Assembly: GCA_947470515.1 (NCBI GenBank)
Contig: CANITF010000020.1
Coordinates: 1 to 52,391 of the forward strand
Length of the DNA stretch: 52,391 nt
Reading direction: 5' to 3'
Source: Flavobacteriales bacterium
Lineage (GTDB): Bacteria; Bacteroidota; Bacteroidia; Flavobacteriales_D; Crocinitomicaceae
Positions 1 to 52,391 of this stretch are shown piece after piece. Both the position numbers and the translations under genes were made by a program. Below the pieces are notes generated by a model. It saw nothing but the letters and a program-made list of their open reading frames with translations. It was not told where the DNA came from and did not search any database. The first letter of the stretch is position 1. Each line of letters starts with the position of its first letter.

Positions 1-225
1 CATTGGTTTTGTTTAGTTTCGTTTTAATGGGGAATTTATTATTCTCAATTAAATTTTCAGCTCAACATATCTCAAAATTGGAATTGAACATATTGCTGGG
101 AATTCCCCGGAACATTCTCATGGTTGGAAAATGTGAAATTTGAAAGAAATTTTGAAGCAAACGATCGTGGGCGCATTGAATTAAATGTTCGAGACATTAA
201 TCGTTACTCATCGATAAATTAGTCT
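1..225 (+). pseudogene. Possible frameshifted 3' end of an unidentified gene
   Basis: The first 225 bases look like the end of a gene that does not stay in one frame. Reading from base 3, the frame is open until a TGA at about 144-146. Reading in the frame of base 88, it is open to the TAG at 223-225 and its last residues (about WLENVKFERNFEANDRGR then IELNVRDINRYSSIN) have a normal protein composition. The two open stretches overlap at about 88-146, as expected if a single-base indel shifted the frame. In the second frame there are stops at 25-27 and 85-87, so it cannot be extended upstream. I do not recognise the family. It could equally be non-coding sequence, since the left part lies outside the window. 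Confidence 0.25.
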
Positions 226-233
226 TATTTTTG
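226..233 (+). promoter_or_regulatory. Bacteroidota -7 box for queE, leaderless
   Basis: TATTTTTG matches the TAnnTTTG -7 consensus of the Bacteroidota primary sigma factor. It ends 4 nt before the queE ATG, so a start site at the usual distance would fall on or beside the start codon and give a leaderless mRNA. No convincing -33 TTTG is seen at the expected spacing. Confidence 0.5.
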
Positions 234-237
234 TTTC

Positions 238-861
238 ATGCAGGTTAAAGACATTGACACAACTTCCGTTTTACCAGTAATGGAATATTTCTACACCATC
301 CAAGGGGAAGGATTTTATTCTGGAAGAGCTGCTTTTTTTATACGTTTAGCTGGTTGTGATGTTGGTTGTGTTTGGTGCGATGTTAAAGAAAGTTGGGATG
401 TAAATGAACATCCTTTAGTTACCTTAGATTTTCTTGAAAAAGAAGTTGTTACATCTAGTACGAATTTCGTTGTTATAACAGGTGGTGAACCTGCGATGTA
501 TGATTTAACTGCACTGATTAACCGGCTAAAAAAACATGAAATAGAAGTGGCTATTGAAACATCTGGGACGTATAAGTTGATTGGAGCCATCGATTGGTAT
601 TGCTTTTCACCAAAGAAATTTAAAGAACCAATAGAAGAAGCATATCAAAAAGCGAACGAATTAAAAATCATTATAAACCACCCATCGGATTTTGAATGGG
701 CAGAAATGCATGCTTCAAAAGTTGACTCAAATTGTAAATTATACCTTCAACCTGAATGGTCAAAACAGGAACGGTTTTTGCCAACGATCATTGATTTTGT
801 GAAAAAAAATCCCAAATGGCGAATTTCTTTACAAACACATAAATTCATGAATATTCCATAA
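238..861 (+). CDS. queE: 7-carboxy-7-deazaguanine synthase (radical SAM)
   Basis: QueE converts 6-carboxy-tetrahydropterin to 7-carboxy-7-deazaguanine, the radical-SAM step of queuosine/preQ0 synthesis, in the cytoplasm. The protein has 207 residues, normal for the short Bacteroidota form. Residues 20-45 carry the substrate-side motif TIQGEGFYSGR and then the cluster motif C-x3-C-x2-C (AGCDVGCVWC), which binds the 4Fe-4S cluster. The SAM-binding GGE motif follows (VITGGEPAMYDL). The ATG at 238 places TIQGEGF at the usual distance from the N terminus and lies just after a promoter box. The stop is 2 nt before the next start, so it leads a four-gene run. No other queuosine gene is present in the window. 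Assignment is firm. Confidence 0.95.
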   Translation: MQVKDIDTTSVLPVMEYFYTIQGEGFYSGRAAFFIRLAGCDVGCVWCDVKESWDVNEHPLVTLDFLEKEVVTSSTNFVVITGGEPAMYDLTALINRLKKHEIEVAIETSGTYKLIGAIDWYCFSPKKFKEPIEEAYQKANELKIIINHPSDFEWAEMHASKVDSNCKLYLQPEWSKQERFLPTIIDFVKKNPKWRISLQTHKFMNIP

Positions 862-863
862 GT

Positions 864-2879
864 ATGAAAAAAGCACTTTTCTTTCTGAGTTTATTTTTCA
901 TTGCAGCTTGCTCAAATGCTCAAGTAAAATATTCTTCTTCCAATAAAAAAGCGATAAAATTGTTTGAACAAGGCAAAAATGCTCCTGGAGAAACTCTTGA
1001 TCCGATTACTCGTCAACCCAATTATAGAGCTGGAATAGACTTTTTAAATAAGGCAATAGAAAAAGACCCTTCATTTTGGGAAGCGCATATGTTTGCTGGA
1101 GAGTATTGTGAAATAATTGGCGATTATCCAAATGCTATAGCTCACTACGAAGCTGCGTTATCAATCAACCCAAATCATAGCCCTTCAGGAAGTACTTTTT
1201 TCTATTTAGCAAATCTGCAGCAAGCTGTTGGAGAGTATGAGAAAAGTATTACAAACATTGATATTTTCGTTCGAAACAGAAATGCGAATCAAGATTTGGT
1301 AAATCAAGCGTACGGAATTCGCGACAATTGTGAGTTTGCCATAAAATCAATAAAAAATCCCAGAACTTTTAATCCAATAAATGTTGGTGCAGGAATAAAT
1401 ACTGCCGATCCAGAATATTTCCCAACAATAACTGTTGACGGAAAAACGATTTTATTTACGCGACGAATAGACGATGATCGTGTTCTCGGTCCGATGAAAG
1501 AACAAGAAGACTTTTACGTTTCTGAATTATCAAATAGAATTTGGGGGAAGGCTATTCCGATGCCTATGAATGTCAATACAATTAACAATGAAGGCGCTCC
1601 AACTATTGGTGCAGATGGTAGATCCCTAGTATTTGTTGCTTGTCCAGATGGAAGCGGTGAAAATTATGGTGAAGGAAGAACAGGAAAAGGAAGTTGCGAT
1701 TTATTTTACACGAAAAAATTGGGAACCAAATGGATGAACCCAATTAATCTGCCTGGAAATGTTAACTCTTCACATTGGGAGACACAACCTTCCCTTTCAG
1801 CAGATGGTAAAACCTTGTACTTTATAAGAGGGTTAAGAGGTAGAAACGACACAAATAATTCTGATATCTACATGTCGAAACTGTTAAGTAATGGAACTTG
1901 GAGCACTCCAGAAAGATTATCAGACGTCATTAATACCCCATTTCATGAAGAATCTGTACTAATTCATCCCGACGGAAAAACCTTGTACTTCGCTTCTAGA
2001 GGTCATACTGGAATGGGTGGTTCTGATTTATTTGTTTCTCGAATGGATACGAAAGGTAATTGGGGAAAGCCAGAAAACTTAGGTTATCCAATCAATACAA
2101 TGTATGATGAGAATTCCTTAATGGTTACAGCAGATGGAGAAATAGCATTTTTTGCTTCTGATAGAAAAGGTGGATTTGGTGATTTAGATATTTATTATTT
2201 TGAAATGCCAGAAGAATTTAGACCAACAAAGACCCTTTACTTTGAAGGAATGGTTTATGATGTTACGAATAAAAATCCTGTACCAGGAAAATTCCAATTG
2301 ATTGACATCAAAACTGGAACGGAAGTTATTGTTTCAGAAGCAGATAAATTAACAGGTGAATTTATGGTTTCATTGCCTTTGAATAAAGAGTATGCTTTAA
2401 ATGTGTCATACCCGGGGTATACTTTCTTCTCACAAAACTTCAACATGACAAATCCGAATGGATTAGAAGCAATTCATATGGATGTTCCTATGGTGCCAAT
2501 TACAAACAGCACTCCTACTCTTTTGGCAAATGTATTTTTTGATTTAGGAAAATCAACTTTACGTCCTGAATCATTTGTAGAATTGAATAAACTGTTTGAC
2601 TTTTTAGTAAATAACTCTACCTTGTCCATTGAAATTGGTGGACATACGGATACAAGAGGAGACGATAAAGAAAATTTGAAACTATCGAATGACCGTGCTA
2701 AAGCAGTTTATGACTATGTAATTGCTAAAGGAATTGAGGCAAAAAGAATTTCTTTTAAAGGTTATGGCGAAACAAAACCGGTCATTGTTGATAGTGAAAT
2801 TTCGAAACTTTCAATTGAACAAGAAAGAGAAGCTGCTCATCAATCAAATCGTAGAACTGAATATAAAATAATATTATAG
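864..2879 (+). CDS. PorE-like T9SS lipoprotein (TPR, beta-propeller, CRD, OmpA_C)
   Basis: The predicted lipoprotein has 671 residues with the lipobox FIAAC (lipidated Cys about residue 16). Domain order is: a TPR-like helical region (about 30-150), WD40-like PD40 propeller repeats with recurring TITVDGKTILF / SLSADGKTLYF strands (about 170-450), a carboxypeptidase-regulatory-like beta domain (about 455-535), and a C-terminal OmpA peptidoglycan-binding domain (about 550-671, with VFFDLGKSTLRPES, GGHTDTRG and NRRTEY). This architecture and length match PorE (PG1058) of Porphyromonas, which anchors the type IX secretion system to peptidoglycan. Bacteroidota often carry several paralogues of this design, so the specific T9SS role is inference. 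Its stop overlaps the GTG of the next gene by one base. Confidence 0.75.
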   Translation: MKKALFFLSLFFIAACSNAQVKYSSSNKKAIKLFEQGKNAPGETLDPITRQPNYRAGIDFLNKAIEKDPSFWEAHMFAGEYCEIIGDYPNAIAHYEAALSINPNHSPSGSTFFYLANLQQAVGEYEKSITNIDIFVRNRNANQDLVNQAYGIRDNCEFAIKSIKNPRTFNPINVGAGINTADPEYFPTITVDGKTILFTRRIDDDRVLGPMKEQEDFYVSELSNRIWGKAIPMPMNVNTINNEGAPTIGADGRSLVFVACPDGSGENYGEGRTGKGSCDLFYTKKLGTKWMNPINLPGNVNSSHWETQPSLSADGKTLYFIRGLRGRNDTNNSDIYMSKLLSNGTWSTPERLSDVINTPFHEESVLIHPDGKTLYFASRGHTGMGGSDLFVSRMDTKGNWGKPENLGYPINTMYDENSLMVTADGEIAFFASDRKGGFGDLDIYYFEMPEEFRPTKTLYFEGMVYDVTNKNPVPGKFQLIDIKTGTEVIVSEADKLTGEFMVSLPLNKEYALNVSYPGYTFFSQNFNMTNPNGLEAIHMDVPMVPITNSTPTLLANVFFDLGKSTLRPESFVELNKLFDFLVNNSTLSIEIGGHTDTRGDDKENLKLSNDRAKAVYDYVIAKGIEAKRISFKGYGETKPVIVDSEISKLSIEQEREAAHQSNRRTEYKIIL

Positions 2880-3826
2880 TGTATTTCATTAAATTAATAC
2901 GTCCGATTAATCTTGCAATCATTGTTTTAACAATGTATGGAGTTCAATTTTATATTCGAACCGTCAATTATTTTCAAAAAATTGACGATAATCAAATAGA
3001 TTTTTTCTTGTTAGTCTTTTCTACAGTATTAATTGCAGCAGCTGGAAATATTATCAATGATTACTTTGATGTAAAAGCTGATAGAATCAACAAACCTGAA
3101 AAGCTTATCATTACAAAGCATATTAGCAGAAGGTGGGCAATTCTTACCCATTGGACTTTTAACGGAATTGCTTTCAGTATTGCTATTTATTTAAGCATAA
3201 AATATCAATCACTATGGTTTGTTTTTATCCATTTATTATCAATTAATGCCTTGTGGTTTTACAGTATGCTTTTCAAGAGAAAAATCCTCACTGGAAATCT
3301 ATTAATAGCAATTTTAACAGCATTAATTCCCATTTTAGTTGTTATCTACTATAAGGTTGGCAATACGTATCATTTGGAACATTCTGAATTTAATTCAGAT
3401 TCCTGGGTTGCAATAATTGATTTCAGGGTTATTTATTTACTTTCTATTTTTGCTTTTATCCAAAATTTTGCACGTGAAATCGTTAAAGATGCTCAAGATA
3501 TTGAAGGAGATAAATTAATCTATGTCAAATCATTACCAATGCAAATTGGTCAAATGAATTCATTGAGAATAGTTAGTGTAATACTACTTTTTCTTCCTTT
3601 ATTCTACTTTTGGATGAGTTATTCGAAATTCAATGAAATGATTGCTAGTACTCCTTTTTATCTAGCGACAGTTCCTTTTGGTATAGCTGCACTCATAAAC
3701 CTATTTGTAGTTGTTCTAATTTACGTTGACAAAAACAAACGCTTAAAATTATACGACGCGTTGATAAAAATATCAATGTTATTTGGCGTTTTAGCAACAT
3801 TTTACATCGCTTATTTCTATTTATGA
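2879..3826 (+). CDS. UbiA-family prenyltransferase
   Basis: This is a 315-residue polytopic membrane protein of the UbiA superfamily, which transfers prenyl groups to an acceptor. Both Asp-rich motifs that bind Mg-prenyl diphosphate are visible: NDYFDVKAD at about residues 61-69 and DAQDIEGD at about 203-210. Hydrophobic segments alternate through the protein. Bacteroidota homologues are often annotated as geranylgeranylglycerol-phosphate geranylgeranyltransferase-like; the acceptor cannot be read from sequence. The start is GTG, whose G is the last base of the preceding TAG stop, and the end overlaps the next gene in an ATGA, so translation is likely coupled on both sides. No menaquinone gene lies nearby to support a MenA role. 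Confidence 0.85.
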   Translation: MYFIKLIRPINLAIIVLTMYGVQFYIRTVNYFQKIDDNQIDFFLLVFSTVLIAAAGNIINDYFDVKADRINKPEKLIITKHISRRWAILTHWTFNGIAFSIAIYLSIKYQSLWFVFIHLLSINALWFYSMLFKRKILTGNLLIAILTALIPILVVIYYKVGNTYHLEHSEFNSDSWVAIIDFRVIYLLSIFAFIQNFAREIVKDAQDIEGDKLIYVKSLPMQIGQMNSLRIVSVILLFLPLFYFWMSYSKFNEMIASTPFYLATVPFGIAALINLFVVVLIYVDKNKRLKLYDALIKISMLFGVLATFYIAYFYL

Positions 3827-4383
3827 AACTTATTTTAGGTTCAAAATCACCTCGTAGAAAAGAATTATTATCATCACTTGGGTTTGAATATGAAATTCGA
3901 ACAAAAGAAACGGACGAATCATTCCCTAATACGCTAAATTCAAATGAAGTTGCTTTGTTTATTGCAAACAAAAAAGCACAGGAATTGATTATTGAATTAA
4001 AGGAAGATGAAATAATTCTTTGTGCTGATACTGTTGTGATAATAGATGATGTTATTTTAGGAAAACCAATTGATCATGCTGAGGCAATTTCTATGTTGGA
4101 AAAACTTTCAGGAAGAGATCATTTAGTTATTACAGGTGTTGTAATAGCTTCAAATGAAAAGAAAATACAATTTCAGACGACAACAACCGTGTCGTTTTTA
4201 CCATTATCTAAGGACGAAATAGAACGGTATGTTGAACAATTCAAACCATTTGATAAAGCAGGTTCATATGGAATTCAAGAATGGATTGGTGCTGCAGCTA
4301 TACAACGAATTGAAGGTTCTTACAACAATGTAGTTGGATTGCCAACTCATGAAGTTTACCAAGCGCTGAAAAAATTTAAATAA
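3823..4383 (+). CDS. maf: Maf-like nucleotide pyrophosphatase
   Basis: Maf proteins hydrolyse non-canonical or excess nucleoside triphosphates (dTTP/UTP-type or methylated nucleotides) to monophosphates and have been linked to septum control. The 186 residues start with the signature LILGSKSPRRKELLSSLG, followed by the catalytic region CADTVV and GKP, and end with GSYGIQEWIG and GSYNNVVGLP, the conserved C-terminal motifs. The IQE pattern fits the dTTP/UTP (YhdE) subgroup better than YceF, though that is inference. The start overlaps the prenyltransferase stop in an ATGA, making it the last gene of the queE run. A hairpin directly after the stop ends the unit. Confidence 0.93.
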   Translation: MKLILGSKSPRRKELLSSLGFEYEIRTKETDESFPNTLNSNEVALFIANKKAQELIIELKEDEIILCADTVVIIDDVILGKPIDHAEAISMLEKLSGRDHLVITGVVIASNEKKIQFQTTTTVSFLPLSKDEIERYVEQFKPFDKAGSYGIQEWIGAAAIQRIEGSYNNVVGLPTHEVYQALKKFK

Positions 4384-4387
4384 AAAA

Positions 4388-4415
4388 AGGTCATTCATCT
4401 ATTGACGAACGACCT
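4388..4415. terminator. Bidirectional hairpin terminator between maf and the OmpA gene
   Basis: A 12-bp stem (4388-4399 with 4404-4415) encloses a TATT loop. Read on the minus strand it pairs fully, with two G-U wobbles, and runs into seven Ts. On the plus strand a short T-rich tail follows. It sits between converging genes and can serve both. Confidence 0.8.
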
Positions 4416-4436
4416 CTCTCTTAATTTTTGATGATA

Positions 4437-5627
4437 TTATCTTACTTTAAAGAAAACTCTTCTGTTTTTAGCCATTGATAAATCGGCATCATCGTTTTCA
4501 TTTATTTCAGTGTTTGGCTCTTCACTTCCCATTGCAGAAGAAATCAATCGAGCAGCGGCAATTCCATTGTCAGTTAAATAATTATAAATTAGATTCACAC
4601 GTTTTGAAGACATATCAGCATATAGAGGTTTTTCAATAGCAACAGAATCTTCTTGCTTATCACTATATCCCATTATTTCTAACTTCAAGGTAGGATTCGC
4701 TTTCAATTGTTCCAACAAAAAATTCAACGTTTCTTCACCAACTGGAGTTAAATTTGCTTTCCCGAAAGCAAAAAACATTTGTTGCGCTTCAATTTTTTGA
4801 TTAACAGTCATTTTATCATTTAGTATTATTGCTTTTTGATATATTGTCCCAGAAAATTCATTTACCGTTTCTTCAATTAAACAATCACATTTTAAACCAT
4901 CGTTGATCAACGTAACTGAAACCTCATCTAAATAGTAATACGCAGAAATAATTTGAGTAGCTTTTATATCTTTTGATTTTTTATTTGTTTCTTTCTTTGT
5001 TTTATCATCCGCATAGAAATTACCTATTGTCATATATTTCTCACCTCCTTCAGCTGTATATGTGCCGCAGATTTCTTCCCAACTGAATTGTTGAGTGATT
5101 GTTTTTGTGTCGTTGTCCGGATGTAAAACATGTGCAACGTCTATAATACTCGTTTTGTCTTCAGTTGCAAAATCTTTTTTAGAGAAATTTGCACCAATTT
5201 TATTCGATGAATATTTTGACGCCTCTGCTAAGGAAACATAAAATTTCACGCAGTATTTCATTCCCTTTTTCATTGGAGCGTCCAATTTTACCATTACGTA
5301 GGAACGCGGAACTTTATTTCCAACAGAAAGTGCAGTAAATCCAGCATAATTTGAACCTTCACGTGCATCTTCTTTACCATAAACATTCAATGGCGTATTA
5401 ATTTCGGGAGATTTACTTGGTGTAAATAAATCCGCACGCATTCCTGTTGGTGATGTCCAGCCTGTAGCACTTGTTATACCTCCTAATTTCTTAACTTTTC
5501 CATCAGTTGCTTCAAAACTACCATTAGGAATCAAATTTTCTCCTTGCTGCGCAAAAGAGGTCATTGTTGTTAATCCAATTAACATAATTGAACTAATTCT
5601 TCTTAAATTATTAGAACTGTATTTCAT
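4437..5627 (-). CDS. Secreted OmpA-domain protein with N-terminal beta domain
   Basis: This 396-residue exported protein starts with a signal peptide (MKYSSNN to about residue 26, cleavage near SFAQ). A beta-rich domain follows that opens with NLIPNGSFE, the typical opening of carbohydrate-binding-like jelly-roll modules (about 30-240). The C-terminal third (about 285-396) is an OmpA/MotB-type peptidoglycan-binding domain: [16 protein letters not shown], then LEIMGYSD, then NRRVFFKVR. It probably links the outer envelope to peptidoglycan; the ligand of the N-terminal domain is unknown. Its start overlaps the end of hemE by 17 nt, so it is cotranscribed with hemE although the functions look unrelated. 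Confidence 0.8.
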
Positions 5628-6648
5628 AATCTTTTACTGTTTTTATAAACGTTTTAACCTTCTCAGGATCAATATCTGGATACACTCCGTGCCCCAAATT
5701 TACAATATGTCTTTTACTTTTATACGAATCTAACATATTTATTGTCAAATTCTGAATTTCATTGTGTGAAGAATACAATACACAAGGATCTAAATTCCCT
5801 TGTAACGTCCTGTTTTCGCCAATTTCATTTCGAATTTCAACACTATTCATGTTCCAATCCAAACCAATCGTATTACACTTTAATTTTGCAATTGCTGAAA
5901 CTGAAGTAATTGCACCTTTTGCAAAAATTGTCAAAGGAACTTCATTTATCGCGTTCGCAATTCTATCTATGTATTTCAATCCAAATTCAGCATATTGTTC
6001 CGTTCCTAAAATTCCAGCCCAAGAGTCGAAAATTTGTAACATATGCGCACCTGCTGCAGCTTGTGCTTTCAAATACTGAATTGTGACATCAGTGATTCGA
6101 CTTAGCAACTCATGTGCCAAAACTGGATTAGTATATAATAGCTTCCGTGACTCAGAAAAAGTTTTTGAACCATGTCCTTCCACCATATAACAAAAGATTG
6201 TCCATGGAGCTCCAGCAAAACCAATTAAAGGAACACGCCCATCCAATTCTTTGTTCGCGATTTTGATAGCTTCTAAGACATAACCCAATCGATCTTCGAT
6301 ATCAAAATTTGTTTCAGCATATTTTAAACCTTCATCAGTTCTAATTGTTTTTTCAAACCACGGACCTTTTGCTTCCAACATTTGATATTCTAAGCCCATT
6401 GCTTCAGGAACAACTAAAATATCTGAAAAGATGATTGCGGCATCTACACCCAAAAGATCAACAGGTTGCACTGTAACTTCAGCAGCAAACTTTGGCGTTT
6501 CAACCAATTCTTTGAATCCAGATAATTTAGAACGAACAGCACGGTATTCAGGTAAGATTCTACCAGCTTGTCTCATAAGCCAAACAGGATATCTTTCTAT
6601 AGATTCCCCTCGAGCAGCTCTTAAAATTAGATCATTTTTTAATTCCAT
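5611..6648 (-). CDS. hemE: Uroporphyrinogen decarboxylase
   Basis: HemE decarboxylates the four acetate side chains of uroporphyrinogen III to give coproporphyrinogen III in haem synthesis. The 345-residue protein has the signature [16 protein letters not shown] near the N terminus, the conserved [27 protein letters not shown] and FDSWAG, and the ending [16 protein letters not shown] place the start at the ATG at 6648 (MELKND), not at a TTG nine bases upstream, because that TTG is part of the promoter box TATCTTTG. Family members normally begin this way. The downstream OmpA-domain gene overlaps it by 17 nt. Confidence 0.96.
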
Positions 6649-6654
6649 TGCTGG

Positions 6655-6662
6655 CAAAGATA
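6655..6662 (-). promoter_or_regulatory. -7 box for hemE
   Basis: On the minus strand TATCTTTG matches TAnnTTTG exactly and ends 6 nt before the hemE ATG. This rules out the upstream TTG as start and implies a leader of almost zero length. Confidence 0.55.
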
Positions 6663-6699
6663 AGCAAACACTTTTTTAGTTGGAAGTTTCAGCGAAAAA

Positions 6700-7371
6700 T
6701 TACCAAATAATTGGTTCTTTATTCATTTTCATCAAATATTCATTGGTTTGGCTAAAATGTTTACATCCAAAAAAGCCTCGATAACTGGACAAAGGAGAAG
6801 GATGGACTGATTTTAAAATGAGATTCTTCTCAGTATTCACTTTATGAGCTTTTTCTTGGGCTTTTGAACCCCATAGCAAATAAACTACACCTTCGGTTTG
6901 TTCGTTTAGTTTTTGAATAATTGTATCTGTAAATTTTTCCCAACCTTTTTTTGAGTGACTGTCCGCTTTACCTTCTTCAACCGTTAAAACAGAATTCAAT
7001 AATAAAACACCTTGTTCTGCCCATCTTTCTAAATTACCGTTTTCAGGAATAGTTACATTCAAATCGTTTTCAATTTCTTTGAATATGTTTATTAAACTCT
7101 TTGGGAAAGGTTTAATGTTCCTTTCAACAGAAAAACACAAACCATGCGCATGACCTTTCGTAGGATAAGGATCCTGACCAATAATAACAACTTTCACATT
7201 CTCAATTGGACAAAGATTTAACGCTTGAAAAATAGTTGATTTGGAAGGGAATATTGCTCCCACATTTGCAGTGTATTCTGAATTTATAAATTCCATCAAA
7301 TCTAAAAAATAGGGCTTTTGAAATTCTTCATTCAACGCAAATTCCCACGATTTTTCTAAATACATCTCCAT
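6700..7371 (-). CDS. ung: Uracil-DNA glycosylase, family 1
   Basis: Ung removes uracil from DNA and starts base-excision repair. The 223-residue protein has the water-activating loop VVIIGQDPYP (Asp about residue 67), the following GHAHGLCFSV, the uracil-recognition Asn in VLLLNSVLTV, and the minor-groove loop HPSPLSSYRGFFGCKHFSQTN near the C terminus. The canonical GQDPYH reads GQDPYP here, with the downstream HAHG retained, as in many family 1 enzymes. The ATG at 7371 follows a promoter box by 4 nt; an in-frame ATG two codons later is an alternative. It is monocistronic. Confidence 0.96.
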   Translation of the reverse strand: MEMYLEKSWEFALNEEFQKPYFLDLMEFINSEYTANVGAIFPSKSTIFQALNLCPIENVKVVIIGQDPYPTKGHAHGLCFSVERNIKPFPKSLINIFKEIENDLNVTIPENGNLERWAEQGVLLLNSVLTVEEGKADSHSKKGWEKFTDTIIQKLNEQTEGVVYLLWGSKAQEKAHKVNTEKNLILKSVHPSPLSSYRGFFGCKHFSQTNEYLMKMNKEPIIW

Positions 7372-7375
7372 TCTT

Positions 7376-7383
7376 CAAATTTA
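7376..7383 (-). promoter_or_regulatory. -7 box for ung
   Basis: On the minus strand TAAATTTG fits TAnnTTTG and stops 4 nt before the ung ATG, another likely leaderless arrangement. It diverges from the box at 7428-7435. Confidence 0.45.
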
Positions 7384-7427
7384 CTATTTTCATGTAAATT
7401 GTTTTTAAATAAATTAATTTCTTCGCT

Positions 7428-7435
7428 TATCTTTG
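7428..7435 (+). promoter_or_regulatory. -7 box for the 7441 lipoprotein gene
   Basis: TATCTTTG matches TAnnTTTG exactly and ends 5 nt before the ATG at 7441. It lies inside any longer reading from the TTG at 7399, which supports the later start. Confidence 0.5.
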
Positions 7436-7440
7436 TTTCT

Positions 7441-8214
7441 ATGAAAAACAACCATTTTTTATTTTTAATAGTCATTTTATTGTTTTTTTCTTGCAACGAA
7501 GAACCAAAAGAAAAAAGTGAAAAAACAGTTCCAAAAGCTGAAGAAAATCAAACAGTTGAACAAATGGCTAAACGTCATTTAGAAAGTCAATTATCAATTC
7601 CAGCTACTGAGAAATATTCCTATCATATTTATAAAGCACATTTAGATGAAGATGAGAAAATAGATGCAATTATCACTTTAAATAGAGTTGATTTTGCATT
7701 AGAAGAAGCTTCAACATCAAAAAAAACTGCTAAACAAGCAGACTTGGGTTTTATGGGTAATTACAATTATATCTTTTATTTTGATGGAGGATTAAATAAA
7801 ATTTCTCCGCCAATTGCAATTCCTTCAAGTGCTTTAGCTGAATTAAAAATTACTTTTGAAAATATTCAATCAGATTCGTATAAAGATATTTTAGTTGATT
7901 TCAGGATATTAAATGCTTCTTACAAAGATTATTATACTGTTTCTAACCATATTCCAAGACGCGTATTTCAATGGAAAAATTTTGATGGTTTGAAGAGTGA
8001 TGTTTCAGAAGCGTACACTTTTGATTATACTGATGGAACAATGGGAATGGTAAAAGATATTTTGGTAAAAAAAGCTACATTGATTCAACCAACAAAAGAT
8101 GTTGACATGTACAAATACAATCCTGTTTTAAAGGAAAGTGATGAAATTGTTTACCGATTTTTCTATCATCCAGATCAAGGTAAATATATGACACAAAAAA
8201 AGAACATGAAGTAG
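7441..8214 (+). CDS. Lipoprotein of unknown function
   Basis: I do not recognise this family. The 257-residue protein starts with a clear lipoprotein signal (MKNNHFLFLIVILLFFSC; lipidated Cys about residue 18), followed by a charged, Lys/Glu-rich linker and then a mixed alpha/beta domain. The stretch KAHLDEDEKIDAIITLNRVDF resembles the short Asp-rich metal-binding loops seen in VCBS or EF-hand-like repeats, but this is only a resemblance. The upstream TTG at 7399 would put a non-signal stretch before the lipobox, so the ATG at 7441 is preferred. It stands alone and ends in a strong hairpin shared with the converging TonB receptor gene. Confidence 0.8.
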   Translation: MKNNHFLFLIVILLFFSCNEEPKEKSEKTVPKAEENQTVEQMAKRHLESQLSIPATEKYSYHIYKAHLDEDEKIDAIITLNRVDFALEEASTSKKTAKQADLGFMGNYNYIFYFDGGLNKISPPIAIPSSALAELKITFENIQSDSYKDILVDFRILNASYKDYYTVSNHIPRRVFQWKNFDGLKSDVSEAYTFDYTDGTMGMVKDILVKKATLIQPTKDVDMYKYNPVLKESDEIVYRFFYHPDQGKYMTQKKNMK

Positions 8215-8220
8215 AATTAA

Positions 8221-8248
8221 GAAAGGCGACAATTTATTGTCGCCTTTC
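8221..8248. terminator. Bidirectional hairpin terminator
   Basis: A perfect 13-bp inverted repeat (8221-8233 with 8236-8248; GC core AAGGCGAC) is followed by a T-run on the plus strand. It separates the lipoprotein gene from the converging TonB receptor gene. Confidence 0.85.
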
Positions 8249-8269
8249 CTTTTATAAAAATTTATTTCC

Positions 8270-10678
8270 TTAAAAGTTTCCTCTTAACGTCAAAATAAAA
8301 TTACGGCCTGGTGCAGAAATATTAGATGCAAACTGACGATAATTTTTATCCAAAATGTTTTCACATGCCACTTGCAGACCAACAAATTTGTTAAACTGAT
8401 ATCCTAATCGAACATTTACAGTATACCAAGATGGCATTCCTTGCGGCAACGCATATGCTTCATTATCTTCTCCTGACGGACTAAATTCAGCTATTTTTTT
8501 CATTGTACTGTAGTTCACAAATAAGTCAGCTCTGAATTTGTTTTGGTGAATTTGAAAACCAAACTTACCAAACATTGGCGGAATGTGATCTAACGGAATT
8601 GCAATTGAATCAGTAACAATGCGCGCATACGTATAGTTATAAGTTGCATAAGCTGTAACGTTATTATTCAACTTTGCATTCATATTTAATTCCAAACCAT
8701 ATAAGTATGCTTTGCTCGCATTTGTAGTTGCGACAACTTTACTCAATGTTCCAGCATACATAATAGAATCCTGTCCATTGTATGTGAAATTTTGAGTTGT
8801 TAACGCATTTCTATAAAGTGTATAATAACCTGTTGCTTGAAAAGTTAATATATTTCCAAAAGTATTTGAAATTCCAACTTCACCATTGTAAGTATATTCA
8901 GGTTTTAAGTTTGCATTCGGAACAGTAATATTACCAGCTGTTGATTCAAAAACTTTACTTAAATCATCAACGTTTGGTGCTCTAAATCCAGTCGAAACTA
9001 AAGCGGTAATGCGGCAATCTTCTGATGGCATATAAACTACACCTAAATTACCCGTTAATGCTGAATTATTCTGTTTCGCCTCTTTAAAAGGGAAATTAAA
9101 GAAGGTTGTGTCTGTAAATTTAGCATTCAATCCAACATTTGAAAAACGCAAGCCATCATTTAAGATTACTTTGTCTGTAATTTCCCATGTGTGCGTTGCA
9201 TAAACGGCAATTGAATTCATTTTTGCGCCACCCGACGCATAACGCGTATCTATAGGAGATTCTATATTAGTTGCAATATCTTTTGTGAAAGCTGTTGAAT
9301 TAACTTTATTGTACCAACCTTCTAATCCATAACGAAATTCGTGCTTTCCGATTTTCTTTGCCATATCAAGATTAGAAGTAATAATATCCAAGTTTTCAAA
9401 ACGGTTATTTTGATTTACCGTATTAAACTTTCTGTCAATACGGCTCTCTTCAATCTGCTGGTAACCCAAAATAAAACGTGCGTTATCATACATCTTATTT
9501 GACTTAGATAATTCCAATGTATAAGAGGCTAACAATCTATTTTGAGGACCGTAATTCCATTCAGCATATTTTGCTGTACCACCCGAAGTTTGCGTTAAAC
9601 GATCATAACGTGGTACATTTGAAGAAGTTGAATATTGTAAATTCACCAAATGCTTCACTGTTGAACTTTGTTGTAACAAGAATTTTTGCATTACATCAAT
9701 TTGAGTATAACCTGATCCTACTTGAACATTCGTATCTGCATTCACAAAAACAGAATCTTTGCCATCAACTCGTTCAACATACCAAGGACGAGAACCGAAA
9801 TTCCCAACTGATGGCTCACGATTAGCGCCTTGACGCAGATCACCATAATTAGAGTATGTAAAAGACGTCAAAGAACCAAACTTTTTACCTCCAACCGAAA
9901 TATTAGCATTTGCTGCGTACCCTTTATTTGCAGACATATAACGTGTGAAGGCGCCAGCTTTAACTTTAATTTTTCCATCAGTTGATAATAAAGGGTTTTT
10001 TGTCGTAAAGGACATGACTCCACCTAAAGCATCAGATCCATAAACAACGGATCCAGGTCCGAAAATCACCTCAACTCTTTCCATCATAGCATTATCTAAG
10101 GTGATAATATTTTGGACGTGTCCAGCTCTATAAATAGCCGTATTCATTCTCACACCATCAACAACCATTAAAACTTTGTTTGTTTCAAAACCACGGATGA
10201 TTGGACTTCCACCTCCAAGTTGACTTTTTTGAACAAATACGTTTCCAGTATTCGACATTACATCAGCGGTTGAACTTTGATTCATTGTTTGAATTTCAGA
10301 AGCTCGTAAAACTTGTATTTTCTGGGACACATCTTTTCGTTGTTCTTCAAATTTACTTGCCGACACAACAATTTCATTTATAGAATTGATGTTTTCTGAC
10401 ATTTTCAAACTATTTCCTTGCGCTTTAATTTGATCCAAGGAAATGGTAATTGGACTATACATTGCGTTTAAAAAAACCAATATTTGAGCTCCTTGTATAC
10501 CAGTTAGAACAACAATTCCAGATTGATTAGATTTGGTAATCAGTGTATTTTCATTTAATTTATAAACCTCAACATTTTCAATTGGTTGAAGTGAATTTTG
10601 GTCAATTATAGTAATTGACTGTGCCTGTGACATAAATAGTGTCGAGAGGCAAAACATAAGCAAGCCTATTTTTTTCAT
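8270..10678 (-). CDS. TonB-dependent outer membrane receptor (haem/haemoglobin-type plug)
   Basis: This 802-residue TonB-dependent transporter has a signal peptide (about 1-19), a short carboxypeptidase-regulatory-like domain (about 20-95), then the plug domain (about 105-235) and a 22-strand-type barrel ending in an aromatic residue (LRGNF). The plug has GGGSPIIRGFETNKVLMVVDGVRMN-type signatures, in two pieces GGGSPIIRGFE and VDGVRMN, typical of haem/haemoglobin receptors, followed by EVIFGPGSVVYGSDALGGVM. A haem or related iron substrate is inference from plug similarity; no haem-processing gene lies alongside. A small gene 58 nt upstream on the same strand is its likely operon partner. No Fur box was recognised. 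Confidence 0.85.
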   Translation of the reverse strand: MKKIGLLMFCLSTLFMSQAQSITIIDQNSLQPIENVEVYKLNENTLITKSNQSGIVVLTGIQGAQILVFLNAMYSPITISLDQIKAQGNSLKMSENINSINEIVVSASKFEEQRKDVSQKIQVLRASEIQTMNQSSTADVMSNTGNVFVQKSQLGGGSPIIRGFETNKVLMVVDGVRMNTAIYRAGHVQNIITLDNAMMERVEVIFGPGSVVYGSDALGGVMSFTTKNPLLSTDGKIKVKAGAFTRYMSANKGYAANANISVGGKKFGSLTSFTYSNYGDLRQGANREPSVGNFGSRPWYVERVDGKDSVFVNADTNVQVGSGYTQIDVMQKFLLQQSSTVKHLVNLQYSTSSNVPRYDRLTQTSGGTAKYAEWNYGPQNRLLASYTLELSKSNKMYDNARFILGYQQIEESRIDRKFNTVNQNNRFENLDIITSNLDMAKKIGKHEFRYGLEGWYNKVNSTAFTKDIATNIESPIDTRYASGGAKMNSIAVYATHTWEITDKVILNDGLRFSNVGLNAKFTDTTFFNFPFKEAKQNNSALTGNLGVVYMPSEDCRITALVSTGFRAPNVDDLSKVFESTAGNITVPNANLKPEYTYNGEVGISNTFGNILTFQATGYYTLYRNALTTQNFTYNGQDSIMYAGTLSKVVATTNASKAYLYGLELNMNAKLNNNVTAYATYNYTYARIVTDSIAIPLDHIPPMFGKFGFQIHQNKFRADLFVNYSTMKKIAEFSPSGEDNEAYALPQGMPSWYTVNVRLGYQFNKFVGLQVACENILDKNYRQFASNISAPGRNFILTLRGNF

Positions 10679-10736
10679 AAGAAATTTCTTTATAATTAAT
10701 AATTGCAGAATCTTGTTAGATTCTGAGCTAGAATTA

Positions 10737-11267
10737 CTAAGAAATTTGTGGTGGTGGAGAATCTATTTGAATAGACTTAATGGATGAAAGATCCAAATAA
10801 ATGAAAGTCCACGTGTTGTTTTCTTTTGAAGAAATAATATTAATATCAACATTAATATTCGATAGCAAAGCAGGCGTTTGAAATAATTTAAATAAACTAG
10901 AAACTGGTTTATGTTGATTATCATCACACAAATTTGAGGAAACATTCTGATTCAATTTTGCAAAAAGCACTTTTTCTTGTTTATCCGAAATACATTCTAA
11001 ATGAGTTATTCCATTTGAGTTTGACTTCCTAACAACATCATAAAGATTACCATTCAGATCAAACTCATTTTTCTCCAACCAAACAAGCTCTTTTAATTGA
11101 TTTGAATTAAAATCAAAGATTACGAGTTTATCTTTAGATACTCCCTGTTTTAATTGAGATTTGATTTCCTTTTTTAATTGATAATGTGCAAATTCAAAAT
11201 AACCTACAAATCCGATGATTTGAAAAGTTAAAAGAATCAATAAACTAAATGAGACTAGTTTTCGCAC
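10737..11267 (-). CDS. Membrane-anchored small protein upstream of TonB receptor
   Basis: The 176-residue protein has one N-terminal hydrophobic segment (MRKLVSFSLLILLTFQIIGF) and an extracytoplasmic part with few motifs, ending SPPPQIS. Proteins of this design are common directly upstream of TonB-dependent receptors in Bacteroidota, and that position holds here; their function is not known to me. I choose the GTG at 11267 because the TTG 33 nt upstream lies on the far side of a promoter box (11271-11278) and would give an odd N terminus. A role in regulating or assisting the receptor is a guess from position only. Confidence 0.65.
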   Translation of the reverse strand: MRKLVSFSLLILLTFQIIGFVGYFEFAHYQLKKEIKSQLKQGVSKDKLVIFDFNSNQLKELVWLEKNEFDLNGNLYDVVRKSNSNGITHLECISDKQEKVLFAKLNQNVSSNLCDDNQHKPVSSLFKLFQTPALLSNINVDINIISSKENNTWTFIYLDLSSIKSIQIDSPPPQIS

Positions 11268-11270
11268 AAT

Positions 11271-11278
11271 CAAAAGTA
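11271..11278 (-). promoter_or_regulatory. -7 box for the TonB-partner gene
   Basis: On the minus strand TACTTTTG fits TAnnTTTG and lies 3 nt before the GTG at 11267, giving a leaderless transcript that would continue into the TonB receptor gene. Confidence 0.4.
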
Positions 11279-11341
11279 TAACTTTGCATGGTAAAATCAA
11301 ATAGCTAACAGAGAATTACAAAATAAAATATACTAATCTAA

Positions 11342-11974
11342 ATGCAAGGATTCCTCAAATCAACTAAAACTTTTCGATATTCAACAATTGGAAATCCTGA
11401 AACTGCAAAAACTATTATTTATGCACTTCATGGTTACGGTCAATTATCAGAATATTTTATTCGAAAATTTGAGAATTTACAAAATGATTGTTTCATTGTT
11501 GCACCAGAAGGAATGCACCGTTTTTATTTAAAAGGTTCTTCAGGTCGAGTTGGTGCTTCTTGGATGACAAAAGAAGATAGGGACAATGATATTTCAGATA
11601 ATTTAAATTGGCTGAATCAATTAGCTGATGAATTGGCAGCAAAACATCAATTTGAAAAGATAATTCTATTAGGTTTTTCGCAAGGAGGAGCAACTGCATT
11701 AAGATGGTTTCATAAGAGTAGAATAAAAATTGATCAATTAATCATTTGGGCTGCTGTCTTCCCTCCAGATTTAATCGTTAAAGAAGAATTGGTTAATTCC
11801 AATTCTCGAAATAGATTTTTTGTAATTGGAAAAGAGGATGAATTTTATTCCGAAAATCAAAGAAATGAACTTATTGACTGTTACAATTCCGCTGGATTTA
11901 TATCTTCAATTTACGATGGTAATCACGATATTGACTTAGAAACATTGAAATCGCTTCTTAATTCTGCTAATTAA
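11342..11974 (+). CDS. Alpha/beta hydrolase, phospholipase/carboxylesterase family
   Basis: The 210-residue cytoplasmic protein has the alpha/beta-hydrolase core of the bacterial esterase (YpfH/acyl-protein-thioesterase) family. The oxyanion strand IYALHGYG is near residue 30, the nucleophile elbow GFSQGG near residue 120, the acid in VIGKEDEFY near 165, and the catalytic His in GNHDI near 195. It has no signal peptide. Substrate is unknown; short-chain esters are the family norm. It is followed 61 nt later by the LolA-like gene but the two need not be functionally linked. Confidence 0.85.
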   Translation: MQGFLKSTKTFRYSTIGNPETAKTIIYALHGYGQLSEYFIRKFENLQNDCFIVAPEGMHRFYLKGSSGRVGASWMTKEDRDNDISDNLNWLNQLADELAAKHQFEKIILLGFSQGGATALRWFHKSRIKIDQLIIWAAVFPPDLIVKEELVNSNSRNRFFVIGKEDEFYSENQRNELIDCYNSAGFISSIYDGNHDIDLETLKSLLNSAN

Positions 11975-12035
11975 GTTGAATTTAATATTTTTTATTTGGC
12001 ACAATTTCTGATATTTGCACCGAAAACAAACGAAC

Positions 12036-12671
12036 ATGAAATTATTTCTTACACTTTTAGTCTTATTATCTTTTAACAGTTTTGGTCAAGATGCTAAATC
12101 TCAGGGCATTTTAGATAAGCTTTCAACAAAAATGAAGACTCAAAAATCATTTTACATTGAATTCACGGCAAATATTAAAAATGCAACAAACGGTTCAAAT
12201 GAAAGTGAAACAGGCAAAGGTTGGGTAAAAGGTGATAAATTCTATGCTTCATATGGCGACAATACTATCATCTCTAATGGAATTAAATCTTGGACAATTG
12301 TAAAAGAAGAAAAGTCTGTATATGAAACAGATGCCAATGAAGCTGGAGATGAAGGGATGAATCCTAAAAAATTAATGACAATTTGGGAAAGTGGCTTTAA
12401 AAACAAATACGAAAAAGAAGATAAATTAAACAATGAGGTTGTTCACATGATTTATTTATACCCAAAGAATCCAGCGAAGGTTGACTATCACACTATCATT
12501 TTATATATTTCCAAGACTTCTAATGAATTGAAGAAGGCTATTATGAAAGCAAAGGATGGAACGGTAATGACATATACCCTTACAAAGTTTCAATCAAATC
12601 CAACAATTGAGGATACGAAGTTTGTGTTTGACATCAAGAAATACCCAGGATATACTTTAATCAAAGATTAA
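12036..12671 (+). CDS. LolA-like periplasmic lipoprotein carrier
   Basis: The protein has 211 residues, a cleavable signal peptide (MKLFLTLLVLLSFNSFGQ) and the half-barrel fold pattern of LolA: an N-terminal helix (ILDKLSTKMKTQKSFYIEFTA), a run of beta strands with GKGWVKGDKFYASYGDNTIISNGIKSW, and a C-terminal FVFDIKKYPGYTLIKD. LolA proteins carry lipoproteins across the periplasm. Many Bacteroidota have several LolA-like copies, so the housekeeping role is likely but not certain. The start at 12036 gives the signal peptide directly; a TTG at 12015 is less likely. Confidence 0.82.
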   Translation: MKLFLTLLVLLSFNSFGQDAKSQGILDKLSTKMKTQKSFYIEFTANIKNATNGSNESETGKGWVKGDKFYASYGDNTIISNGIKSWTIVKEEKSVYETDANEAGDEGMNPKKLMTIWESGFKNKYEKEDKLNNEVVHMIYLYPKNPAKVDYHTIILYISKTSNELKKAIMKAKDGTVMTYTLTKFQSNPTIEDTKFVFDIKKYPGYTLIKD

Positions 12672-12685
12672 AATTAGAACATTTC

Positions 12686-12721
12686 AAAAAAGGCTTTCGT
12701 CAATTGACGAAAGCCTTTTTT
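12686..12721. terminator. Perfect 36-bp palindromic bidirectional terminator
   Basis: The two arms (12686-12703 and 12704-12721) are exact reverse complements, with A-run, AGGCTTTCGTCAA core and T-run. It terminates the LolA-like gene on plus and the helicase gene on minus, whose stop codon begins within its T-run. Confidence 0.9.
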
Positions 12722-14074
12722 TTATTTCTTCTTTTTTAGTTTCTGACCTTTCGTCTTAGGTCTACCATATTTTTCTTGCTTGGCTTTTTTCCAGTCTTTT
12801 CTAACATTGACTTTTTGATTTTTTGCTGATTTCTCATGAAAAGCATCACCAACATTTTCTCTTTTAGGAATTTTAATGTCAACATTCGGCATATTGATTT
12901 TCGGTTCCTCATCGAAAATCAATTCTGTTGAGATTTCTAAATCAGCAGGCAATTTCAAATACGTGATTTTGATTTTACCTAAACCTTCATCAATTCTGTC
13001 ATTCAATGTTTTTTCAAATTCCGAGAATAAACTAATTGCTTCACCCTCTTGGTCAGCTCTACCTGTTCTACCAACCCTGTGGATGAAATTCTCAAAATCA
13101 TCCGGTGCATCAAAATTGATAACATGCGTCACTTTTGAGATATCCATTCCTCTCGAAATAATATCAGTTGCAATCAAAATTGTTGTTTCTCCACTGTGAA
13201 ATTTATTTACAGCATTGAACCTGAAATTTTGTGATTTATTCGAATGGATTACACCCAAACGATCTTCAAATTTCTGCGACAATCTTTCGTAAACAACGTC
13301 AGCATACGATTTACTAGAAACGAAAACTAATACTTTTTCCATTTCTTTGGTTGTCGAAAGTAATTGTTCAAGTAGATTTAATTTTGTGTTGAAATTAGGA
13401 ACTTTATATCCAGTTAAAAGGATGTTTTCTAATGGTGTTCCAGCTGGAGCTGCTTCAATTTTCACTGGTGAGATAAAATAATCTTCCAGCAACACTTCAA
13501 CTTCTTCATTCATTGTTGCTGAAAACAACATACTTTGTTTCTTCTCAGGTAAAAGTTCTAAAACATTTTTCAATTGGTGTCTAAATCCAAGATTAAACAT
13601 TTCGTCAACTTCATCAACTACCAACTTTTTAATCCCTTTCAAGACTAAATCACCCCTCAATACCAAATCCAATAACCTACCTGGCGTTGCAACTAAAACA
13701 TCCAATCCTAAACTAACTTGTTCAGCTTGTGTTCTAATATTAACGCCACCGTAAACCCCTACAACTGTTAAAGTCATATGAGTAGTAAGCTTCTCGACTG
13801 TTTCAACAACTTGAGCAACCAACTCCCTTGTTGGAACAATAATCAATATTTGAGGAAGCCTGTCTTTAGAGAAATTCCATTGTCTTAAGCACGGTAATAA
13901 AAATGCTAATGTCTTACCTGTCCCCGTTTGAGCAATTCCCAACATATCTTTACCTGACATGATCACTGGAAATGCTTTCACTTGTATTGTTGTAGGATGG
14001 ATATATCCCAACTCGTCTAATGCATTAAATAATTGCTTATTGAGATTTAAATCTTTAAAAGTTATTTCGTCCAT
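12722..14074 (-). CDS. DEAD-box RNA helicase (motif II DEVD)
   Basis: The 450-residue helicase has all core motifs: Q-motif region (TFKDLNLNKQLFNAL and PTTIQ), Walker A AQTGTGKT, Ia PTRELVAQ, Ib TPGRL, II VDEVDEMF, III SAT, and in the second RecA domain VFVSSK, ATDIISRGMDI and HRVGRTGR. Motif II reads DEVD in place of DEAD, a tolerated variant. A Lys-rich tail (RKDWKKAKQEKYGRPKTKG then QKLKKKK) should bind RNA non-specifically. Such enzymes act in ribosome assembly or mRNA turnover. It has its own transcription unit, separated from the upstream E1 gene by a REP-like palindrome. Confidence 0.93.
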   Translation of the reverse strand: MDEITFKDLNLNKQLFNALDELGYIHPTTIQVKAFPVIMSGKDMLGIAQTGTGKTLAFLLPCLRQWNFSKDRLPQILIIVPTRELVAQVVETVEKLTTHMTLTVVGVYGGVNIRTQAEQVSLGLDVLVATPGRLLDLVLRGDLVLKGIKKLVVDEVDEMFNLGFRHQLKNVLELLPEKKQSMLFSATMNEEVEVLLEDYFISPVKIEAAPAGTPLENILLTGYKVPNFNTKLNLLEQLLSTTKEMEKVLVFVSSKSYADVVYERLSQKFEDRLGVIHSNKSQNFRFNAVNKFHSGETTILIATDIISRGMDISKVTHVINFDAPDDFENFIHRVGRTGRADQEGEAISLFSEFEKTLNDRIDEGLGKIKITYLKLPADLEISTELIFDEEPKINMPNVDIKIPKRENVGDAFHEKSAKNQKVNVRKDWKKAKQEKYGRPKTKGQKLKKKK

Positions 14075-14100
14075 TCTTGTTTATTTGGGATTCAGGATTT

Positions 14101-14144
14101 GTCACTTCGACCCTTCGATAAACTCAGGGGTCGAGCTCAGTGAC
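14101..14144. repeat. REP-like palindromic element
   Basis: GTCACTTCGACCC (14101-14113) pairs with 14128-14144, which carries a 4-nt bulge, around a 14-nt loop. The wording (TCACTTCGA..., ...CTCAGTGACC) is that of short intergenic palindromes dispersed in many Bacteroidota genomes. It is much richer in GC than its surroundings. It lies between the E1 and helicase genes and may also act as a terminator. Confidence 0.7.
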
Positions 14145-14152
14145 CAAATTAT

Positions 14153-16153
14153 TTAATAATTAAGTAAATCATTTATAGCGGTTTTCAAGCGTTCTTTTGG
14201 TAAAAATTGATTTTCTAATGTTTCTGCGAATGGAATTGGCGTATCTAATGAAGCAACTCTTTTTACTGGAGCATCTAAATTATTAAAACAATTCTCATTG
14301 ATTAAGGCAACCAACTCTCCTCCTATTCCACCAGTCATGCAGTCTTCATGTAAAACAATTACTTTTCCAGTTTTATTTGCCGCATTGTAAACCGCATTTG
14401 TATCTATAGGTAAAAGTGTTCTTAAATCAACTATTTCAGCTGTAATATTTGGTAACATTTCAATTGCTTCTGTTGCCCAATGAACTCCCATTCCGTATGT
14501 TATGATTGTTAAATCTGAACCTTCGGTAACAGTTCTTGCTTTACCTATTTCAACCGTGTAATAGTCATTCGGGATTTCTTCCTTCAAACTTCTATATAAA
14601 TTTTTATGTTCAAAGATCATTACTGGATTTGGATCTTCAATCGCAGCGTTCATTAATCCTTTTGCATCGTAAGGTGTTGAAGGATACACTACTTTTAATC
14701 CTGGCGTATGTGTAAACCACGCTTCATTACTTTGAGAATGAAAAGGTCCTGCAGCGGAACCAGCACCAGTTGGCATTCTTACAACAACATCTGCATTTTG
14801 CGCCCAACGCCAGTGCATTTTAGCTAAATTATTGATGATTTGATTGAATCCACATGTTACAAAATCTGCAAATTGCATTTCAACAATAGCTTTCATTCCT
14901 GAAATGGATAATCCTAGACCAGCACCAACGATTGCAGATTCACAAATTGGCGTATTTCGAACACGGTCCGTCCCAAATTGATCGACAAAACCCTCAGTCA
15001 CTTTAAAAGCACCACCGTATTCAGCAATATCTTGTCCCATAATAACTAATTCCGGATATTTTTCCATCGATTGGCGCAATCCATCTTGAATAGCATCAAT
15101 AAATCGTTTTTCAGATTTGTCACCGTTCCCTTCAATTACGATTTGCTCAAAAGGTGCGTAAACGTCTTTTATTTCTTCTTCAATTGAGGTATTTATTGGA
15201 CTTTCTGCTTGCGCAATATCAAATCCAGCTTGAATTTCATTTTTTAGATCGGTTCGAATTTTCTCAATTTCCACTTCACTCAAAATCCCTAACTCTTTCA
15301 AATACAATTCGAAATTCATTATAGGATCTTGTTTTGACCATTCATCTTGTAATCCTTCAGGATAATATTTTGTTCCAGACGCTTCTTCATGACCGCGCAT
15401 TCTAAACGTCATCAATTCCAATAAATACGGTTTTGGATTTTCTCTAATGTCCTCGTTTATTTTTCTGACAGCGCGAATAACATCCAAGATATTATTCCCA
15501 TTCACTTGGACAGCCTCCATGCCGTATCCAATACCTTTGTCTATAAATTGTTTACATCGAAATTGTTCAGCTGACGGAGTTGATAAACCCCAACAATTAT
15601 TCTCTACTGCAAAAATTACTGGTAAATCCCAAACTGATGCAACATTTAATGATTCATGAAAATCTCCTTCAGAAGCACCACCATCACCTGTAAAAACAAT
15701 CGTTGACTTCTTTTCTTTACGCAATTTAGCTGCTAATGCAATTCCATCTGCTATTCCCAATTGTGGTCCGAGATGAGAAATCATTCCGACTAGCTTATAT
15801 TCTTGTGTTCCAAAATGGAAAGAACGATCTCTGCCTTTTGTGAATCCAGATATTTTCCCCTGAAACTGTGAGAACAATCTATTCATTGGAATTCCACGTG
15901 TTGTAAAAACCCCTAAATTTCTGTGCATAGGCAAAATATACTCATCATCATTCATTGCATAAGCACAACCAACAGATATTCCTTCTTGCCCCCAACCAGA
16001 AAACCATTTTGTAATTTTCCCTTGACGCAATAAAATGAGCATTTTTTCTTCAATTAAACGAGGTTTAATCAACGTTTTATATATAACCAGCAATTCCTGA
16101 TCATCAAATCCTTCGCGGTTAAATTCAATATGTCTTTGTTCTAAAACTTCCAT
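14153..16153 (-). CDS. Fused alpha/beta E1 of branched-chain or related 2-oxoacid dehydrogenase
   Basis: One 666-residue polypeptide contains both E1 subunits of a 2-oxoacid dehydrogenase. The N-terminal half is the thiamine-diphosphate-binding alpha part (MHRNLGVFTTRG near residue 75, GRDRSFHFGT, and the ThDP motif GDGGASEGDFHESLN near 155). The C-terminal half from about residue 345 is the transketolase-like beta part (IMGQDIAEYGGAFKVTEG, ESAIVGAGLG, VEMQFADF and the final transketolase C domain with HEDCMTGGIGGE). E1 decarboxylates the oxoacid and passes the acyl group to lipoyl-E2. The fused form is common in Bacteroidota and is usually assigned to 2-oxoisovalerate; pyruvate is possible. 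No E2 or E3 gene lies nearby. Confidence 0.9.
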   Translation of the reverse strand: MEVLEQRHIEFNREGFDDQELLVIYKTLIKPRLIEEKMLILLRQGKITKWFSGWGQEGISVGCAYAMNDDEYILPMHRNLGVFTTRGIPMNRLFSQFQGKISGFTKGRDRSFHFGTQEYKLVGMISHLGPQLGIADGIALAAKLRKEKKSTIVFTGDGGASEGDFHESLNVASVWDLPVIFAVENNCWGLSTPSAEQFRCKQFIDKGIGYGMEAVQVNGNNILDVIRAVRKINEDIRENPKPYLLELMTFRMRGHEEASGTKYYPEGLQDEWSKQDPIMNFELYLKELGILSEVEIEKIRTDLKNEIQAGFDIAQAESPINTSIEEEIKDVYAPFEQIVIEGNGDKSEKRFIDAIQDGLRQSMEKYPELVIMGQDIAEYGGAFKVTEGFVDQFGTDRVRNTPICESAIVGAGLGLSISGMKAIVEMQFADFVTCGFNQIINNLAKMHWRWAQNADVVVRMPTGAGSAAGPFHSQSNEAWFTHTPGLKVVYPSTPYDAKGLMNAAIEDPNPVMIFEHKNLYRSLKEEIPNDYYTVEIGKARTVTEGSDLTIITYGMGVHWATEAIEMLPNITAEIVDLRTLLPIDTNAVYNAANKTGKVIVLHEDCMTGGIGGELVALINENCFNNLDAPVKRVASLDTPIPFAETLENQFLPKERLKTAINDLLNY

Positions 16154-16179
16154 CGTTCTATTTCTTGAAATTGAGAATG

Positions 16180-16187
16180 CAAAATTA
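16180..16187 (-). promoter_or_regulatory. -7 box for the E1 gene
   Basis: On the minus strand TAATTTTG fits TAnnTTTG and lies 26 nt before the ATG at 16153, giving a short conventional leader. Confidence 0.4.
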
Positions 16188-16240
16188 ACCCAATTTGTTG
16201 CAGGAAACAGTTATTTCTTTTAAATCTTTCCTTAAAACAA

Positions 16241-16268
16241 AAAAGGTTGACCCGAAGACCAACCTTTT
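16241..16268. terminator. Terminator of gdhA
   Basis: A 9-bp stem (16241-16249 with 16260-16268, AAAAGGTTG/CAACCTTTT) with a 10-nt loop lies 18 nt downstream of the gdhA stop and is followed on the minus strand by a T-rich stretch. Confidence 0.75.
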
Positions 16269-16286
16269 CAAAACTTATTATTAAGA

Positions 16287-17645
<1,359 letters not shown>

Positions 17646-17669
17646 TTAAATTTTTTAAAATCAACACGG

Positions 17670-17677
17670 CAAATGTA
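17670..17677 (-). promoter_or_regulatory. -7 box for gdhA
   Basis: On the minus strand TACATTTG fits TAnnTTTG, 27 nt before the gdhA ATG. The rest of the 217-nt divergent region holds a second box for the plus-strand gene and nothing else I recognise. Confidence 0.45.
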
Positions 17678-17819
17678 AATATTTTTTAAAGGAATCATTC
17701 GCAAAACGTATAATAAAGTTTAATTCATTGAAACTATGTATCTATTCACTCAAACATGCGAAATATTCAAGAATACAAGAATAAGACAAAATAGTTCCAA
17801 GCTTTAACGCAACTATCTT

Positions 17820-17827
17820 TAACTTTG
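17820..17827 (+). promoter_or_regulatory. -7 box for the T9SS cargo gene
   Basis: TAACTTTG fits TAnnTTTG and precedes the ATG at 17860 by 32 nt. No clear -33 element. Confidence 0.4.
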
Positions 17828-17859
17828 TGCGTCTAGAATTTGTAAATAATTTTTAACCT

Positions 17860-20565
17860 ATGAAATATATACTATCAATTGTCACTTTAATTTCTTTTAC
17901 TGCCATCTCTTTTGGTCAATTGCCTACTGTTAATTTATGTTTAGGACAAGATGCAACAGTTTGCCAAGGTCAACCAGTTGTGGTAACTAATTGTGGAGGT
18001 GCAGGTGGAGGTGCAGGAGCTGCTGGAATCACATTAAATACACCGACAAATGTACCTTTAGGTGACGATAATTTTTCAGGAATTATAAATCTCGGATTTA
18101 CTTTTAATTTTTATAATTCAAATTACACGCAATGTGTAATCGGTTCTAATGGTATTGTATCTTTTAATTTATCTCAAGCTAACGGTTATTGTCCTTGGGC
18201 TTTAGGTGGAGTTGGTCCTTTACCTAGTGTTGCTTTTACTTCGGCTAGAAATGGTGCGTCTCCAATATATGCAGACATGAATCCCGGAGTAGGCGGTGCT
18301 GTCCAATATCAGACAATTGGAACTGCTCCAAATAGAATGTTTGTAGTACTTTACAAGGAAGTTCCAAACTATTCTTGTGGGGGTTGCAATTATCATTCGT
18401 TAATTTTTTATGAAACTACAAATGTCATAGAATATCATATTGGTAATAAACCACCATGTCCAAGTTGGAATGGTGGTCTAGCAATTCAAGCTACTGAAAA
18501 TACTGCAGGAACAGTAGCTCATGCTACACCAGGTAGAAATAATACGGTTTGGCCAGCCAATCAGGATGGTAAAAGATATACCCCAACGGCACCTGGTAAT
18601 ACAGCAAATTATACAATTTCAACTATACCTTATATTTTAGTAATGTCTGCGGGTGCAAATATGCAATGGCAGAATACTTTGGGTGCAACTTTCCCTTATA
18701 ATGCTGGTGTATTAAATATACCTGTTGTGCCACCTGGTACTACTGGATATTTTTTAACTGCAACAGCATGTGGAACAGGTATTGGATCAATCACAACTGA
18801 TACAACTTGGATTACACGCGTAAATTCAAGTGTAACAGCAACATCAACACCTGATATTTGTAGTTCTGGAATCGGAACAGTTACGGCGGTTCCTGGAGCA
18901 GGGACAGCACCTTTTACATTTTTATGGCCAACCTTAGGTGGTCAAACAACTCAAACTGTCACAAATGTTGCAGCAGGCACATATACTGTGCAAATGACCG
19001 ATGCAGGTGGTTGTCCTTCATCTGGTAATGTTACAGTAGGAAATACTCCAGCAGCATTTACAGGAACTACAACAATCGTATCTTGCCCTGGAGGTTCAAA
19101 TGGAACAGCAACAGCTGTTATGACTCCTCCATTAGGAACTTTGACATATCTCTGGGATGATGCACTTTCTCAAACAACTGCAACTGCGACTGGATTGACA
19201 GCAGGCGCATACACTTGCACAATTACATCATCAATTGGTTGTTCAGGAACTGTAAATGTTACGGTAACTGAAATCCCTGGAATGATAGCAGCAATCACAA
19301 ATCAAACAGATGTTACTTGTAACTCCAGTAACGATGGTATGATAGATATCAATGTTACTCAAGGGACACCAGGATATACCTATTCATGGGATAATTCTAT
19401 ATCTATTACTGATATCGCAAATGATTTATATGTTGGGGTTCATACTGTAACAGTTACTGATGCAAATGGTTGTATTGTAACCGTGTCAGGTCTGCTTGGC
19501 GAACCAACTCCTTTATCGATCATACTACTTACTCCTCCTACGCAAATATGTTCTGAAGATGATATTTTATTAAGTGTTGCTGGCTCGGGTGGATCTTCAC
19601 CATATACTTTTACTTGGACTGAAAATGGAACATTGATTGGAACTGGAACATCGATTCTTGTTGATCCAGTAACAACGAATACACAATATTGTGTTGAAAT
19701 GTCAGAAGCTTGTGGTTCACCAGTTAAAGATTCATGCACAGTGATTACCTTTCCTACGCCAATTATAGCAGGAATTCTTCCTAACAAAACAGAAGATTGT
19801 ATACCTGGTTTCTTCGAATTCACAAATACTTCAACAAATGGAGGAGAAATAGCGACAACCTATTTCGAATTTTCTGACAACAATAGTTATCTTGAAATTG
19901 GAGCAGATTCAACATCTAATACGTTCACACAACCTAATGTGTATTCGTGTAATATGACAATTACATCGATTTACGGATGTGTTTACACTGGTGTGTTTAA
20001 CAATCTTATTAATGTGAAACCATTGCCAACTGCAGATTTTACTTTCTCTAGTAACCCTGCAACAATTTTTGAAACTGGTATTCATTTGCAAGACAGGTCT
20101 TCAATAGATGTTGTAGCATGGGAATGGTTTAGTCCAGGCTCAAGTCCATCGTATAGTTTCGCGAAAAACCCATCTTTTGTTTTCCCAGAAGGTGAGATTG
20201 GTGATTATCCAATTACATTATTGGTCACTTCTGAATACGGGTGCGTTGATACAATTACATACATTATGCATATCATTCAAGATGTTATTTTCTATGCTCC
20301 TAATACGTTCACACCAGATGGCGATGAGCATAACCAATCATGGGAAATATTTGTTGAAGGAATTGATATTTACAAATTCGATTTATTTATTTTCAATAGA
20401 TGGGGAGAAACAATTTGGGAATCACATGACCCTAAAGCTAAATGGGACGGAACATACAATGGTCAAATTGTACAATCTGGAACATACGTTTGGAAAGCTA
20501 GTGCAAAAGATTCTGTCAATGATGGAAAATATGAATTCTCAGGATATATTAACGTAATACGATAA
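17860..20565 (+). CDS. T9SS type-B-sorted adhesin with SprB-type repeats
   Basis: This 901-residue secreted protein has a signal peptide (MKYILSIVTLISFTAISFGQ), a Cys- and Gly-rich N-terminal beta domain (about 40-255, with LGFTFNFYNSNYTQCVIGSNG), three or more SprB-type repeats (about 325-550; recurrent TYTVQMTDAGGC / HTVTVTDANGC endings), a further Ig-like module (about 560-640), a PKD-like module (about 725-800), and a C-terminal gliding-associated type-B sorting domain (about 810-901: APNTFTPDGDEHNQ, FNRWGE, WDGTYNG). The last domain directs export by the type IX system, usually with a PorP/SprF-type partner, none of which is adjacent. A role as a cell-surface adhesin is inference. It has its own promoter box and terminator. 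Confidence 0.9.
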   Translation: MKYILSIVTLISFTAISFGQLPTVNLCLGQDATVCQGQPVVVTNCGGAGGGAGAAGITLNTPTNVPLGDDNFSGIINLGFTFNFYNSNYTQCVIGSNGIVSFNLSQANGYCPWALGGVGPLPSVAFTSARNGASPIYADMNPGVGGAVQYQTIGTAPNRMFVVLYKEVPNYSCGGCNYHSLIFYETTNVIEYHIGNKPPCPSWNGGLAIQATENTAGTVAHATPGRNNTVWPANQDGKRYTPTAPGNTANYTISTIPYILVMSAGANMQWQNTLGATFPYNAGVLNIPVVPPGTTGYFLTATACGTGIGSITTDTTWITRVNSSVTATSTPDICSSGIGTVTAVPGAGTAPFTFLWPTLGGQTTQTVTNVAAGTYTVQMTDAGGCPSSGNVTVGNTPAAFTGTTTIVSCPGGSNGTATAVMTPPLGTLTYLWDDALSQTTATATGLTAGAYTCTITSSIGCSGTVNVTVTEIPGMIAAITNQTDVTCNSSNDGMIDINVTQGTPGYTYSWDNSISITDIANDLYVGVHTVTVTDANGCIVTVSGLLGEPTPLSIILLTPPTQICSEDDILLSVAGSGGSSPYTFTWTENGTLIGTGTSILVDPVTTNTQYCVEMSEACGSPVKDSCTVITFPTPIIAGILPNKTEDCIPGFFEFTNTSTNGGEIATTYFEFSDNNSYLEIGADSTSNTFTQPNVYSCNMTITSIYGCVYTGVFNNLINVKPLPTADFTFSSNPATIFETGIHLQDRSSIDVVAWEWFSPGSSPSYSFAKNPSFVFPEGEIGDYPITLLVTSEYGCVDTITYIMHIIQDVIFYAPNTFTPDGDEHNQSWEIFVEGIDIYKFDLFIFNRWGETIWESHDPKAKWDGTYNGQIVQSGTYVWKASAKDSVNDGKYEFSGYINVIR

Positions 20566-20587
20566 ATTAAAACCTAATACTACGCAG

Positions 20588-20611
20588 AAAGGGAGAATTT
20601 ATTCTCCCTTT
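20588..20611. terminator. Terminator of the T9SS cargo gene
   Basis: An 11-nt inverted repeat AAAGGGAGAAT/ATTCTCCCTTT (20588-20598 with 20601-20611) is followed by a T-run to 20614, directly after the stop. Confidence 0.85.
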
Positions 20612-20634
20612 TTTCATGTCATTTCGGTATCATT

Positions 20635-20665
20635 TTTGCCTATCCAAAAAAATATAGTATGTTTG
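20635..20665 (+). promoter_or_regulatory. Full -33/-7 promoter of the DUF4197 gene
   Basis: TTTG at 20635-20638, a 19-nt spacer, then TATGTTTG at 20658-20665. This is the best match in the window to the full Bacteroidota consensus TTTG-N19-TAnnTTTG. The ATG at 20682 follows 16 nt later. Confidence 0.7.
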
Positions 20666-20681
20666 ACAAAATCTAAAAATC

Positions 20682-21425
20682 ATGAAACGAATTTTTTATC
20701 CATTAACAATCGCATTAACTGTATTAATTCTTCCATCATGTGATGTATTGGAGGAAGCAGCAGCATTAGTTACAACGAATACAGAACCAACAAAACCACA
20801 ATTATCGAATGCAGATGTGATTTCTGGTTTAAAAGAAGCATTAAATGTTGGAATCAAAAATTCAGTTAATTTAACTTCAGTTACAGATGGTTTCTTAGGG
20901 AATTCTGCTATCAAACTTCCTTTTCCACAAGACGCTCTTAAAGTGAAACAAAAAGCACTTGATTGGGGTTTGACTGAGCAGGTTGCTAAATTTGAAACTA
21001 CTTTAAATAGAGCTGCAGAAGAAGCAACGAAGGAAGCACTGCCTATTTTCGCGAATGCAATCACCAATATGAGCATTAGTGATGGTTTTGCCATTTTAAA
21101 CGGCGGTGATGGGTCAGCGACAAAATTCTTGAAGGATAATACAACTGCTCAATTAGTGACAGCTTTCTCTCCAAAAGTTGAAGCAGCAATAGCAAAAGTA
21201 AAATTGACCGAATACTGGAATCCTATTATCACAAAATATAATACTGCAATGAATTTAACTGGTGGAGAAAAATTAAATCCAGACTTAACTAAATATGTCA
21301 CAGAAAGAGCAATCAGTGGACTTTATCATATGGTAGCAATCGAGGAAAATAAAATCCGAAAAGATCCGTTGGCGCGCGTTACCGATATTTTACAGAAAGT
21401 ATTTGGAAGTTTGACTTCTAATTAA
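20682..21425 (+). CDS. DUF4197 lipoprotein
   Basis: The 247-residue protein starts with a lipoprotein signal (MKRIFYPLTIALTVLILPSC; lipidated Cys about residue 20). The mature part matches the DUF4197 pattern: a helical N-terminal LKEALNVGIKNSV, then GFLGNSAIKLPFP, NRAAEEATKEALPIFANAI, GDGSATKFLK and the C-terminal GLYHMVAIEENKIRKDP. The family is widespread in Bacteroidota and Proteobacteria and has no established function. It stands alone between a strong promoter and a strong terminator, so is probably expressed independently. Confidence 0.88.
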   Translation: MKRIFYPLTIALTVLILPSCDVLEEAAALVTTNTEPTKPQLSNADVISGLKEALNVGIKNSVNLTSVTDGFLGNSAIKLPFPQDALKVKQKALDWGLTEQVAKFETTLNRAAEEATKEALPIFANAITNMSISDGFAILNGGDGSATKFLKDNTTAQLVTAFSPKVEAAIAKVKLTEYWNPIITKYNTAMNLTGGEKLNPDLTKYVTERAISGLYHMVAIEENKIRKDPLARVTDILQKVFGSLTSN

Positions 21426-21442
21426 TCTAAAATTGTATTTTT

Positions 21443-21469
21443 AAGGTGCTATGAATTTTATAGCACCTT
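21443..21469. terminator. Terminator of the DUF4197 gene
   Basis: A perfect 10-bp stem AAGGTGCTAT/ATAGCACCTT (21443-21452 with 21460-21469), 7-nt loop, then a T-run to 21473. The following gene starts only 16 nt downstream of the stem. Confidence 0.85.
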
Positions 21470-21484
21470 TTTTATTTTATATCT

Positions 21485-22348
21485 ATGCAGTTTCCTCCTT
21501 CAGAGCTCGTTCTCAATAGCAATAATCAAGTTTATCATTTGGGGTTGTCGCCTTCAACTATTTCAGATAAAATCATTTTGGTTGGTGATCAAGATCGCGT
21601 TTCTATGATTTCATCTTTTTTTGACTCCATTGAACATCAATCACAGCACCGCGAATTTGTTTGTCATACAGGAATTTACAAAGGAAAAAGAATAACTGTT
21701 ATTTCAACAGGAATTGGAACGGACAACATTGATATCACATTGAATGAACTAGATGCTTTAGTGAATATTGATTTAGAAAATCGTGAAGAAAAAAAGAATT
21801 TAAAATCATTGGATATTATTAGAATTGGCACGTGCGGTATTCTACAAGCTCAAATTCCAATTCATTCATATATCGTTTCAACGCATGCTTTTGGTTTAGA
21901 TAATATTGCTCATTTCTATGAAATATCAAATACAGATGAGGAGAAAAAACTAAAAGAGGAATTGGTTAAACATTTAGAATTTCCTGTTGGAATCGAACCG
22001 TATTTGGCTACTTCAAACCATGAATTGACTGAAAAATTAATTTCTGAAAAGACATTTCAAGGAATTACTGTTACAAGCAGTGGCTTTTATGGTCCACAAG
22101 GAAGGCAACTGAGAGTTAAAAACAGAACTGTTGGAATGAACGAAAAATTGACATCTTTCAACTTTATGGATCATTTAGTTACCAATTTTGAAATGGAAAG
22201 CTCAGCAATTTTCGCATTAGGAAAAGCTATGGGACATCGATGCGCAACCATTTGTTTAGGGGTTGCTAATAGACCAAAAATGGAATTTTCTAAAGGTTTT
22301 AATTCTGAAATGAAGGAATTGATTCTTTATGTGTTAGATCGGATCTAA
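21485..22348 (+). CDS. Nucleoside phosphorylase, uridine-phosphorylase-like
   Basis: The 287-residue protein belongs to the PNP/UDP phosphorylase superfamily, which splits nucleosides with phosphate. Visible are the phosphate loop VGDQDRVS (about residue 30), the ISTGIGTDNIDI segment, RIGTCGILQ (about 115), and the C-terminal purine/ribose-site motif FEMESSAIFALGKAMGH (about 235). The ME pair that binds ribose is intact. The exact nucleoside is not readable, though uridine-type enzymes are closest by eye. No promoter box was found in the 59 nt before it, so it may depend on read-through. It overlaps the converging gene by 4 nt. Confidence 0.87.
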   Translation: MQFPPSELVLNSNNQVYHLGLSPSTISDKIILVGDQDRVSMISSFFDSIEHQSQHREFVCHTGIYKGKRITVISTGIGTDNIDITLNELDALVNIDLENREEKKNLKSLDIIRIGTCGILQAQIPIHSYIVSTHAFGLDNIAHFYEISNTDEEKKLKEELVKHLEFPVGIEPYLATSNHELTEKLISEKTFQGITVTSSGFYGPQGRQLRVKNRTVGMNEKLTSFNFMDHLVTNFEMESSAIFALGKAMGHRCATICLGVANRPKMEFSKGFNSEMKELILYVLDRI

Positions 22349-22821
22349 ATTTTCTTTTCAGGCCTATAGATGTAATATTTGCCAGAAATAATTGTTGAAA
22401 ATTTTAAAGAACTCGTTCCAACTTTTCTTCCTGAATAACCAGTATTTTGATGAATTAAGGTTATCTCATCTTGGGTCAAAACTTTATACACTACTGCAGT
22501 ATGATGAGGCATTGCTTCAGTGAAAATTTGTTTTCCTTTTTTGTATTTTATTTTAATCTTTTCAAATTGAATGATATCGCCTGGATAAATGCATTCAGTA
22601 GCGGACAATTTTCTTCCATAAACCAATCCTCCATCCCATTTTGCATCAACTTCATCTAAAGCAAATTTCGCTAAATCCCAGCATTCTCCCGTTCCAACTT
22701 TTTTATTGATTTTAAGTCCAACTAAATTCGTTATTTCTTTGTTTAAAAGAGGAATTGTATCGCATTGAGCGAATGATGGAGCTAAAAATATTATGAAACA
22801 AATAAATAAAATACTTTTCAT
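22345..22821 (-). CDS. Secreted CHAP/NlpC-like small protein
   Basis: The 158-residue protein has a signal peptide (MKSILFICFIIFLAPSFAQ). The remainder suggests a papain-like CHAP or NlpC/P60 fold: a Cys in GTGECWDLAKFALDE (about residue 47), the loop YPGDIIQFE, and a His in MPHHTAVVYKV (about 107), the usual order and spacing of a catalytic Cys-His pair. If active it could be a cell-wall amidase or peptidase. I do not recognise a named family, so activity is inference. It is downstream of cutC on the same strand, 37 nt away. Confidence 0.6.
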   Translation of the reverse strand: MKSILFICFIIFLAPSFAQCDTIPLLNKEITNLVGLKINKKVGTGECWDLAKFALDEVDAKWDGGLVYGRKLSATECIYPGDIIQFEKIKIKYKKGKQIFTEAMPHHTAVVYKVLTQDEITLIHQNTGYSGRKVGTSSLKFSTIISGKYYIYRPEKKI

Positions 22822-22858
22822 TTCCCTTTAACGCTATATAGATGAAAAGATTACAGAT

Positions 22859-23557
22859 TTAAATTTTGGCTGCATCCAGAATTCTTTGAACTCGTGCTTT
22901 GTCCACCTTTAATACTGATTCAGAAAAAAGCGATTCTTCGTCTTGTTGAAATTTGATGGTGCCGGAAAAATGTATTGCACTTGGTCGAAGTTCTTTTGCA
23001 ATTTTATTGGCGTTAGCGGCACTAACTCCACCGCCAGTCATTATTTCTATTCTGCCAGCACTATGCGTTATCATTTGCTCTAAGATAGGCATTCCAATTT
23101 CAACATTCCGAGATAATCCAGAAGAAAGGATTCTATTTACTTTATGTTCAATAAGAATATCCATTGCTTTTTCCCATTCAATACAGTCATCAAATGCTCT
23201 ATGAAAGGTTACTTCCATTCCTTTTGCTTTTGTCATTATCTGAGATAATATGGCTTCATCAATTTCACCAGATTCAGTTAATGCACCAATCACAACACCA
23301 GCTGCTCCCATCTCCTTGCAATTGATTATTTCGCGCAGCATTACTTCTAATTCATCTTCAGAATAATTAAACCCTCCGGGCCGCGGACGAATCAAAACAT
23401 GTGTTTCAATTCCGTGTGCAATCGCATATTCAATCATTCCGTAAGATGGCGTTATTCCTCCTTGTTCAAGATTTTGACATAATTCTATTCTATCAAAATT
23501 AAATTCTTTGGCAATACTAATAGCTTCCAACGAAGCAGCACATAATTCAAATTTCAT
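22859..23557 (-). CDS. cutC: CutC family protein
   Basis: The 232-residue TIM-barrel protein carries the CutC signature: FELCAASLEAI at the N terminus, then DRIELCQNLEQGGITPSYG, HVLIRPRPGGFNYSEDE, VIGALT and TFHRAFDD. CutC was first linked to copper homeostasis, but that role is disputed and the enzymatic activity is not settled. The start is taken as the ATG at 23557, which overlaps the upstream hexosaminidase stop as TGATG; an adjacent GTG one codon earlier is possible. The coupling to a GH20 gene suggests a role in sugar or wall metabolism over copper, as inference. Confidence 0.92.
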   Translation of the reverse strand: MKFELCAASLEAISIAKEFNFDRIELCQNLEQGGITPSYGMIEYAIAHGIETHVLIRPRPGGFNYSEDELEVMLREIINCKEMGAAGVVIGALTESGEIDEAILSQIMTKAKGMEVTFHRAFDDCIEWEKAMDILIEHKVNRILSSGLSRNVEIGMPILEQMITHSAGRIEIMTGGGVSAANANKIAKELRPSAIHFSGTIKFQQDEESLFSESVLKVDKARVQRILDAAKI

Positions 23558-25845
23558 CACTTAAAAAATATCATTAGTTCATCCAAAAAAGTCCAAGGAA
23601 TATTTCCTTCACCTGGCAATCCTTGGGGAATTGCATCAAACGTGGTAATTAATACTTTTACATATCGTCCTTTGCTATTGATAGCAGTTGAAAAAGGTAG
23701 TGTTTTACCTTTTTTTGCACCATTGGAAGATAATTTCAGATCTGAATCTTTCAAATATTTCCATTTTTTTCCTTTTTTGGAAACTGAAATTCTAACGAGG
23801 TTCGGATAGTGAATCCAAGAACCCTCATCTTCTAAAAAACCTATTTCCAACGAATCAATTTTTGAATATTTCTTAAGATCAACAACAAATTCTATTTCTT
23901 GCTCTTGAAAACCTAGCCATTCATTCCCTTTCCAAGGTTTGCATCCAATAATTCCATCTACAAGCGTTGACGATCCAGAACCGCTATATTTCTCACTAGG
24001 TTTCGATTTTAATTCGATAGGTAATTCAAGTGCTGGATGAACTGTAAAATTGTAAACAGAAGGATCTGTCGTAAATTCTGAAGATACTTTTAACGAATAA
24101 TTGACAACTTTTGAACCTGTTGTTCTCTCAAAATACAAGGAATCTTTTTCACCAATTACTTGTCCCCCGCTAAAAGCTGGATGAATTTCATCTGACTTTA
24201 CAAATAAATCGAAATGATAATTAGGTTCTCCACTTTTAAAATGGATAGTAACACCTTCCAATTTTTTATTGAGTTCCATTTTAGGATAGAAAAAGGCTTT
24301 GGAAAAATTGACATCATACCGATTCATGTATTTCAACTGATAGTCAACAAACGATTTTTTAAACGCTTCAAATGGCGGTTTTGAAGTGCACCATAATACT
24401 TGTGATAAAGCCAATGCACGCGGATAAGTCATGTACTCCAACTTGTTCATATCAGGGATATATTCTGTCCATAAATTTGCTTGACCCCCTAAAACATAAT
24501 GTGCTTGTTGCTCCGTAAATCCTTTTGGTATTGGATTAAAATCATACACTTTTTCTAATGGTGTAAATCCCCCAATTGCAAGTGGCTCATTTGGATTTGA
24601 ACTTTGATAATGATCAAAATAACAATGTGATCCAGGTGTCATCACAACATAATGTTCTTGTTTTGCTGCTTCAATTCCACCTTCGAATCCTCTCCAAGAC
24701 ATAACAGCAGCATTTGGCGACAATCCACCTTCAAGAATTTCGTCCCAACCAATTAATTTTCGTCCTTTAGAGGTCAAAAACTCATCAATTTCTCGAATGA
24801 AAAAACTTTGCAGCTCATGCTCATCTTTCAAACCATTTTCACGAATTACTTTTTGACAACGTGGACATGTTTTCCAACGTGTTTTAGGTGCCTCGTCTCC
24901 ACCGATATGGATATAAGGAGAGGGGAACAATTCTAACACTTCAGCTAATATATCTTTCAGAAAATCTATACTTTCTTCTTTCGCACAAAAGACTTCATCA
25001 AAAACGCCCCACAAACCAGGCACTTCTAATTGTTTTCCAGTGCAAGAATAATAAGGATAAGCAGCTAAAGCAGCACGACTATGGCCTGGCATTTCAATTT
25101 CAGGGACGATTGTAACAAACCTATTTTGAGCATATTCTACAACATCTTTAATTTGTTCTTGGGTATAAAATCCGCCGTATTTCTCGACAGTATACGTTCT
25201 CGGTTTTGTCGTGTAATGGTCATTCACTGTACTATCTCTCCAAGCACCAATTTCAGTTAGTTTTGGGTATTTTTTTATTTCAATTCTCCAACCTTGGTCA
25301 TCGGTTAGGTGCCAATGAAACGTATTGAACTTATACATCGCCATCAAATCGATAAATCTTTTCACTTCATCAACGCTGTAAAAATGCCTACTAACGTCTA
25401 AATGCAAACCGCGCCAAACAAATTTCGGGTAATCCTGAATATAACATTGATTGAAATAATAAGTATTTTTTTCTCCTTGAATTAATTGTAATAACGAATT
25501 AACGGCATAGAAACAGCTTGCTTGAGAACTATAAGTAATCAAAATATTATCTGTGATATTAATCGTGTAATAATCAGGTGGTGTATTCACTAATTTCTTA
25601 AAAACAATTTTTTTAGCATTTAAATTAAGTACCACTTGGATACCAAATACGTTAATTAACTTATCGATGAAATATTCTTTAATTTCTTCGGGTAAATTTT
25701 CGGTATTTAATGAAATAAGATTACCGATTTGATTAATTCCTTCTTGTTCTTTATAAACAACAGGCGCAGGAATTATTGGAGATTGAGCACGTATTAGATC
25801 AAAAACAGAAATCCAAAAAAATAATACTATCAACTGTTTTCTCAT
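23557..25845 (-). CDS. Beta-N-acetylhexosaminidase, GH20
   Basis: This 762-residue exported glycosidase hydrolyses terminal N-acetylhexosamines from glycans, chitin fragments or wall material. It has a signal peptide (about 1-21), the GH20b N-terminal alpha/beta domain (about 22-145), and the catalytic barrel (about 148-500) with WRGLHLDVSRHF, WHLTDDQGWR, PEIEMPGH and the catalytic pair D317-E318 in HIGGDEAPK. Beyond the barrel come an Fn3/CHB-like beta region and a C-terminal discoidin-type (F5/8) domain (about 620-762). It heads an operon with cutC and perhaps the CHAP-like gene. Confidence 0.93.
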   Translation of the reverse strand: MRKQLIVLFFWISVFDLIRAQSPIIPAPVVYKEQEGINQIGNLISLNTENLPEEIKEYFIDKLINVFGIQVVLNLNAKKIVFKKLVNTPPDYYTINITDNILITYSSQASCFYAVNSLLQLIQGEKNTYYFNQCYIQDYPKFVWRGLHLDVSRHFYSVDEVKRFIDLMAMYKFNTFHWHLTDDQGWRIEIKKYPKLTEIGAWRDSTVNDHYTTKPRTYTVEKYGGFYTQEQIKDVVEYAQNRFVTIVPEIEMPGHSRAALAAYPYYSCTGKQLEVPGLWGVFDEVFCAKEESIDFLKDILAEVLELFPSPYIHIGGDEAPKTRWKTCPRCQKVIRENGLKDEHELQSFFIREIDEFLTSKGRKLIGWDEILEGGLSPNAAVMSWRGFEGGIEAAKQEHYVVMTPGSHCYFDHYQSSNPNEPLAIGGFTPLEKVYDFNPIPKGFTEQQAHYVLGGQANLWTEYIPDMNKLEYMTYPRALALSQVLWCTSKPPFEAFKKSFVDYQLKYMNRYDVNFSKAFFYPKMELNKKLEGVTIHFKSGEPNYHFDLFVKSDEIHPAFSGGQVIGEKDSLYFERTTGSKVVNYSLKVSSEFTTDPSVYNFTVHPALELPIELKSKPSEKYSGSGSSTLVDGIIGCKPWKGNEWLGFQEQEIEFVVDLKKYSKIDSLEIGFLEDEGSWIHYPNLVRISVSKKGKKWKYLKDSDLKLSSNGAKKGKTLPFSTAINSKGRYVKVLITTFDAIPQGLPGEGNIPWTFLDELMIFFK

Positions 25846-25897
25846 AAGTTCAAGTCATTAACTAAAATTGAATTACTAATTTTTAAATCCCAAAACA

Positions 25898-28800
25898 TTA
25901 CATATTGCGTCTATATTGTCCTCCTACTTCAAAAAGTGCATTTGTTATTTGACCTAAAGATGAATATTTACATGTCTCCATCAATTGTTCGAACATATTT
26001 TCGTTTTTAATCGCTGCTTCCTGAACTTTTCGAATTCCTTCTTCAGCAATTGATTGATTTCCTTTTTGAAGATTCGTCAACATGCCAATTTGGTATTGTT
26101 TTTCTTCTTCTGTTGCACGAATGACTTCTTTTGGCAACATTGTAGGAGATCCTTTTGAACTCAAGAACGTATTCACACCGATTATAGGAAACTCACCCGT
26201 ATGTTTCAATGTTTCATAATACAATGATTCTTCTTGAATTTTAGAACGTTGGTACATAGTTTCCATTGCTCCTAAAACACCACCACGCTCTGTGATTCTG
26301 TCAAATTCTAACAATACAGCTTCCTCAACTAGATCTGTTAGTTCTTCTATAATGAAAGCACCTTGTAAAGGATTTTCATTTTTCGCTAACCCTAATTCTC
26401 TGTTTATAATCAATTGAATTGCCATCGCTCTTCTCACTGATTCTTCAGTTGGCGTTGTAATTGCCTCATCGTAAGCGTTTGTATGTAAAGAATTACAATT
26501 ATCATAAATAGCGTACAATGCTTGCAATGTTGTTCTTATGTCGTTGAAATCTATTTCTTGCGCATGCAATGAACGCCCTGAAGTTTGTATATGGTATTTC
26601 AACATTTGAGCGCGTGCATTTGCACCATACTTCTTAGCCAAAGCTTTTGCCCAAATTCTTCTTGAAACGCGCCCAATTACAGCATATTCAGGATCAATTC
26701 CATTCGAGAAGAAGAACGATAAATTTGGTCCAAAATCATTGATGCTCATCCCTCTACTCATGTAATATTCCACATACGTAAATCCATTAGCAAGTGTAAA
26801 AGCTAACTGCGTAATTGGATTTGCTCCTGCTTCTGCAATATGATAGCCAGAGATTGAAACAGAATAAAAATTACGAACAGCATTTTCAATAAAATATTGT
26901 TGCACATCTCCCATTAAACGCAATGCAAATTCAGTTGAGAAAATACATGTGTTTTGCGCTTGGTCTTCTTTTAAAATATCAGCTTGAACGGTTCCACGAA
27001 CTTGCGTTAGTGTTTCCGCTTTGATTTTATTATAAACATCCAATGGTAAGACTTGATCACCGGTAACTCCAAGCAACATTAAACCTAAACCATCATTTCC
27101 TTGAGGTAGTTCTCCTTGGTATTTTGGTCGCTCAACACCTTTTGATTTATAAATGGTAACGATTTTTGCTTCAATTTCTGACTCAATACTATTCTCTTTG
27201 ATGAACTTCTCACAATTTTGATCAATTGCAGCATTCATGAAATAACCTAAAAGCATTGGGGCTGGACCGTTAATCGTCATGGAAACAGAAGTCATCGGGT
27301 GACATAAATCGAATCCTGAATACAATTTTTTCGCATCGTCCAAGCAACAAATCGAAACACCTGAGTTTCCAATTTTCCCATAGATATCAGGTCTCAAATC
27401 TGGATCATTTCCATACAACGTAACAGAATCAAATGCCGTTGATAAACGTTTTGCTGGCATACCTAATGAAACATAGTGGAACCGTTTATTAGTTCTTTCC
27501 GGACCACCTTCACCAGCAAACATTCGTGTTGGGTCTTCTCCTTCGCGTTTGAAGGGAAATAATCCTGCAGTATATGGGAATTCTCCTGGTACATTCTCTT
27601 GCAACGACCATCTTAAAATATCTCCCCAGCCTCTGTACTTTGGCATCGCAATTTTTGGAATTTGCAAATGCGATAGTGACTCTGTGTGCGTTTCAATTGT
27701 CAATACCTTGTCCCGAACTTTAAATTCGAAAGCTGGATTTTTGTATGTTAATTTCTTGTCTTCCCATTTCTGAAGAAGTTCCCAATTTTTAGGGTCAAAA
27801 TTCAATTTTTCTATTTCAAAAGCTTCTTGTAATCCTTTTACTAATCGATCTTTGTCTTCAAAAGAAGAAGCCTTCATTGTTTGAATTGCTGTATCTAAAC
27901 CATTTAGCTTTTCAGCTACAAGTACTTGTTCGTCAACCCATTTATCGAAAGCGCGGTTATTTTCAGAAATTTCAGATAAATAACGTGTTCTTTCTGGTGG
28001 AATCACATAAATTTTCTCAGACATTTCTTTCGTTATTTCGAAAGTTGAATGCATTGTAGAGCCTGCCTTTTCAACCATTTTATCCATGATCACTTTGTAA
28101 AGTGAGTTCATTCCAGGATCATTGAATTGCGAAGCGATTGTGCCGTAAACAGGCATAGAATCAACATCGTTTTCCCACAAATTATGGTTGCGTTGATATT
28201 GCTTGCGCACATCTCTCAAAGCATCTAAGGCGCCTCGTTTATCAAATTTGTTCAAAGCAATTACATCAGCAAAATCAAGCATATCGATTTTTTCTAATTG
28301 CGTTGCTGCTCCATATTCAGGTGTCATTACATACAGTGAAACATCAGAATGATCAAGTATTTCGGTATCTGATTGACCAATTCCAGATGTTTCAAGAATG
28401 ATTAGGTCATATTCTGCTGCTTTCAAGATTGTAATTGCTTCTGCAACGTGTTTTGAAAGTGCTAAATTCGATTGACGGGTAGCCAGAGAGCGCATATACA
28501 CACGATCACTTTTTATTGAGTTCATTCTAATTCTATCGCCCAATAAAGCTCCACCCGTTTTTCTTTTTGATGGATCCACTGAAACAACAGCAATTTGTTT
28601 GGTTGGGAAATCCACTAAAAAGCGTCGAACTAATTCATCAACGAGAGATGATTTTCCAGAACCTCCCGTTCCAGTAATTCCAAGAACTGGAACTGCAGTA
28701 TTTTTTGCCATTTCCTGAACGATTGCCAAACTTTCTTTCGCTTCATCAGCAAAATTCTCAGCAGCAGAAATAAGTCGAGCAATTGCTGGCACACTTTTCT

Positions 28801-29278
28801 CCTTCACATGTTTTACTTCATCCGTCAAATTCTGACCAACTGGAAAATCACATCGTTGAATCAAATCATTGATCATTCCTTGCAATCCCATTGATCTTCC
28901 ATCGTCAGGGTGATAAATGCGTGTAATTCCGTATCCTTGAAGTTCTTCAATTTCTGAAGGAAGGATTGTTCCTCCTCCTCCACCGAATATTTTTATTTGT
29001 GGGGCACCTTTTTCCTTCAATAAATCATACATGTATTTAAAGTATTCCATGTGTCCACCTTGGTAAGAAGTCATAGCAATTGCTTGCGCATCTTCTTGGA
29101 TTGCACAATTGACAACCTCTTCAACAGAACGGTCATGTCCGAGATGAATTACTTCACAACCAGTTGATTGAATTATTCGACGCATAATATTAATTGCTGC
29201 ATCGTGTCCATCAAACAAAGAAGCTGCAGTAACAATGCGCACTTTATTAACTGGTTTGTAAGGCTCTACTTTTTCCAT
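25898..29278 (-). CDS. icmF: Fused isobutyryl-CoA mutase with G-protein chaperone (IcmF)
   Basis: This 1126-residue protein fuses three parts found separately in methylmalonyl-CoA mutases. First is the B12-binding domain (about 12-145: [16 protein letters not shown], then [12 protein letters not shown]; the His of DGHD is the lower cobalt ligand). Second is a MeaB-type GTPase (about 190-480: [10 protein letters not shown]-loop, NKFD). Third is the mutase TIM-barrel (about 560-1126: [23 protein letters not shown]). This order and length define IcmF, which interconverts isobutyryl-CoA and n-butyryl-CoA (or isovaleryl/pivalyl-CoA) and repairs its own cofactor. The promoter box at 29311-29318 precedes it; no second mutase gene lies nearby. 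Confidence 0.93.
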
Positions 29279-29310
29279 TTATGCTGATTTATTGTGTTTT
29301 TTAAGCGTCC

Positions 29311-29318
29311 CAAAGGTA
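29311..29318 (-). promoter_or_regulatory. -7 box for icmF
   Basis: On the minus strand TACCTTTG fits TAnnTTTG, 32 nt before the icmF ATG. The divergent lemA side has only a near-match (TACCTTTA at about 29481-29488). The rest of the 230-nt gap shows nothing further. Confidence 0.5.
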
Positions 29319-29508
29319 CAAAAAACTTGAAAATATATCCCTTCAGGTTTGTTTAAAATAAAGGATGAAATTAAATTCGATTTTTTCGAAAATGCCAAAC
29401 CAATTGTATTAAAAATAAAGATGTTAAAAAATAATTCCCATTTTTTGTTAAGGACTACAACCACCGAATCAAAAATAAAATACCTTTATGTATAAATTAA
29501 ATTTAAAC

Positions 29509-30087
29509 ATGAAAAAATCGTATATTATTTTCGGTGGAATCGCTCTTTTAGCGATTATTTTATTTTTCTCTTACAGAGGAACGTATAACAAAGCAATTGA
29601 ATATCGCAACAAAGTAGATAATGAAGCTTGGGGAAATGTTCAAGCAATGTATCAACGTCGTGCAGATTTAGTACCTCAATTAGTAGAAACTGTTAAAGGT
29701 GCTGCAGCGAATGAAAAAGAAATTTTGACTAAAGTTACGAATGCAAGAGCAGGTTTAGCTGGAATTAATGATGAAATTCTAAATGCTAAAAACCCTGAAC
29801 AAATGGAAATCGCTGGTAAGAAGATAAATACTGCTATCAATTTAGCTTTTGAGGCATATCCTCAAATCCAATCGACAAAAAATTTCCAAGATTTACAAGG
29901 TCAACTAGAAGGAAGTGAAAACCGAATTGCAAAAGCAAGAACTGATTTTAACGAAGCAGTAAAAAATTACAATACGCATATTGAAGGATTCTTTAATAGT
30001 ATGCTTTTAAATAAACAAACTTTTCCTGTGAAAGAAAGTTTCAAAGCTTCAGCAGGATCAGAAGTTGCTCCAGAAGTTAAATTTTAA
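29509..30087 (+). CDS. lemA: LemA family protein
   Basis: The 192-residue protein has one N-terminal membrane helix (MKKSYIIFGGIALLAIILFFSY) and a coiled helical domain with the LemA hallmarks NKVDNEAWGNVQAMYQRRADLVPQLVETVKGAA, YPQIQSTKNFQDLQ, LEGSENRIAKAR and NYNTHI. LemA proteins are cytoplasmic-membrane anchored with an external four-helix domain; the function is unclear, but they are regularly paired with TPM-domain genes, as here. The start at 29509 gives a Lys-rich N terminus right before the membrane helix; an ATG seven codons earlier is possible. Confidence 0.92.
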   Translation: MKKSYIIFGGIALLAIILFFSYRGTYNKAIEYRNKVDNEAWGNVQAMYQRRADLVPQLVETVKGAAANEKEILTKVTNARAGLAGINDEILNAKNPEQMEIAGKKINTAINLAFEAYPQIQSTKNFQDLQGQLEGSENRIAKARTDFNEAVKNYNTHIEGFFNSMLLNKQTFPVKESFKASAGSEVAPEVKF

Positions 30088-30100
30088 TAGTAAAACACAC

Positions 30101-30130
30101 AAAAAAGCGATTTGAAAGAGTCGCTTTTTT
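30101..30130. terminator. Hairpin between lemA and the first TPM gene
   Basis: A 10-bp stem AAAAAAGCGA/TCGCTTTTTT (30101-30110 with 30121-30130) ends in a T-run 14 nt before the next GTG start. It should reduce, not necessarily stop, transcription from lemA into the TPM genes. Confidence 0.75.
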
Positions 30131-30144
30131 AATATCCAATAATT

Positions 30145-30588
30145 GTGACTAAAAATCCATTTTCAGAAACACAACAAAAGGCGATTCAAGAAGCAATTGC
30201 TGCTGCAGAGTTAAATACGTCCGGTGAAATTAGAGTTCATGTTGATTCTCGTTGCAAGGACGAGCCGATGAAACAAGCAATCGCAACATTTGAAAAATTA
30301 GGAATGCATAAAACGGAACTTCGCAATGCTGTTCTATTTTATGTTGCTATGGATGATAAGAAATTAGCAATTCTTGGCGATAAAGGAATTAATGAAGCTG
30401 TACCAGAAAATTTTTGGGATAATATAAGAACTAACATGGTTGCACATTTCAAAGCATCCAATTTTACGGAAGGTTTAGTAGAAGGAATCTTAAAAGCGGG
30501 TGAACAATTAAAAGTGGCTTTTCCTTATCAATCTAATGATAGTAACGAATTAAGCAATGAAATTTCATTTCAGGACAACAACGAATGA
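30145..30588 (+). CDS. TPM-domain protein, soluble
   Basis: The 147-residue protein consists almost wholly of one TPM (TLP18.3/Psb32/MOLO-1) domain: AIAAAELNTSGEIRVHVDSRC, then ATFEKLGMHKTELRNAVLFYVAMDDKKLAILGDKGIN, and VAHFKASNFTEGLVEGILKAG. It has no signal peptide or membrane helix and so should be cytoplasmic. TPM domains in other systems bind metal or hydrolyse phosphate, but a bacterial role is not set. The start is GTG at 30145 and the end overlaps the next gene as ATGA, so the two TPM proteins are translationally coupled and may work together with LemA. Confidence 0.88.
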   Translation: MTKNPFSETQQKAIQEAIAAAELNTSGEIRVHVDSRCKDEPMKQAIATFEKLGMHKTELRNAVLFYVAMDDKKLAILGDKGINEAVPENFWDNIRTNMVAHFKASNFTEGLVEGILKAGEQLKVAFPYQSNDSNELSNEISFQDNNE

Positions 30589-31397
30589 AAAATACAAACA
30601 ATAACATTTTTACAATGAAATTAGCAAAAACAGGAATTCTATTCTTTCTTTTAAGTTTCGTGAGTGTTCTTTCATTTGGTCAAAGTGATATTCCGGAGGC
30701 TCCGAATCCACCCAAATTGTATAATAACTTTTCGACTGCTTTCCCAAATTTTCTATCACCAAGTCAAGCACAGCAATTGGAAATTGATTTAGAAAATTTT
30801 GCGGAGCAAACATCAAATCAGATTGTAGTTATTGTAATTGATGATTTAGCAGGTTATGAACCAGTTGAGTTTGCATACAAAATTGGTGATAAATGGAAAA
30901 TTGGAAATGAGAAGGAGGATAATGGAATTGTTCTTTTAATTAAACCTACAGGTGGCAAAGGAGAGCGTAAAACATTTATTGCAACTGGAAGAGGATTGGA
31001 AGGTGTGATTCCTGATTACACGTGTAATGAAATTGTTAATAACGAATTGCTTCCTAATTTCAAAAATGAAGCCTACTATGAAGGAATTACAAGCGCTTTA
31101 ACTGTTCTTAAGTCACTTTCAAAAGGAGAATATAATTCAGCACAATATGCCAAAGCTAATAAGAAGAAAGACAGTTTGGTTAAGGTAATCATCGTCATTA
31201 TTATGATTATCGTTGTTGTGATCGTAATTGCACGCGGAAATAAGCGCGGTGGAGGCGGAAATGGTTTTACGATGGGCGCAGCTGGAATGTTTTTTGGTGG
31301 TGGATTTGGGGGTGGCAGTTCTGGAGGCGGAGGAGGCGGTTTCGGTGGCTTTGGAGGCGGAAGCTTTGGAGGTGGTGGATCTGGAGGAAGTTGGTGA
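30585..31397 (+). CDS. TPM-domain membrane protein with Gly-rich tail (YgcG-like)
   Basis: The 270-residue protein has a signal peptide (about 11-33), an extracytoplasmic TPM domain (about 55-170: LSPSQAQQLEIDLENFAEQTSNQIVVIVIDDL, KEDNGIVLLI, GRGLEGVIPD), a membrane helix of Ile/Val (about 195-215), and a long cytoplasmic or external Gly-rich tail of repeated GGG, GGF and GGS (about 220-270). This domain order is that of YgcG-type proteins common in Bacteroidota. The start at 30585 keeps the ATGA overlap; the ATG at 30615 (MKLAKTG) gives a neater signal peptide and is possible. Confidence 0.85.
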   Translation: MKNTNNNIFTMKLAKTGILFFLLSFVSVLSFGQSDIPEAPNPPKLYNNFSTAFPNFLSPSQAQQLEIDLENFAEQTSNQIVVIVIDDLAGYEPVEFAYKIGDKWKIGNEKEDNGIVLLIKPTGGKGERKTFIATGRGLEGVIPDYTCNEIVNNELLPNFKNEAYYEGITSALTVLKSLSKGEYNSAQYAKANKKKDSLVKVIIVIIMIIVVVIVIARGNKRGGGGNGFTMGAAGMFFGGGFGGGSSGGGGGGFGGFGGGSFGGGGSGGSW

Positions 31398-31400
31398 CAG

Positions 31401-31457
31401 AGACATCTCGACATCTCGACAAGCTCGATGACCGAGATCCGAGGACCGAGATTCGGA
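31401..31457. repeat. REP-like nested palindrome after the TPM operon
   Basis: ATCTCG occurs at 31405-31410 and 31413-31418, and its complement CGAGAT at 31433-31438 and 31448-31453, so the stretch can fold as nested hairpins. The core TCTCGACAAGCTCGATGACC is a typical intergenic palindrome of Bacteroidota and is richer in GC than its surroundings. No coding region overlaps it. Confidence 0.6.
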
Positions 31458-31500
31458 AGTATTAAGAACAGATATGCTGCGTAGAATTGTAGCGATTAAA

Positions 31501-31530
31501 AAAGGGATACGTTTTTCAACTTATCCCTTT
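31501..31530. terminator. Likely terminator of the H-NOX operon
   Basis: A 9-bp stem AAAGGGATA/TATCCCTTT (31501-31509 with 31522-31530) with a 12-nt loop lies 61 nt past the receiver-gene stop; on the minus strand it is followed by a short T-run. It may also serve the plus-strand TPM operon. Confidence 0.55.
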
Positions 31531-31590
31531 AAAAATTTTATGATTTATTGATGAAACACTTTTAATTAAGTGAATGAGCCAGATTTCAAA

Positions 31591-32001
31591 TTAACATTTT
31601 ATTTTACTTAACCAGGGTTGCATTGCGCTTTTCAAATTAGTTTCACTCCACGGTTTTCCGATGAATGAAAATAACAAATTATCATTTTCAAGTTCCTCTA
31701 TTTGAATTGCATTTGCTTCACCTGATAACATCAGACATGGAATATCTGGATAACTATCTTTAACTATACGAATAAATTGAGCTCCATTCATTTTTGGCAT
31801 TTGATAATCCACGATGATGAAAATCATATTTAACCCTTCATCTAATAAATCTTTGATCGTTAACAACGCATCCTCAGGAGATAAAAACGATTCGAGTAAT
31901 ACGCATCTATCATCAATAGACTTTGATAATTGAAAATTCAACGCTTGCAAAATTAGCAGGTCATCATCAACACAAATTATTGCATATTTAAAATTATTCA
32001 T
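31591..32001 (-). CDS. Single-domain response regulator (receiver)
   Basis: The 136 residues form one receiver domain and nothing else. The acidic pocket is DDD (about residues 12-14), the phospho-acceptor Asp is in FIIVDYQMPKMNG (about 65), the conserved Thr position is Ser in MLSGEA, and the Lys is in FIGKPW (about 118). It has no DNA-binding or enzymatic output, so it must act through protein contact or as a phosphate sink. It overlaps the end of the kinase gene by 8 nt and is the last gene of the H-NOX operon, which makes that kinase its natural partner. Confidence 0.92.
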   Translation of the reverse strand: MNNFKYAIICVDDDLLILQALNFQLSKSIDDRCVLLESFLSPEDALLTIKDLLDEGLNMIFIIVDYQMPKMNGAQFIRIVKDSYPDIPCLMLSGEANAIQIEELENDNLLFSFIGKPWSETNLKSAMQPWLSKIKC

Positions 32002-35000
32002 TTCTTTTTTTATTAAATGATACTACAAATATAGTTGAAAATTCTGATGAGGAAACTTTAATCTCAGCATCATGTTCAGAAATAATATTTTTAACGATAC
32101 TCAAACCTAAACCTGATTTTTTGTTTCCTAATTTAGATGAATAAAATTTATCAAATATTCTAGCTAACGCTTCATCTGGAATTTTTGAACCATTATTTTC
32201 TATTGAAACATCAATTGTACTATTCGTTTCAACTGATGAAATTTTCAATAGTTTTTTATCGATATTACCTTCCATTGCTTCAATAGCATTTTTAATAATA
32301 TTTGACCAAAGTTGGAAAAGTCGGATATCATAACCCTCAATAACAGTCGATTTATCTACATTAAAATCAATTTCAATACTTGATTTTAATTCGAAACCAA
32401 AAACATTTAAAACTGTTGAGATATTCTCATGTAAATTCACGGTTGAACGTTCCGATTTTTGATTCTTAATTAAAGAACGCAGGTCATTAACTACATTTGC
32501 GGCTCTCTCTGCAGAAACGACAATAGAATCAATAAATTTCCATGTTGTCTGCAAATGGTCAATTAGTTTTATGAGATCCAATGCATTTGAATTGTTTAGC
32601 ATTGTTGCAATCATATCTGTTTCAGTTATCTCAATTCGCGTTTTCACAAATAAAGATGCAAAATCCGAAATTTCACTTTCTTTTAAATGTTTGAAATTTT
32701 CTGATAAATAGCTTTTAAAACCTTGTAATTGCTGCATCATTTGTATTCCTCTTATAAAACCTTCAGTTTTCCTCTCACTTGATATTTTTAGTGCAAAGCT
32801 GATTTGATCGGGAGAAAATTTCCAAATTAAGTCATTTAAAATGGTGTCAATTGTATAACGAATTGCTTCCCCACCATTTTTAATGGTACCCAATGGGGTA
32901 TTTAAATCATGTGCTATTCCCGATGCTAATTCACCAATAGTAGATAGTTTTTCACTTTCATTTAATGATTGTGACAACTTTATGTTCTTTTTAGTTTCTT
33001 CTTGAACGAGATCTTGAAGATTCAAATTTACACGCTCAACTTCTTTTTTTGCAATTACAACATTTTCCTCTGCAATTTTTCGAGAAGTGATTTCAAGACC
33101 ATAACCAATAACTAAGACAAGTTCACCTTCTTTATTATAAATTGGTCCCATTTTACGCAAGGTAATGTGCCTTTCTCCATTGTCAAGAATTTTCTCATCT
33201 TCCCATTCTACAAACTCTTTATTTGCTATTAGTTCATTAAACGCATTTCTTCTTTCAATTGCTAATGAGCTGTCTATTCCTTTAAATTCACAATACTCAA
33301 AATCATCCTTACCAATCATAAAATTGCGTAATTCAGTATTTTTAATTGCAACTGGATTTATGAATAGGTATTTATGATCAGGACTGAATACAGCAATATC
33401 TGCAGGTACGTTATTTAATATGAATTCATAAAATTGTTTTTGAGTTTCTACCTCTAGCTTGCTTAAGACCTTATCAGTTGAATCAAAACGAATAGATACA
33501 TATTGATAAGGTTTTCCATCTTTCATAAATGGGATAATGGTAGATTCTACAAAATATTCTGATCCATCTTTCGCTTTATTTTTTATTTCTCCTTTCCATA
33601 TCTTACCAGAAGAAATTGTTTGCCACATTTTTTGAAAAAATTCTTTGGGATGGTGACCTGAATTTAAAATATTATGATTTTTACCAATTAATTCTTCTGC
33701 AGTATATTTAGATATTTCACAGAATTTATCGTTTGCATGTATAATATTTCCTATCGCATCAGTAATACTAACTATGGCAGCTGCATCAATCGCTTTTTTA
33801 TAGTCAATCAATTCAAGTTCAAGTTTTTTTCTTTTTGAAATATCTATAGCGATTCCCGTCATTAAATAGGGGATTCCATCTGCATTTTTAACTATTTTAG
33901 TTCGCGTCTGGATCCATTTTACTTCATTCTTTGGTGTTACAATTCGATATTCTAATTCTGAAAAACCATCCGAAAAAAGAGTGGAATTTTCAATTAGAAC
34001 TCTCTCAGCATCGTCTGGATGGATTATTTCAATCCAACTATATGGGTTTTTTAGCCAATTTTCAGCTGATATTCCATATAAATCTAAAACAGAATTACTT
34101 AAATATTGATTTTTATAATCTGGTAAACTAACACCCCAAACAGTTTCTGTTAAAGAGTTTATAAGCACTTCAAGTTTTTCTTTACTTTTAAGTATCTCTT
34201 TTGATTTCTCCTCTTCGATTCGTTTAAGTTTATTAATCTCAGTTACATCTTTCAAAAATGAATTTACGGCTGTAAACTCATTCTGATCATATTTACATAT
34301 TATTGTACCTTCTACCTCAATTTTTTCGCCATTGCGATTAATCAAACTATAATTGACATCAAGTTCCTCGAGTGAATTGGTCATTAAGTTTTGGAAAAAT
34401 AAGGTACAATGTTCTTGAGAATCTGGATGCACATGCTTAAAAATAGAATTACCGATAACTTCAGCTTCAGGATAATCCATCTTATTAAGCCAAGAATCGT
34501 TGACGAAAAGTATAGTTCCTGATTTGTCAATCGTTAAAATTAAGTCATTCGTTGCATGAACGAGGTTACTATATCTCTCTTTTGCTGTTGCTGTATTTAA
34601 TAAATTCTCTTGTAAAAGTTGTTGATTTTGCTCAATTAGTTTTTTCTGTTCTTCAAGCTCACTGCTCCTTTTTGAAGATTCATCCACTAAGAAACGTGAT
34701 TCTTTAAGAGATTTTTGAGCAGTTTGCTGTAAAAACAAATATTCAATAATGGAATCGTGTTGAGAAAAATCGTTTAATGTAATATTATAGTTTTTTAAAG
34801 GAAAGTTTTCATTTATAATGGGTTGAGCAGTAATAACAAAATCGGTATTAATTTTTCCAATCGAGCATTTAAACCGCTGTACTTTGCCGTTACTTGAAAA
34901 AAACAATATTCTACTTTTTCCTGAAATTGCCTTTTCTATAGCTGCAATTATATCAAACTCTAAAGTAAAATAATCTGTTACTTTTTTATGAATTGCTATT

Positions 35001-35617
35001 TCTGGAATTGCCTTTAAAAATGACTTACCAATTACTGTTATTTCAAACTTTGAATTTAGAATTAAATAAAATGAATTATTTAATTCCAGTGCCTTGCTGA
35101 TTTTTTCCTGTTCAAGAAAGGGTTCTTCCTTCGTCTTTCTCAATTCTAACAACCTCACAACTCCTTTTGCAATTGTTTGTAGTGATTTTAAATCCTTTGA
35201 AGAGATTTCTCTTGATTTAAAGTCAATAATTGAGAGTGTACCAAGAACTATATTGTTACTATCAACGAGCGGAATTCCAATGTAAAATGCTACTAACTTG
35301 TTATTTAAATGATAAGGAGTTGCTTTAAAACGCGCATCAGAAAGCGCATCATTAATAATTAATGGTTCCTCAATAGAATTGATAGCAATTGAACAAAAAG
35401 AATCTTCTCTTGGGATTTCAGAAATTTTAATTCCAAAACTAGATTTAACCCATTGTCTTTTTTCATCGATGAAACTTATTAAAGCAATTGGAGCATCTGC
35501 AATCTCTGCAGCTAGCGCGGTGATTTCATCAAACTCATCTTCAGGCTCTGAATCCAGAATTGCATAACTTTTTACTGCTTCAATGCGCTTATCTTCTATT
35601 TCATTCAACTTATCCAC
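31994..35617 (-). CDS. Soluble GAF/multi-PAS sensor histidine kinase
   Basis: The 1207-residue kinase has no membrane segment that I can see, so it is probably cytoplasmic. N-terminal GAF domain (about 25-160: DEKRQWVKSSFGI, DSFCSIAI, GIPLVDSNNIVLGTLSIID), a divergent PAS-like region (about 170-290), a coiled coil (about 295-345), then four PAS domains (about 350-465, 475-600, 605-725, 740-855, with ITSRK/ISKRK ends), a long helical linker, the phospho-acceptor H903 in GIAHDLNTPLG, and a HATPase_c domain (about 1090-1207: NIIKNAIEAM, GLGLSIVKNII). The start is GTG at 35617, 4 nt after the H-NOX stop. The conserved H-D-L-N-T-P box, with P four residues after the His-Asp-Leu, differs slightly from the usual HExRNPL. 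Confidence 0.92.
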   Translation of the reverse strand: MDKLNEIEDKRIEAVKSYAILDSEPEDEFDEITALAAEIADAPIALISFIDEKRQWVKSSFGIKISEIPREDSFCSIAINSIEEPLIINDALSDARFKATPYHLNNKLVAFYIGIPLVDSNNIVLGTLSIIDFKSREISSKDLKSLQTIAKGVVRLLELRKTKEEPFLEQEKISKALELNNSFYLILNSKFEITVIGKSFLKAIPEIAIHKKVTDYFTLEFDIIAAIEKAISGKSRILFFSSNGKVQRFKCSIGKINTDFVITAQPIINENFPLKNYNITLNDFSQHDSIIEYLFLQQTAQKSLKESRFLVDESSKRSSELEEQKKLIEQNQQLLQENLLNTATAKERYSNLVHATNDLILTIDKSGTILFVNDSWLNKMDYPEAEVIGNSIFKHVHPDSQEHCTLFFQNLMTNSLEELDVNYSLINRNGEKIEVEGTIICKYDQNEFTAVNSFLKDVTEINKLKRIEEEKSKEILKSKEKLEVLINSLTETVWGVSLPDYKNQYLSNSVLDLYGISAENWLKNPYSWIEIIHPDDAERVLIENSTLFSDGFSELEYRIVTPKNEVKWIQTRTKIVKNADGIPYLMTGIAIDISKRKKLELELIDYKKAIDAAAIVSITDAIGNIIHANDKFCEISKYTAEELIGKNHNILNSGHHPKEFFQKMWQTISSGKIWKGEIKNKAKDGSEYFVESTIIPFMKDGKPYQYVSIRFDSTDKVLSKLEVETQKQFYEFILNNVPADIAVFSPDHKYLFINPVAIKNTELRNFMIGKDDFEYCEFKGIDSSLAIERRNAFNELIANKEFVEWEDEKILDNGERHITLRKMGPIYNKEGELVLVIGYGLEITSRKIAEENVVIAKKEVERVNLNLQDLVQEETKKNIKLSQSLNESEKLSTIGELASGIAHDLNTPLGTIKNGGEAIRYTIDTILNDLIWKFSPDQISFALKISSERKTEGFIRGIQMMQQLQGFKSYLSENFKHLKESEISDFASLFVKTRIEITETDMIATMLNNSNALDLIKLIDHLQTTWKFIDSIVVSAERAANVVNDLRSLIKNQKSERSTVNLHENISTVLNVFGFELKSSIEIDFNVDKSTVIEGYDIRLFQLWSNIIKNAIEAMEGNIDKKLLKISSVETNSTIDVSIENNGSKIPDEALARIFDKFYSSKLGNKKSGLGLSIVKNIISEHDAEIKVSSSEFSTIFVVSFNKKRNE

Positions 35618-35621
35618 AGTA

Positions 35622-36167
35622 TTATTCCCAGGTTATTCTGAATACATGGCAGTCATTATCGTCATTCTTCTCCTGAATCTGTTCTGTAGAAACAATCAAA
35701 TCAAATCGTTTACCCAGCCCTTTTATTAAACCATAAAGCATTGGTATAAAACCATTTCTATTAGAACGGTATTCCAATTCAATTGATTTTTCCTGTGGAT
35801 TCCTTGTTGTAAATTGAGGAGCTTTCAAATCAGGCATAATATTGTTAATTCGAAAATGGAGCATGTCCAAATTATCTAGAAATTCTGTGAACGAATTGCC
35901 TGTCATATTCATTAAATCTCCGTAACCTTCATCAGCTGTATATAGAATCCAATATTCTCCGAAAGCTTCAAGAATTATGTTAGCATCTGCTTTTAGAACA
36001 AGTGATGCATTTTTCACTAAATCATAGGTTAGTTTATCTGGATATGAATTCATTCCTACGAATTCTTCCTCATGAAATTCAGTCAATTTGCAGATTTCAT
36101 TCCATTTTTCATTGCCGTAATTACTTACTACTAAATCTTTTATAGCTTTGTTGACCAATCCGTACAT
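35622..36167 (-). CDS. H-NOX haem nitric oxide/oxygen-binding sensor
   Basis: The 181 residues match the H-NOX (HNOB) fold over their full length. It begins MYGLVNKAIKDLV. The proximal haem ligand is H104 in NLDMLHFRI, with P112 and P117 following as usual, and the haem-propionate motif Y-x-S-x-R is at 133-137 (YRSNR). H-NOX proteins bind NO, and in some groups O2, through a ferrous haem and pass the signal to a partner kinase or cyclase. It is the first gene of a three-gene operon with the kinase and receiver. NO as ligand is inference; I did not see a distal Tyr that would clearly favour O2. Confidence 0.9.
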   Translation of the reverse strand: MYGLVNKAIKDLVVSNYGNEKWNEICKLTEFHEEEFVGMNSYPDKLTYDLVKNASLVLKADANIILEAFGEYWILYTADEGYGDLMNMTGNSFTEFLDNLDMLHFRINNIMPDLKAPQFTTRNPQEKSIELEYRSNRNGFIPMLYGLIKGLGKRFDLIVSTEQIQEKNDDNDCHVFRITWE

Positions 36168-36259
36168 GTTTATTGTTTTTGTTTAAGTATGCTAAATTAA
36201 ATAAAAAGAATAACTATTAAAACTTTAATTTTCTGGTCGCTTTGTTACCACAAAATCTT

Positions 36260-36290
36260 TTTGGCATGATCCGCCCGCTGGCGCATATCA
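36260..36290. repeat. Short GC-rich REP-like remnant
   Basis: CGCC-CGCT-GGCG with flanking ATGAT/ATCAT symmetry (centre about 36276) makes a small GC hairpin in an otherwise AT-rich 176-nt gap between the exporter and H-NOX genes. It resembles the GATCCGCCCGCTGGCGGAT-type elements dispersed in Bacteroidota. No clear TAnnTTTG box precedes the H-NOX ATG; TAATTTAG about 30 nt upstream is a poor match. Confidence 0.4.
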
Positions 36291-36343
36291 TAATTATATT
36301 TAAAAGCTAAAATTATTCATTCGTGCAAAAGCAAATAATCTCA

Positions 36344-37534
36344 TCACATCACAACATTGGTTTCTTTATCAAAACGTTTATAAGAAACGAAGACAGCAAG
36401 AGTAGCTAAAACAAACATCACTGAAAAACTCAAAGCCACTAAGCTAAAGTCCAACGTCCCTGCAATCAATTCTTTTGTTGCTAAAACAATATTTACAACT
36501 GGGATACATGCCGTAACGAGATTTAATTCTACGCCTGGGAAAAAACCAACCATCGCGGGCATAACCATTACAATATTCAACGGTGTGATTATACTTTGTG
36601 CTTCTTTGAAGCTTTTTGCATACACGGCAATTGGAATCATTACACCAGCAAAGAAAACGGTTAAAGGAATCAATAGACTATATAACAAAATAATAAAAGT
36701 TGGACTTAAAATACTGTGAATAATATTCAATATTTCTTTGTTATCGACTACATCTAACACCTCAATTGACAAGAATAACCCAAGTAAAGCACAAGAAGCT
36801 GCTACTAATCCAGATAAAACGACTACTCCCATTTTACCAAAAAGAATTTGCCATCTCGCAACCGGTGTTGTTAATAGCGTTTCTATCGTTCCACGTTCTT
36901 TTTCTCCAGTAAACAAATCAATTGCTGGATACATGCAACCGATAAACCCAAAAGCGATGAAAATATAGGGTAAAATTCCACCGGCCAATTTTCCAACCAT
37001 TTCTTTATCAGAAGCGATGTTGGTATAGGTAGTTTCAATTGGATTTACTTTATCTTGATTGACTCCCAATTTCAAATAGCGCTGTTGAATTGCCTTTTCT
37101 TGAATGATTTCCATGTATCCCTCTGCCCTTTCTTGCATTCCCATATCTGTTGCATTGAAGTAAAATGTCAGAGGCGCTGGTTTCATTGAATCGAGATACG
37201 TATTAAAACCTAATTTCACATAGGCGCCAAGTTGAAGCGAATCTAATTTAAGATCCGCTAACATTGACAAAGTATCTTTGTAAAGAATCACTTCTTTGTT
37301 ACCAAAACTTGCAGGAATAGCATTTAATTCGGTTTGAAGGAAATTATTTGGCGCACCAACAATTCCAATTTTTATCTTTTTTGTTGCCGCTTCTTCTTGA
37401 AAACTAGCTGAAACAGATACAAAAACGTTCATAATAACTGGAAATATCAACATCGGTATTACCAGCATCATCATCAACGTTCTACGATCGCGCAATGTAT
37501 CTTTTAATTCTTTTTTGAATATTGTAAAAATCAT
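36344..37534 (-). CDS. ABC-2 type exporter permease (NatB-like)
   Basis: The 396-residue permease of the ABC-2/NatB group has an N-terminal cytoplasmic segment (FKKELKDTLRDRRTL), a first membrane helix (about 20-40), a large extracytoplasmic domain (about 45-175), then five more helices (about 185-385). The segment LFTGEKERGTIETLLTTPVARW after helix 2 is the coupling motif of this family. The ATPase gene lies 3 nt upstream on the same strand and supplies the energy. Substrate is unknown; NatAB-like pairs move sodium or drugs, others secrete lipids or antibiotics. Confidence 0.9.
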   Translation of the reverse strand: MIFTIFKKELKDTLRDRRTLMMMLVIPMLIFPVIMNVFVSVSASFQEEAATKKIKIGIVGAPNNFLQTELNAIPASFGNKEVILYKDTLSMLADLKLDSLQLGAYVKLGFNTYLDSMKPAPLTFYFNATDMGMQERAEGYMEIIQEKAIQQRYLKLGVNQDKVNPIETTYTNIASDKEMVGKLAGGILPYIFIAFGFIGCMYPAIDLFTGEKERGTIETLLTTPVARWQILFGKMGVVVLSGLVAASCALLGLFLSIEVLDVVDNKEILNIIHSILSPTFIILLYSLLIPLTVFFAGVMIPIAVYAKSFKEAQSIITPLNIVMVMPAMVGFFPGVELNLVTACIPVVNIVLATKELIAGTLDFSLVALSFSVMFVLATLAVFVSYKRFDKETNVVM

Positions 37535-37537
37535 GGT

Positions 37538-38308
37538 TTAAGCATTTTGAGATTCGTGAACTAATCGAATAAATTCTGCAGTTAAATTTTCTGCTTTCAT
37601 ATTTTCTTTAAACGTTGACATGGTTCCAGAAAAAAGCAATTTTCCTTTATGAATTATCGCTAAATCATCACACAATAAATCAACTTCACTCATGATATGA
37701 CTGGAAAAAATCACGGTTTTTCCTTGTTGCTTGCAATCCAAAATCAGTTTAATGATGTTTTCAGCTGTGATCACATCTAATCCACTTGTTGGCTCATCGA
37801 AAACCACAACTTCAGGATCATGAATCATCGTGCGGCAGATTGAAACTTTTTGTTTCATCCCTGTACTCAATTTTCCAATGCGTTTATTTTGAAATTCCTT
37901 CATGTCCAACAACGTATACAAACGTTCTTTCCTTTCTTCCAAATCCTTTTTTGAAACGCCATATAAATCAGCAAAATATTGTATTAATTCATTTGGAGTT
38001 AAGCGCGCATATAAACCAGTTGAACCAGTTAGAAATCCAATTTTTTTTCGTGCTTCCTGAGAATTCGAAACTGCATCAATTCCAGCTATTTTAATTGTTC
38101 CAGAAGTAGGTTTAAAAATAGTCGACAACATTCTCAAAGTAGTTGTTTTTCCAGCACCGTTTGGACCTAGCAAGGAAAAAACTCTTCCTGGTTCACATTT
38201 AAAACTGATATTATCAACTGCCAATGCTGTTTTCTCAGTTGTATTGAGTTCTTTTCTTTGTTGCCGATTAAGCACAAACTCTTTACTTAGATTACTTACT
38301 TCTATCAT
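37538..38308 (-). CDS. ABC transporter ATP-binding protein (NatA-like)
   Basis: This 256-residue ATPase drives the exporter encoded next to it. Walker A is GPNGAGKTT (about residue 50), the Q-loop and D-loop regions are normal, the signature is LSTGMKQKV (about 145), Walker B is VVVFDEPTSGLD (about 165), and the switch His is in FSSHIMSEV. The extra PTSGTIKIAGIDAV phrase and general layout are those of the ABC-2 (NatA/CcmA) class. It heads a two-gene operon; no clear promoter box was found in the 114 nt before it. Confidence 0.93.
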   Translation of the reverse strand: MIEVSNLSKEFVLNRQQRKELNTTEKTALAVDNISFKCEPGRVFSLLGPNGAGKTTTLRMLSTIFKPTSGTIKIAGIDAVSNSQEARKKIGFLTGSTGLYARLTPNELIQYFADLYGVSKKDLEERKERLYTLLDMKEFQNKRIGKLSTGMKQKVSICRTMIHDPEVVVFDEPTSGLDVITAENIIKLILDCKQQGKTVIFSSHIMSEVDLLCDDLAIIHKGKLLFSGTMSTFKENMKAENLTAEFIRLVHESQNA

Positions 38309-38422
38309 ATTGAGGGAAATTGAAGTTTAAAAATAGTTAACTCACTTTAAGAAAATCAATCAAATACATAAAAGGAGTAAATAGCTTAAAAAGGATCATA
38401 AAAAAGGATAAGCAAATTTGAA

Positions 38423-39427
38423 TTAATCACAAATTCGACCTTTGTGTTCGTCGTTGTGAAAATGGGCATCTAAATCTTTTAATTCTTCTAATAATTCAGC
38501 TGAAGGCGGAATATTTTGTAAAGCACTTAAATCAGGTTGACCTGCATCGACCCATGCTGTGTACCAAACAGAACCAACAGCAATTATTGCAGCTCTCATT
38601 CTCCTTTCGACCATTCCATTCATTCGTTTGTGGTATTCTTGAGAAAACTCATACGAATAAACAGGAATTGTTGTTGTTCCTCGCTGTTCGAAACTGTATT
38701 TTTTGTCTGAAGGGAAAATTGCTGTCAATTCTTTTTCAATTCGAAGAACAGAATCTAACGCTAAATGAGACCCAGAAACGGCCTCCCAAGCTAGATCATT
38801 CACACTTTTAACATAGATTCCTTTGCCAATAAAATAGTCATAGTCTTCAGCATTTATTTCAACCAGACGGCTTTCCCAGAGACCATGAATTCCTTTTTGA
38901 CCAGTCATTTGACCGTTATAGTTTTCAGTCGTATGCAAAGGAACATGCGCATCACCAATGTAATGACCGATATCAGCAGAATATTTCAAGATTAAATCAA
39001 CATTTTTTGCTTCAAATGCTTTTTGCAATCTCAATTTCATGATGTTTATATGCCACGGCACGATTCCGTAAGTTTGTAAAGTATCTTCTGTAAACTTTGA
39101 TACGGCATCATACCATTTGCGTGGAATAATTGTAAAAGGATCTTCGCCAGGCTTGTAATAATGGTCTAAATCGATATAATGACATTGTGCTTCACCTTCA
39201 ACGGCATAGCGCCTTTTGTCTGGATCTACAGCATGTTCTGTAAGGTATTCGATGTGTTCTTTATAAAACCCGAACATTTCTGGAGGAAGCGTAAAAACTG
39301 CTACACGATTAATTCGTTTATGACCAAAAAAGCCCCATTTTTTTTGAAGAGAATCTGTGTTACTAATTGCCATAATAAAAGGCAAAGTAATCAGAAGTAT
39401 GAGTTTATAGTTTAACCAATTTGCCAT
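38423..39427 (-). CDS. Zinc-dependent phospholipase C / S1-P1 nuclease-like protein
   Basis: The 334-residue protein has an N-terminal signal/anchor (about 1-23) and the trinuclear-zinc fold of the PLC/S1-P1 family. Mature part starts KKWGFFGHKRINRVAVFTLPPEMFGF, with Trp and His ligands; further His/Asp ligands are in CHYIDLDHYYKPGEDPF and YSADIGHYIGDAHVPLHTTENYNGQ. This set is complete as far as I can see. Whether it cuts phospholipids or nucleic acids is not readable. Its ATG lies 23 nt inside the 3' end of comB, so the two are probably cotranscribed. Confidence 0.82.
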   Translation of the reverse strand: MANWLNYKLILLITLPFIMAISNTDSLQKKWGFFGHKRINRVAVFTLPPEMFGFYKEHIEYLTEHAVDPDKRRYAVEGEAQCHYIDLDHYYKPGEDPFTIIPRKWYDAVSKFTEDTLQTYGIVPWHINIMKLRLQKAFEAKNVDLILKYSADIGHYIGDAHVPLHTTENYNGQMTGQKGIHGLWESRLVEINAEDYDYFIGKGIYVKSVNDLAWEAVSGSHLALDSVLRIEKELTAIFPSDKKYSFEQRGTTTIPVYSYEFSQEYHKRMNGMVERRMRAAIIAVGSVWYTAWVDAGQPDLSALQNIPPSAELLEELKDLDAHFHNDEHKGRICD

Positions 39428-40124
39428 CTCTAAGAATTGGAATAACGTCTGTTTGATTGGGTGTTAAACAATATTTAATATCCTCGTTAAGATTCAAATT
39501 TTTCAATCTTCGTCGGTGCGAGCTACTTTTTAGATAACCAAAATAATTATCCTTAGCCGAAAGATACAAATATTTTGCAGCAATTGACGAATCTTCGTCT
39601 GATATAAATTTTCCAGTATTCAACAAATAATCAGAAATTGCTCCAGCGCAAATTGTATCTTCCAAATTGAATTTATCTTGCCAACCTGAGCACAAGCACA
39701 GCACGTTTTTATCTTGATCTGCCAACCATTTGGACAAGGCATCCAAATTTAAAAATGAACCGATAACAACAATTTCAGCATCTTTTGCTACGTCAAGCGA
39801 TTTTGTTCCATTTGTTGTAGTCAAAACAACCTCTTTTCCTCTGAAATCTTCATTCATATATGAAAATGGTGAATTTCCGAAATCGAAACCTTCAACAATC
39901 TGACCTTTACGTTCTGCTCCAGCCAAATATCCTTTTTGCTTATACTCCCATGCTTCCTCAACTGAAGGTACCGGAATAATTGCAGCAATTCCATTGTCAA
40001 ATGCAGCGCACATTGCAGATGTCGCTCTTAATACATCAATGACTACAACTATTTCGTAATCGTCTTTATAATAATCGTATTCACCTGGCGTGAAACAAAC
40101 TTCGATGTGTTTTCTTGTATCCAT
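39405..40124 (-). CDS. comB: 2-phosphosulfolactate phosphatase (ComB)
   Basis: The 239-residue protein matches ComB: VCFTPGEYDYYKDDYEIVVVIDVLRATSAMCAAFDNG at the N terminus, then GAERKGQIVEGFDFGNSPF, VLTTTNGTKSL and CSGWQDKFNLEDTICAGAI. ComB dephosphorylates 2-phosphosulfolactate to sulfolactate, second step of archaeal coenzyme M synthesis. Bacteria do not in general make coenzyme M that way, so here sulfolactate may be an end product or a precursor of other sulfonates, such as sulfonolipids known in gliding Bacteroidota. That is inference. No comA or comC lies in the window. Confidence 0.9.
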   Translation of the reverse strand: MDTRKHIEVCFTPGEYDYYKDDYEIVVVIDVLRATSAMCAAFDNGIAAIIPVPSVEEAWEYKQKGYLAGAERKGQIVEGFDFGNSPFSYMNEDFRGKEVVLTTTNGTKSLDVAKDAEIVVIGSFLNLDALSKWLADQDKNVLCLCSGWQDKFNLEDTICAGAISDYLLNTGKFISDEDSSIAAKYLYLSAKDNYFGYLKSSSHRRRLKNLNLNEDIKYCLTPNQTDVIPILRDGKLVKL

Positions 40125-40153
40125 AATTGGCGGTGAAGATAGGTATTTTAGTT

Positions 40154-40237
40154 GATAGTTTGTAACTGATAGTTGAAAACTGATAGTTTAGAACTGATAG
40201 TTGATAGTTGAAATCTGATAGTTGAAAACTGATAGTT
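40154..40237. repeat. GATAGTT repeat array, left of the four-helix-bundle gene
   Basis: Seven copies of GATAGTT begin at 40154, 40168, 40182, 40196, 40203, 40217 and 40231. All but one pair are spaced 14 nt apart, with the spacer usually ending in ACT (TGTAACT, GAAAACT, TAGAACT, GAAATCT, GAAAACT). Bases 40183-40202 are repeated exactly in reverse at 40670-40689. The array ends 3 nt before the stop codon of the four-helix-bundle gene. Confidence 0.9.
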
Positions 40238-40240
40238 TTG

Positions 40241-40591
40241 TTATAAATTTTTCTTCATCGTGATAATACTACTTTTTAGCATTCTTAATAATTCTAAGGC
40301 TTGAGAATTCAATGAATTGAATTGATCGGTTCCAATGTATTGCGTTTGGTGCATTAATTCCAGCCAATAAATAGTTTCATCACACTCTTTCAGAGAAATT
40401 GATAATTTGTGTATAAAATCTTTTTTTGATTCTGCATTTCTAGATTCACGAATATTGGCTCCAATGGAAGTACTTGAGCGCAAAAGTTGTTTACTTAAAA
40501 TAAATTCTTTTTGATTTATTAGATTTTTGCACAATAATATTGTTTCAACTGCAAAATCGAAACTTTTTGTACGAATGATAGATTCTTTCAT
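40241..40591 (-). CDS. Four-helix-bundle protein (S23/IVP family)
   Basis: The 116 residues fit the S23 or 23S-rRNA intervening-sequence protein family (TIGR02436): SFDFAVETILLCKNL, then the most conserved stretch SKQLLRSSTSIGANIRES, and a C-terminal LSISLKECDETIYWLELMHQ. It folds as four helices and is related to the Avd accessory protein of diversity-generating retroelements. Function is not known. Here it is not inside rRNA. It is enclosed by two repeat arrays in inverted orientation, and it sits directly past the end of the DUF3817 gene, so the gene with its flanks looks like a small inserted unit. Confidence 0.9.
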   Translation of the reverse strand: MKESIIRTKSFDFAVETILLCKNLINQKEFILSKQLLRSSTSIGANIRESRNAESKKDFIHKLSISLKECDETIYWLELMHQTQYIGTDQFNSLNSQALELLRMLKSSIITMKKNL

Positions 40592-40663
40592 GAAATAAAT
40601 AGTTTATTCTTGAATTTAAGAAAAAAGTTCACTTGAAACAAATTTTATTTCTTAATTATCAAA

Positions 40664-40692
40664 ACTATAAACTATCAGTTCTAAACTATAAA
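40664..40692. repeat. Inverted copy of the GATAGTT array, right of the four-helix-bundle gene
   Basis: Read on the minus strand this carries TATAGTT, TAGAACT, GATAGTT, TATAGTT in order, matching the left array. Bases 40670-40689 (AACTATCAGTTCTAAACTAT) are the exact reverse complement of 40183-40202. The stop codon of the DUF3817 gene (40686-40688) lies within it. Confidence 0.88.
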
Positions 40693-40988
40693 CTGGCATC
40701 TTTTTTTTTCAAAATCTTCCAATCTGCCCAAAAAGTCATAAACGGAATTAAGGAAGCGACTAAAAGAATTGCAGCTGTTTTAATAGAATATTTGCGGTCA
40801 AAATAATTTAGAGCGACCCATAAACAATACGCTAAAAATAATCCACCATGAATCAATCCAACTACATAATTCGGTCCTTTAATATCCATCATATATTTCA
40901 AAGGCATTGTTAGTCCAAAAGAGATGAATGAAATTCCTTCTAGTATTGCGAGTAATCGCAATTGGCCGTATTTCGTTTTTAAATTCAT
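40686..40988 (-). CDS. DUF3817 membrane protein
   Basis: The 100-residue protein has three hydrophobic segments (about 10-30, 42-62, 70-88) and matches DUF3817: LRLLAILEGISFISFGLTMPLKYM, then VVGLIHGGLFLAYCLWVAL. Its function is unknown; related domains occur as integral membrane proteins of about 100 residues. It is downstream of the GNAT gene (6-nt gap), so cotranscribed. Its last codons and stop (ASL-stop) are formed from the beginning of the repeat array, so the original C terminus may have been replaced. Confidence 0.85.
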   Translation of the reverse strand: MNLKTKYGQLRLLAILEGISFISFGLTMPLKYMMDIKGPNYVVGLIHGGLFLAYCLWVALNYFDRKYSIKTAAILLVASLIPFMTFWADWKILKKKDASL

Positions 40989-40994
40989 GTTGTT

Positions 40995-41516
40995 TTATTT
41001 ATGATTCCCAGTACCAAAAATAAACACTTCCATGCCTTCATAGGTAGAATTGAAGATTATTTCCATATTATTTTTTCTTGCTACGTTTTGAGACGCATAA
41101 TTTTCAAGATCTATAATCGAAATAAACTGAGTAGCAACCTTGTTTTGAAAACCAAATTTCTTCATTTGCTGCGAAGCTTCAGATGCAAATCCTTTTCCCC
41201 AATAATTCGGCATGAATGAATAAGCAATTTCATGAAAAGAATTTCCTTCTAATTCTCGAGGAATAATTCCTGACATTCCAATCAACTTACCTGTTGCTTT
41301 TTCAACAACTGCTAAATGTCCTAACCCTTCTTCTTCATAACGTTGAAATTGTCTTGTAATCCAGCCTGTTGCCAATTCCAAATGAGATTTTGACATATCC
41401 AATCCAAGAAAATGCAGCAAATTATTATCAATGAAAAATTCTGTCCATAGCGGAATATCTGATTCAGTGAGTTTTCTATAGTGTAATCGTTCAGATTCTT
41501 GGTTGAAATAAGTCAT
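40995..41516 (-). CDS. GNAT family N-acetyltransferase (RimJ/RimL-type)
   Basis: The 173-residue protein has the RimJ/RimL acetyltransferase pattern: ERLHYRKLTESDIPLW at the N terminus, VVEKATGKLIGMSGI, then IAYSFMPNYWGKGFASEAS, which contains the acetyl-CoA pyrophosphate loop (Q/R-x-x-G-x-G/A form, here YWGKGFA), and NYASQNVARKNNME. The acceptor could be a small molecule or a protein N terminus. A near-match promoter box, TATCTTTA, lies about 4 nt before the ATG. It is cotranscribed with the DUF3817 gene. Confidence 0.85.
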   Translation of the reverse strand: MTYFNQESERLHYRKLTESDIPLWTEFFIDNNLLHFLGLDMSKSHLELATGWITRQFQRYEEEGLGHLAVVEKATGKLIGMSGIIPRELEGNSFHEIAYSFMPNYWGKGFASEASQQMKKFGFQNKVATQFISIIDLENYASQNVARKNNMEIIFNSTYEGMEVFIFGTGNHK

Positions 41517-41560
41517 GGGTTAAAGATACGAAGGGATTCGGAATTTGGGATTCGGGATTT
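41517..41560. repeat. Small direct repeats of GGGATTCGG-type
   Basis: GGGATTCGGAATTT is followed at once by GGGATTCGGGATTT. A similar GGGATTCAGGATTT occurs next to the REP-like element at about 14088-14100. Such short repeats are common in Bacteroidota intergenic DNA. The remaining 80 nt of this gap hold nothing I recognise. Confidence 0.5.
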
Positions 41561-41641
41561 TTAATTAATAACTTGTAATGCTCCTTCATAAAATGTTCTT
41601 TAAAGAATTTTTAAATCTATTTTTAAAATTAAACTTTCCTC

Positions 41642-43321
41642 TCAAAACTCCGCATCAACTCTTACCACCATTTTCTCCTTCGTTATCGGATGAAGAAATT
41701 CAATAGCTTCTGCATGCAAGTACAAACGATCTGCTTTTATACCATATAAATCATCTCCAACAATGGCGGAATTTAAACCTAGTGAATGCGAAGCATGCAC
41801 GCGTAATTGATGCGTTCTACCAGTAACTGGAAAAAACTGAATCCGTGTTTGCCCATTCAAGCGTTCCACAACTTTCCATTTGGTGTACGCTCTTTTTCCG
41901 TGCTCAAAACAGACCAATTGTTGCGGCCGGTTTTCTAAATCTACACGCAATGGTAACTCAATAACTCCTTCCTCCTCTTCGATGATTCCATCCAAAATTG
42001 CCACGTATTGCTTTTTTATAATTCGATTTAAAAATTGTCGTTGCAAGGTTTTATGTACTTCCTTCGTTTTGGAAATGATCATCAAACCAGAAGTAGACAT
42101 GTCCAATCGGTGCACGATTATAGGTCCTTTGGCGTCGGGATATTTTAATTTCATGCGGTCGTAAACCGAATCTTGTATATTTTTCCCTGGAACGGACAAA
42201 AATTCTGTAGGCTTATTTATGACAACTAAATATTCGTCTTCAAAAATAGTTTCTAATTCTTTTCCGAATGCAGGATTGGTGAGCATCGGATTTTCATCAA
42301 TGTCCATACCTTGAAGCATATGCGCTAAAATCGGCTCACATTTCCCACGACAAGCGGGATAAAAATTCCTATGCTTACGAATTTCAGAATCAGGCGATTG
42401 ACCCCACCAAAATTCAGCAATGGATAGCGGTTTCAAATCATGCAAAAAAGCATATTGTAGTAGTTTCGGAGCTGCACATTCTCCAGCTCCAGCAGGTGGT
42501 TTTATTTCCAAATTTCTTTGAAAAATATCCGTTAAGTTCTTTGTTTCTTTTTGCTGATTCAAGAAATTATAGTGTTCAAAAATCTGATTTTGAAGGACGG
42601 ATGATTTCTGCTTACGTTCTTCTTTCAGCAAATTAATCTCCTTTTCGAAGAATTCTATTTCAGCTGATATATTTGCTAATTTATCCTTCCAAAAATTCGT
42701 ACAATCTTTTACTGCGTAATGTTGTTGTATACTTTCTTTTCCCAAATCACTCAAAAGAAGCGCTAATTCGGATTCATTTAAGGACGCTTTTGCGCTTTGT
42801 CGTAATACTTTACGACCTTCTTTTTCGTTACGTGCTTTTTGCTTGATTTCAGTGATTTCTATTACTGATTTAACCTTTTCTTCGGTCAACAGATTTTTCA
42901 GGTCAATTAGTTCTACCCTATTTTCAAGCGCTTCGATTCTCGAATTAATTTCACTGATGATAATTTCACCTTGTCTGAAAAAACCTGTTTCATCCAAGAT
43001 ATCAAATACGGGAGGTACAAAGTTGGGTAAGTGATTCACCCCAGCCAATTTTCCTGAAAAAGCCGAAAGATAACCAATCACACCTTCCCTATTTTGCACG
43101 ACCAACACACCAAACATTTTACCAATTACAAGTCCTTTTTGATCTTCGTTCAATCCAAAATTATGTTCCCATTCAGTTTGATTTATGAGCGATTCTTGTA
43201 ATTCTTTCGCCGCCAAAACACATAAAGGATCTGGCGTGTAATAAAATGGGAAATTGAACTTGACAGGAAGTTGAAATGAATCAATTGATTCTTTAAAATG
43301 GGTAAAACAGTTTTGATTCAA
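41642..43321 (-). CDS. RluA-type pseudouridine synthase with long N-terminal extension
   Basis: The C-terminal third (about 365-559) is an RluA-family pseudouridine synthase: LVVINKPTEFLSVPG, then the catalytic HRLDMSTSGL (Asp), IKKQYVAILDG and FPVTGRTHQLRVHASH, with VGDDLYG near the end. These enzymes isomerise uridine in rRNA or tRNA. The first 350 residues are an additional module, FNFPFYYTPDPLCVLAA at the front, a long charged coiled coil (about 125-270) and a Cys-bearing GAGECAAPKLLQYAFLHDL and PACRGKCEPIL region. This layout is recurrent in Bacteroidota. The start is TTG at 43321; no ATG occurs in frame before residue 69, and a promoter box lies upstream. Confidence 0.88.
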   Translation of the reverse strand: MNQNCFTHFKESIDSFQLPVKFNFPFYYTPDPLCVLAAKELQESLINQTEWEHNFGLNEDQKGLVIGKMFGVLVVQNREGVIGYLSAFSGKLAGVNHLPNFVPPVFDILDETGFFRQGEIIISEINSRIEALENRVELIDLKNLLTEEKVKSVIEITEIKQKARNEKEGRKVLRQSAKASLNESELALLLSDLGKESIQQHYAVKDCTNFWKDKLANISAEIEFFEKEINLLKEERKQKSSVLQNQIFEHYNFLNQQKETKNLTDIFQRNLEIKPPAGAGECAAPKLLQYAFLHDLKPLSIAEFWWGQSPDSEIRKHRNFYPACRGKCEPILAHMLQGMDIDENPMLTNPAFGKELETIFEDEYLVVINKPTEFLSVPGKNIQDSVYDRMKLKYPDAKGPIIVHRLDMSTSGLMIISKTKEVHKTLQRQFLNRIIKKQYVAILDGIIEEEEGVIELPLRVDLENRPQQLVCFEHGKRAYTKWKVVERLNGQTRIQFFPVTGRTHQLRVHASHSLGLNSAIVGDDLYGIKADRLYLHAEAIEFLHPITKEKMVVRVDAEF

Positions 43322-43346
43322 AGGGAAAACGTGAAAAAGTATTCAA

Positions 43347-43354
43347 CAAAAATA
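43347..43354 (-). promoter_or_regulatory. -7 box for the pseudouridine synthase gene
   Basis: On the minus strand TATTTTTG fits TAnnTTTG, 25 nt before the TTG start, and supports that start against an ATG much further in. Confidence 0.4.
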
Positions 43355-43488
43355 GCAATGATTCAAGGATAGTAACATTTCATATCTAAGAATTGTAGCA
43401 AAATTTATTGAATTTTCGCTATAACTTGGGGAACTAATCAACTTGTAATTAGTAATTTGCAACTTCCATTTTAAACACTCTTTTTAAT

Positions 43489-43496
43489 TATATTTG
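43489..43496 (+). promoter_or_regulatory. -7 box for the PagL-like gene
   Basis: TATATTTG fits TAnnTTTG and lies 15 nt before the ATG at 43512. It overlaps a TTG at 43494 that is therefore an unlikely start. Confidence 0.45.
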
Positions 43497-43511
43497 ACTA
43501 CAGTATTAACC

Positions 43512-44621
43512 ATGAACTTTAAAACCATTAAAATTATCTGTTTGCTTTTCTGCTTGACTACATTTTATGTGGCAAATTCGCAATCAAAATTCACAGATAA
43601 TTTATCCATGCGGCTAGATGCGCATTATGGATTTATATTGCCCGAATACAGTAATTTCAATCTTCTCATCAATAAACCATCATCGGGTTTTGAATTTAGT
43701 CTAGAGAAGAAAACAACAGGTAAAACTTTTTGGGAACAGGTTTATAAATATCCAGAATTTGGGTTTTCTTTTTTCTTTATTACGCTTGGAAATAAAGATG
43801 TTTTAGGAAATGAATTGGCTATTTATCCTTATGTTAAAACATTTTTAATCCGCAAGAAGCGTTTTCAACTCTCCAATCAATTTGGTTTAGGTGCGGGTTA
43901 CGCTACCAAACGATTTGATTTAGAAACAAACTACCAACAAATTGCAATTGGTTCCAAATTGAATGTCCATTTCAACTACAAATTGGGTACACAATTTAAA
44001 TTGACGAATCGTTTATTATTAAATGTAGGAATTTCTTTTAGCCATTTTTCAAATGCAAATATGTCGGAACCAAATTTGGGAATCAATCTGGTAACAGGTT
44101 TTGCTGGTTTGAATTACGCGTTGAGTGAACCAAATAAATTCTCAACAATTGAAATTCCTCAACATCAACCAAAACACGAATTTGCACTCATATACGCCGC
44201 AGGTGGTAAACATACACGTGCACTTCAATCAACGGTTTATTTCACTTCCTCTCTTTCAGCCGAATATAAATTTCACTGGAAACGTAAATTTCATTTTGGT
44301 GGAGGACTAGATTTGTTTTATGATTCATCCACAAAAGTAGAAATGGGACAGGATAACCCCGATTATAAATCCATTTATGATTTCAGGACAGGCTTTCATA
44401 TTTCTCAAGAGTTTGTATACGATCGGTTTAGTTTCATTTTACAAGAAGGAATTTATGTTGGTTTGGTTGATCGAGTAGATAAAAGTGTGATGTACAACCG
44501 TGCAATTTTGCGTTGGAAGTTCAGTGATCGCTTTTTAATCAGCGTTTCAATGAAATCCCATTTGCACATTTTAGATTACCCTGAATTAGGATTTGGATAT
44601 TATTTTATCAAAAAGAAATGA
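43512..44621 (+). CDS. PagL-like lipid A deacylase / acyloxyacyl hydrolase family
   Basis: The 369-residue protein has a signal peptide (MNFKTIKIICLLFCLTTFYVANSQ) and a beta-barrel-like pattern of alternating strands. In the first half is the PagL active-site block: a strand LLLNVGISFSHFSNANMSEPNLGINLVTG in which His-x-Ser (HFS) and the following Asn-Ala match the PagL H-x-S-N-A signature. PagL removes an acyl chain from lipid A in the outer membrane. The second half (about 230-369) looks like a further strand-rich region, so it is about twice the length of PagL, as in many Bacteroidota homologues. It overlaps the following lipoprotein gene as ATGA. Confidence 0.72.
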   Translation: MNFKTIKIICLLFCLTTFYVANSQSKFTDNLSMRLDAHYGFILPEYSNFNLLINKPSSGFEFSLEKKTTGKTFWEQVYKYPEFGFSFFFITLGNKDVLGNELAIYPYVKTFLIRKKRFQLSNQFGLGAGYATKRFDLETNYQQIAIGSKLNVHFNYKLGTQFKLTNRLLLNVGISFSHFSNANMSEPNLGINLVTGFAGLNYALSEPNKFSTIEIPQHQPKHEFALIYAAGGKHTRALQSTVYFTSSLSAEYKFHWKRKFHFGGGLDLFYDSSTKVEMGQDNPDYKSIYDFRTGFHISQEFVYDRFSFILQEGIYVGLVDRVDKSVMYNRAILRWKFSDRFLISVSMKSHLHILDYPELGFGYYFIKKK

Positions 44622-45334
44622 AATTATTTGTCTATATCGCTCTGTTAATAGCATTTATTGGAATTAATTCTTGTGAAAAATCAATGGATTCTGCTATCAT
44701 TGAAAAATCGTTGGAAGAATTTGACACAGTAACATTTAATAGCTCCTTTGAAGTGTTTTTAATTCAAGGAACCGAGAATAAAATTAAAATTGAAGGAGCA
44801 GAACGAATCATTGACAATATTGATTTCACAATTAAAAACAGCACCTTAACGCTGGAAAATTCATTCAAACATGGTTGGCTTCATCCATCAAAAAACAAAG
44901 TCAAGGTTTATTTAACTGTTAACCAATTAAGTCGAATCAATGCGAATGAAACGTGCAAAATTCAATCTGTCAACACGCTTATAGGAACGGAAATTGGTTT
45001 AGTATTTACAAGTAAACTGAACGAAGCGACACTAGATTTAAATTGTAACACGTTCTATTATTGGAACAATTTTCCTTGTGGTGGAAAGGTAACTTTATCT
45101 GGAAACACCAACGAATTAAAAATTTGGAATGTTGCTTTAATGGCAATCGATGCTCAAAATCTTGTTTCAAACTATGTTCTGATAAACAATGCCTCTAAAG
45201 GTGATTGTAAAATCACTTGTCTTCAAACATTAGATTACTCAATTACAGGTGAAGGAAATATTTATGTTAGTGGTAATCCATCTACTATCATCAAAACTGA
45301 AGAAAGTTCTACTGGAAAATTAATCTTACAATAA
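44618..45334 (+). CDS. GIN-domain (DUF2807-type) lipoprotein
   Basis: The 238-residue lipoprotein (lipobox IGINSC, Cys about residue 19) has the pattern of head-GIN domains: SFEVFLIQGTENKIKIEGAERIIDNIDFTIKNSTLTLEN, then KVKVYLTVNQLSRINANETCKIQSV, followed by regular short beta turns such as LSGNTNELKIWNV and ITGEGNIYVSGNPSTIIKTEESSTG. Such domains form beta-helical surfaces of unknown function, often suggested to be adhesive. It is translationally coupled to the PagL-like gene. Confidence 0.78.
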   Translation: MKLFVYIALLIAFIGINSCEKSMDSAIIEKSLEEFDTVTFNSSFEVFLIQGTENKIKIEGAERIIDNIDFTIKNSTLTLENSFKHGWLHPSKNKVKVYLTVNQLSRINANETCKIQSVNTLIGTEIGLVFTSKLNEATLDLNCNTFYYWNNFPCGGKVTLSGNTNELKIWNVALMAIDAQNLVSNYVLINNASKGDCKITCLQTLDYSITGEGNIYVSGNPSTIIKTEESSTGKLILQ

Positions 45335-45335
45335 A

Positions 45336-45480
45336 ATGATCAGCATTGCAACAACTATTGAAGAGTAAATGAATCAACTTCCTGAAGACCGAATTGAATT
45401 CATGGAAACGTTGAGAAACGTAATTAAAGAAAATTTACCTGCTTGCTGGTTTTCAAGAAGAAATGAAAACTAAACGATGA
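45336..45480 (+). pseudogene. Decayed DUF1801-family gene
   Basis: Starting at the ATG at 45336, the sequence reads MISIATTIEE, then TAA (45366-45368), then MNQLPEDRIEFMETLRNVIKENLP in the same frame. A 4-nt tandem duplication of TGCT at 45440-45447 then shifts the frame. Skipping it gives AGFQEEMKTKR and stop at 45478-45480. The run VDEYI..LPEDR..LE.LR..I.ENLP.GFEE is the start of DUF1801 proteins, so a nonsense codon and a frameshift have broken the gene, and only the N-terminal quarter remains. Homology is by recognition and needs a search to confirm. Confidence 0.6.
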
Positions 45481-45486
45481 TTTTTT

Positions 45487-45525
45487 CATAGGTAATCCGC
45501 CTATGTTTTCTATGTGCCTATGTGG
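45487..45525. repeat. CTATG-type palindrome and direct repeats
   Basis: CATAGG (45487-45492) pairs with CCTATG (45500-45505); two more (C)CTATG units follow at 45510-45514 and 45517-45522 in the phrase CTATGTGCCTATGTGGTT, a common intergenic phrase in Bacteroidota. It lies between the pseudogene and the end of lgt and could terminate both sides. Confidence 0.5.
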
Positions 45526-45531
45526 TTCAAT

Positions 45532-46368
45532 TTAAGCTAACTCTTTTTTCGTCAACCCTTTCCAAACCAAATAAATTCCAACTAAAACAAGTGGTATACT
45601 AAGAATTTGCCCTGTATTGATAGGTAAATTAAAATCACGAGCTGTTTGACCCAACTTTAAGAATTCAATAAAGAAGCGGGAACCAAAGATGAAAATCAGA
45701 AAGGTACCGAAAATGACACCTGGTTTGTTCCAAAGGTCTTTTTTCCAATACATAAACATCAATATTCCAAAAGCGATTAAATAACAAATTGCTTCATACA
45801 ACTGAGTTGGATGTCTTGGAGTATGAGTTTCTTCATCATAACGCGAAAAAATAAATGCCCAAGGCACAGTTGTTGGATCACCAACAATCTCATGATTTAC
45901 CAAATTTCCTAAACGAATAAACATTGCTGCAATAGCGATAGGCGCTGAAATAATATCCAAAATCCATAAGAATGGTTTGTGAACGACTTTTTTAGAATAA
46001 AAGAACAACATAACTAACAACATCACTGCCGCTCCATGACTCGCTAATCCACCTTCCCAAATTTTTATGATATCACCAGGATGAGAAAAATATCCTGGAT
46101 CCAAAACAACTCCTTCAGCATCGAGAGTATCCCAATATGGACCATAAAAGAAAACGTGTCCAAGTCGAGCCCCGATAATTGTTCCGGCTACTACATATAA
46201 AACTAGTTTATCAAGCTCTTTTTCTCCAATCCCCTCTTTTTTGAACATTTTTTTCACAAGGAAATATCCCATTATAAGGCCAGAAACGAATAGCAAACCA
46301 TATAAATTTGGTGTTTTCCACCCATCAATCAATTCAGAACTCATGTCCCAGTTTATTACACCTATCAT
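45532..46368 (-). CDS. lgt: Prolipoprotein diacylglyceryl transferase
   Basis: Lgt transfers a diacylglyceryl group to the lipobox Cys of prelipoproteins at the inner membrane. The 278-residue polytopic protein has the characteristic blocks: YGLLFVSGLIMGYFL, GARLGHVFFY, WEGGLASHGAA (conserved HG), IRLGNLVNHEIVGDPTTVPWAFIF (Arg/Asn/Glu) and PRHPTQLYEA. It is encoded in an ATGA overlap with trhO upstream. Several lipoproteins encoded in this window are its likely substrates. Confidence 0.95.
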   Translation of the reverse strand: MIGVINWDMSSELIDGWKTPNLYGLLFVSGLIMGYFLVKKMFKKEGIGEKELDKLVLYVVAGTIIGARLGHVFFYGPYWDTLDAEGVVLDPGYFSHPGDIIKIWEGGLASHGAAVMLLVMLFFYSKKVVHKPFLWILDIISAPIAIAAMFIRLGNLVNHEIVGDPTTVPWAFIFSRYDEETHTPRHPTQLYEAICYLIAFGILMFMYWKKDLWNKPGVIFGTFLIFIFGSRFFIEFLKLGQTARDFNLPINTGQILSIPLVLVGIYLVWKGLTKKELA

Positions 46369-47447
46369 TTTGTTTTATTTGGTTCGAATAAAGATAATGG
46401 TTTTTCCGTATTGGATTGAAAAGGTAATTTCTCTGAACGACCTTTTTTAAATATTTTATTACTTACTTCTTTTCCTTTTCTCAATTCTTTTTGAACATCT
46501 AATGGCAATTGAATTGTTTCAAAACATTCTTGCGAGCAGCAAGCTTCCATTTTTTGTCGGCAACTATCACATTGAATAAAAAGTAAATGACACGCCTCAT
46601 TGGCACAGTTATTATGCGTGTCTGCAGGTGAACCACATTGATGACAGACAGAAACAATATCTTCAGAAATTCGTTCGCCTCTGCGTTCATCAAAAACGAA
46701 ATTTTTTCCGATGAATTTATTTTCAATCCCAGCAACTTTACAATCATTGGCATATTTGATGATTCCACCTTCTAACTGATGAACGTTCTTGAACCCTCTG
46801 TGTTTGAACCACGCACTCGCCTTTTCACAGCGAATTCCTCCAGTACAATACATCACCAAATTTTTATCTTGATGTCCTTTCAAATATTCTTCTTCGATAA
46901 ATGGTAATGATTCCCGAAACGTATCTACATCTGGTAAAATTGCACCTTTAAAATGTCCCACTTCCGATTCATAATGATTTCTGAAATCAATCAAAATGGT
47001 ATTTGGATCATCCGTTAATTGATTGAATTCCTGCGCTAATAAATGTTTTCCAGTATTGGTGACATCAAACGTCTCATCCATTAATCCATCAGCAAGAATT
47101 TTGTCTCTCACTTTAATTTTTAATTTCAAAAACGCAAATTCAGCCTCTGATTCATCAACAGCAATATTTAATCGAATATCTTTAAGAAAATCGATTTCAT
47201 TGAGTTCATTTCGGAATTGATCCAATTGATGCAAAGGAACAGCTATTTGCGCATTAATACCTTCTTTTGCGACGTATGTTCGACCTACAACATCAATGTT
47301 TGACCACATTTGAAATAAGTGATCTCTGAATAAACGAGGATTTTCGATTTTAGCATACTGATAAAAGGAAATCGTTACGAATTTGTAACCACTCTCTTTC
47401 CATTTTGCTTCTAATTCCTCTTTACTTAATGTATTCCACAGTTGCAT
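46365..47447 (-). CDS. trhO: tRNA uridine-34 hydroxylase, rhodanese-like
   Basis: TrhO (YceA) hydroxylates U34 of tRNAs to give 5-hydroxyuridine. The 360-residue protein has an N-terminal acylphosphatase-like region (QLWNTLSKEELEAKWKE, VGRTYVAKEGINAQIAVP), a rhodanese domain with the active-site loop MYCTGGIRCEKASAW (Cys persulfide carrier), and a C-terminal Cys-rich zinc-type extension (CHQCGSPADTHNNCANEACH, then CDSCRQKMEACCSQEC). The start at 47447 is preferred: a longer reading from 47495 would start upstream of the promoter box at 47476-47483, so that codon would not be transcribed. It overlaps lgt. Confidence 0.93.
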   Translation of the reverse strand: MQLWNTLSKEELEAKWKESGYKFVTISFYQYAKIENPRLFRDHLFQMWSNIDVVGRTYVAKEGINAQIAVPLHQLDQFRNELNEIDFLKDIRLNIAVDESEAEFAFLKLKIKVRDKILADGLMDETFDVTNTGKHLLAQEFNQLTDDPNTILIDFRNHYESEVGHFKGAILPDVDTFRESLPFIEEEYLKGHQDKNLVMYCTGGIRCEKASAWFKHRGFKNVHQLEGGIIKYANDCKVAGIENKFIGKNFVFDERRGERISEDIVSVCHQCGSPADTHNNCANEACHLLFIQCDSCRQKMEACCSQECFETIQLPLDVQKELRKGKEVSNKIFKKGRSEKLPFQSNTEKPLSLFEPNKTK

Positions 47448-47475
47448 GCTATGTTGTTTTAAATAAATAGTTTGG

Positions 47476-47483
47476 CAAAGATA
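47476..47483 (-). promoter_or_regulatory. -7 box for trhO-lgt
   Basis: On the minus strand TATCTTTG fits TAnnTTTG exactly, 28 nt before the ATG at 47447. It fixes the trhO start downstream of 47495. Confidence 0.5.
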
Positions 47484-47541
47484 TGAATTTGTCATTTATC
47501 AATGAGATTTAAAATAAGACTTTATGTGTATATTCGTCATT

Positions 47542-48138
47542 ATGAAAATTGTTAATCTTTTTTCCCTATTTTGTCTTTTCATACTGCTCACTGCTTGCCC
47601 TGGAAGTAATTATGAGAATGCGCAAAAGAAATTGGAGAAAAACAATATGGATTTACCTGACCCAATCAAACAGTATCATAATGGCATACATTATAAACTT
47701 TCAAACTTATTTGAGGAAGGGTATGACAAAGATTTCGTGATTAAAGATGATGCATCAACAAAGGTAATTTATGAATTGGGATTAAATTTCAGTGTCGAGG
47801 CATTTGATAAAAATGAAGCCAAAGTATTTCAATTTGCGTTTACTGATTCAGTTGATTTATTAAATGCAGTTCATGATCAATATATTCATAAACGTCAGAA
47901 TTCACTATTCGAACAATTCACATCCATTAAGAAACCTTTAGAAAAATCTGTAGGATTTGATGGAATCATTCAAACAATAGAGGGTAAAACCTATGAATTC
48001 GACAAGTCATCTACCTATTTGATGGCAACTGTTGAAATAGGAGACAATTACTATGTTTTCCAACTGATTGGTCTGAAAGAAAATATGGGATATTTGTACG
48101 ATGATTTTCTCGACATTCTAAATTCAATTGAAAAATGA
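47542..48138 (+). CDS. Lipoprotein of unknown function
   Basis: The 198-residue protein begins with a lipoprotein signal (MKIVNLFSLFCLFILLTAC; lipidated Cys about residue 19). The remainder (PDPIKQYHNGIHYKLSNLFEEG, FAFTDSVDLLNAVHDQYI, VGFDGIIQTIEG) is globular and carries no motif I recognise. The ATG at 47542 gives the signal peptide; one six codons earlier is less likely. A near-match box, TATATTCG, lies 5 nt upstream. It overlaps the Nudix gene as ATGA, so the two are made together. Confidence 0.78.
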   Translation: MKIVNLFSLFCLFILLTACPGSNYENAQKKLEKNNMDLPDPIKQYHNGIHYKLSNLFEEGYDKDFVIKDDASTKVIYELGLNFSVEAFDKNEAKVFQFAFTDSVDLLNAVHDQYIHKRQNSLFEQFTSIKKPLEKSVGFDGIIQTIEGKTYEFDKSSTYLMATVEIGDNYYVFQLIGLKENMGYLYDDFLDILNSIEK

Positions 48139-48776
48139 TCCAAGAGGATGATTTTTTAAAACAATTTAAAAAGGAACTTGCACATAATCTTCCTGGCGAA
48201 AGTGCACATCAAAAAATGGCACCATTAAACAGACCATTGTCGAGCTATGCTATTAAAGAAGCCACAAATATTCGCGAATCTGCCGTTGCGGTTATTCTTT
48301 TTCGAAAAAATGATGAAATACAGTGTGTTTTAACTCAGCGACAAGAATATGAGGGTAATCACAGTGGGCAAATTAGTTTTCCAGGCGGTAAAAAAGATGA
48401 ATCAGATTCACATTTAGAAGAAACTGCTCGCAGGGAATGTTTTGAGGAAATTGGAATTCCTAGATCAATTGGTTTATTACTTGGACGGTTGACAGATGTT
48501 TATATCCCCGTTAGTGGATTTAAAGTAAGCCCATTCGTCTATTTTCATTATAAATTACCTGAATTAACACGAAACGAGCGTGAAGTTGCAGAAATTATAG
48601 ATTTCCCCTTATTCGATTTAAAAAAGGAGGCAATTATTTCACAAATGGAAATAACACTTCCCAATGGAAATATATTGAAAAAGGTGCCTTATTTCAATAT
48701 ATCAGATAAACAGGTTTGGGGCGCAACAGCCTTAATTCTTAGTGAAATAAAAGAAATTTTACGTTCGATAGGTTAA
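48135..48776 (+). CDS. Nudix hydrolase, CoA pyrophosphatase type
   Basis: The 213-residue protein contains an intact Nudix box: GGKKDESDSHLEETARRECFEEIG (in two overlapping pieces GGKKDESDSHLEET and ARRECFEEIG), with the metal-binding REcfEE. The preceding LTQRQEYEGNHSGQISFPGG is the sequence typical of CoA diphosphatases (NudL/YeaB), which split CoA into phosphopantetheine and 3',5'-ADP. The preceding region MIQEDDFLKQFKKEL matches the usual N-terminal helix. It converges with and overlaps the DUF5723 gene end by 4 nt. Confidence 0.9.
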   Translation: MIQEDDFLKQFKKELAHNLPGESAHQKMAPLNRPLSSYAIKEATNIRESAVAVILFRKNDEIQCVLTQRQEYEGNHSGQISFPGGKKDESDSHLEETARRECFEEIGIPRSIGLLLGRLTDVYIPVSGFKVSPFVYFHYKLPELTRNEREVAEIIDFPLFDLKKEAIISQMEITLPNGNILKKVPYFNISDKQVWGATALILSEIKEILRSIG

Positions 48777-50266
48777 AATCTAAATCTTGCGAACCCAAAT
48801 GCGGCTGAAATACTATTTGAATTTTTACTGAAAAAAGAAATTGCATCATATGATGAAATTCCAATTTCATAAGCCCCATCTTTAAAAATGAAATTAATAC
48901 CAACAGGGATATTATTTTTATAGATTCCACCACCAAAGTATCCAGCGCTCAGTACAATAAATTTAATTCGTATTTCGCCTCCAACTGATACCACTGGGTT
49001 TGCAATACTTCCAGGATTATCGTTATTTAAAGGTGCAACAAAATCAAACCCTAACTTAACTACTTTTCCAAAATCCATACTCGCTCCAAAACGAAAATCA
49101 GCCGCGTTTTTTAACACATACTTTTCTTCACCCTGTAATTTAAATAAGCCCCCATCATTCAATAACTTATTGACCGATTGGGAAATGTTGTAATCAGATA
49201 AACCATTAATTGAAACGTTTGTAAGTAGCGTGTCACTGGCTTTATAAACGTTACGCGAATATGTAACGCTTCCAATATTATTAACTGCGGCAGCAATTTT
49301 TAGTTTATTGAAAAATATGGCACTTGCAGAAAGATCTATTCCATATCCACTTCCAACAATTTTAGGCAAAAGCTTTCCTCGTTCAATAAAAGTTGAAGGA
49401 TTAACAGATGCAACACTTCCATAATCAATATTAAAATTCGGGCTAATTGAAGAATACATATATAGCTCACCATCTTTAGATTCCATGTTAAACATCGCCA
49501 TTGATTGAATAAATCGACCACCAATACCGCCGTATAACATAAATACAGAATCTTTACCTAAAATTTTTCTTCCATACCCAAAGTTGTAAAACCTGTTCCA
49601 AACTGATCTAATTTCAGAACCGTTCGTTATTTCAGATAATCTTAATGGAATAGAAGCGGTGCCTAGAATAGCGCTATTCAACGTGTCAGCAGATAAATTA
49701 GCTGAATTTGCAATTACTGAAGTGTCACCAGCAATAACAATTGTTAACGAATCAAAATAATTTGACACTTTACCTTTAAATATTAAATCAGCAACTTGAT
49801 TATTAAATTTTGAATACCATTGATAGTTTTCGCGCACGTTGAAAGCAATTCCACCGAATTTTTCATTTTGAAAAGCAAAACCTCCCCAATTGTAATTTAC
49901 GAACATCGATATTTTTGATCCCGCATAATCAGCAGCCGCCATTTGCTGCGCATTCCAATCAATAGAATCTGTTTGACTGTTTGTGATTTCACCTTTAACC
50001 GCTTTATAAAAATTCTTAAGCTTATCAGAGGACAAAGAATCTGAATAAATTCCAAATCCAAATTCGGACATACCGACAGTTATTTTTTTATCCTTGTATC
50101 CTGTTCCCCAGCCTAAAGCTGAAGAATTAACACCTAACGAGTGATAATCATTTACAAAAGTTGTTGCGACACCTTTTCCAACTTCAGGATAAGCGATACT
50201 CTGAGTTTGAGAAAATACGTTAATTGAAATTATAGAAAATGTAAGAAAAAGTAATTGTAGTTTCAT
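48773..50266 (-). CDS. DUF5723-type outer membrane beta-barrel protein
   Basis: The 497-residue protein has a signal peptide (MKLQLLFLTFSIISINVFSQ) and a strand-rich body consistent with an outer membrane barrel of the DUF5723 type in Bacteroidota: the N-terminal NSSALGWGTGYKDKKITVGMSEFGFGIYSDSL, aromatic-girdle strands such as SKISMFVNYNWGGFAFQ and FRFGASMDFGKVVKLGFDF, and the end SISAAFGFARFRF with a terminal Phe. Function is not known. No promoter box closer than a two-mismatch TATCTTCA was found. Confidence 0.7.
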   Translation of the reverse strand: MKLQLLFLTFSIISINVFSQTQSIAYPEVGKGVATTFVNDYHSLGVNSSALGWGTGYKDKKITVGMSEFGFGIYSDSLSSDKLKNFYKAVKGEITNSQTDSIDWNAQQMAAADYAGSKISMFVNYNWGGFAFQNEKFGGIAFNVRENYQWYSKFNNQVADLIFKGKVSNYFDSLTIVIAGDTSVIANSANLSADTLNSAILGTASIPLRLSEITNGSEIRSVWNRFYNFGYGRKILGKDSVFMLYGGIGGRFIQSMAMFNMESKDGELYMYSSISPNFNIDYGSVASVNPSTFIERGKLLPKIVGSGYGIDLSASAIFFNKLKIAAAVNNIGSVTYSRNVYKASDTLLTNVSINGLSDYNISQSVNKLLNDGGLFKLQGEEKYVLKNAADFRFGASMDFGKVVKLGFDFVAPLNNDNPGSIANPVVSVGGEIRIKFIVLSAGYFGGGIYKNNIPVGINFIFKDGAYEIGISSYDAISFFSKNSNSISAAFGFARFRF

Positions 50267-50318
50267 ATGATGTTTTTAGTTGTCTATGGTGAAGATACAA
50301 AAAAGTATTTAAAATCAA

Positions 50319-50355
50319 AAAGAGGAACGAATTCTTATGGAATTTGTTCCTCTTT
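50319..50355. terminator. Terminator of the ZIP gene
   Basis: A 16-bp stem with one G-T pair (50319-50334 with 50340-50355, core AAAGAGGAACGAATTC) and a 5-nt loop. It lies 138 nt past the ZIP stop and 53 nt before the DUF5723 start, both on minus. The stretch 50356-50492 shows no gene. Confidence 0.7.
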
Positions 50356-50492
50356 CACCTAAACCTTGCTAAAACTATAAAACCTAAAACAACAACTATG
50401 AAATGCTGTTTTGATGGCACAAAAATACATGCTTTTTTTAGATTAACAAGCATTAAATATGAAATTAATGTTAAATTTTCAAATACTTTAGT

Positions 50493-51317
50493 TTATCCCA
50501 GAGCAACATCTAAAATCATCATCACTAAAAAACCTCCAATAAATCCTAAAACGGCTACGTCTGTATATTTATCGCGTTGTGTTTCTGGAATTACTTCTTC
50601 AACAACAACAAAAATCATAGCACCAGCAGCAAAGGCTAATGCGAAAGGTAAAATTGGTTGCATATAAATTACCGCTACTGCACCAATAACACCAGCTACT
50701 GGTTCAACAATAGCAGATAATTGTCCGTAAAAAAAACTTTTTCTTCGACTAATTCCAACTCTTCGTAAAGGCATGGCCACTGCAAATCCTTCTGGAAAAT
50801 TCTGAATTCCGATTCCGATTGCTAATGCTATAGCTCCACCAATGGTTGCCCCATCCATTCCAGATGCTGCTGCTCCAAACAATACACCAACTGCAAGTCC
50901 TTCAGGAATATTATGGAGTGTAATAGCCAGCACTAATAAAATGGATTTATGCATTTGCGTTTTAACGCCTTCTTTTTCGTCTTCTTTGAAATTAATATGT
51001 AAATGAGGAAGTTTTTTATCCAGAAAAAACAAGAAAATCGCTCCTAAAAAGAAACCGACTGCTGCTGGCATCCATGGCATTGAAGGATACATTTTCTCTG
51101 ACATTTCAATTGCTGGATTCAACAAAGACCAAAAACTTGCTGCAACCATTACGCCACCGGTAAAACCTAACATTCCATCAAGCCAACCTCTGTGCATGGA
51201 TTTAAAGAAAAAAACCAAAGAAGCTCCAGCTGCAGTTACCAACCAAGTGAAGGTTGTTGCAATTAAAGCAGCTAAAACTGGATCCATTCCCGTAAAAAAT
51301 TGCTCTAATGTTTTCAT
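50493..51317 (-). CDS. ZIP-family divalent metal transporter
   Basis: The 274-residue polytopic protein has eight hydrophobic segments. The metal-binding helices are intact: ITLHNIPEGLAVGVLFG (HNIPEG motif, helix 4) and IGIQNFPEGFAVAMPL (QNFPEG, helix 5), the latter having Gln where other ZIPs carry His/Glu. A His-rich loop (PHLHINFKEDEKEG) sits between helices 3 and 4. It imports zinc or another divalent ion. The start at 51317 is chosen because the upstream TTG at 51344 lies within the promoter box. Confidence 0.93.
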   Translation of the reverse strand: MKTLEQFFTGMDPVLAALIATTFTWLVTAAGASLVFFFKSMHRGWLDGMLGFTGGVMVAASFWSLLNPAIEMSEKMYPSMPWMPAAVGFFLGAIFLFFLDKKLPHLHINFKEDEKEGVKTQMHKSILLVLAITLHNIPEGLAVGVLFGAAASGMDGATIGGAIALAIGIGIQNFPEGFAVAMPLRRVGISRRKSFFYGQLSAIVEPVAGVIGAVAVIYMQPILPFALAFAAGAMIFVVVEEVIPETQRDKYTDVAVLGFIGGFLVMMILDVALG

Positions 51318-51341
51318 TTTTTTCTTTTTTATTTTATGTCC

Positions 51342-51349
51342 CAAAGATA
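51342..51349 (-). promoter_or_regulatory. -7 box for the ZIP gene
   Basis: On the minus strand TATCTTTG fits TAnnTTTG, 24 nt before the ATG at 51317. Confidence 0.5.
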
Positions 51350-51407
51350 ATAAACTCCTTGAATTTGAAATTCATAATTCAATATTCGCAATTCATAATT
51401 TATATAG

Positions 51408-51415
51408 TATCTTTG
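51408..51415 (+). promoter_or_regulatory. -7 box for ndk
   Basis: TATCTTTG fits TAnnTTTG, 31 nt before the ndk ATG. TTCG at 51385-51388, 19 nt upstream, is a one-mismatch -33 element. Confidence 0.55.
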
Positions 51416-51446
51416 CTCCCAAATTTTAGAAAATAAACACACACAA

Positions 51447-51866
51447 ATGGCAACAAACAGAACTTTCACGATGTTGAAGCCTGATGCAATCGAAAATGGT
51501 TACACAGGAAAAATCCTTGATATGATTATCGCAGCAGGATTTGAAATTAAAGCAATGAAATTAACACGTTTAACTACAGAACAAGCGCAAGAATTTTATG
51601 CAGTTCACGCTGAAAGACCTTTCTATGGTGAGCTTGTTGAATATATGACTTCTGGACCAATTATCGCCGCTATTCTTGAAAAAGATAATGCTGTTGCAGA
51701 TTTTAGAACTTTAATTGGAGCAACTGATCCAGCTGAAGCTGCAGAAGGTACTATTCGCAAATATTATGCTGAATCTAAAGGACGTAATGCTTGTCATGGA
51801 TCAGATTCAGATGAAAATGCAGAAATTGAAGGGGAATTTCATTTTTCAGCTAACGAAATAATGTAA
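51447..51866 (+). CDS. ndk: Nucleoside diphosphate kinase
   Basis: Ndk passes phosphate between nucleoside di- and triphosphates through a phospho-His. The 139-residue length is normal. Recognisable are [20 protein letters not shown] at the N terminus, [35 protein letters not shown] and the active-site [15 protein letters not shown], in which the His carries phosphate. A Cys replaces the more usual Val before that His. It has its own promoter and terminator. Confidence 0.96.
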
Positions 51867-51887
51867 TCCTTTTATTAATATACATTG

Positions 51888-51913
51888 AAAAGCTGCTCAT
51901 TAGAGCAGCTTTT
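51888..51913. terminator. Terminator of ndk
   Basis: A perfect 11-bp stem AAAAGCTGCTC/GAGCAGCTTTT (51888-51898 with 51903-51913) with an ATTA loop and a T-run to 51916. Confidence 0.88.
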
Positions 51914-51988
51914 TTTATGCATTTTAAATTGGTACTAAATCGTCGAATAAATCCTCAAATTTGGTTCATTTTTAAACAAACTATTTAC

Positions 51989-51996
51989 TAACTTTG
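51989..51996 (+). promoter_or_regulatory. -7 box for pepT
   Basis: TAACTTTG fits TAnnTTTG, 16 nt before the pepT ATG. TTTG at 51960-51963 is a possible -33, though 25 nt away is long. Confidence 0.5.
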
Positions 51997-52012
51997 AGGT
52001 CAAAGTAAAATT

Positions 52013-52391
52013 ATGCAAGCAAAGAATTATACACTGGAAGAACGTTTCATTAAATATGTTCAAATAGATACAACCGCTGACCCAAACTCTGCTTCTTTTC
52101 CATCATCAATGAAACAAAAAGACTTAGCACAAGTGCTTCATGATGAGCTTAAAGACTTAGGAATCAATGAAGTTGAAATGGATCAATGGGGCTATATTTA
52201 TGCAACAATTCCTTCAACAAGTTTAAATTCAAATTTACCGACTATTTGTTTTTGTTCTCACATGGATACAGCTCCAGATTGCAGTGGAACAGATGTGAAA
52301 CCAATTATTCATAGAAATTACAACGGAGATCCAATTACGCTTCCTGACGACACAACTCAAGTAATTACAACTGAAAAACATCCTTATCTAC
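52013..52391 (+). CDS. pepT: Peptidase T, 5' part
   Basis: The first 126 residues of an M20-family tripeptidase run off the window end. MQAKNYTLEERFIKYVQIDTTADPNSASFPSS is the characteristic N terminus, and ICFCSHMDTAPDCSGTDVKPI carries the first zinc-ligand His and catalytic Asp (SHMDTAPD), followed by the LPDDTTQVI stretch typical of PepT. The enzyme removes the N-terminal residue from tripeptides in the cytoplasm. The full protein is normally about 410 residues, so roughly 280 are missing here. Assignment is firm on the visible part. Confidence 0.93.
   Translation, partial: MQAKNYTLEERFIKYVQIDTTADPNSASFPSSMKQKDLAQVLHDELKDLGINEVEMDQWGYIYATIPSTSLNSNLPTICFCSHMDTAPDCSGTDVKPIIHRNYNGDPITLPDDTTQVITTEKHPYL

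Follow-up and report, generated by a model that had tools for sequence, protein, structure and literature searches.

A small S23/IVP gene between inverted short-repeat arms: a candidate compact unit in gene spacers

Does a small four-helix-bundle gene that lies between two inverted arrays of 7-bp repeats form one unit with these arrays, and is such a unit gained and lost as a whole? The question is raised by a locus in the window, i.e. the whole stretch of 52,391 nt that was analysed. The source genome (G000), from a Flavobacteriales bacterium, comprises 58 contigs, is 99.94% complete, and contains four TIGR02436 genes. The features of the locus are as follows.

39405..40124, minus strand: comB (PF04029; 2-phosphosulfolactate phosphatase family), flanking gene outside the unit
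40141..40694, minus strand: the whole unit of arm, S23 gene and arm; edges approximate, estimated against spacers of relatives that are empty or filled differently
40153..40238, plus strand: array downstream of the S23 gene; GATAGTT and AACTGAT heptamers, mostly with period 14
40183..40202, plus strand: exact 20-bp inverted repeat, first copy, from the sequence; pairs with 40670-40689 in the RNA fold
40241..40591, minus strand: S23/IVP four-helix-bundle gene, 116 aa; TIGR02436 and PF05635 above cut-offs, AF2 model, dN/dS against the copy of genome G023
40662..40694, minus strand: array upstream of the S23 gene; TATAGTT and GATAGTT, period 7, inverted relative to the downstream array; overlaps the end of DUF3817
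40670..40689, minus strand: exact 20-bp inverted repeat, second copy, from the sequence and the RNA fold
40686..40988, minus strand: DUF3817, flanking gene outside the unit; last codons and stop within the arm

The repeats themselves are arranged as a preliminary description of this DNA had claimed. Seven GATAGTT copies with a mainly 14-bp period lie on the plus strand at 40154-40237 (successive spacings 14, 14, 14, 7, 14, and 14), a single exact inverted copy lies at 40670-40676, and the 20 bp at 40183-40202 and at 40670-40689 are exact reverse complements of each other; longer pairs exist but are imperfect. For the left array, Tandem Repeats Finder reported 40153-40238 (period 14, score 74), 40167-40237 (period 35, score 121), and 40181-40225 (period 21, score 69). 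Its row for the right array spans 40662-40694 (period 7, unit AAACTAT, score 38), so that the inverted array extends slightly beyond the 40664-40692 given before. The window contains 14 copies of GATAGTT versus 6.92 expected, and at least 14 were found in 3 of 100 shuffles. The count by itself is weak, and the striking part is the tandem clustering together with the inverted pairing. At 40686-40694 the arm provides the final codons and the stop of DUF3817; by eye, the DUF3817 gene of a relative, G005, likewise terminates inside its own, different arm.

The S23/IVP gene is indeed the only gene between the arrays: 40241-40591 on the minus strand is the sole ORF of at least 60 aa, and its product of 116 aa scores 112.3 bits for TIGR02436 (cut-off 24) and 102.7 bits for PF05635 (cut-off 33.8). 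The AF2 model consists of four helices with a mean pLDDT of 94.2. Its fold relatives in Foldseek are 2rld (BT_0352) and 2gsc (XCC0516), which belong to the same family and fold and are 52-53% and 18-20% identical to the window protein, respectively, and, more weakly, Avd (4dwl, TM 0.80, E 0.026), with additional matches to the particles 8ube and 8ub7 of diversity-generating retroelements (DGR). The entries 2rld and 2gsc contain five chains each, and their titles read unknown function or hypothetical. PHROGs and PADLOC assigned no family to the window protein, and an Rfam search of 39900-41000 yielded no match. Between the S23 genes of G000 and G023, dN is 0.016 and dS is 0.525, i.e. purifying selection is strong; the downstream arrays of the same two genomes differ by substitutions and two 7-nt indels.

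The preliminary description had also proposed to test whether the arrays and TIGR02436 genes co-occur. A genome-wide search with a double-unit pattern of GATAGTT, allowing up to 3 mismatches, contradicts such a link. The pattern matches nine places in the genome, and the arrays are scattered: eight of the nine have no S23 match within the 5 kb that were read. Taken narrowly, this is the outcome that the description itself had named as a refutation. The 5-kb stretches round these eight solo arrays also yielded no S23 remnants, and internal inverted pairing at the eight places is not strong (scores 6 to 12). One solo array without an S23 match (L032, G000:C9:19000-24000, positions 2110-2515) mixes, by eye, the heptamers ACTATMA, ATCACTC, and CACATAG in repeated blocks. 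The other three S23 genes of the genome adjoin, again by eye, repeats other than GATAGTT; those on C17 and C9 have arms on both sides, and on C11 only the upstream array is clear. GATAGTT as an S23-specific repeat was thus rejected.

To see how S23 genes are flanked elsewhere, 76 loci with relatives of the window protein were taken from named records; many genomes in this comparison are draft or metagenome assemblies. By eye, the gene is flanked at most of the 76 loci by two arrays of tandem 7-bp repeats, which are usually inverted relative to each other and differ in sequence from locus to locus. An arm score was defined as the inverted match between the two flanks of a gene, with a threshold of 14 or more, and two loci with short or masked flanks were dropped. 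The threshold was reached by 61 of 74 S23 loci versus 3 of 147 ORFs that lie on the same contigs and served as controls, and lags of 7, 14, and 21 are prominent in the flanks of the 74 loci. The picture is the same with one locus per site (50 sites, one dropped for short or masked flanks): 40 of 49 S23 sites versus 2 of 95 control genes score at least 14, the best lag is 7 or 14 at 42 of 49 sites versus 4 of 44 offset controls, and a thresholded period label of 7 or 8 was assigned to 47 of 49 sites versus 5 of 127 control offsets. The stricter, spacer-matched control is small, because only 15 of the 95 control genes have two spacers that each reach 40 bp; of these, one scores at least 14.

For comparison, all TIGR02436 matches of three genomes were scored, and 22 of 37 places versus 0 of 74 shifted controls reached 14. 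The places below the threshold represent 15 of 37 in this exhaustive sample and 9 of 49 in the one-per-site set. Within a given genome, most copies have, by eye, arm repeats of their own, and some share one; in G060, L299 and L301 share one arm repeat, and L295 and L302 likewise share one. Three loci (L077, L147, and L165) have flanks that match strongly in direct rather than inverted orientation, and direct-match scores of at least 16 were found for 7 of 74 S23 loci versus 1 of 147 controls. From plasmids and phages, 16 of 29 matches were fetched. All 14 plasmid loci fetched (from cyanobacteria, Treponema, Monoglobus, and Bernardetia) score at least 19, a value that stands without a matched control; the inverted repeat of one of them, L184, is long and not of the heptamer type. 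The two phage loci (L185 and L186, unverified phage contigs from human faecal samples) lack inverted arms, with scores of 8 and 9. A scan of viral contigs gave seven stretches that fit a pattern, none of which encodes a relative of the window protein. Taken together, an S23 gene and inverted arrays of varying sequence recur across several phyla and look like one compact unit; judged from the genomes compared, its anatomy and recurrence are well supported.

Is such a unit present or absent as a whole? We read 30 loci, in 20 of which, including that of the window, comB and DUF3817 are adjacent. Fourteen of the 20 spacers are empty, four are filled, one contains a remnant, and one contains other genes. 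The empty spacers are 1-137 bp long and lack the unit, so that the comparison of the DUF3817-comB interval proposed in the preliminary description did reveal empty sites. In the eight empty spacers of more than 60 bp no S23 match was found, and the remaining ones are too short for the gene. A lag-7 signal was absent from the 9 of 14 empty spacers that were long enough for the test, which is not very sensitive because the filled spacer of G023 reaches only p 0.05. The spacer of G010 (L049, 1791-2516) contains other short ORFs in place of an S23 unit, and these look rhodanese-like by eye.

The four filled spacers are those of G000, G023, G005, and G007. G000 and G023 have the unit in common, with nucleotide identities of 92% for comB, 89% for the spacer, and 87% for DUF3817. 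The S23 genes of G005 and G007 are 61-62% identical to that of the window, lie on the opposite strand, and have (GGAGTGA)n arms. Between G000 and G005 the nucleotide identity is 95% for comB, 52% for the spacer, and 85% for DUF3817, and the comB of G005 is more similar to that of the window (93.9%) than is the comB of G023 (89.1%), though G023 shares the window unit. In one tree the S23 proteins of the window and of G005 pair as sisters (support 99/90), and in another they group together with a third, long row (92/89); this sisterhood is compatible with one old insertion that was followed by inversion and fast divergence. The spacer of G002 still encodes an S23 tail of 17 residues, which scores 55 compared with at most 47 in 300 shuffles. 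This remnant lies in heptamer sequence (0 of 200 shuffles as periodic), with an inverted score of 9.5 and no clear inverted pair. No recombinase was found for the unit. No target-site duplication was seen either when spacers of relatives were compared by eye, at a divergence too high for one to be recognised; we infer its movement from presence, absence, and replacement.

A second site lies between the genes for 3-hydroxyacyl-CoA dehydrogenase and thiolase. There, the flanks of G000 and G023 are 91% and 92% identical at the nucleotide level versus 64% for the unit (54% for a shuffled unit), and the S23 proteins are 55% identical. The comparisons at comB-DUF3817 and thiolase support a replacement of the unit as a whole at both sites. 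In Chryseobacterium (60 genomes searched, 30 loci read), the spacers on both sides of one aminotransferase gene can contain a unit, and 6 of the 30 loci have an intact, broken, or internally deleted unit; in L258, one spacer is cut down to both arms and short S23 pieces. Other aminotransferase spacers of this genus contain short S23-less hairpins of such repeats (by eye, uncounted). Further units were found between genes for complex I chains and between hsdS and hsdR, and a copy between groES and groEL is broken by a stop (L293, G060:C4:22500-24230). On plasmids of Anabaena and Nostoc (L180 and L182), an S23 unit lies between cas2 and cas1, on the opposite strand. When each site is counted once, the S23 gene has the same strand as both of its neighbours at 38 of 47 sites and the opposite strand to both at 1 of 47. 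The preliminary description correctly took gene and arrays to belong together, as the inverted arms at many S23 genes and the empty or differently filled comB-DUF3817 spacers indicate, but it was wrong about the specific repeat: its claim of one unit holds for S23 genes with repeat arms in general and not for GATAGTT itself.

If the arm sequence is free, is the period linked to the protein? Of 188 sampled proteins, 151 were retained at 80% identity and 124 were kept for the tree; the 27 left out comprise 3 that were not measurable, 19 with no clear period, and 5 with a period of 6, 9, or 12. Set A1 combined the window protein with those of 52 of the 76 loci; L149 (stop codon) and L170 were taken out, and the others were short or near copies; arm measurements cover 101 of the 124 tree rows. 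Among the 124 non-redundant proteins with a label of 7 or 8, the period is 7 in 105 and 8 in 19. Mapping the label onto the tree requires 11 changes versus 18.0 for shuffled labels, and 0 of 500 shuffles were as low. The members of one clade of seven (support 100/99), from different hosts, all have period 8. The repeat period thus clusters on the protein tree, with a link that is not strict and a tree that has few columns and several long branches. The arms also have a polarity: of 76 upstream arms, the GC skew is positive in 62 and negative in 10.

Several features can be read from the sequences, i.e. the anatomy, its recurrence across phyla, the empty or differently filled sites, the clustering of the period, and the purifying selection. 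They are consistent with an explanation that we consider probable: compact units, about 0.4-0.7 kb in size and widespread as a class, in which an S23/IVP gene lies between usually inverted arms of 7-bp (in some lineages 8-bp) tandem repeats, would be gained, lost, or replaced whole in short spacers, mostly between genes of the same strand, with the RNA folding out and an S23 ring reading the arms. In a transcript of 40140-40700 the arms pair around the ORF (RNA fold z -3.63, 100 shuffles); such pairing is expected from any inverted arms and by itself says nothing about function. As the Coxiella 23S rRNA intervening sequence has the same plan, the arms are proposed to pair in host transcripts, so that the S23 ORF is folded away from the rest of the mRNA, which could explain why the unit is tolerated in a spacer. 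The S23 protein probably forms a ring, as its relatives do; in recognising the arms, each subunit would bind roughly one repeat, and the protein may take part in keeping or copying the unit. A fixed period with a free sequence would follow from a ring that reads one repeat per subunit.

What else could account for these observations? Heptamer arrays might arise first, by slippage in host spacers, with S23 genes caught between them or recombined in. The eight of nine GATAGTT places without an S23 match, some of them mixed with other heptamers, would fit such an origin, as would the reported abundance of heptamer arrays in bacteria (PMC4679880, PMC4692102) and the S23-less inverted-repeat hairpins, seen by eye, in those Chryseobacterium spacers that an S23 unit occupies in other species. 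However, neither the arm polarity relative to the ORF nor the clustering of the period on the protein tree would be expected, the eight solo places lack strong internal inverted pairing, and the testable empty comB-DUF3817 spacers lack a lag-7 signal, in a test of low sensitivity. We therefore regard this origin as unlikely. A further explanation, an ordinary conserved small gene with local regulatory repeats that is immobile and inherited in place, is in accordance with the strong purifying selection and with S23 genes that adjoin those for thiolase, in several genomes of the genus as well as in Chryseobacterium. It is contradicted at two sites by empty or differently filled spacers and whole-unit replacement, and also by the 4 to 17 S23 matches, some broken, that each of 12 genomes carries, and it appears improbable.

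Two further explanations remain. The arms could be REP-like sequences moved by a Y1 transposase, with S23 as a passenger; inverted hairpin doublets do resemble REPINs (PMC3116915), and the genome contains two Y1_Tnp genes. Yet neither of these genes lies between inverted arms (scores 12 and 8), and the four S23 genes of the genome have, by eye, four different repeats, whereas a REP family shares one sequence, so that there is little to recommend a REP/RAYT-like system. Alternatively, S23 could be the Avd-like partner of a reverse transcriptase, as suggested by the Avd fold and by the resemblance of PF05635 to Avd noted in PMC10053308. The 99.94% complete genome has no PF00078 match at E 0.001 or better, and we consider this very improbable.

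Compact S23 units thus remain the preferred reading, and a more far-reaching version of it can be formulated, which is possible but rather doubtful. S23 units would be a separate class of mobile elements of gene spacers in many phyla, and the S23 ring would be their reading head, the subunit spacing of which sets the period (7, in some lineages 8) of single-stranded arms. Solo heptamer arrays (STRRs, TAACTGA, GGGAATC) would largely be their traces, and rRNA intervening sequences would be copies that landed in rRNA.

Structures of the S23/IVP family have been solved, yet the structure records matched give no function. If the S23 protein and short-repeat arms are one unit, the function of S23 and the spread of heptamers become one testable problem: are the repeats read by the protein, and how does a unit get into a spacer such as the one between two complex I genes and leave the host transcript usable? 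Since the period clusters on the protein tree, a sharp prediction can be made about the binding of the repeats by the S23 protein.

How do the units compare with known systems? With diversity-generating retroelements they share the Avd-like fold, but G000 has no reverse transcriptase match. REPINs are described as inverted repeat doublets that can form hairpins and have an associated protein gene (PMC3116915); in contrast to REPIN/RAYT, the S23 unit has no Y1 transposase, its sequence varies among the units of one genome, and its arrays have period 7. The window arrays resemble the heptanucleotide STRR arrays, being tandem 7-bp units in spacers that are dispersed in the genome. The heptamer arrays TAACTGA (PMC4679880) and GGGAATC (PMC4692102) are reported as intergenic, dispersed 7-bp tandem units, and two Xanthomonas genomes as having 70 and 75 close convergent pairs (PMC4679880 / PMC4692102). 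For the spread of TAACTGA, PMC4679880 reports no evident mechanism, and the words "S23" and "four helix" are absent from the main text of both papers. Among the matches listed in the open literature, which include papers that name the family only in passing (e.g. PMC10910872, PMC5787105, PMC11448079), none was seen to tie S23 genes generally to repeat arrays.

The nearest known system is the 23S rRNA intervening sequence, which likewise has an S23 ORF, inverted ends, and heptamers. According to PMC4990558, the sporadically distributed intervening sequence of Coxiella contains an S23 ORF and terminal inverted repeats that form a stem, is excised by RNase III, and has tandem heptamers directly upstream of the ORF, the copy number of which varies between strains; the S23 protein is described as probably not made in vivo. 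This paper is the only one among the matches listed that reports heptamers beside an S23 ORF, and it does so for that one element. In CPR bacteria, the same protein family is reported to be scattered across several rRNA insertion sites (PMC11270868). In the window unit, as in the intervening sequence, terminal inverted repeats capable of forming a stem enclose the S23 ORF; the unit differs in lying between the protein genes comB and DUF3817 instead of in an rRNA gene and in having no Rfam match, and in the S23 units of gene spacers the arms themselves are the repeat arrays.
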